From the NCBI GenBank assembly GCA_018819135.1, contig JAHJQK010000129.1:1-32038 (forward strand): DNA of 32,038 nt, given 5' to 3'. Shown here piece by piece: positions 1 to 32,038 of the stretch. Below the pieces are notes generated by a model. The model did no database searches. It was given only the letters and a program-made list of their open reading frames with translations, and was not told the origin of the DNA. Source of the stretch: Pseudomonadota bacterium (GTDB taxonomy: Bacteria > Desulfobacterota > SM23-61). The position numbers and the translations under genes are program-made. The first letter of the stretch is position 1, and each line of letters starts with the position of its first letter.

Positions 1-105
1 AATCCATGGAAAGTCGAGCGCCTCATGATGCCAAGCGAAGCGCCCTGGCCCCCGAGCCTGAGAAAGCCACCGGTAACGATAACTCTCAAGCAAACTGATT
101 CCTAA
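1..105 (+). CDS. Possible 3' end of an upstream gene (partial)
   Basis: Frame 1 is open from the window edge to a TAA at 103-105 and would encode a 34-residue proline-rich tail. Frame 3 is also open, to a TGA at 96-98, so the frame cannot be decided from this fragment. No family is recognisable. The stop lies about 60 bp before the putative hydrogenase promoter, so this would be the last gene of a separate upstream unit. Confidence 0.25.
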   Translation, partial: NPWKVERLMMPSEAPWPPSLRKPPVTITLKQTDS

Positions 106-165
106 ACAACAGGTTAACATGAGTCAAATGGAAAAGCCTAAAAGTAAATTATTATCAAAATTTGC

Positions 166-194
166 TTGACAAAAAATAGGAATTTTTTAATAAT
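166..194 (+). promoter_or_regulatory. Putative sigma-70 promoter of the hydrogenase operon
   Basis: A perfect -35 hexamer TTGACA (166-171) is followed after 17 bp by AATAAT (189-194), five of six matches to the -10 consensus. It lies about 110 bp upstream of the small-subunit ATG in an AT-rich, otherwise non-coding leader. No sigma-54 (GG-N10-GC) element was seen. Confidence 0.55.
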
Positions 195-303
195 AGATAG
201 ACTTTTTTTGCCAGTCGTCTCTCCTTTCCCCTCTTTTTTAAAAAATTCATTTGATTGCGCTCTTTGGATACGTGAGAGCGGAATTTTTCTGAAGGAGGAT
301 TGT

Positions 304-1404
304 ATGCATGATGAAAGCGTCATGAAAGCTCTAACCCAAAAAGGGGTCTCCCGCAGAGATTTTCTGAAGTTCTGTACCACCATGGCAGCTACTTTGGCCC
401 TTCCTTCTTCCTTTATCCCAAAGATTGCCGAGGCTCTCGAAAAGAAAGTGAAGCCGGTTGTTCTATGGCTGGAGTTTTCGGATTGTGCCGGGGATTCGGA
501 ATCCATGCTGCGGGCCACCAAGCCTACCATCGCGGAGATCGTTCTGGATGTGATTTCTCTGGAGTATCATGAAACCATTATGGCTCCATCGGGAAAAGCC
601 GCGGAGAAATCCAAAGCGGATGTCGTCAAGAACCTTAAGGGGAAATACATTGCCATTGTGGAAGGAGCAATCCCCATGAAGGATGGGGGGATCTATTGCA
701 CCATCGGCGGCCACTCGGCCCGGGACATCGCCAGAGAGGTTTGCGGAAATGCTATGGCCACCCTGGCCGTTGGTTCCTGTGCCTCCTGGGGAGGAGTCGC
801 CAGCGCCTCCCCCAACCCCACGGGATGTGTGGGCGTCAAAGAAGCAGTTCCCAATGCAACGGTGGTGAACCTTCCCGGCTGTCCGGTAAACGTGGAAAAC
901 ATCACCGCCACCATCGTTCATTTCTTAACTTTCGGGTCGCTGCCAGCGCTGGACAGTGACCTCCGTCCGCTCTTCGGTTATGGGAAGAGAATCCATGACA
1001 ATTGCGAAAGGCGCATGCACTTCGATGCCGGCCAGTTCGTAAGAAAATGGGGGGATGAAGGTCATCGTCTGGGGTGGTGCCTTTATGATTTGGGCTGTAA
1101 AGGACCCGAGGCCTATCACAATTGTCCTACGGTGAAGTACAATGAGGGGACAAGCTGGCCGGTCCAGTCCGGGCATCCCTGTTTTGCCTGCGCCGCCAGT
1201 CATAACTGGGATGTTATGGGACCGATCTACAGCAGGCTTCCCAACGTTCCGGGTGCCGGTTATCAGGTAACAGCAGACAAAATTGGTCTGGGCCTTGCCG
1301 CCGTGGCGGGTGCCGGTGTCGCAGCTCATGCTATTTTAAGGGGCATCCAGACCCACGGCCCCAAGGATGACCAAGAGAAAAAAGAGGAAAAGCCCAAAGA
1401 ATAA
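304..1404 (+). CDS. hyaA: [NiFe] hydrogenase small subunit, Tat-exported, proximal-cluster Asp variant
   Basis: Electron-transfer subunit of a group 1-type periplasmic uptake hydrogenase, 366 aa. The ATG at 304 follows the Shine-Dalgarno GGAGG; an upstream TTG in the same frame was not chosen because it would precede the Tat signal by 46 residues and overlap the putative promoter. The Tat motif SRRDFLKF lies at residues 16-23. Probable Fe-S ligands are C61, C159 and C193 (proximal), H231, C234, C259 and C265 (distal), and C274, C293 and C296 (medial). The usual CxxC at the proximal cluster is C61-A-G-D64, so Asp replaces the second Cys. The C-terminus has an Ala/Gly/Val-rich hydrophobic helix followed by a charged tail, as in membrane-anchored small subunits. 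Overall it resembles the Hyb/Hya families. The large-subunit gene follows after 12 bp, so the two are cotranscribed. Confidence 0.95.
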   Translation: MHDESVMKALTQKGVSRRDFLKFCTTMAATLALPSSFIPKIAEALEKKVKPVVLWLEFSDCAGDSESMLRATKPTIAEIVLDVISLEYHETIMAPSGKAAEKSKADVVKNLKGKYIAIVEGAIPMKDGGIYCTIGGHSARDIAREVCGNAMATLAVGSCASWGGVASASPNPTGCVGVKEAVPNATVVNLPGCPVNVENITATIVHFLTFGSLPALDSDLRPLFGYGKRIHDNCERRMHFDAGQFVRKWGDEGHRLGWCLYDLGCKGPEAYHNCPTVKYNEGTSWPVQSGHPCFACAASHNWDVMGPIYSRLPNVPGAGYQVTADKIGLGLAAVAGAGVAAHAILRGIQTHGPKDDQEKKEEKPKE

Positions 1405-1416
1405 GGAGGTTTAAAG

Positions 1417-3126
1417 ATGCCGAAAATTGCCATTGACCCCATCACACGGATCGAAGGTCACCTGAGAATTGAGGCCCAAGTTGAGGGAGGAAAAATTAAG
1501 GATGCCTGGTCGGCGGGCACGATGTGGCGGGGCATCGAGCTGATCGTCAGGAACCGGGATCCGAGGGAGGTCTGGGCTTTCCTCTCTCGGATATGAGGGG
1601 TTTGAACAACGGTTCACTCCACCAGCTCCGTGAGAGCTGTAGAAAATGCCTTAGGGATCACCATTCCGGACAACGCCCGGATTATCAGAAATTTGATTTC
1701 GGGGATTCAGTACGTTCAGGATCACGTGATTCATTTTTATCATCTCCATGCCCTGGATTGGGTCGATGTGGTCAGCGCCTTGAAGGCCGACCCCAATAAG
1801 ACCGCCGCCTTGGCCCAGTCTTTATCCGACTGGCCCAACGCCACCCCGAGTTATTTCAAAACCGTCCAAGGAAAGGTCAAAACTCTCGTGGAGAGCGGGC
1901 AGCTGGGCATCTTCGCCAACGGGTACTGGGGACATCCCGCTTACAAGCTTCCCCCCGAGGCCAACCTCATGGCCGTTGCCCATTACCTTGAGGCTTTAGA
2001 TTGGCAGCGGGATGTGATTCGGATGCATGCTCTTTTGGGGGCCAAGAATCCTCATCCTCAAACTTTCCTTGTGGGGGGGATGTCCGTTCCTGTTGACCCC
2101 AACAGCCAGAATGCCCTCAATGCCGGCAGTCTGGCCTTGCTGCAGAGTCTTTCCAAGAAGGCTTTGGAATTTGTTCAGAAAGTTTACATCCCGGACTTGC
2201 TCGCCGTGGCCTCTTTCTATAAAGAATGGGCCTCAATCGGCGGTGGAGTCGGTAACTATCTTTCCTATGGTGAATTCCCGAATGACAATTTGAGCAATAC
2301 GAAGAATTGCTGGCTTCCGGCAGGATTTATTCGCAACAAAAATTTGAGCAAAGTTGAGCCCGTCGATCATATGAAGGTGACCGAAGACGCCGCTCATGCC
2401 TGGTACAAATACAGTGATGGGGACGATAAAGCCAAACATCCCTGGGTGGGAGAAACCGTTCCCAATTACACGGGTCCAAAACCGCCCTATGAGTTCCTCG
2501 ATACCAACAAGAAATATAGCTGGGTGAAGGGAATCCGGTACGACGGCCTTTCGACCGAGGTCGGTCCCCTTTCCCGGATGCTGATTGCCTATGCTTCCGG
2601 GCATAAAAGAGTAAAAGAGGTGATCGACGGCGTGTTGAAGAAATTGGGCGTGGGTCCGGAGGCTTTGTTCTCCACCTTGGGCCGCACGGCTGCCCGGGGG
2701 GTGGAGACCCTGGTGACCGCGGAAATGTTGTCGGTTTGGGTCGGTGAACTCGCCGCCAAGATGAAAAGCGGAGATCTGCGCATCCATAATGGCGAGAAGT
2801 GGGATCCTTCCACCTGGCCCAGAGAGGCGAAAGGGTATGGTTTCCACGAAGCGCCACGCGGCTCTTTGTGTCATTGGGTCGTCATTCAAGACGGGAAGGT
2901 AGCCAATTATCAGTGCGTGGTTCCGGGTGGATGGAACTCTTCGCCCAGGGACGCCAAGGGGCAAAGGGGCCCTTACGAGGAAGCTCTGGTCAACACGCCT
3001 CTGGCGGACCCCAATCGACCGCTGGAAGTCTTGAGAACCATTCATTCCTTCGACCCTTGTATGGCCTGCGCCATCCACGTAGTTGACCCGGAAAGGAAGG
3101 AGCTCTTCAAGGTAAGAGCCTTGTAG
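1417..3126 (+). CDS. hyaB: [NiFe] hydrogenase large subunit with two in-frame TGA codons (probable Sec-x-x-Sec)
   Basis: Catalytic subunit carrying the Ni-Fe site, 569 residues if both TGA codons are read, which is a normal family length. The ATG at 1417 follows AGGAGG. The N-terminus has the family motif DPITRIEGH. At codons 60 and 63 (1594-1596, 1603-1605) TGA replaces the two Cys codons of the L1 motif: SRI-TGA-GV-TGA-TTVH. Before and after, the same frame gives uninterrupted hydrogenase sequence (SVRAVENALGI follows), so no frameshift is needed. The L2 motif keeps Cys: FDPC548-MAC551-AIH554. A 15-residue tail after H554 would be removed by the downstream protease. Annotation software would split this into a 59-aa fragment and a 498-aa ORF. 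Selenocysteine insertion is inferred from motif position, a SECIS-like hairpin and selA nearby. A pseudogene with two identical Cys-to-stop changes is the less likely alternative. Confidence 0.93.
1594..1605 (+). other. Two TGA codons at the nickel-ligand Cys positions (candidate selenocysteine sites)
   Basis: TGA 1594-1596 and TGA 1603-1605 are in the reading frame of the large subunit and flank Gly-Val. In the family this segment reads RICGVC, whose first Cys is a terminal Ni ligand and whose second bridges Ni and Fe. TGA is used as an ordinary stop by several genes here (for example the lipid kinase at 11797 and prmA at 26172), so genome-wide recoding is unlikely. Confidence 0.85.
1623..1639 (+). 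promoter_or_regulatory. Candidate bacterial SECIS hairpin
   Basis: CAGCTC (1623-1628) pairs perfectly with GAGCTG (1634-1639) around the five-base loop CGTGA, which has G at its second position followed by U in RNA. The loop begins 23 nt after the second TGA and 32 nt after the first. Bacterial SECIS elements are described as a stem-loop within the coding sequence about 16-37 nt past the UGA, with a G among the first loop bases, so one hairpin could serve both codons. It is short and unverified. Confidence 0.55.
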
Positions 3127-3135
3127 GAGGGAAAG

Positions 3136-3780
3136 ATGTCTAAAAATGTATATGTCTGGGAATTCCCGGTGCGATTGACCCACTGGCTGAATTTTCTTTC
3201 CATTCTTGTTCTTTCTTTCACCGGCATTTACATCGGCACCCCCTTTATGCATTCCCCTCCCGGAGAGTCTTCTCTCATGGCGATTATAAGGTTCTTCCAT
3301 TTTGTGGCTGCCTATGTCTTCACCGTGAGCTGTCTTCTCAGGCTCTACTGGGCTTTTGCAGGCAATGAGTACTCCCGCTGGCGGGAATTTTTCCCCGTCA
3401 CAGGTAGAAGGCGAAGGGAGATATGGGAGAATGTTAAGTTCTACATGCTCTTGAAGAAAAATCCTCCGCCGTCTATGGGACACTCATCTACGGCGGTTCT
3501 TTCCTACCTCGGTTTATTTTTCCTTTTCGTGGTGGAAATCATTACCGGTTTTGGCCTTTATGCCCAGAGCCACCAGGGCTTTTTCTGGACCCTCATGGGC
3601 GGATGGCTTCTATTCGTTTTTTCTTCCCCGACGGTGAGGCTGATCCATCATTTGGTCATGTGGCTCATTTTGGTTTTTGCCATCATCCATGTGTATATCG
3701 GCTGGCTGAACGATATCGCCGAAAAAAACGGGGTGATGAGTTCGATCTTCAGCGGCTATAAAACTGCGCATGAAGATTAG
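3136..3780 (+). CDS. hyaC: Hydrogenase b-type cytochrome subunit
   Basis: A 214-residue integral membrane di-heme cytochrome b of the HyaC/HupC type, which passes electrons from the periplasmic hydrogenase to the quinone pool. About four hydrophobic segments are visible, roughly residues 17-33, 50-72, 122-142 and 165-190. Candidate heme ligands are H16 (in RLTHW), H55, H171/H172 and H185. The ATG follows GGAGGG, and the gene starts 9 bp after the large-subunit stop. Its presence, with the Tat signal on the small subunit, argues for a membrane-attached enzyme facing the periplasm and for H2 oxidation linked to quinone reduction. Confidence 0.93.
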   Translation: MSKNVYVWEFPVRLTHWLNFLSILVLSFTGIYIGTPFMHSPPGESSLMAIIRFFHFVAAYVFTVSCLLRLYWAFAGNEYSRWREFFPVTGRRRREIWENVKFYMLLKKNPPPSMGHSSTAVLSYLGLFFLFVVEIITGFGLYAQSHQGFFWTLMGGWLLFVFSSPTVRLIHHLVMWLILVFAIIHVYIGWLNDIAEKNGVMSSIFSGYKTAHED

Positions 3781-4291
3781 AGTCTCTTTAATTGGCCTGG
3801 GAAACCTGTTGTTAAGGGACGAAGGGGTGGGGGTTCATGCGGTCGAGGCCCTCCGGGAAGATTTTACTTTTTCCGAAGACTTCCGCCTGCTGGACGGAGG
3901 AACCCTCGGTCTGGATCTTCTTCCCTTGATCGAGGGAATGGAAAAAGTCCTTTTTGTTGATGCGGTCGATTTCAAAAAAGCACCCGGGACCATTGCCATT
4001 ATCGAAAATGAAGACCTTCCCTCCTTTTTGGCGCCCAAGCTCTCCTTGCATCATGTCGGTCTTTCCGACCTCCTTTTCGCCTCGAGTTTTATGGGAACGA
4101 AGCCATCGCAAATTACCCTGATCGGGATCCAGCCGGAAAAGATCGAGATTGGCCTTACCCTGTCTGATATTCTAAACGAGAATTTTGAAAAATTATTAAA
4201 AACCATCTTAAAGAAACTCCAAGAGTGGGGAGTAAACTTTAGAAAAAAAACGAAGCAGGAGCCGTCCAATGTGCCTGGCTATCCCGTCTGA
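3770..4291 (+). CDS. hyaD: Hydrogenase maturation endopeptidase (HyaD/HybD type)
   Basis: A 173-residue nickel-dependent protease that removes the C-terminal tail of the large subunit once nickel is inserted. The N-terminus has the family signature GLGNLLLRDEGVGVH. Expected metal ligands are E18, an Asp in VDAVD (D64 or D67) and a His in the LHH sequence (H94/H95). The start overlaps the cytochrome gene by 11 bp, indicating translational coupling. The match between this protease and the intact cleavage site of the large subunit (after H554) suggests that the hydrogenase is expressed and matured. Confidence 0.92.
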   Translation: MKIRVSLIGLGNLLLRDEGVGVHAVEALREDFTFSEDFRLLDGGTLGLDLLPLIEGMEKVLFVDAVDFKKAPGTIAIIENEDLPSFLAPKLSLHHVGLSDLLFASSFMGTKPSQITLIGIQPEKIEIGLTLSDILNENFEKLLKTILKKLQEWGVNFRKKTKQEPSNVPGYPV

Positions 4292-4541
4292 GATTGTGGA
4301 GATAAAAGACCAAATGGCGACTATCGATATCTCGGGAGTTCGCCGGGATGTAAGTCTTCTCCTTTTACCAGAGCAGGCCATGGTAGGAGATTATGTGTTG
4401 GTCCACGCCGGCTTTGCCATTCATAAAATTGACCGGGAAGCCGCTGAGGAAGCTTTGAAGCTAATCGAGGAAATGGCCCAATTGGAAGCAGACAGGGGTC
4501 AGGAGACAGAATTAAGCATAACGGCTGAACATTCTCTTTGA
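4269..4541 (+). CDS. hypC: Hydrogenase assembly chaperone HypC/HupF
   Basis: A 90-residue HypC-family protein. It begins MCLAIP, with the conserved Cys2 that carries the Fe(CN)2CO precursor together with HypD and contacts the large subunit. The second conserved block is HAGFAIHKID (residues 46-55). It overlaps the protease gene by 23 bp. The C-terminal ~25 residues are acidic and poorly conserved. The other accessory genes (hypB, D, E, F) are not in this window. Confidence 0.95.
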   Translation: MCLAIPSEIVEIKDQMATIDISGVRRDVSLLLLPEQAMVGDYVLVHAGFAIHKIDREAAEEALKLIEEMAQLEADRGQETELSITAEHSL

Positions 4542-4587
4542 CTACTAAAAATTCTGACTTCTGAATTTCATTTTCATTATTTTTTTT

Positions 4588-4932
4588 ATGCATGAAGTAG
4601 CCATCGCCTTAAGTCTTCTTGATATCGTTGAAAAAAAATGCCAAGAGGAAGGATATCGTTTCGTTGAATCCGTAAGGGTTCGGGTGGGAAGCGCCTCGGG
4701 TATTTTACCGGAGGCCTTTGCCTTTGCTTTCGATGCCGTCAAAAAAGGTACGCTGGCCAGTGACGCAAAATTCATCATCGACGTGGTGCCGCTCGGTGGG
4801 TTCTGTAACGGGTGCCAAAGCCATTTTGAAATGGAAGGAGCTTTTGTCCTTGAATGCCCTATCTGCGCCTCTCATTCTTTTAGGGTCGATAAAGGCCGTG
4901 AACTGCAAATCGTTGAAATGGAGGTCAATTAA
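4588..4932 (+). CDS. hypA: Nickel-insertion accessory protein HypA
   Basis: A 114-residue HypA protein that delivers nickel to the hydrogenase large subunit with HypB. It starts MHE, the essential N-terminal nickel-binding motif (His2), which fixes the start codon. The zinc site is C73xxC76 and C90xxC93, all present. The 46-bp gap from hypC is AT-rich and has no good Shine-Dalgarno, so translation may be weak or coupled. It is the last gene of the hydrogenase operon and converges on the sigma factor gene 34 bp away. No clear terminator hairpin is visible between them. Confidence 0.95.
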   Translation: MHEVAIALSLLDIVEKKCQEEGYRFVESVRVRVGSASGILPEAFAFAFDAVKKGTLASDAKFIIDVVPLGGFCNGCQSHFEMEGAFVLECPICASHSFRVDKGRELQIVEMEVN

Positions 4933-4966
4933 AAGGAAAAGATTGGGCGCAGGTGAGAGAAGACCC

Positions 4967-5617
4967 TTAGACGAAATCTTTCATATAATATTTCAACTTC
5001 GATCTTAATTTTAAAATGGCTTTGGTATGAATCTGGCAAATTCTGGACTCGGTATAGCCTAATACCTCTCCAATTTCTTTCAAAGTCAATTCCTCATAAT
5101 AATAGAGGGAAATCACCATTTTTTCCTTGTAAGCAAGTTCTTCAATGGCCCGGGTTAACACTTCCTTCAATTCCTCTAAGCTCAGCAGGTGGAAAGGATG
5201 ATTTTCTTTTTCATCCACAATCAGGTCGAATAGATCTTCTTCGGGAACTTGAGAGAATTTCGTTCGCATGCTCTCGATATCTAAGAAAAATACTCCCTGG
5301 GCCTCATTAAGCCTGCTGTAATAATCATCTAAAGAAAGACCCATTTCTTGGGCTACCTCTTCATCTTCCACTGACCGCCCTTTTTTCTTTTCTAAGACTT
5401 GGTAGGTCTTCTCAATTTGGGCTGCTTTCTTCCTCACGGACCGGGAAACCCAATCCAGAGATCGCAATTCATCCAACATTGCTCCTTTAATTCGAAATTC
5501 GGCATAGGTCTTAAATTGAACCTTTTTCTTGGGGTCAAATTTATCCAGTGCATCCATTAAACCAATCGCTCCGGCTCCGAATAAATCATCCGCAGAAATA
5601 TGAGGCGGGAGGCGCAT
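4967..5617 (-). CDS. fliA: FliA/WhiG-type sigma-28 factor, N-terminus uncertain
   Basis: Sigma factor of the flagellar/sporulation sigma-28 family, 216 residues from the first ATG. Region 2 is seen in DDLFGAGAIGLMDAL and FKTYAEFRIKGAMLDELR, and region 4 in LTLKEIGEVLGYTESRICQIH. Family-like sequence continues upstream of this ATG: about 17 codons (5618-5668) read WHIKYTPLIKYIAHRLA in frame, the usual start of region 2. There is no ATG, GTG or TTG before the next in-frame stop (5732-5734); the only candidates are CTG, ATT or ATA. Either a rare start is used or the extreme N-terminus has been lost. The target genes are not evident here; no flagellar genes are present. Confidence 0.85.
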   Translation of the reverse strand: MRLPPHISADDLFGAGAIGLMDALDKFDPKKKVQFKTYAEFRIKGAMLDELRSLDWVSRSVRKKAAQIEKTYQVLEKKKGRSVEDEEVAQEMGLSLDDYYSRLNEAQGVFFLDIESMRTKFSQVPEEDLFDLIVDEKENHPFHLLSLEELKEVLTRAIEELAYKEKMVISLYYYEELTLKEIGEVLGYTESRICQIHTKAILKLRSKLKYYMKDFV

Positions 5618-5933
5618 GGCCAGCCGGTGAGCGATATATTTGATTAGCGGAGTATACTTAATATGCCAGTTAAAATCAATAAAATTAAATAAAATTATAT
5701 GCTTATGTTTTTCAGCGAAAAAATTTGTCCGTTAAAATGTCAAAAAAATTTTAAAAGGTCATCCTTTTGACTATCTTGAGGCCATCTGAAAATAGGTAAA
5801 AAAATAAGGAAACAATCTATCCCTGTTTCGCGTGGAAAAACTCTGGAAAGGATGATTTAGACAGATGGAAATCTATCTGGCTAAAAAGGGAAAGTATTCT
5901 ATGAAATTTAAAGCGGAGGCCAGAGAAAAATTT
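5618..5933. other. AT-rich intergenic region upstream of the sigma factor
   Basis: This 316-bp stretch separates the sigma factor start from the 3' end of the NtrC-type gene. Its first 50 bp on the minus strand still read as sigma-factor sequence. The rest is AT-rich, with no convincing gene, tRNA or strong hairpin. A 45-codon plus-strand ORF (5865-6002) runs into the antisense of the regulator and was not called. Confidence 0.6.
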
Positions 5934-7319
5934 TTAAGAGTCTGTGCGTTGCAGATTTTGGCGCTTGATTTTCTCAATCAGTGTTGTCCGATTCAAGTTT
6001 AACAATCGGGCCGCTTTATTTTTTACCCAGCCCGTTTTTATAAGCGCCTGCAGGATCAATTTCTTCTCAAATTCATTCACCGCTGTATCCAAGGATATTC
6101 CCTCTTCAGGAATCTCCACCCCCTTGGGTAAATCCCCGGAGGAGAGGCTTTGAAATTTTTCAGGAAGATCCTGGGGAGTTATGACGTCATTATCTAATAG
6201 AATGACAAGGCGTTCGATCGTATTTTCAAGTTCTCTGACATTGCCAGGCCAGTCATATTGCAGCAAGCACCCTATGGCTTCGTTCGTCATCCCCTTTATT
6301 TTTTTCTTTTTACTCTTGTTAAAATGATCCAAAAAATGATGAACCAGAAGAGGTATGTCTGATTTCTTTTCCCTTAAGGGAGGGACATGAATGGGGATGA
6401 CATTTAATCGGTAGTATAAATCCTCCCGGAATCGCTTCTGCTCCACCGCTAATTTTAAATCCTGATGGGTAGCGGCTATAACTCGGATATCGGTTTTGAT
6501 CGTTTTAATTCCTCCGATCCTTTCGAATTGTCTTTCTTGGAGGACCCTCAATAGTTTACTCTGCAATATCGGGCTCATGTCCCCGATTTCATCCAAAAAT
6601 ACCGTACCGCCATTAGCCAATTCGAACCGTCCGATACGGGTTCGAATCGCATTGGTGAATGCCCTCTTTTCATGTCCGAACAACTCGCTTTCCAAAAGCT
6701 CACTGGGAATGGCAGCACAATTCACCGGCACAAACGGGCCTTCTTGGCGGTAACTGTTATAATGGATCGCTTTGGCAATCAACTCTTTTCCTGTCCCGCT
6801 TTCTCCCAAGATTAAAATGGTACTGTCTGAATCGGCCACCTTTTCGATAAGCTCAAATATTCTCAGCATTTTTTCGTTATCGCCGATAATATTCTCAAAC
6901 CGGTATTTTTTCTTCAGCTGGCTCCTCAGGTTAATATTTTCACGTTTTAAGTTGCGGTATTCTAAAGCCCTCTTAAAAGTAATCAGGATTTCATCCATTT
7001 TGACCGGTTTGGTCAAATAATCAAAAGCCCCCAGCTTGATGGCCTCGACTGCATTTTTAACTGTTCCATGACCTGTCAGAATAATACAGATAGAATCGGG
7101 AGAATGGTCCAAAACGAATCGTAAGACCTCCATTCCATCAACACCAGGCATCTTAAGATCCGTAAGGACTATATCGTAAGAATTCTTTTCAATTTTCGGG
7201 ATTCCACTTGCCCCGTCCGGGGAGGTATCGACTTCGAACCCTTCTCCTTTTAAAAATTCGGAAAAAAGAGTTAGAATTGCTGGTGAATCATCGATGATTA
7301 GAATTTTTTCGCTACCCAT
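5934..7319 (-). CDS. NtrC-family sigma-54 response regulator with variant GAFTGA loop
   Basis: A 461-residue regulator with a receiver domain (residues about 4-120, phosphoacceptor D54 in VLTD), an AAA+ sigma-54 activation domain (Walker A GESGTGKE at 172-179; Walker B FLDEIGD) and a C-terminal Fis-type HTH (KNKAARLLNLNRTTL). The ATG at 7319 follows AAGGA and was chosen over an in-frame TTG nine codons upstream. The sigma-54-contacting loop, normally GAFTGA, reads RAFTNA at residues 219-224 (6648-6665), with two glycines replaced. The rest of the AAA+ domain looks intact. No cognate histidine kinase lies nearby and the target genes are unknown. Confidence 0.93.
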   Translation of the reverse strand: MGSEKILIIDDSPAILTLFSEFLKGEGFEVDTSPDGASGIPKIEKNSYDIVLTDLKMPGVDGMEVLRFVLDHSPDSICIILTGHGTVKNAVEAIKLGAFDYLTKPVKMDEILITFKRALEYRNLKRENINLRSQLKKKYRFENIIGDNEKMLRIFELIEKVADSDSTILILGESGTGKELIAKAIHYNSYRQEGPFVPVNCAAIPSELLESELFGHEKRAFTNAIRTRIGRFELANGGTVFLDEIGDMSPILQSKLLRVLQERQFERIGGIKTIKTDIRVIAATHQDLKLAVEQKRFREDLYYRLNVIPIHVPPLREKKSDIPLLVHHFLDHFNKSKKKKIKGMTNEAIGCLLQYDWPGNVRELENTIERLVILLDNDVITPQDLPEKFQSLSSGDLPKGVEIPEEGISLDTAVNEFEKKLILQALIKTGWVKNKAARLLNLNRTTLIEKIKRQNLQRTDS

Positions 7320-7566
7320 TTCCCCATCCTTCAATTTCAACCGCAAGGAATTTTAAAATATGTATCTTTCCCTGTCAATATTTTGTTTTACACGGTAAGG
7401 CAAATATTTTTGAATACTTGAAATCAATGAGGAGATTCTTTCAGGGAAAATAAACCTAAGGTATAGGGGAGATGGAAATTTTCTTGAAGGTTTTTTCTTT
7501 TAAGGGATTGTTAAATTTTTTTACTCGGGAGGAAATAGATGGGTCCTGCAAAAGGGGAAGGTAAGT

Positions 7567-7752
7567 TTACTTAACAGCCTTTTCTTTATATTGCTCGAAA
7601 AGGTGGTCCAGGTCTTTTTTCATAAATCTCCAGTGTTTCCCGACTTTCACTGCGGGGACCTTACCATCTTGGGCCAACTTATAAATCGTGGAAACTGGTA
7701 TTTTTAAATAATCGGAAACTTCTTTTATATTTAAAATCTCGCTGGCAAACAT
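7567..7752 (-). CDS. Small excisionase/MerR-like helix-turn-helix protein
   Basis: A 61-residue protein that is almost wholly an HTH_17 (excisionase, DNA-binding) domain: LNIKEVSDYLKIPVSTIYKL is followed by the wing sequence VPAVKVGKHWRF. Such proteins act as Xis-like directionality factors or as small transcription regulators. There is no integrase beside it. It stands alone between the NtrC-type regulator and the QueG-like gene, so a regulatory role seems more likely than prophage excision. The ATG is the first codon of the domain-bearing frame. Confidence 0.8.
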   Translation of the reverse strand: MFASEILNIKEVSDYLKIPVSTIYKLAQDGKVPAVKVGKHWRFMKKDLDHLFEQYKEKAVK

Positions 7753-7832
7753 TTTTTTACGGGTTATTTTAGTTTTTTTTACCTTGTTATATTTCTCTAT
7801 CGTCAGAAAATGAAAAAACCTTAAAATTTTTT

Positions 7833-8975
7833 TTAATCCAATCCCCAGGCCAGGGCTTTTTCCATTTCTCCACGTACTTTTTCTACTTGTTCCAATTTCC
7901 TTCCTTTTTCCAAAGCCTTCCTGGCTCTGCTCCCGCCAATCCTTCCCAATGCCCAGGCTACGTGGCCCCTGACTATGGGTTCAGGATCTTTAAGAGCGGT
8001 TATCAAAAAAGGAATCGTATCTGGATCTCCTTGATTGCCCAGGGCCACGGCTGCATTCCTCTGCCAGAGCTTCCGATTCTCTTTGCGGATATAGTAGAGC
8101 AATGGCCAGACCTTTTGGGCATAGTGTTCCTGGGACATGGTTAAAAGAGTGGTGACCTGCAGGTGCTCCGCTCTCTCCATAAGAGCCTGGTTCATGGTCT
8201 TGGTCTTCCCCAGCCATTTTTTATTGCGGGGGCAACCTTCCTGGCACAGGTCACACCCGTAAACCCAAGTTCCCATCTTGGGCCTTAAATCGCGGGGAAT
8301 TTCTCCATCATTAAAATAGGAATGAAAGGCAATGCATTTTCGGGGGTCCATCTTTAAGGGAGCATACAGGGCACCCGTAGGGCAAGCCTCAATGCACTGC
8401 TGGCAATTTTCCGGGCAGCCGACTTGCAGAGTGGGCAGATCAGGGTCGAGTTCTCGATCCACCAGGTAAGGTTCATTGACCACCCAAGAACTTTGACCCA
8501 CGGCCTCGTTGGCAAAAGCGAAACAATTTTTTCCATAATTCGTCACCCCGGCCCTGGCTCCAGCCATCCGGGCTGGAGCCGGACCGTATAGAACCTTCAT
8601 GCCCAATCCCTGGAGAAATTTTTTAAACTCTTTTCTCCGCCGGCTATGCGGGGATTCTTCCGGACAAAATAATCCTTTCAGGTAGCAGCGGCCAATCTTT
8701 CCCGCTAAGGAAGGCGGGAAATCCTCTTCAAAATAACTGTCGGTTACCACAATGAGGGACTTGACCTCGGGAAGAAACCGGGCTGGATCGACAAATCGCG
8801 TGAGGTCCAGGTCCCTGACCGAAGTATTCTGGCTGAGTGTTTTCCCCCAGGCATACATCTGCAGACGACCGTTTAACTCTTCAGCGTAAAGAATAAAGGG
8901 TTCTGGCGTGGCCACCCCCACTCCCACGAATCCCAGATCCAGGGCTTTTTCCTTGATGGTTTGGGTCAAAGACAT
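7833..8975 (-). CDS. QueG-like double [4Fe-4S] protein with C-terminal HEAT repeats
   Basis: A 380-residue protein of the epoxyqueuosine reductase/reductive-dehalogenase-like superfamily. The ferredoxin part has a CPENCQQCIEACP motif and a second cluster motif CDLCQEGCP. The last ~100 residues form HEAT/PBS-lyase-like repeats (RNAAVALGNQG, VRGHVAWALGRIGG), as in QueG. The N-terminal part is divergent: the block aligned with QueG's GWIGKN region reads VTNYGKN, and the segment around residues 40-110 does not look like canonical QueG. It may be a paralogue acting on another substrate rather than the tRNA queuosine enzyme. No queuosine genes are adjacent. Confidence 0.7.
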   Translation of the reverse strand: MSLTQTIKEKALDLGFVGVGVATPEPFILYAEELNGRLQMYAWGKTLSQNTSVRDLDLTRFVDPARFLPEVKSLIVVTDSYFEEDFPPSLAGKIGRCYLKGLFCPEESPHSRRRKEFKKFLQGLGMKVLYGPAPARMAGARAGVTNYGKNCFAFANEAVGQSSWVVNEPYLVDRELDPDLPTLQVGCPENCQQCIEACPTGALYAPLKMDPRKCIAFHSYFNDGEIPRDLRPKMGTWVYGCDLCQEGCPRNKKWLGKTKTMNQALMERAEHLQVTTLLTMSQEHYAQKVWPLLYYIRKENRKLWQRNAAVALGNQGDPDTIPFLITALKDPEPIVRGHVAWALGRIGGSRARKALEKGRKLEQVEKVRGEMEKALAWGLD

Positions 8976-9004
8976 TTTTTTATTCCAAGCATTTCAGGTT
9001 CTGG

Positions 9005-9048
9005 GTTGCGAGTTTCAGGGTATGAGTCGGAAAATTTTAACTCGCAAC
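9005..9048. repeat. 44-bp palindromic intergenic repeat, copy 1
   Basis: GTTGCGAGTT (9005-9014) and its exact reverse complement AACTCGCAAC (9039-9048) are separated by 24 bp. The same arms with the same spacing recur at 13212-13255. It sits between the QueG-like and the solute-binding protein genes. Confidence 0.75.
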
Positions 9049-9073
9049 TCGCCAATGGCAACTTGCTTTAAAT

Positions 9074-10765
9074 TCACGGTTTCAACACGTAACGTTGCTG
9101 GGGCCTGGGTACAAACCATTTATGCAGATTGTAGTCAATCCCCGCCGGGGCTGGCTCAATGCCTTGGAAACGAGCGCTGATAATGGGCAGGGCGTAGGGA
9201 ACGAAAAGAAAGGTGTAAGGCTGGTCTTCGGCTAAAATTTCTTGGATCCGATCGTAACAAGCTTTACGCACTTTGGGGTCGAAGGTGTACCGGCCTTTCT
9301 CCAACAAGGCATCAACCTCTCGGTTCTGGTAAGAGATGAAATTCAATTCCTTCTCTCCCACCTTGCTGGAATGCCAAATGTCATAGATATCCGGGTCCTG
9401 CCCTAATGTCCATCCCAAGATAACGGCTTCAAAATTTTTTTTATCTATAAAGTCATTGATAAATGCCGCCCATTCCACCGTGCGGATTTTCACTTTGATC
9501 CCGATCATCCCTAAACGCCTTTGAATAATCTCAGCACATTTGGCCCTTAATTCATTGCCTTGATTCGTCAGTATAGTGAATTCAAAAGGTTTCCCATCTT
9601 TCTTTAGCAAACCATTTTTTCCTGAATCTTTCCAGCCGGCGTCCGCGAGCAGTTTCTTGGCTTTTTCTACGTCGTATGGATATTTCCGTACCTTAGGATT
9701 ATACCATTGCGTATCGGGCTTATACGGACCCGTGGCGACCAATCCCAACCCGAGTAGAACCCCGGCGATGATTTCTTCCTTATCAATGGCGCAGGTGATG
9801 GCTTGCCTTACGCGCCGGTCCTGGAACTTCCAGTCTTTTAGGTTGTAACCCAAATAGGTGAAGGCAAAAGCCAGGAACTTATACTTGCGAAAATCCCGGC
9901 GCATCTGATAGGTATCGGTTTGGCGTTTATACTGCAAGGGCGTGAGGCCCATATAGTCGAGACCACCCGCTTTTAATTCTAAAAACATAGTGGCCGGGTC
10001 GGGGATGATCCGGTAGATAAACCCATCAATGTAAGGGCGCCCTTCAAAATAATTGGGGTTGGCCTGGAGGACGATTTTCTCGCCGGTTTTCCATTCCTTG
10101 AAAAGGTAAGGTCCCATACCGATGGGCTTGCGGCTGAACGGCGTGGTATTGATATCCTTTCCCTCCAGCAGATGCTTGGGCAGAACAACCAGCGACCCCC
10201 AGCTGGATAACCCCGGGGCAAAGGGGCGTTTGTAGGTAACCCGGAAGGTATAGCGATCGGCGACCTGGGCCTCTTTAACTTCCTTAAAGTCCCCGGCGTA
10301 GGCGGTACGGGTATTCGGGTTGATGATGGTCTTAAATCCGAAGAGCACATCATCGGCCGTGAATTCTATCCCATCCTGCCACTTCACTCCCTGGCGTAAT
10401 TTAAAGGTGATGGTCAACCCGTCCTTAGAGACTGCCCAGGATTCAGCCAGGTCACCTACCAGGTTCAGGTTCTGGTCATATTTCACCAGGCCGTTGAAGA
10501 TCAATCCGGAGATACCGTGAGAGGCAGAGTCCGAGGCCAGCATGGGGATGAGGTTACTGGCATCGCCGATGGACCCCTGGATCAGGAGGTCCCCGTAGGC
10601 CGGGGGTCCAGAGTCGGCAAGGCCCTGCTCCCCCGTCGACTGCCAAGGCCTCTCTTCTGATTTATCGCACCCCACGGAAAGGACCGTGGAGAAAAGGAAA
10701 AGGGATATACGAATGAGGAGGGCCAATTTTGAATGGCCGATTTTCCTTCCTCTCCATCTCTCCAT
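9074..10765 (-). CDS. Peptide/nickel-type ABC transporter solute-binding lipoprotein (SBP family 5)
   Basis: A 563-residue extracytoplasmic binding protein of the DppA/OppA family. The signal peptide ends in the lipobox LSVGC, so it should be a lipoprotein anchored at that Cys. The family 5 core is evident: a DASNLIPML segment near the N-terminus, LAESWAVSKDGLTITFKLR, and the typical KPIGMGPY and VRQAITCAIDKEEI blocks. The ATG follows GGGAG. No permease or ATPase genes are adjacent: the next gene upstream is divergent and the one downstream is the QueG-like gene, so it is an orphan binding protein. Peptides are the likely ligand, but nickel or other ligands cannot be excluded. Confidence 0.9.
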   Translation of the reverse strand: MERWRGRKIGHSKLALLIRISLFLFSTVLSVGCDKSEERPWQSTGEQGLADSGPPAYGDLLIQGSIGDASNLIPMLASDSASHGISGLIFNGLVKYDQNLNLVGDLAESWAVSKDGLTITFKLRQGVKWQDGIEFTADDVLFGFKTIINPNTRTAYAGDFKEVKEAQVADRYTFRVTYKRPFAPGLSSWGSLVVLPKHLLEGKDINTTPFSRKPIGMGPYLFKEWKTGEKIVLQANPNYFEGRPYIDGFIYRIIPDPATMFLELKAGGLDYMGLTPLQYKRQTDTYQMRRDFRKYKFLAFAFTYLGYNLKDWKFQDRRVRQAITCAIDKEEIIAGVLLGLGLVATGPYKPDTQWYNPKVRKYPYDVEKAKKLLADAGWKDSGKNGLLKKDGKPFEFTILTNQGNELRAKCAEIIQRRLGMIGIKVKIRTVEWAAFINDFIDKKNFEAVILGWTLGQDPDIYDIWHSSKVGEKELNFISYQNREVDALLEKGRYTFDPKVRKACYDRIQEILAEDQPYTFLFVPYALPIISARFQGIEPAPAGIDYNLHKWFVPRPQQRYVLKP

Positions 10766-10903
10766 TTCCTTATCTCCCGCTTCCTGTTCTTTTAAAAACG
10801 GTAACGTAACCCTGCCTCATTTTCAAGTTAAAAAACCTTGAAAAAAAAGAAATAATTTGTTAGGAAAAGAGAATCATTCGTTTAACCCCAAGAGGAGCTT
10901 CCC

Positions 10904-11797
10904 ATGCTGGAAGAGATCCCCAGAAAGATTAAGATCATCATCAACCCGAAAGCCGGGGGGGGAAAAGGGCGAAAAATGTTTCCCTTGCTCCGCCAAAAAC
11001 TATTGGATCGAAAAATCTCCTTTCATCTTCAATTCTCGGAGAGCGCTGAACATGTAACCCATCTGGCCCGCCAGGCCCAGGGGGAAGGTTACAATTTGAT
11101 CATTTCTTGCGGGGGCGATGGCACGGCTCACCATGCCCTTCAGGCCATGGTGGGGAGCCGAGGGGTCATGGGTTTGATTCCCTTGGGAACAGGAAACGAT
11201 TTCCCCGGGAACCTGGGCATCGGGGAAAATATGGATTTTGCTTGCGACCTCCTTCTAAAAGGCAAGGTTCGCAAGATGGACGTGATCCAGGTCAATTCCG
11301 GGCCTTATATGGCCGGAGTGGGTGGCGTGGGTTTTGACTCCGAGGTGAATGCGATCGCCAACAAACTCAGCCGTTTCCTAAGCGGAAAAGCTGCCTACGT
11401 CCTCCCGGTGCTTTTAAAGACCATTACCTATCGGCCCAAAGAAATATCCCTGCGCCTGGACAATGAAAATCTACAAGGTCCGATATTAATGGTGGCCTTC
11501 GGGAATATCAAAAGTTACGGAAAGGGCATGCAGATCACTCCCCTCGCCGAACCAGACGATGGACTTTTGGACGTTTGTTGGATTGACCCGGTTAAAACAT
11601 TCCGTCTCTATCGCTTTTTTCCCACTGTTTTTGCCGGCGAACACATTGCCATGCCCGAAGTCCATTATTACCGCTCTACGATCGCCCGGGTGGAATCTTT
11701 GGTTCCGCTGGACCTGTATGGAGACGGAGAATTGCTCGGCCAGACGCCTTTTACCCTGCGCGTTCTCCCCCAGTCCTTGCGGGTGCTGGTCCCATGA
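10904..11797 (+). CDS. Diacylglycerol/lipid kinase (DagK/YegS family)
   Basis: A 297-residue lipid kinase of the DAGK_cat family. The N-terminal nucleotide-binding motif INPKAGGGKG is followed by the hallmark ISCGGDGT and the PLGTGNDF motif. The C-terminal domain carries DLYGDGELLGQTP, also typical. It phosphorylates diacylglycerol or a related lipid at the inner membrane face. The ATG follows GAGGAG. It heads a plus-strand operon and overlaps xseA by 4 bp (ATGA). Confidence 0.93.
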   Translation: MLEEIPRKIKIIINPKAGGGKGRKMFPLLRQKLLDRKISFHLQFSESAEHVTHLARQAQGEGYNLIISCGGDGTAHHALQAMVGSRGVMGLIPLGTGNDFPGNLGIGENMDFACDLLLKGKVRKMDVIQVNSGPYMAGVGGVGFDSEVNAIANKLSRFLSGKAAYVLPVLLKTITYRPKEISLRLDNENLQGPILMVAFGNIKSYGKGMQITPLAEPDDGLLDVCWIDPVKTFRLYRFFPTVFAGEHIAMPEVHYYRSTIARVESLVPLDLYGDGELLGQTPFTLRVLPQSLRVLVP

Positions 11798-13176
11798 ATT
11801 CCTTTCGACCTACCTACACTGTTTCTCAGTTGACGCTGGAGATTAAAACGCTCTTAGAGCACAACTTCGAGTACCTCTGGCTGGAAGGAGAAATTTCTAA
11901 TCTTCGTCTTCCCAGCTCGGGTCATCTTTACTTTACTTTGAAAGACGAGTTCGCCCAGATCCGGGGGGTAATGTTTAAACTGCAAAACCGGATTCTAAAA
12001 TTCGAGCCCGTCGACGGTTTACAGGTATTATGTTACGGGCGACTTTCGGTCTACGAGCCCCGGGGTGAATATCAAATCATCATAGATTACATGGAACCCA
12101 AGGGACTCGGGGCGCTGCAGCTGGCCTTCGAGCAATTGAAGGAGAAACTATCTAACGAAGGACTCTTCGACCCAGGGCATAAAAAGCCCTTGCCCCATCT
12201 CCCGGGGAAAATTGGCATCGTAACTTCTCCCACGGGCGCGGCAATTCGGGATATTCTCCAGATCATCGACCGTCGCTTTGCCAACGTACCCATCCTGCTC
12301 TATCCTGTTCGAGTGCAGGGGCCAGGAGCTGCGCAAGAAATTGCCCAAGCCATCACCGAACTCAGCCAGTGGCCGCAAATCGATGTCATCATCGTTGGGC
12401 GAGGGGGAGGTTCCTTAGAAGACCTGTGGGCCTTCAACGAGGAGGTCGTCGCTCGGGCCATCTTCCATTCCCGGGTTCCCATCATATCGGCCGTTGGCCA
12501 TGAAATTGATTTTACGATTGCTGATTTTGTTGCCGACTTGCGCGCTCCAACCCCGTCCGCAGCGGCTGAGCTGGTGGTCCGGAATAAAGTTGAACTCGTC
12601 CAATCCCTGAAAAATTTAGGGGATCGTCTGGCCCATGCCGGCCGGGCTTTTACGGAGTCAAAACGGGAACGGCTTCAATCCCTTCTTCACCGTCTGGCTG
12701 ACCCGAGAAAAAAACTTGCTGATCAACGGCTGCGTCTGGACGACCTTTTCTTCCGGCTCGCCAGCATCATCCACCGGAATCAATCCCAAAAAACCGACCT
12801 GTTCAGGCTGAAGGCGGAAACCCTCCTTCTTCTGCATCCGGGACGGCGGGTCGTGGAATATTCTCACCGCCTTCGTCAGTTGTTCCGGCAGCTGACCATG
12901 GCCCAACAGGTTGCCATGCGCCTCTGGCGCCAGAAAACGCAGGGAGGTGTAGAAAAACTTCAGACCTTAAGTCCCCTGGCGATTTTGGCAAGAGGATACA
13001 GTATCGCCTTGCTCCTTCCTGCCCAGGAAATCATCCGCCGGGCCTCGAGCGTAAAGGTAAATGATCAAGTGCAAGTAAAAGTTCATCAAGGAGAATTCAT
13101 CGCCAGAGTGGAAGAAGTGAAAGAAAAGCAAGAAGACCAACAACCGTCCTTGACGCTAAAGTCGAGAGGTGTATAA
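11794..13176 (+). CDS. xseA: Exodeoxyribonuclease VII large subunit
   Basis: A 460-residue XseA, the catalytic large subunit of the single-strand-specific exonuclease VII. The N-terminal OB fold includes WLEGEISNLRLPSSGHLYF. The catalytic domain shows GIVTSPTGAAIRDI, IIVGRGGGSLEDLWAFNEE and ISAVGHEIDFTI. A long basic helical region follows, ending with the ILARGYSIALL block. It is translationally coupled to the kinase (4-bp overlap). The small subunit xseB follows after 120 bp, a gap occupied by a palindromic repeat. Confidence 0.97.
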   Translation: MNSFRPTYTVSQLTLEIKTLLEHNFEYLWLEGEISNLRLPSSGHLYFTLKDEFAQIRGVMFKLQNRILKFEPVDGLQVLCYGRLSVYEPRGEYQIIIDYMEPKGLGALQLAFEQLKEKLSNEGLFDPGHKKPLPHLPGKIGIVTSPTGAAIRDILQIIDRRFANVPILLYPVRVQGPGAAQEIAQAITELSQWPQIDVIIVGRGGGSLEDLWAFNEEVVARAIFHSRVPIISAVGHEIDFTIADFVADLRAPTPSAAAELVVRNKVELVQSLKNLGDRLAHAGRAFTESKRERLQSLLHRLADPRKKLADQRLRLDDLFFRLASIIHRNQSQKTDLFRLKAETLLLLHPGRRVVEYSHRLRQLFRQLTMAQQVAMRLWRQKTQGGVEKLQTLSPLAILARGYSIALLLPAQEIIRRASSVKVNDQVQVKVHQGEFIARVEEVKEKQEDQQPSLTLKSRGV

Positions 13177-13211
13177 TAATTGCAGTAAAAAAGTTTAAAA
13201 AAATTGTTACC

Positions 13212-13255
13212 GTTGCGAGTTACAGGCCGGAAGATTTAGGAAACAAACTCGCAAC
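13212..13255. repeat. 44-bp palindromic intergenic repeat, copy 2
   Basis: GTTGCGAGTT (13212-13221) and AACTCGCAAC (13246-13255) enclose 24 bp, the same arms and spacing as at 9005-9048, but with a different interior. It lies between xseA and xseB inside one operon, so it is transcribed and can fold into a hairpin. Confidence 0.75.
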
Positions 13256-13296
13256 TTGAAACCCGAGAACCCGAAACTGGATGATTAGGGGGAGAG

Positions 13297-13533
13297 GTGG
13301 CGGAACAGAAATTCGAGGATGCTTTCCAGAAATTAGAAACGATTGTCAAGAAACTCGAGGAGGGAAATCTCAGCCTGGAAGATTCCCTTAAAGCTTTCGA
13401 GGAAGGTGTACGCCTGTCCCGCTTTTGTTCCAAAAAGTTGGATGAGGCCGAGAAGAAGGTAGAAATTCTTCTGAAAGACAGTAACGGACGCCTCGTTCCC
13501 AAACCCTTCTCCTTGGATGCAGAAGAGGATTGA
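13297..13533 (+). CDS. xseB: Exodeoxyribonuclease VII small subunit
   Basis: A 78-residue XseB, a helical hairpin protein that assembles along the XseA coiled coil. The family signature FEDAFQKLETIVKKLEEG and the LSLEDSLKAFEEG block are present. The start is GTG at 13297, preceded by GGGGAGAG. The 3' end overlaps ispA by 17 bp, which indicates coupled translation. Confidence 0.96.
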   Translation: MAEQKFEDAFQKLETIVKKLEEGNLSLEDSLKAFEEGVRLSRFCSKKLDEAEKKVEILLKDSNGRLVPKPFSLDAEED

Positions 13534-14425
13534 TTTGAACCTGCAGAAATACATCCAGCGCCGCCGGCAGATGATCGACAGAGCTTTAGAGCGTTGGGTT
13601 CCCGGCGAGCATGAGTTTCCCCCCCAGATCCACCAAGCCATGCGCTACAGCCTATTTGCCGGAGGAAAACGTATCCGTCCCATCCTGACGTTAGCTGCGG
13701 CCGAGGCTGTTGGCGGGCGGGCGGTGGATGCTCTTCCTTTAGCCTGTTCCCTGGAGCTCATCCACACCTACTCTTTGATCCATGATGACCTCCCGGCCAT
13801 GGATAACGACGACCTACGCCGGGGAAAACCCACCAGCCACAAAATTTTTGGAGAGGCTTTGGCCATTCTAACCGGGGATGCGCTGCTGAGCGAGGCTTTT
13901 TATCTCATGTCCCGGCCTGACCTGATGAAGAAAGTCTCTTCTCATCGACGTTTACGGGCGATAAGCCAGGTTGCCCGCGCCGCCGGCTCGCTGGGAATGG
14001 TTGGCGGGCAGGCCATGGATATTCTTTCCCAGGGAAAAGGGATGGAAAAGCACCTCCTGGAATACATCCACAGCCACAAGACCGGGGCTCTGATTGCTGC
14101 TGCCGTGAGTGCCGGGGCCATCGTTGGCGGAGCTTCAGCCAGAGAATACAGGGCTTTGAACGGTTACGGAGAGAAACTTGGGTTAGCGTTTCAGATCATC
14201 GACGATCTCCTCGACGTTCACGGAGAGGTACGGAAGCTCGGCAAGGCCGTCCGCAAGGATCAAATTCAAAAAAAAGCTACCTACCCGGCATTCTTCGGAG
14301 TCAGCGATTCTCGCCGCCAGGCTGATTGCTTGGTGCAAGAAGCCCTGGCCTACTTAAAACCCCTCAATTGGCGGGCCAACCCTTTACGAGAAATCGCCCA
14401 ATTCATCTTAACTAGATCGAACTAA
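13517..14425 (+). CDS. ispA: Geranylgeranyl/farnesyl diphosphate synthase
   Basis: A 302-residue short-chain trans-prenyltransferase that condenses isopentenyl diphosphate with allylic diphosphates. The first Asp-rich motif is LIHDDLPAMDNDD and the second is FQIIDDLLDV; the substrate-binding FAGGKRIRP block is near residue 50. Chain length (C15 or C20) cannot be fixed from sequence alone. Its TAA stop directly abuts the dxs ATG, placing two steps of isoprenoid supply in one transcript. Confidence 0.95.
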   Translation: MQKRIDLNLQKYIQRRRQMIDRALERWVPGEHEFPPQIHQAMRYSLFAGGKRIRPILTLAAAEAVGGRAVDALPLACSLELIHTYSLIHDDLPAMDNDDLRRGKPTSHKIFGEALAILTGDALLSEAFYLMSRPDLMKKVSSHRRLRAISQVARAAGSLGMVGGQAMDILSQGKGMEKHLLEYIHSHKTGALIAAAVSAGAIVGGASAREYRALNGYGEKLGLAFQIIDDLLDVHGEVRKLGKAVRKDQIQKKATYPAFFGVSDSRRQADCLVQEALAYLKPLNWRANPLREIAQFILTRSN

Positions 14426-16312
14426 ATGGGACGCTTGTTGCAATTGATCGATAGCCCAGCGGACCTACGTAAGATGCGTATAGCGGACCTTCCTCTGCTT
14501 GCCCAGGAAATCCGGGAGGAAATCATCAGCACCGTTTCTAAAATCGGCGGCCATCTGGCTTCCAGCCTGGGGGTGGTAGAGCTGACCCTGGCCCTCCATT
14601 ATGTTTTCGACACTCCGCAGGATCGCCTGATTTGGGACGTTGGCCATCAAACTTACACTCACAAGCTCGTTACGGGCCGGCGGGAAACCTTTCCTACCCT
14701 GCGCCAGTTTGGGGGTATTAGTGGATTTCCCCGGAGAGAAGAAAGCCTTTATGACGCTTTCGGGACAGGGCATTCCGGCACCTCCATCTCGGCAGCTCTG
14801 GGAATGGCCCAGGCCCGTTGTTTGCGGGGAGAAGGCCACAAGGTGATCGCTGTTATCGGCGATGGGTCCATGACCGCTGGCCTGGCCTTTGAGGGCTTGA
14901 ATCAGGCCGGGGCCATGGATAAGGACTTAATCGTTATCCTCAACGATAACGAACTGTCTATTTCGCCCAATGTCGGTGCTCTCTCTTCCTATCTGAACCG
15001 CTTGATGACGGGTCAATTCGCCACTCGTTTCCGCGATGAGATCAAAGGTTTTCTCAAACATCTTCCCGGAATTGGAGATCCAGCGCTGAAATGGGCGAAA
15101 TACGCCGAGGAATCCCTCAAGGGATTTTTTCTGCCGGGATTGCTCTTTGAAGAACTCGGGTTCAAATACGTTGGCCCGCTGCCCGGTCACAAGTTCGAGG
15201 CTCTTATCGAAAACTTTCGTAACATTAAGAAACTTCATGGCCCTATTCTTGTCCATGTCCTCACGACCAAGGGGAAAGGATACCCTCCGGCGGAAAAAGA
15301 CCCCGTAACTTTCCACGGGGTCGGACCCTTCCAGGCCGAATCTGGAGAGATCATCCAGCCCCAAGCAGGATCCCTTTCCTATACCCAGGTCTTTGGGGAA
15401 ACGATGGTAAAGTTGGCCAGGGAGAATCCCCGATTGGTTGGGATAACGGCCGCCATGCCTCAGGGAACGGGTCTGGATGCCTTTGCGGCGGAATTTCCCG
15501 AACGATTTTTCGATGTGGGCATCGCCGAGCAACACGGAATAACCTTTGCCGCGGGTTTGGCCGCCGAAGGATTCGTCCCGGTAGTGGCCATTTATTCCAC
15601 ATTCATGCAGCGGGCCTATGACCAAATCCTTCATGATATTTGTTTGCAGAAGCTCCCCGTCGTCCTGGCCATGGACCGCGGAGGCATCGTCGGCGCCGAC
15701 GGTCCGACGCATCATGGCCTTTTCGACTTCTCTTACCTTCGACATATTCCGAACCTGATCATTATGGCCCCGAAAGATGAAAATGAGCTGCAACATATGC
15801 TGAAGACCGCCGTAGATTGCGGCCAACCGGCTTCCTTACGTTATCCCAGGGGGAATGGCTGGGGGGGAGCCCTAAATACAGAAATGAAAGCATTGCCGAT
15901 CGGGAGGGGGGAAGTGTTAGTGCAGGGAAGGGATGTGGTCATCCTGGCTATCGGCTCTACGGTCCGACCTGCTTTGGAGGCGGCTCGGGGATTGTCTGAC
16001 CAGGGTTGGCGCGCCGCGGTGATCAACGCCCGGTATGTCAAACCGCTGGATGAAGAATTGATCTGCTCCCTCGCTGCGGAGGTTCAGCGGGTGGTTACGG
16101 TAGAGGAAAATTCCCTCCAGGGAGGATTCGGCAGCGCCATCCTCGAGTTGTTCGAGCAGAAAAGGATCCCTTCTGTCAAAGTCAAGCGCCTGGGGATTCC
16201 TGACACCTTCGTGGAACATGGGCCTCAGGATTTTTTAAGGCATAAATATGAGATCGATGCCGCAGGAATTTTCCGGGCCGCAGAAGCGCTCCTGAAATCA
16301 TCTGGAAATTAA
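14426..16312 (+). CDS. dxs: 1-deoxy-D-xylulose-5-phosphate synthase
   Basis: A 628-residue thiamine-diphosphate enzyme that joins pyruvate and glyceraldehyde-3-phosphate in the first step of the MEP pathway. Visible landmarks are GHQTYTHKL, the ThDP motif [13 protein letters not shown] ending in ILNDNE, the catalytic Glu block [15 protein letters not shown] and [15 protein letters not shown]. Length is normal. The start is immediately after ispA, with no spacer. The 3' end overlaps the convergent lipoate-ligase-like gene by 15 bp, so no room is left for a terminator. Confidence 0.97.
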
Positions 16313-17410
16313 AACGGAGGCTAGGGCTTCCCTGGCAGCCTGGGCCAAAGGGCGGGTAATATCTTCGGCGGTGAGCATGGGGATTTGGGCCTTCCGACGC
16401 TCCAGGGTATCTTTCACGGTGCTGAAAATTTTTCCTTCGTCTCCAGCCTCTACTCCCCGAAGGTTACTTTCAATCTCTTCCAGCGCTTCACTCGGCTGAA
16501 TGAAGAAATCTCCGCACAACATCGCTTGATCGATTTTTTTCTGCGGATCGACCACTACCTGAGCGATAATCAACTTGCGGGCTTTATAGCGGGACTTTCC
16601 TCTCCGGTATCCGGGCGCCAGCCCGGCAAATTTGCGCTCGCTCGACCTTTTGTAAATCCATTCCGGCGAGGTATAGAGGGGCTTAAGTTTCTCCAAGACC
16701 TCTTTCTCTTCTGGAGAAATCTCTCCGGGGACCAAGCTGGCTCCCAAGACGCGCTCCACATTATGGCGCACGGCCTCGTTAAATTCCTCCCAAGAAGGCA
16801 TGCGACCGGTTACTTTTTCTACGCTGGTTACGTAATCCCCAAGCTGGGTAACGGGTTTGTCAGCAAACTTTTCCGGTGGAATCTTAAGAACTCGTGCGGC
16901 CAGGTCCACCCGGGGGGTTCCGATGTTCATAAAACTTCCCAGGTATAAGGTGTTATTAATCAGAGCTGTTCCCAGCCCGGAAATCTTAGCCGGGCCGATT
17001 TGGACATCCCCGATGTGCCGATACCAGGCCTCCGTGGCTCCCAGGCTTCGCAGCGTGCCGGTGATGACTTCTCCTTGCCAAGCCCTGGCCGCTTCTTCCA
17101 GGTTTTCGAACCATTCGCGATCCAAGAGGGCGACCGCAAAGCGGGTCTGGTCATCATAAAAAAGACACCCTCCCCCGCCCACCCGGCGGGAGATGTCCAC
17201 TCCCAACCTCTGGCATTCCTGAATATCCAATTCTTCATCTATATCCTGGAACTCTCCCAGTTGGACGCAGGGTCTTTGCACCCTAAAGGTTAAAATGGTG
17301 TTCTGCGCTTTTTGTCCATCCCGATTCCTGACCTCGATGATCGCCCGCCGCAGTGGCTCGTGTTCAGCCAGACTATCGTAGGTTACCTCCAACAGACGCA
17401 ATTCCCCCAT
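16298..17410 (-). CDS. lplA: Lipoate-protein ligase A family protein
   Basis: A 370-residue member of the biotin/lipoate ligase family, which attaches lipoate (or octanoate) to lipoyl domains. The family block normally RRxSGGGAVYHD reads [13 protein letters not shown], and the binding Lys lies in [11 protein letters not shown]-terminal accessory region of about 120 residues contains a lipoate-ligase-like PEWIYKRS segment. The ATG at 17410 was preferred over an in-frame TTG two codons upstream. It starts 10 bp after the dctM stop, so it is probably cotranscribed with the TRAP genes. Lipoate or octanoate transfer is inferred; the exact substrate is not shown. Confidence 0.85.
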
Positions 17411-17420
17411 GGCCAAAACC

Positions 17421-18734
17421 TTACCGGATCATCAGGCTCGGGAGCCAGATGGCGATGGCAGGGAAAACCATCACGATGGCCAACCCCGTGGATTCGACGA
17501 CCGTGTAGGGGATCACCGACCGGTAGATATCTCCCATGGTGATCCCCGGGGGAACGATCCCCTTGAGGTAGAAGAGATTGAACCCGAAGGGCGGGGTCAT
17601 GTACCCGATTTCCATGTTGATGATGAACAGGATTCCAAACCACAAGGGGTCAAACCCATGGGCCTTGACCACCGGCAGGAAGATGGGCACGGTGATCATC
17701 ATGATCCCGGCGGGGTCCAGGACCATGGCCAGGAGGAAGAGGACCACCTGCATGAAGATTATCGCCCCCCAGCGGCCCCCGGGGACGTAGGCCATCAGAT
17801 CGCTGATAAAATGGGGAGCCCCCATCCCGTGGTAGGCCGCGCTGAAACAGTAGGCTCCGAAGAGAATCCACATGATCATCCCCGTGAGCCGGAAGGTCCG
17901 CAGGCACGCATCGACCACCAGCTCCCAGGTCAGCTTCCGATAAACCACCGCGGAGATCAAGGACCCCAGAACCCCCATGGCCGCCGCCTCGGTGGGGGTG
18001 GTGATCCCTCCGATGATGGACCCCAGGACCATGATGACGATGAGGCAGGGCAGAATCACGGCCTTCAAGGCCTTTATCTTTTTTCCCCAGTCGCCCCACT
18101 CTTCCCGGGGAAGGGACGGTCCCAGGTGAGGCTGGAAGTAACACCGGACGGCGATGTAGGTGGACACCATGGCCAAAAGGAGCAATCCCGGAAACACCCC
18201 TCCCGCAAAAAGGCGTCCCACCGATTCCCCGCTGATCAGGGCGTAAATGATCATGGGAACGCTGGGCGGGATGAGGATGCCCCATCCCCCCCCCGAGTTG
18301 ATGCATCCCAGGGCCAGCTCCTTGTCGTACCCCCGGTTCAGCATCGAGGGCAGAGCGATGGTCCCCATGCTCACCACGGCCGCCCCGCTGATCCCGCACA
18401 TGGCCGCAAAGATGGCGCAGATCACCACCGTTCCGATGGCCAACCCCCCCCGCACCGGGCCGAACCAGAGATACATCATGTCGTACAGGTCGTTGGCCAC
18501 CCCGGACCTCTCCAGGATCATGGCCATGAAGATGAACAGCGGCACGGCGATCAGGGTGAATTTATTCATGGCCCCCCAGGTCTGGGCGGCCACCATGTAG
18601 AAGGCCTGCGGGCCCCAGGTGCCGTAAATGAAGACCATGGACACCCCTCCCAGGACGAAGGCCAGGGGAAGACCCAGCGCCAGGAAGAGGATGAGCGAGG
18701 TGAAGAAGAGGAAGGTTAGAAGTTCGATGTTCAT
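17421..18734 (-). CDS. dctM: TRAP transporter large membrane subunit DctM
   Basis: A 437-residue ion-coupled permease subunit of a TRAP-type importer with about a dozen hydrophobic segments. Family blocks include LALGLPLAFVLGG near the N-terminus, MCGISGAAVVSMGTIALP, WGILIPPSVPMIIYAL, GITTPTEAAAMGVLG and DPAGIMMITVPIFLPV. The ATG at 18734 overlaps the dctQ stop (ATGA). The frame stays open about 168 codons further upstream, across dctQ, but that extension is a shadow of dctQ in GC-rich sequence. Confidence 0.96.
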   Translation of the reverse strand: MNIELLTFLFFTSLILFLALGLPLAFVLGGVSMVFIYGTWGPQAFYMVAAQTWGAMNKFTLIAVPLFIFMAMILERSGVANDLYDMMYLWFGPVRGGLAIGTVVICAIFAAMCGISGAAVVSMGTIALPSMLNRGYDKELALGCINSGGGWGILIPPSVPMIIYALISGESVGRLFAGGVFPGLLLLAMVSTYIAVRCYFQPHLGPSLPREEWGDWGKKIKALKAVILPCLIVIMVLGSIIGGITTPTEAAAMGVLGSLISAVVYRKLTWELVVDACLRTFRLTGMIMWILFGAYCFSAAYHGMGAPHFISDLMAYVPGGRWGAIIFMQVVLFLLAMVLDPAGIMMITVPIFLPVVKAHGFDPLWFGILFIINMEIGYMTPPFGFNLFYLKGIVPPGITMGDIYRSVIPYTVVESTGLAIVMVFPAIAIWLPSLMIR

Positions 18735-19273
18735 AGGGTCTCTTTCTCTTTCGGTCTTTCCCCGATGGAATCCTCCGCTTGAAAAGCGATGCGGATGTCC
18801 TCCAGCAGCTTGGCAAACCCCTGGATGAGGAGAAGGATGGCTCCCACCGGGATCATCAATTTCACCGGATAGATGGGCGGGTTCCAGGCCGATTGAGAGT
18901 GCTCGAAGGTGGAAAGGGACTCCCAGGCCAGGGAACCGCCGTAGTAGACCATCATCCCGCAAAACATAAAAAACAAGACCGAGGTGAAGATATCGAGTTT
19001 GGCCTGGGTTCTTCGACGAAACCTGGAGAAAAGGATGTCCACGTTTACGTGGCCGCCCTTGGCCAGGATGTATCCCCCGGAAAGGACCACGTAGGCGCCG
19101 AAGACCATCTGGCTCATCTCGTTGGCCCAAACCGTGGGCGAATTTAAGGCGTACCGGAGGAACACTTCCAGCAGGAGCAGGCCGAACATGAGCAGAACGA
19201 GGAAGGAGATGAATCTCCCGCCCTTCTCGTTGATCCAAGTGACGGCTTGGAAAATCCGCTTTAAGGTATCCAC
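18731..19273 (-). CDS. dctQ: TRAP transporter small membrane subunit DctQ
   Basis: A 180-residue four-helix membrane protein that joins DctM. Family features are LLEVFLRYALNSPTVWANEMSQ and an aromatic-flanked last helix. The start is GTG at 19273, preceded by GGGAGAAAGG on the minus strand. It lies 124 bp downstream of dctP, a spacer that holds a strong hairpin. Confidence 0.92.
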   Translation of the reverse strand: MDTLKRIFQAVTWINEKGGRFISFLVLLMFGLLLLEVFLRYALNSPTVWANEMSQMVFGAYVVLSGGYILAKGGHVNVDILFSRFRRRTQAKLDIFTSVLFFMFCGMMVYYGGSLAWESLSTFEHSQSAWNPPIYPVKLMIPVGAILLLIQGFAKLLEDIRIAFQAEDSIGERPKEKETL

Positions 19274-19296
19274 GGAACCCTTTCTCCCTAAGGAAA

Positions 19297-19337
19297 GGTT
19301 CCCCGGCCTGAATCCCGCCGATTCGGGTCGGGGAACC
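19297..19337 (-). promoter_or_regulatory. Stem-loop between dctP and dctQ
   Basis: GGTTCCCC (19297-19304) pairs with GGGGAACC (19330-19337), and the pairing continues inward with two mismatches or wobbles to about 18 bp, leaving a small loop near CCGCC. There is no T-run after it on the minus strand, so it is less likely to be a full terminator than an mRNA-stabilising or attenuating hairpin. Such a hairpin would favour the binding protein over the membrane subunits. Confidence 0.6.
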
Positions 19338-19397
19338 TCCGGCTTGGAACGCTTCCCAATGATTTTTCTAGACAGGATTTCGAAGGGACCTCAACCC

Positions 19398-20438
19398 TCA
19401 CAGGTGGCCCAGGTCCTTCAGGAAATCCTTCATCATCCCGATGGCCTTGGCGTAGAGGGGATCTTTCTCCGCCTCCTTGTCCCAGATTTTCACCGCGGCC
19501 TGGGTCATCTTCTTCTGGTCTTCGGGCGGGAGGGTCAACACCTTCACTCCCTTTTCCTCCTGCGCTTTGGCCAGGACCATGGCCTCCAAATAGATGTACT
19601 CGTTGGTCCGCTTCCAGAAATGCTCTTCCAAGACCTGGTTGAAGGTCTCCTGAATGTCTTTGGGAAGGGCCTCGAAGGCCTTTTTATTGATCACGTACAC
19701 ATCCGTCCCCGAGATGGCCAGGGGGGGTTTCAGGTGGTATTTGCACATGTCGTAGAACTTCATGTCGTTGGCCCCCTGGGCTGCCCCCCAGTGGGCGCCG
19801 TCCACGACCCCGGAGGCGAGGGCGGGATAGATCTCCGGGCCGGGGAGGTAGGAGGCGGCCGCCCCGATGGAGGTGAGGAATACTTGGATCACCCCCGCGG
19901 AACGGAACTTCATTCCCTTGAAATCCTCCATGCTCCGAATGGGCTTTTTGACCACCAACTCATGGGGGTAGATCCGGTCGGTGAAATAATACAGGCCATG
20001 CTTCTCGAAGGCGAAGTCCTTCAGCATCTTGTCGTACCCGCGCTGCTTGAAGAAATAGGCCCCTTCCCAGTAGTCCTTGAAGGAAAAGGGAAGTCCGGCA
20101 GCCACCCCGGCCATGGGGATTTGTCCCAGGAAGTAGGAGGACGCAGTGCCGCCCATCTCGATCATCCCCCTCTTGGCGGCGTGGAAGATCTCGGTGGCGG
20201 GAACCAGGGAGCCGGCGGGGAAGGCTTCGATGACCAACCGTCCCTTGGTACGTTCCTTCACGGTATCGATGATTTTCAGCAGGCTTGCAGAGTAAGAGGG
20301 GCTGGCGGCCGGCCAATGGGATTGGCATTTCCATTTGATGACCTTGTCTGCCGCCAGTGAACTGTCCATCCCTGAGAGGATGAAACACCCGCTCAAGGCA
20401 AGGATAAAAACGATCGCCAGGCTCTTTCCATTTTTCAT
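19398..20438 (-). CDS. dctP: TRAP transporter solute-binding protein DctP
   Basis: A 346-residue periplasmic binding protein of the DctP/TAXI-like TRAP family. A signal peptide (KNGKSLAIVFILALSGC) is followed by mature sequence beginning near ADKVIKWKC. The family's ligand-binding Arg lies in the MKFRSAGV block, with GVVDGAHWG downstream. The ATG follows GGAGGAAGG. It heads dctP-dctQ-dctM-lplA. The ligand is probably an organic acid, but it cannot be assigned more precisely. Confidence 0.94.
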   Translation of the reverse strand: MKNGKSLAIVFILALSGCFILSGMDSSLAADKVIKWKCQSHWPAASPSYSASLLKIIDTVKERTKGRLVIEAFPAGSLVPATEIFHAAKRGMIEMGGTASSYFLGQIPMAGVAAGLPFSFKDYWEGAYFFKQRGYDKMLKDFAFEKHGLYYFTDRIYPHELVVKKPIRSMEDFKGMKFRSAGVIQVFLTSIGAAASYLPGPEIYPALASGVVDGAHWGAAQGANDMKFYDMCKYHLKPPLAISGTDVYVINKKAFEALPKDIQETFNQVLEEHFWKRTNEYIYLEAMVLAKAQEEKGVKVLTLPPEDQKKMTQAAVKIWDKEAEKDPLYAKAIGMMKDFLKDLGHL

Positions 20439-20664
20439 TGACCTTCCTCCTTTCTTTTTCAGAAAATTCCCAAGCCAAGGAATGCAAAAGCGATTATCTT
20501 ACCCCTCCTTTCTTTTCCCCGGCAATTCCAATGCCGGCTTGATTTCTGGTCTATCAATATTGAAGCCTCGAAAACGAGGAGAGCTTGTCACATTTTTAGT
20601 CAAAAGTAAAAATCGAGGGTAAAAAATAGACGATATCAGAACCGTAAAGAAATTCTTTTCCTGC

Positions 20665-20693
20665 CTTATATGGGAAAGCTTTATAAAAGTCAA
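20665..20693 (-). promoter_or_regulatory. Putative sigma-70 promoter of the TRAP operon
   Basis: On the minus strand TTGACT (20693-20688) and TATAAG (20670-20665) are spaced by exactly 17 bp, five of six matches each. The dctP ATG is about 225 bp downstream, leaving a long leader that could carry regulation. Confidence 0.5.
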
Positions 20694-20843
20694 GCAAAAA
20701 TTTCGACGGTGTATATTTCGACCGGTTTTTTCGCCTCTTTAACTTTTGCCTTTTTCATCAACCCGTAAGATTTTTTCAGTACACTTGATCAGCAAGTCAA
20801 GATAGCAAGTTATTTCTTCTTCATGCAAGTAATGATGATGATC

Positions 20844-20989
20844 TCGTAAAAAGTCAAAATTGGGATGGCAAAGTAAAAAGCTCCATATGCAAGGCGCGCA
20901 AAACCTGTAGGGGCACGAAGCATCGTGCCCCTACTAAACCGCCGCAACGACGAAGGTGAAGCGCAACGCCGCAGATGGACTTTTTACGA
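20844..20989. repeat. Palindromic MITE-like element with internal hairpin
   Basis: TCGTAAAAAGTC (20844-20855) and GACTTTTTACGA (20978-20989) are perfect 12-bp inverted repeats bounding 146 bp. Inside, 20907-20918 and 20923-20934 form a second perfect 12-bp stem with a 4-base loop. A degenerate further copy of the end sequence (GTAAAAAGCTCC) starts near 20873. It has no coding capacity. It resembles the short palindromic elements that are scattered through many bacterial genomes. Confidence 0.7.
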
Positions 20990-21055
20990 AGCCATCAAGT
21001 AATAAGTGGTTTAGGTGGGGTAAGGCTCTGATCTGGTTATTTTGTGAAAATCTGG

Positions 21056-21865
21056 TTATTCCGGGCTTTTCCACTTTTTTTGACGGAACGCTTCGTAGAC
21101 TACCAGTCCTGCCGCCATAGCCACATTCAGGGAATCGACGCCCGGAGCCATAGGGATGGTAAACAATCCGTCGGCCTCTGCCAGTAATTTTTTGGGTAAT
21201 CCCGCGCCTTCCTGGCCGAAAAGAACAGCCGTTGGTTTAGCAAAATCAATCTCCCAAAGGGACCGCCCTACTTGAACCGTGGTGGCCCAAAGCCGATAGC
21301 CTTGGGAACGCAACTTTTTCAAGCAATCCTCCATCTCTTGATCTTGCAGAAAAGGAACTTGAAAAAGGCTGCCCATGGAGGCTCGCACTACCTTGGGGTT
21401 GTAAGGGTCAATCATGTCCTGGCTTAAAATCACGCCAGCAGCCCCCCCGGCCTCTGCCACCCTGAAAATCGTCCCCACGTTCCCAGGATCTTGGAGCCCG
21501 GATAAAAGGAGAATGATTCCATCCCGCTTGAAGATTTCTCCCCAGCTTCTTTCCTTCATATCTAAGACGGCTAAAATTCCTTGATGGCTTTGGGTGTCGC
21601 AGATCTTTTCCATCACTTCATCGCTGACGTAGAGCCACTCTGCATTTTGGATTTTTTTTCGGGCGGCAGAGAGTAATTCGGACCCCCCTGCTTTATTCTC
21701 CAGCCGGGGGCTGTAGACTACCTTGCGGAATTGCCCAGGGTGTTGTAAAGCCTCTGCCAGCAAGCGCATCCCTTCGATGAAGTATTCTCCGCGAACATGA
21801 CGGTGTTTAGCCTGCTTGAGGAGGCGGACTTCCTTTATCTTAGGGTTGGCCTTAGAAGTGATCAT
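21056..21865 (-). CDS. TrmH/SpoU-family RNA 2'-O-methyltransferase
   Basis: A 269-residue SPOUT methyltransferase. The N-terminal substrate-binding domain (KHRHVRGEYFIEGMRLL) is followed by the SAM-binding knot with LLSGLQDPGNVGTIFR, ASMGSLFQVP, VLFGQEGAGLP and the terminal SLNVAMAAGLVVYE motif. The ATG at 21865 follows AGGAAG. The frame is open much further upstream, but that part is a palindromic repeat and shadow of the next gene. Which rRNA or tRNA nucleotide is methylated cannot be read from the sequence. Confidence 0.93.
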   Translation of the reverse strand: MITSKANPKIKEVRLLKQAKHRHVRGEYFIEGMRLLAEALQHPGQFRKVVYSPRLENKAGGSELLSAARKKIQNAEWLYVSDEVMEKICDTQSHQGILAVLDMKERSWGEIFKRDGIILLLSGLQDPGNVGTIFRVAEAGGAAGVILSQDMIDPYNPKVVRASMGSLFQVPFLQDQEMEDCLKKLRSQGYRLWATTVQVGRSLWEIDFAKPTAVLFGQEGAGLPKKLLAEADGLFTIPMAPGVDSLNVAMAAGLVVYEAFRQKKWKSPE

Positions 21866-21871
21866 CTTCCT

Positions 21872-21949
21872 AATGCGGAGTTCGGAATGGTGAATGCGGA
21901 ATGAACTTGGCAATGGAAATTCCGCATTCCGCACTCGGCATTCCGCATT
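21872..21949. repeat. Imperfect palindromic intergenic repeat
   Basis: The left arm (21872-21902) and right arm (21919-21949) each begin and end with AATGCGGA/ATGCGGAAT units in inverted orientation, with a diverged centre. The core unit ATTCCGCATT is repeated. It fills most of the gap between the methyltransferase and HNH genes. Confidence 0.65.
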
Positions 21950-21960
21950 TAGCAAGGAGT

Positions 21961-22563
21961 TTATTCTTCCAACAATTCTACATTCCAGTAAGAAACGTCC
22001 ACCATGAAATCCAAGAAGGGAACCCATTCTCTGCGCATGACTTCCTGGAGGGATACGTTGAGAGGCGGCGTCCAAGCGGGTCTCCTGGGCTGTGAGATCA
22101 ACTTCATCCGGGCTTGTTCCGGGGTCTTTCCGCCCTTCTTCCGGTTGCATTGATGACAGCTGCAGACCACGTTCCCCCAGATAGATGTTCCACCCTGGTA
22201 GCGCGGGATGATATGATCGAGGTTGAGATCGAGGCGGGGGAATTTTTTTCCGCAATACTGACAAGTGTTTTTATCCCGGGCAAAAATATTGTAGCGGCTG
22301 AACCGGACGCGGCGTTTGGGGACCCGATCGTAAGCGATGAGCAGAATTACCCGGGGGACCTTGATGACTCGATCCACCAGCCCGATGGTTTCATCATTCC
22401 GCTCGATGCTTAGCTGATGCCAGCTCTCGTAGTCGAAGGTTTCGTACCGGGAATTTACGGCTTTGGCGATACCGGCATAAAGCAGACAGAAGGCGCGGCG
22501 AACCGTGGTTATCTGCACGGGTAAAAAAGATTTATTCAAGACTAAAACATTGGAATGGATCAT
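21961..22563 (-). CDS. HNH endonuclease family protein
   Basis: A 200-residue protein with an N-terminal domain common to chromosomal HNH proteins (SNVLVLNKSFLPVQITTVRR) and a C-terminal HNH/zinc domain. The zinc Cys pair is CQYC and the second pair CHQC; the catalytic His is in LDHIIP, followed by GNVV and the second His. The ATG at 22563 was preferred over TTG at 22569. Such genes are widespread near housekeeping genes in Desulfobacterota and cyanobacteria and are probably not restriction enzymes. Substrate is unknown. Confidence 0.9.
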   Translation of the reverse strand: MIHSNVLVLNKSFLPVQITTVRRAFCLLYAGIAKAVNSRYETFDYESWHQLSIERNDETIGLVDRVIKVPRVILLIAYDRVPKRRVRFSRYNIFARDKNTCQYCGKKFPRLDLNLDHIIPRYQGGTSIWGNVVCSCHQCNRKKGGKTPEQARMKLISQPRRPAWTPPLNVSLQEVMRREWVPFLDFMVDVSYWNVELLEE

Positions 22564-22649
22564 CTCCAACCTCTCACCTGCATCCTTGACCCCTTGAATC
22601 CTTGAACCCCTGTATTATTCCCGTTCACCCCTTTGGCCTTGGGAATCCT

Positions 22650-24086
22650 TCACTGCAGAGCTTGACGCAAATTTTCGAGAAGTTCTTTCTCCTCACTTTC
22701 GGCCACCGTTCTTAAGTCTAACAAAATTTCTCCTTCTTGTACACGAGCGATCACTGGGGGGTCGCTTTTTCTCAATCTTTCCTCCAAACTGGCCACGGAT
22801 GTTTTCAACGGGCGAAGGGCGATGACCCGGGTAGGGAGTCCCTGCAAGGGAAGGGCTCCTCCTCCTACGGGAGAAATTTCTTCTCTTATCTTCACCTGAC
22901 AGGAGGAAGCAAGGTCTCTGGTCAATTGGCGCTGAAGTCGCTTGACCCGGCGTTCCAGCTTTTCTACCGGGCAGGTAATCATGTTGAGTACCGGAATTCT
23001 TTCAGCGGCCTGCTCATGGTTCCAATATACCCGGAGAGTGGATTCAAGCCCCGCCAGAGTGAGTTTGTCGATCCTTAACGCCCGGTTTAAAGGATTCTTT
23101 TTTATGAGATCGAGGTATTTCTTCTGCCCCAGTATAATTCCCGCTTGCGGTCCGCCCAACAATTTATCACCGCTGAAGGTGATCACATCCACCCCCGTCT
23201 CTAAGGCTTCTTGGACCGTGGGCTCCTTGGCTATCCCGTATGGAGACAGATCCACGAAGCACCCGCTTCCCAGATCTTCCAGCACGGGCAATCCATTCGC
23301 CTGGCCCAAAGCAACTAAGTCCTTTAAAGAAACTTCGGCTGTAAAACCCAGGACCCGGAAGTTGCTGGTATGCACCTTAAGTAATAAAGCGGTCCTTTCG
23401 TTGATGGCCCGTTCATAATCCTCAAGGTGGGTGCGATTGGTGGTTCCGACTTCTACCAGTTGAGCTCCGCTTTTTTTCATTACATCCGGAATGCGGAAGG
23501 AACCTCCAATCTCGACCAGCTGGCCCCGGGAAACAATAACTTCTTTCCCTTCGGCCAGGCTGTTCAGAGCCAAAAAAACGGCACCGGCGTTATTATTAAC
23601 CACCAGGGCAGATTCGGCACCCGTAATCAGGCGGAGGATTTTTTCCACGTGTTCATGCCGTGAGCCGCGCTCGCCCGAGGTAAGATCGAATTCTAAGTTT
23701 GAGTACCCGCCGGCAATTTCCTCGATGTACTGCAGGGCTTCCGGAGCGAGCGGAGCCCTACCGAGGTTGGTATGCAGGACCACACCCGTGGCATTGATCA
23801 CGCGTCGAAGGGAAGGACGGGCGGTCTTGGTTATTTCCTCCTTTACGGCAGCCAGCAATTCCTCCCAGGCAACCCCTATGGAGGCGGCCTCTTGCAGGTT
23901 AGCGCTGTTTAAAATGGCTTGGCGCTTCTGCTCCATAATTCTCCGGATGGACCCGACAACCAATTCCTTGGAATATTTTTTTAAGTGAGCTTGAATTTGG
24001 GAATGACGGAGAAATTCATCGACCGCGGGAAGGGCTCTTAGGTACGGTTGTTTGTCTTCAGGCTCCATACCTCTGTTTTTCATCAT
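22650..24086 (-). CDS. selA: L-seryl-tRNA(Sec) selenium transferase
   Basis: A 478-residue PLP enzyme that converts Ser-tRNA(Sec) to Sec-tRNA(Sec) using selenophosphate. Visible landmarks are RVINATGVVLHTNLGRAPL, the VVNNNAGAVFLALN block, and the PLP lysine K308 in TFSGDKLLGGPQAG. Length and motifs are normal, so the gene appears functional. The ATG overlaps the stop of the gutted alcohol dehydrogenase (ATGA). No selB, selC or selD was found in this window. Its presence supports reading the TGA codons of the hydrogenase large subunit as selenocysteine. Confidence 0.97.
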   Translation of the reverse strand: MMKNRGMEPEDKQPYLRALPAVDEFLRHSQIQAHLKKYSKELVVGSIRRIMEQKRQAILNSANLQEAASIGVAWEELLAAVKEEITKTARPSLRRVINATGVVLHTNLGRAPLAPEALQYIEEIAGGYSNLEFDLTSGERGSRHEHVEKILRLITGAESALVVNNNAGAVFLALNSLAEGKEVIVSRGQLVEIGGSFRIPDVMKKSGAQLVEVGTTNRTHLEDYERAINERTALLLKVHTSNFRVLGFTAEVSLKDLVALGQANGLPVLEDLGSGCFVDLSPYGIAKEPTVQEALETGVDVITFSGDKLLGGPQAGIILGQKKYLDLIKKNPLNRALRIDKLTLAGLESTLRVYWNHEQAAERIPVLNMITCPVEKLERRVKRLQRQLTRDLASSCQVKIREEISPVGGGALPLQGLPTRVIALRPLKTSVASLEERLRKSDPPVIARVQEGEILLDLRTVAESEEKELLENLRQALQ

Positions 24087-24462
24087 GCGGCCATCAGGAC
24101 CGGAACAATTTCCTGAGGGTCGGTAACTTTACGGATGTTGGAACGCATGGCCATATCAGCAACCGCTAATTTGGCTATTTCTTCCAGGCTCTCTTCTCCC
24201 GGAAGACCCTGGCTCCCCGGCCAACCACCTGGAGAGAGGAGTCGGGAATGGCTTCGGGGAATAGCGCGACATATCGTTCCCCCAGAGTGTCCAGGAGGGA
24301 TTGCACCATGGCGCTGTCTTTCAGGGTCACGTCGGTAACTACCAGGGCTTGGCGTATTCCCAGATAGTCCATTTCTTTAACTGTTTCTTGCAAAGCTCCT
24401 GCACCGAAGACGATCTTGGTGGGAAGGTGAAAATTGAAGGTGAAACGGTCTTTATAGCTCAT
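24083..24462 (-). pseudogene. Iron-containing alcohol dehydrogenase remnant (internally deleted)
   Basis: The first ~80 codons (down to about 24220) are the N-terminus of a group III Fe-ADH: FTFNFHLPTKIVFGAGAL and QALVVTDVTLKDS. The last ~40 codons (to the TGA at 24083-24085) read SLEEIAKLAVADMAMRSN and end in VLMAA, like a Fe-ADH C-terminus, but in a different frame. The intervening ~250 residues, including the metal-binding His and Asp residues, are missing. This is a decayed gene with both ends kept. Its start is 2 bp after the upstream 86-aa gene and its stop still overlaps selA, so the operon layout is preserved. Confidence 0.8.
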
Positions 24463-24464
24463 GG

Positions 24465-24725
24465 TTATTCTTTCTTAAGGGGTTCCAGAATCTCCACCAG
24501 TTCGATAAGATCCTTATTGATCGTTAAGAAAGATTTGGGGGAGGCGAAATCTTTTGATTCCACATCCGTGATGCTGAGAAATTTCCTCTCATCGTTCAAG
24601 ACATCCGAAAACCTCTGGCGATCTGCCAGCAGATAAACGAAGCCGGTGTATGAAGAATCAACTGTTTTAACCCAGACCCTTACCTTGCGGAATTTTTCCT
24701 TCACTTTTCTTTTTTTCTTTTGCAT
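24465..24725 (-). CDS. Conserved hypothetical protein, 86 aa
   Basis: A short basic protein beginning MQKKKRKVKEKFRKV, followed by a beta-rich segment (VWVKTVDSSYTGFVYLLA) and a motif SDVLNDERKFLSITDV. It has no signal peptide or membrane segment. A strong GGAGG-type site precedes the ATG. It is the first gene of the putative operon with the Fe-ADH remnant and selA. I do not recognise its function; the sequence pattern suggests a small RNA- or nucleotide-associated beta domain, but that is only a guess. Confidence 0.75.
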   Translation of the reverse strand: MQKKKRKVKEKFRKVRVWVKTVDSSYTGFVYLLADRQRFSDVLNDERKFLSITDVESKDFASPKSFLTINKDLIELVEILEPLKKE

Positions 24726-24774
24726 TTCCTCTTCCCTCCTCGGAAAATGCTATCCTGAGGTATTAAGCTATTTT

Positions 24775-24803
24775 ATGATAAATAAATGGATCAGAACTGT
24801 CAA
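24775..24803 (-). promoter_or_regulatory. Putative sigma-70 promoter of the selA operon
   Basis: Minus-strand TTGACA (24803-24798) and TATCAT (24780-24775) are separated by 17 bp, six and five of six matches. It lies 50 bp upstream of the 86-aa gene. The left target repeat of the 318-bp element begins at 24807, only 3 bp upstream of the -35 hexamer, so the insertion just spared the promoter. Confidence 0.55.
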
Positions 24804-24806
24804 GAG

Positions 24807-25144
24807 ATCTATTGGCCTTGCCCCCCTTCACTTTTTATTTTCTCTCATGATTTCAGAAGGATTATCAGGACCCGGCGGGGAGATGCTGCGCGCCGGCCAA
24901 ACGGTGGGATCAAACCTTTCTGCACCCCTCACTTTGCCTCCGCAAAAAGAGAGCACAAACAACATATATCTTTGCTACAGCGGTGGAAGTAAAGCTCCAA
25001 GTCATGGCAGAACCACCACCTTTTGGCCCAGCGCAGGATCTCCCCGCCGGTGCTCCCTCTTTCATCACCCTCCCGTCCGGGCTTCGTTAATCAAAGTAAA
25101 TTCATCAACCCATTGAAAATTGAAGGGGGGCAAGATCTATTGGC
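24807..25144. mobile_element. Non-autonomous (MITE-like) element with TIRs and 10-bp target duplication
   Basis: Perfect 14-bp terminal inverted repeats CTTGCCCCCCTTCA (24817-24830) and TGAAGGGGGGCAAG (25121-25134) bound 318 bp. Immediately outside, the direct repeat ATCTATTGGC occurs at 24807-24816 and 25135-25144, which looks like a target-site duplication. Inside, a second inverted repeat pairs 24872-24891 with 25031-25050 (one mismatch in 20), and the similarity continues inward for about 15 bp. No ORF longer than a chance frame is present, so transposition would need an enzyme from elsewhere. Confidence 0.75.
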
Positions 25145-25178
25145 TGGGGAATTGGCTGGGGCGATTTTGATAGTTGCA

Positions 25179-25207
25179 TTGTCTGGCCAATATTTCTCTG
25201 GTAGAAT
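25179..25207 (+). promoter_or_regulatory. Possible sigma-70 promoter of prmA-rsmE
   Basis: TTGTCT (25179-25184) and TAGAAT (25202-25207) are spaced 17 bp, four and five of six matches, 57 bp upstream of the chosen prmA start. It is downstream of the mobile element, so it would not depend on it. Confidence 0.35.
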
Positions 25208-25263
25208 ACAAATTAACAACTGGAAGTGACGAAAGTGGACTGCCGGGATTACAGGGAGCTGAC

Positions 25264-26168
<905 letters not shown>

Positions 26169-26172
<4 letters not shown>

Positions 26173-26915
26173 AACCGCGCCGTTTCAAAGTTAACCAGGA
26201 AGGTGTCCACGGCCTGGAAGCTTTCATTGACGATCGGGGTGAAATGAGGCATATCCGCCAAGTCCTGCGGCTAAAAGTTGGCGCTGCGGTTGTTCTTTTT
26301 GACGGGGCAGGGAAAGAATATCCCGCGGTCATCTCTCATATTGCTGCGGATAAAATATCTTTTAAACTTTTCCCGGGAATATCCCTCTCTACTGCCGAGT
26401 CACCCTTGAAAATCATTTTGGGTGTGGGTCTGTTGAAGGCTGCCAAGTTCGATTGGCTGATGCAAAAAATTACAGAGTTGGGAGTCGCCGAGATCATCCC
26501 CTTTGCTTCCGAGCATGTCGTTCCCCAATGGGAAGGAGAAAAAAACCGTTCGAGAAAATTGCGCTGGGAGAAGATCGTTTCCGAGTCTGCCAAGCAATGC
26601 CAGCGGACAAGGGTTCCTCGCATCCATTTTCCCTGCTCCTTCGCCGCCGCCCTGAACAAGGAATTTGAAAAAACCCTTAAATTTTTTCTCTGGGAAAGGG
26701 AAAAAACGGGGGCGCTCGAGGATGCCTTTAGGGAAGCGGCATCCTCGATCTACGTTCTGGTTGGTCCGGAGGGAGGGTTTTCTGAGCAAGAAGCCCTGCG
26801 GGCCCAACAAGCCGGTTTCCGGCCGATCCGCCTCGGGCCAAGGATCTTACGCGCAGAAACCGCTGGAGTCGCGATTGTCTGCTTGCTCCAATTTCTCCTG
26901 GGCGATCTGAACTGA
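26169..26915 (+). CDS. rsmE: 16S rRNA m3U1498 methyltransferase
   Basis: A 248-residue SPOUT methyltransferase that modifies U1498 in the 30S decoding region. The N-terminal PUA-like domain carries RHIRQVLRLKVG, and the knot has LVGPEGGFSEQE and RLGPRILRAETA. Length is normal and the start overlaps the prmA stop. Confidence 0.96.
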
Positions 26916-26981
26916 GGATAAATTTGTTCTTGCCTCTGCTTCATCCCCCTTTTATAATTTGGCCAAATCCCTTGGATAGGA

Positions 26982-27764
26982 ATGAAAATGAAGTGTAAAC
27001 GTTGCCACATTCAAGTTCCAGATGATGCCGACCACTGCCCAAAGTGCGGGCAGGATTTGGTTTCTTTGCGCCAGTTGTTGAAGATCTCTTACGAAGAGGA
27101 ACTGGCCCACCTCGAAGATCAGGGGATTCAACCCCCTAAGGTGGACCCACTCCCTGCTCAAGGTCAACAAGAAAGCCCGGCGATCATGGACGGCCCACGA
27201 ATCATTTTAGATTCCCGCGGGGCTGATTATGGCCCCAATTACGGCCCCGGATTTGCCGTCACGGATCCGCTCTCCGCTGAAGAACTTTCTGAGAAAGAGG
27301 AAAAAACTGCCGGCTGGGAACGCGCCCTGAAGGGAGGATTTTGGCTCCGGCTTATGGCTTTTGCTGTTGATCAGCTAATCCTTTTCCTCATCTTTGTCAT
27401 CTTTATCGTATGCGGGTTACTCGCCGTTGAATTGTCACCCGGAAGAGGTCCAGAAATTTCCTATTGGAATCTGCTGCGCCTCATTCTGCCTGCTCTTGTT
27501 CCTTTAGGTCTAATGCTGGTCCTGTCTTATTTCGCTTTTTTCCATGGAGCCTGGGGTCAGACCATTGGCAAAATGATCTTTGGCCTTCGGGTAGTCCAGG
27601 TCAATGGTCAACCTTTGACTTTTTCCCGAGCTCTGGCTCGGGTAATCGCCTATGCCTTTTCAGCGGTACCCCTCTTTCTCGGGTTTTTTTGGGTAGGATT
27701 CACCTCCAACAAACGCTCCTGGCATGATAGGATTACCGGCACCATGGTGGTACGAGAGCAATAA
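26982..27764 (+). CDS. RDD-family membrane protein with N-terminal zinc ribbon
   Basis: A 260-residue protein. An N-terminal zinc ribbon has CKRC (C5, C8) and CPKC (C19, C22). A Pro/Gly-rich linker of about 90 residues leads to a C-terminal RDD domain starting at GGFWLRLMAFAVDQLIL, with about three transmembrane segments and the typical GQTIGKMIFGLRVV and SWHDRITGTMVV motifs. RDD proteins have been linked to ion or small-molecule transport, but the function here is unknown. It follows rsmE by 66 bp. Confidence 0.88.
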   Translation: MKMKCKRCHIQVPDDADHCPKCGQDLVSLRQLLKISYEEELAHLEDQGIQPPKVDPLPAQGQQESPAIMDGPRIILDSRGADYGPNYGPGFAVTDPLSAEELSEKEEKTAGWERALKGGFWLRLMAFAVDQLILFLIFVIFIVCGLLAVELSPGRGPEISYWNLLRLILPALVPLGLMLVLSYFAFFHGAWGQTIGKMIFGLRVVQVNGQPLTFSRALARVIAYAFSAVPLFLGFFWVGFTSNKRSWHDRITGTMVVREQ

Positions 27765-27846
27765 GCGAAAAGAAGGGATCAAGGGGCCAAGAGGTCAAGT
27801 GCCCATCAAGGGAAAAATTGGCTGAAAACATCGAACGAAAAAATAC

Positions 27847-27874
27847 TTGACTAAATGGGGGAGGGCATTATAAT
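27847..27874 (+). promoter_or_regulatory. Sigma-70 promoter of tRNA-Phe
   Basis: TTGACT (27847-27852) and a perfect TATAAT (27869-27874) are 16 bp apart, with the GGGGGAGGGC stretch between. The tRNA begins 55 bp downstream of the -10 hexamer. This is the strongest promoter seen in the window. Confidence 0.7.
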
Positions 27875-27928
27875 AAAAACCTTAGGATTGGAAGGCGCCA
27901 TCCATTTTTTTATAGTTTTGATCATCAA

Positions 27929-28004
<76 letters not shown>

Positions 28005-28013
28005 AAGAAAATA

Positions 28014-28058
28014 AGGGGTTACAGCGATTTTGAAGGTCCTGTAGCCCCTTGTTTTTTT
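28014..28058 (+). terminator. Rho-independent terminator of tRNA-Phe
   Basis: AGGGGTTACAG (28014-28024) pairs with CTGTAGCCCCT (28039-28049), 11 bp including one G-U pair, followed by a run of seven T (28052-28058). It starts 10 bp after the tRNA. Confidence 0.85.
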
Positions 28059-28150
28059 GACTGTGCTAAATTTGTGCTAATTTGCATAGGAAATTCCTTT
28101 TTGGACACGGATGAACACAGATTTTCAGGATAAACTAAAAAGAAAATAAT

Positions 28151-28180
28151 TATCTGCGGTTATCTGCGTAAATCTGCGTC
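28151..28180 (+). repeat. Short tandem repeat, 10-bp period
   Basis: TCTGCG occurs three times with 10-bp spacing in (T/A)ATCTGCG units. Just upstream (about 28104-28121) is a GGATGAACACAG segment. This combination is a familiar intergenic repeat in environmental genomes; no function is known to me. Confidence 0.6.
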
Positions 28181-28209
28181 CTATTAAATTTAAGGTGGGC
28201 GGTGATAGC

Positions 28210-28332
28210 TTAAAGGTACCCATACCAGAACCCGCAGAAGATGATTCCCAGAAGATTCAGGGTGGGAATGGTCAGGGGAAAAGTGGTTCTCACCCACTCG
28301 ATGAATTTTTGAAGGGGTTTGAGGGCGCCCTC
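28210..28332 (-). pseudogene. C-terminal fragment of a membrane protein gene
   Basis: On the minus strand 40 codons, bounded upstream by a stop (28333-28335) and ending at TAA 28210-28212, read like a membrane protein tail: KPLQKFIEWV followed by LNLLGIIFCGFWYGYL. There is no start codon or ribosome-binding site. The fragment ends at the edge of AT-rich palindrome A, which suggests it was cut there. Confidence 0.35.
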
Positions 28333-28336
28333 TTAT

Positions 28337-28408
28337 AACTTTTAAACTTTTAAGGTTTTCAGGCTTTTTCCCCCACAATAACCCAAATTCTTTAAAAGTT
28401 TAAAAGTT
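28337..28408. repeat. AT-rich palindrome A
   Basis: A perfect 17-bp inverted repeat: AACTTTTAAACTTTTAA (28337-28353) and its reverse complement (28392-28408) around a 38-base loop. Each arm has internal repeats of ACTTTTAA. A second, closely similar palindrome lies at 31362-31424, 3.0 kb away. Confidence 0.8.
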
Positions 28409-28731
28409 TCCTTGGAAGGTCGGGCATGGAATTAATTATGGGCGGATTGAGGGATCTATTTGGGGTGAAGAGTAAAGCTAAAAATTCCTACTTAGACAAA
28501 TCGGTCGAAGATTGCCACAAGAAACGTACAATATCGAGAGGCCGCTTAATAAAGATGACTTGCTTTTCATTGTCTATAAATTTTACCTCTTATCTTAATT
28601 CACCTTTATACAACGAAATCTGACAATAAAAACCATGCCTTCACGCCTCCTTGCCTTTTTCACTTGCTTTTTTTTCATTTTAAGCTATAAAAAATTCTCT
28701 ATCACTTCTTGGATAGCCGATATCCATCTCC

Positions 28732-29493
28732 ATGAAAAACATGCCACCCACATTTGACTACGCAGCCTTTGAAATCAGATATGCTGCCGGGCATTTATAT
28801 TTTGATAGATGCGGGCAGGTTCTTCTGGATATTGACAGAAAATGCCCGGGCTGGACGGTGACTAGCGTCACTCCTCAGACCGGGACCCTGGAAAACCCCA
28901 GCAAATGGTTAGTCGCTAATTTCAATAACCAAGTATTCACCTTTACTGCCCAAAAGGCATGGAAATTAGAAATGGGGGAAATTGCAAAGGAAATTTCTGG
29001 CTTATGGAACATAATTCAAGCAAATTTAGGACTTGAGGAATTCCTGAGAATAGGTTTCCGACTAAACTATCTTTTGCCTACTGAATCGGAGGAGGAGGCA
29101 GACCGACGACTTAAAAAATCTGAAATCAATCTGATGATGCCACAGTCAGTGCTCGATGATGGCTATAGTATCAAAAATCGGCAACTTATCGCAGTTCTCG
29201 TTAAGGATGGTACGGAATATCGTGTCGAATTGGCTGCAGTGATACGCCATGAGGGTTTAGTTCCTCCCGATCTCGTGAGAACCGATCCTCGATTACTTTC
29301 TAAGAAGCAAAAGGAAATTCGAATAGCAAAATTAAAACAAATGGCTGAATATTCCGCAAATCCGACGTTTGCAGTGAATCTTAATGTTGATTGTGTAAGG
29401 TTCAGCCCTGAGACTCTATCGGTCGAGGAATTCATTCTGAAGCAAGCGCAAGTTGTAGACCAGACCTTTCTACCTGTATTAAGGAAACTATGA
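28732..29493 (+). CDS. Unknown protein, first gene of a three-gene accessory operon
   Basis: A 253-residue protein with no signal peptide or transmembrane segment and no family I can name with confidence. It looks like a mixed alpha/beta soluble protein; a TIGR04255-like architecture (about 250-residue proteins often encoded beside another small gene) is a weak possibility. The segment LGLEEFLRIGFRLNYLLP and a C-terminal NLNVDCVRFSPETLS strand-like block stand out. The region upstream is AT-rich, so the ATG at 28732 is assumed. The next gene overlaps by 4 bp (ATGA). Confidence 0.75.
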   Translation: MKNMPPTFDYAAFEIRYAAGHLYFDRCGQVLLDIDRKCPGWTVTSVTPQTGTLENPSKWLVANFNNQVFTFTAQKAWKLEMGEIAKEISGLWNIIQANLGLEEFLRIGFRLNYLLPTESEEEADRRLKKSEINLMMPQSVLDDGYSIKNRQLIAVLVKDGTEYRVELAAVIRHEGLVPPDLVRTDPRLLSKKQKEIRIAKLKQMAEYSANPTFAVNLNVDCVRFSPETLSVEEFILKQAQVVDQTFLPVLRKL

Positions 29494-30122
29494 GTGGAGA
29501 GTTAACTGCAGCAACTTTAACAGAAGAAACATGGAAAGATATTCCTTTCGGTCTTCTTTCTGTAAGTGATGACCAAACGGGCCTTGTTTTACGCGAGACA
29601 ATTTACATCCGCACTACAGACCTTGACAAGGAACGCCCCCAGCCTGCGTCAAGTAGAAGAGGTTTTGAGAGAGAGTCGGTTAAAGCGCTTGAGTCTGATG
29701 ACAGGGAAATCTTAAACCTGGCCTTCGACAGGATCTCCCAAGCACTTCAAGCCAATTTTCAGATGGCCGAACTCTCTAATTGTTTCGATGAATGGAAAGA
29801 TTTGTTAGAAGAAGCTTCGAGAAAGGTTGGGAGTTTTACAAGTAATCATCGCAAGATTTTAGGTTCTCTGCTTTCCGTTCTTGGTGGCAAGGATATCTCC
29901 GATTTTGATAATGAAACTTTACGCACATTTCAAAATGCAACTAACATCCTGCGATTACCCCGGGCTAGTAGGCAAGATGCTGGACGTATAATCACAGATC
30001 TTTTAAAGCAGAAAAAGAAGATACTAATGCCGTTGGCCATAGAGGAATCGGTCAAGGATAGAACCGAAGTTCTCGATGATATGATGGCCCAGCTTATACG
30101 TAAGAGCCGCAACGATCAGTGA
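29490..30122 (+). CDS. Unknown protein, second gene of the accessory operon
   Basis: A 210-residue, mainly helical, charged protein without signal peptide or membrane segment. The N-terminal ~55 residues look beta-rich (IPFGLLSVSDDQTGLVLRET), and the rest is helical, ending in KDRTEVLDDMMAQLIRKSRN. Its start overlaps the first gene by 4 bp and its stop overlaps the GTG of the PIN-like gene by 2 bp, so the three genes form one tightly coupled unit. I do not recognise a family. Its position directly before a PIN-like gene is compatible with an antitoxin or partner role, but that is inference from layout. Confidence 0.75.
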   Translation: MSGELTAATLTEETWKDIPFGLLSVSDDQTGLVLRETIYIRTTDLDKERPQPASSRRGFERESVKALESDDREILNLAFDRISQALQANFQMAELSNCFDEWKDLLEEASRKVGSFTSNHRKILGSLLSVLGGKDISDFDNETLRTFQNATNILRLPRASRQDAGRIITDLLKQKKKILMPLAIEESVKDRTEVLDDMMAQLIRKSRNDQ

Positions 30123-30890
30123 GTGACGATAGCTACACTTTTCTCGATACCGACATCCACAGACTTGATTTCGATCCCCCTGTGAGAACAGCCGCTGAGG
30201 CTGTGTTTGAAACCAACCATCCCACTGCCATTTCAGCCTTCTCTCTTGTAGAGCTTAAGGGAAATTACATACAAAACCTCATTCGAAAGAGCGTTCGCGA
30301 AGATTCGCAGTTCTGGTGGTAGGCGATCTTCCCTCATGTTCGCCCAATTGATAAGTCTGCTGGGCGGGGTTGATTATCCGATCAATCCTTGGCAGGAAGC
30401 TCGGCGGCAATTGCTTACCCACCTCGATGCGCAGATTGCGGTTAGTTGGGAAGAGTTTCGAAGCAGCATCGATAAGATTTTTGATGATTTTGAATGCACA
30501 AGAGCAACCGAACCTCCAACAGACGGTGGGGAGCGATGGTCTGCTGTTGTTCCGCATTGCACTAAAGCCAATACCAGATGCACTGTGGTGAGTTACGTAG
30601 CACGGCACATTGATAACCTGAAAAGACTTCTTGAGGCTCTTTCTTCACTGAATCCGACAGACATAACAGAGGAACTCAGGAGTATTAGGAAGGTTGCGGC
30701 GGAAACTATAAAGAATACATACCCCTGGGAAGGCACTACTTGTCGATCTGTAGGTGACCTCCTGATAGGCCTACAAAGTAGATCAGGGAAGGTTTTGATC
30801 TCATCAAACTATAAAGAACATGCCCAAATGTGCGCCCCTTTAGGATACACATTCAAAGAATTCCCGGTTAGCAGTATACGATCTAAATAA
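30119..30890 (+). pseudogene. PIN-like nuclease gene with one frameshift
   Basis: Two frames together make one ~256-residue protein. The 5' frame (GTG 30119 to TAG 30322) begins YTFLDTDIHRLDF, a PIN-like first strand with acidic residues, and continues through ISAFSLVELKGNYIQN. The second frame is open from about 30252 to 30890 and holds IRSSGGRRSSLMFAQLISLL, ending in VGDLLIGLQSRSGKVLISSN and LGYTFKEFPV, which resembles the last part of a PIN domain. The switch falls between about 30252 and 30322. A sequencing error, a real mutation or programmed frameshifting are all possible. The GTG is coupled to the preceding gene. Confidence 0.6.
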
Positions 30891-31361
30891 CGTAGCAATA
30901 TTATGCTCGGCTTTTCAGGTACTCGCTTTCACCCCTCCATCCCTCTCATGTCCAATTTAATTTTCCCTTTCTCCTTCTTTTTCAACAAACACCTTAACAC
31001 ACCCCATTTCCGAGCATCAAACCCGAATAAATCATAACCTTTACAGAATTTCCACCGTGTTAAGTATCCCCCTAAACACCCCTAAACACCGGTAAACACC
31101 CTCCATACTTCTCAGCTTGGATGGAGAAGGAACCAGAATCATCGCCACTAATAAGACCCACTTGGATACGGTGTTTAGGTGTTTGTCCGGTGTTTACCCC
31201 CCTACCTTACACCCTCTCTCAGAAGGATCTCAGCAAAAATATTCTAGATTCGATAAAGAGTGGCGACGGTGTTAAGGTGTTTAGGTGACTTCAGGGGGGG
31301 GAGGATAAATTTTTGAGAAGAGAATGGACAGGAAGAAAAACTTTAGGTCGGTTTCCAAACC
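30891..31361. repeat. Iteron-like cluster of TAAACACC / GGTGTTTA repeats
   Basis: A non-coding stretch with repeated octamers. On the plus strand TAAACACC occurs at 31073, 31083 and 31093, exactly 10 bp apart, with relatives at 30987 (AAACACC) and 30994. In the opposite orientation GGTGTTTA or a one-base variant occurs at 31170, 31178, 31189, 31268 and 31276. The two groups face each other across about 70 bp. Ordered direct repeats at helical spacing are typical of replication origins or of cooperative protein-binding sites. No Rep gene is seen in the window. Confidence 0.7.
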
Positions 31362-31424
31362 TTTAAACTTTTAAGAATTTTCCCGATCAAAGGCCAAATC
31401 TGGCTATTCTTTTAAAAGTTTAAA
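31362..31424. repeat. AT-rich palindrome B
   Basis: TTTAAACTTTTAA (31362-31374) and its exact reverse complement (31412-31424) enclose 37 bases. Arms and loop length closely match palindrome A (28337-28408), so the two are copies of one element bracketing about 3 kb. Confidence 0.75.
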
Positions 31425-31431
31425 TTTCACC

Positions 31432-31593
31432 GATGGAATTCAACCACCCAAGCCCGTCAAAGCAATCTTGAAGGTGGAGAAGAACAGGGACGGAAAGACC
31501 GGGAAGACCAACTTGTATTTCGATTACCCTCGCTCCAGGATTATGACCAATGAGGAATATATGAATGAGTTTGGAGAGGTCATGAAGATTTAG
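31432..31593 (+). pseudogene. C-terminal gene fragment next to palindrome B
   Basis: About 53 codons ending at TAG 31591-31593 read as plausible protein: PPKPVKAILKVEKN, then LYFDYPRSRIMTNEEY. The frame is open into palindrome B but has no start codon or ribosome-binding site. It looks like the tail of a gene whose front was replaced by the palindrome. Family not recognised. Confidence 0.4.
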
Positions 31594-32038
31594 AAAAGGG
31601 CCGGTCAATTGTTGGGAAAAAGGAGAGCTTTGAATTGTGATAGACAGGCTTTAAAAAGTAAGACAGTATCACGTTATCTCCGAACCTCGCTTTCACCTGC
31701 TATGTAGATTGTCAAGCCCCAAATAAAGAGACCTCGTTCTTTTTGAGAAAAGATGAAACCTATATCCCCAGCCTGCTATCCGTGCTCAAAAGGTATTCCC
31801 TGATTCAATAGTGTGCTGCTCAATCGACTTCGAGCAAACAGAGCATTTCCTGATAATTGTGGGTCCGGGTATCATTCAAGTCCTCCCTTTGTGGCCCAAC
31901 GCCTGCGTAACCAGCGCGAGCAGACCAGGCCGAAGAAAAAACAAAGCCGCTTATCGAGCGTCTGGTTCACGCGGTGGTTCGGCGACTCTCTGCCTGGCTT
32001 GCTACTTCTTGGTACGAGAACTCCTGCAGCCTGGCATT
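31594..32038. other. Non-coding right end of the window
   Basis: No gene of credible length was found in 445 bp. An attC-like palindrome occupies 31894-31983, and CTCGCTTTCACC at 31686-31697 also occurs at 30922-30933. The window ends before any following gene begins. Confidence 0.5.
31894..31983. other. Possible attC-like (integron cassette) site
   Basis: GCCCAAC (31894-31900, fits RYYYAAC) and GTTCGGC (31977-31983, one mismatch to GTTRRRY) are six-of-seven complementary. Between them GCGTAACCAGCGC (31905-31917) is an imperfect inverted match to GCGTCTGGTTCACGC (31958-31972). The 90-bp span suits an attC site. No integrase is in the window, and the core-site fit is imperfect. Confidence 0.3.

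Follow-up and report, generated by a model that had tools for sequence, protein, structure and literature searches.

A hydrogenase gene with two in-frame UGA codons

Which residue is inserted when both cysteine codons of a hydrogenase's N-terminal nickel motif are replaced by UGA? The locus that raises this question lies in a window of 32,038 nt (the whole stretch of DNA analyzed, contig JAHJQK010000129.1 of assembly GCA_018819135.1) from a Pseudomonadota bacterium placed by GTDB in Desulfobacterota, SM23-61. When TGA is translated as a residue, positions 1417–3126 form a single open frame of 569 aa with no further stop. An earlier note on this DNA had described the frame as broken only by two TGAs at the N-terminal Ni motif, and this was borne out. 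The two recoded codons are TGA at 1594–1596 (codon 60) and TGA at 1603–1605 (codon 63), in the context LSRI-U-GV-U-TTVHSTSS, where both Cys positions are UGA. The C-terminal Ni motif, DPCMACAIH, retains Cys548 (TGT in the window) and Cys551, also as described.

With C substituted for U, the large subunit matches PF00374 over its full length (770.8 bits, 508/508 profile positions). Its best solved relative is 3myr (717 bits, residues 3–554), and the alignment places codons 60 and 63 on the cysteines of RICGVCT and codons 548 and 551 on those of DPCIAC. In the hydrogenase of D. gigas, the first Cys of each Ni motif is a terminal ligand of Ni and the second bridges Ni and Fe. We take codon 60 to be the terminal Ni ligand and codon 63 the Ni-Fe bridging ligand, by analogy with that structure. 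The features of the locus are as follows.

304–1404, plus strand: hydrogenase small subunit with Tat signal (TIGR00391, 430.7 bits, cut-off 179.5; TAT_signal_seq, 23.5, cut-off 16.7)
1417–3126, plus strand: hydrogenase large subunit, read through both UGAs (PF00374, 770.8 bits; 3myr, 717 bits)
1594–1596, plus strand: UGA codon 60, first Cys position of the N-terminal Ni motif (TGA in 74/142 distinct loci, always with TGA63)
1603–1605, plus strand: UGA codon 63, second Cys position of the N-terminal Ni motif (TGA in 95/142 distinct loci)
1623–1639, plus strand: predicted bacterial SECIS hairpin (compensatory changes, MFE -8.4, spacing 23/32 nt, synonymous-conservation peak)
3058–3069, plus strand: C-terminal Ni motif, Cys548 (3058–3060) and Cys551 (3067–3069) (TGC/TGT in 142/142 distinct loci)
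3136–3780, plus strand: Ni/Fe-hydrogenase b-type cytochrome subunit (TIGR02125, 172.8 bits, cut-off 121.5)
3770–4291, plus strand: hydrogenase maturation protease (TIGR00072, 144.2 bits, cut-off 47.45)
4269–4541, plus strand: HypC-type maturation chaperone (TIGR00074, 82.5 bits, cut-off 48)
4588–4932, plus strand: HypA nickel metallochaperone (TIGR00100, 88.2 bits, cut-off 88.1)
22650–24086, minus strand: selA, L-seryl-tRNA(Sec) selenium transferase, on the same contig (TIGR00474, 637.7 bits, cut-off 267.9)

By its layout (Tat small subunit, b-type cytochrome, protease, hypC, and hypA), the cluster is predicted to encode a membrane-bound uptake hydrogenase of the group 1 type, presumably feeding quinone. 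The genome bin (4.43 Mb, 222 contigs, 94.4% complete) also carries a second [NiFe] hydrogenase (L010) that is all-Cys and 44% identical. The bin is 8.5% contaminated. Two congeners, G002 and G003, have sequence aligning with both the operon and the neighboring sigma-factor gene downstream of it, so the contig fits the bin despite this value, and a contaminant contig was rejected.

Recurrence of the UGA pair among relatives

Relatives came from three sources: a scan of genome contigs, from which the 80 best of 586 encoding stretches were kept; 198 related genomes, 99 of them with matches, loci being taken from the best 30 matches; and 245 genomes sampled from the phylum to which G216 belongs (this genome carries L055, Nitrospiraceae), 90 of them with matches. 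From the third source 50 loci were typed, 30 plus 20 more chosen for one TGA, one TAG, or lower identity. A total of 161 loci were typed codon by codon, and 142 of these are distinct over codons 30–539, the window and L010 included. Classes were named by codons 60/63 as UU (TGA/TGA), CU (Cys/TGA), UC (TGA/Cys), and CC (Cys/Cys).

The homologs that the earlier note proposed to look for, with TGA or TGC/TGT at these codons, are numerous: 74 of the distinct loci are UU, 21 CU, 47 CC, and 0 UC. Every typed gene without TGA at codon 60 or 63 has TGC or TGT there, and Cys is likewise encoded by TGC or TGT at codons 548 and 551 in 142/142. No other in-frame stop was found within the aligned protein of the typed loci; a TAG at aligned position 562 in two CC rows lies beyond the C-terminal motif. 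The recurrence of the TGA pair is far beyond chance, and one carrier, L055, is a single-contig chromosome record. That UGA60 never occurs alone is a statement about typed loci, outside which stand the single-TGA rows of the 198-genome search (G117, G177:C99, G022, G061, G024, G044, and G171:C169), several TAA or TAG rows, and 6/35 two-TGA rows of the 245-genome search.

Gene calling under the standard code lists only 1630–3126 as an ORF in this frame, which is the shortened start that the earlier note had expected of annotations. This would suit a decaying pseudogene or sequencing errors, with a working protein beginning at 1630 (GTG, codon 72). However, the same two TGAs occur in 74 distinct genes, a protein begun at 1630 would be missing a Ni motif, and codons 1–59 are conserved (dN 0.055 versus saturated dS between the window and its congener L037). 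Strong purifying selection is also visible over codons 64–569 of the same pair (dN 0.067, dS 1.69). We consider this explanation extremely improbable, and refuted as far as sequence can refute it. A change of genetic code (TGA as Trp or Gly) was also rejected: TGA is the stop of 9 of the 23 window genes looked at, so there is no genome-wide reassignment.

Genes with UGA at codon 63 alone include distant relatives. Twelve rows form a second clade of the Nitrospirota sample (L166–L177, 47%–51% identical to the window), and three others belong to the window's own phylum (L123, L125, and L128, 52%–54% identical). Because CU rows span these groups, UGA63 is the common element and UGA60 occurs only on top of it. 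The presumed bridging position would thus be the primary Sec site, with UGA in every UGA-bearing typed relative.

The small subunit has a variation of its own. At 493–495 it encodes Asp at the second Cys position of the proximal cluster, and Asp or Asn occupies that position in 61/68 UU small subunits (7 keep Cys). The same substitution is found in 26/43 CC small subunits and is therefore not tied to Sec; an Asp cluster ligand is also present in the actinobacterial-type enzyme 5aa5. A third Sec in the small subunit was ruled out, as in-frame stops of the aligned small subunits occur only at their tails.

A predicted SECIS hairpin downstream of both codons

Downstream of the two codons, positions 1623–1628 can pair with 1634–1639 to form a stem of 6 bp closed by the loop CGUGA (1629–1633). 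The loop starts 23 nt past UGA63 and 32 nt past UGA60, and the hairpin folds with flanks at -8.4 kcal/mol. The bSECIS limits stated in a figure legend of PMC13188914 are a loop of 3–9 nt, a stem of 4–16 bp, a G in the first two loop positions, a distance of 16–37 nt from the UGA, and an MFE of at most -7.5. With flanks, the window hairpin lies within these limits after both UGAs, the 32-nt spacing of UGA60 being near the far end of the range; in a scan of bare hairpins it misses the energy limit.

Scanned with flanks, 56/60 UU and 8/8 CU loci of the first typed set pass after both codons (two of these eight CU loci repeat others). CC genes pass in 27/43 cases after codon 63 and in 9/43 after both, and random codons of UU genes pass in 96/595. 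Among distinct loci typed later, 13/14 UU, 15/15 CU, and 3/5 CC pass the flanked scan; six of the 12 CU loci L166–L177 place the stem nearer, at 16–18 nt. A looser energy limit (-6.5) admits all UU and CU loci, yet also 140/595 random codons. Without flanks, a stricter scan, hairpins within the limits were found after codon 63 in 41/60 UU, 3/8 CU, and 18/43 CC genes and after 18/300 random codons.

Synonymous codon use is constrained at the same place. Across 60 UU genes, synonymous codon identity has a gene mean of 0.43 and reaches 0.79 at codons 69–73, the highest five-codon window of the gene, within a peak spanning codons 65–73; no such peak at these codons was found in 43 CC genes. Between the window and L037, dS falls to 0.42 over codons 64–90 versus 1.69 over codons 64–569. 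When positions are ranked by mean stability, that of the hairpin is 4th of 520 in UU genes and 34th in CC genes.

Pairing was analyzed in an alignment (A1) of 66 rows, which divide by codon 71 into TCC (35) and TCG (31). The TCC version is paired in 94.9% of cells (≤53.5% when slid) and has 23 two-sided changes, values that 0/500 shuffles reach for either measure; the changes are A-U to G-C or U-A, G-C to C-G, and C-G to U-A. Two narrower counts for the TCC stem are not in excess: 133/500 shuffles match the three pairs that carry a two-sided change, and 490/500 match the five further pair types. The TCG version takes a different stem form, bulged or of 7–8 bp, that is paired in 94.8% of cells (≤52.4% when slid) and scarcely varies, with no covariation (0 two-sided changes among the 31 genes). 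Over all 66 rows the first stem is 80.2% paired. The 42 CC rows are 54.1% paired, a value reached by 92/500 shuffles, with a residual signal in the covariation score (reached by 25/500) and in further pair types (5/500). A single consensus fold for all UGA genes was tried and rejected; RNAalifold gave only three pairs because two stem versions exist. Rfam has no match at the place of the hairpin.

Two observations concern the surrounding sequence. A short alternative helix at 1611–1623 (A1 columns 21–23 with 31–33) also covaries and would compete with the predicted SECIS stem. Codon 59 (1591–1593) is ATA in 70/74 UU, 2/21 CU, and 5/47 CC genes, and codon 65 (1609–1611) is ACG in 70/74, 4/21, and 18/47, respectively, a bias that perhaps marks an extra element for the first UGA.

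The spacing bears on whether both codons are recoded alike. If only UGA63 encoded Sec, UGA60 would be passed by near-cognate readthrough or would mostly terminate translation, giving a regulated low yield. UGA63 has the nearer spacing (23 nt), and 21 relatives have UGA at 63 alone versus 0 typed at 60 alone. However, the 32-nt spacing falls inside the published range, and the residue aligned with UGA60 is a Ni-ligand Cys, kept as Cys by all typed genes that lack UGA there. We regard this explanation as quite improbable and favor Sec at both codons.

Selenocysteine machinery and a possible cysteine fallback

The earlier note's reading depended on selB, selC, and selD in the genome; all are present, together with selA, which lies ~20 kb from the hydrogenase on the opposite strand. 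Two selB genes (369 and 298 bits) and two selD genes, each with one in-frame TGA, are over cut-off, and two tRNA-Sec genes, both UCA, are over the gathering score (73.7 and 57.3 bits). On contig G000:C222 of this genome (L012, L002, and L020), a U73 UCA tRNA, a selB, and a TGA-bearing selD lie within ~4.4 kb. Canonical copies are scattered elsewhere, and the cluster could be either a genuine second set or contamination.

Among relatives, selB is over cut-off in 32/34 UU genomes (all but those of L069 and L084), 5/6 CU genomes (all but G003), and 12/16 CC genomes, one genome being counted twice, for L027 (UU) and L063 (CC). Its presence in CC genomes too means that selB does not separate the classes. 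UCA tRNA-Sec was identified in 28 of the 32 UU genomes other than the window's own. It was not found in G204, G208, G209, and G216, and nothing was over the tRNA-Sec cut-off in G208 and G216, among the candidates scored, which in most genomes were part of the total.

At least 11 of the 32 UU genomes also have a tRNA with a GCA anticodon and a U73-CCA end that is over the tRNA-Sec cut-off (L197, L226–L232, and L234–L236), and 10 of these 11 genomes have a UCA gene as well. We take these GCA genes to be tRNA-ReC, a Cys-charged tRNA that reportedly recodes UGA through SelB. Because at least 11/32 related genomes have a tRNA-Sec-shaped tRNA with a Cys anticodon, a Cys fallback is possible, and Sec and Cys readings of both UGAs may alternate with selenium supply.

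Taken further, the UGAs might be read mainly as Cys by such a SelB-delivered tRNA, making the enzyme an ordinary four-Cys [NiFe] hydrogenase. The GCA genes agree with this, as does the U73 UCA copy beside the second selB and selD in the window's genome. Yet UCA tRNA-Sec is present in 28/32 UU genomes, in 10 of the 11 with a GCA gene, and in the window's own genome, while 21/32 UU genomes have no detected Cys-type gene (weaker matches were examined in part, and the count of carriers is a lower bound). Moreover, plain Cys codons suffice without SECIS and SelB, as in the 47 CC genes. A mainly Cys reading is unlikely, and Sec at both codons is preferred.

Phylogeny of the hydrogenase

A tree of 108 rows was built by a quick method with SH-aLRT support, leaving out L105, L106, the partial L073, and the rows of the 245-genome search. 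UU rows in this tree are mostly records titled Nitrospirota, with seven in Chloroflexota (L069, L074, L076, L077, L080, L083, and L088) and two titled Deltaproteobacteria (L040 and L043), plus the window. The UU label requires 9 changes on the tree versus a shuffled mean of 35.7. One genome bears both a UU copy (L027) and a CC copy (L063) of this hydrogenase.

The window clusters with L025 and L037, which are CU and of the same genus (support 95), and also groups with L107, which is CC and of the same family (support 92, below the 95 mark); all three are 88%–89% identical to it. This group is nested in a mainly Nitrospirota set, a placement that fits transfer of the gene to the window's lineage from that set. 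L107 (88% identical) retains the window's hairpin unchanged, which fits a recent loss of its UGAs and suggests that the hairpin in L107 is likely a fossil SECIS.

Proposed mechanism and implications

We predict that both UGAs in the N-terminal motif of this [NiFe]-family large subunit are decoded as selenocysteine, with one hairpin serving both, and give this a probability of roughly 0.83. Two Sec are strongly predicted by the recurrence of the pair, the hairpin, its synonymous conservation and compensatory changes, and the sel genes with tRNA-Sec. The two Sec ligands of Ni that the earlier note inferred stand as a prediction, supported by recurrence, a SECIS-like hairpin, and sel genes; the assignment is qualified in at least 11/32 genomes by the possible Cys fallback.

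Both codons are likely served by SelB and Sec-tRNA recruited to the hairpin at 1623–1639. By homology, the Ni ligands would be two selenolates, one terminal and one bridging Ni and Fe, together with the two Cys of the C-terminal motif, and electrons would pass from the small subunit to the b-type cytochrome and probably on to the quinone pool. The second, Cys-type tRNA of at least 11 related genomes could read the same UGAs as Cys, perhaps when selenium is scarce. More tentatively, these genes may constitute a widespread, unrecognised class of respiratory hydrogenase with two Ni selenocysteines, one of them bridging, inserted through one hairpin. In many species, a dedicated tRNA could switch these codons to Cys once selenium is exhausted, and a single gene would then yield selenium and sulfur forms of the active site. 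We offer this wider proposal as possible, with more doubt than confidence.

To our knowledge, work on the role of selenium in [NiFeSe] hydrogenases has dealt with a single ligand position. In the present genes evolution seems to have explored the other motif, placing Sec at the bridging position and then at both N-terminal positions. Selenium might benefit the enzyme through H2 affinity, quicker re-activation, or repair after oxidation. UU, CU, and CC versions exist at 88%–89% identity within one genus or family, and they allow a direct test of how a bridging selenolate affects oxygen tolerance, re-activation, and H2 affinity. Double-UGA genes are frequent in the sampled Nitrospirota and present in some Chloroflexota, and because a standard gene call lists only the post-UGA part, they are probably shortened or missed in annotations. 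Two UGAs apparently dependent on one hairpin also provide a compact test of SECIS reach.

Comparison with known systems

Classical [NiFeSe] hydrogenases have one Sec, located where the C-terminal motif would otherwise have its first Cys, and the bacterial enzymes insert it by a SECIS-directed mechanism. The classical group (HysAB of Desulfovibrio vulgaris, Desulfomicrobium baculatum, and the selenium hydrogenases of methanogens) has in common with the present enzyme the PF00374 fold and, as predicted here, Sec as a Ni ligand. In contrast, the C-terminal motif here is Cys, both UGAs are in the N-terminal motif, and scores are below the [NiFeSe] NCBIfam cut-offs (NF033181, 531 versus 600; NF045518, 387.7 versus 780). 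We do not file it as classical [NiFeSe], since the defining C-terminal Sec was looked for and Cys was found.

Respiratory [NiFe] hydrogenases with a b-type cytochrome (3myr, presumably the Allochromatium enzyme; Hydrogenase-1, 4c3o and 3uqy) have the same Tat small subunit, cytochrome b, protease, hypC, and hypA. The present genes differ from them in that both N-terminal Cys codons are UGA and in the Asp or Asn at the proximal cluster of 61/68 UU small subunits.

Published tables give the Sec of hydrogenase subunits as UxxC, a motif that we assume to be the C-terminal one. FrhA and MvhA are listed as UxxC (PMC13188914), as are hydrogenase alpha subunits (PMC13188914 and PMC9312934). Selenoproteins with UxxU, by motif two Sec codons nine bases apart as here, are a Prx-like thiol:disulfide oxidoreductase, an FmdB-like protein, and a putative mercuric reductase in a table of PMC13188914; these are of other protein families, and no hydrogenase was found among the entries consulted in that table. 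In the accessible text of literature on selenocysteine hydrogenases, SECIS, and Cys recoding (including PMC13188914, PMC9312934, PMC3971608, PMC1242214, PMC4730141, PMC1794560, PMC1088965, PMC12013277, PMC9469722, and PMC8762117, with preprints and most subscription journals outside its scope), no report of an N-terminal-motif Sec in a hydrogenase was found, nor of a characterised enzyme of the double-Sec kind, in agreement with the earlier note. We regard the enzyme as a new variant of the [NiFe]/[NiFeSe] hydrogenases, in which Sec is predicted at the presumed bridging position and, for the majority of the UGA-bearing loci typed, at the terminal position too.
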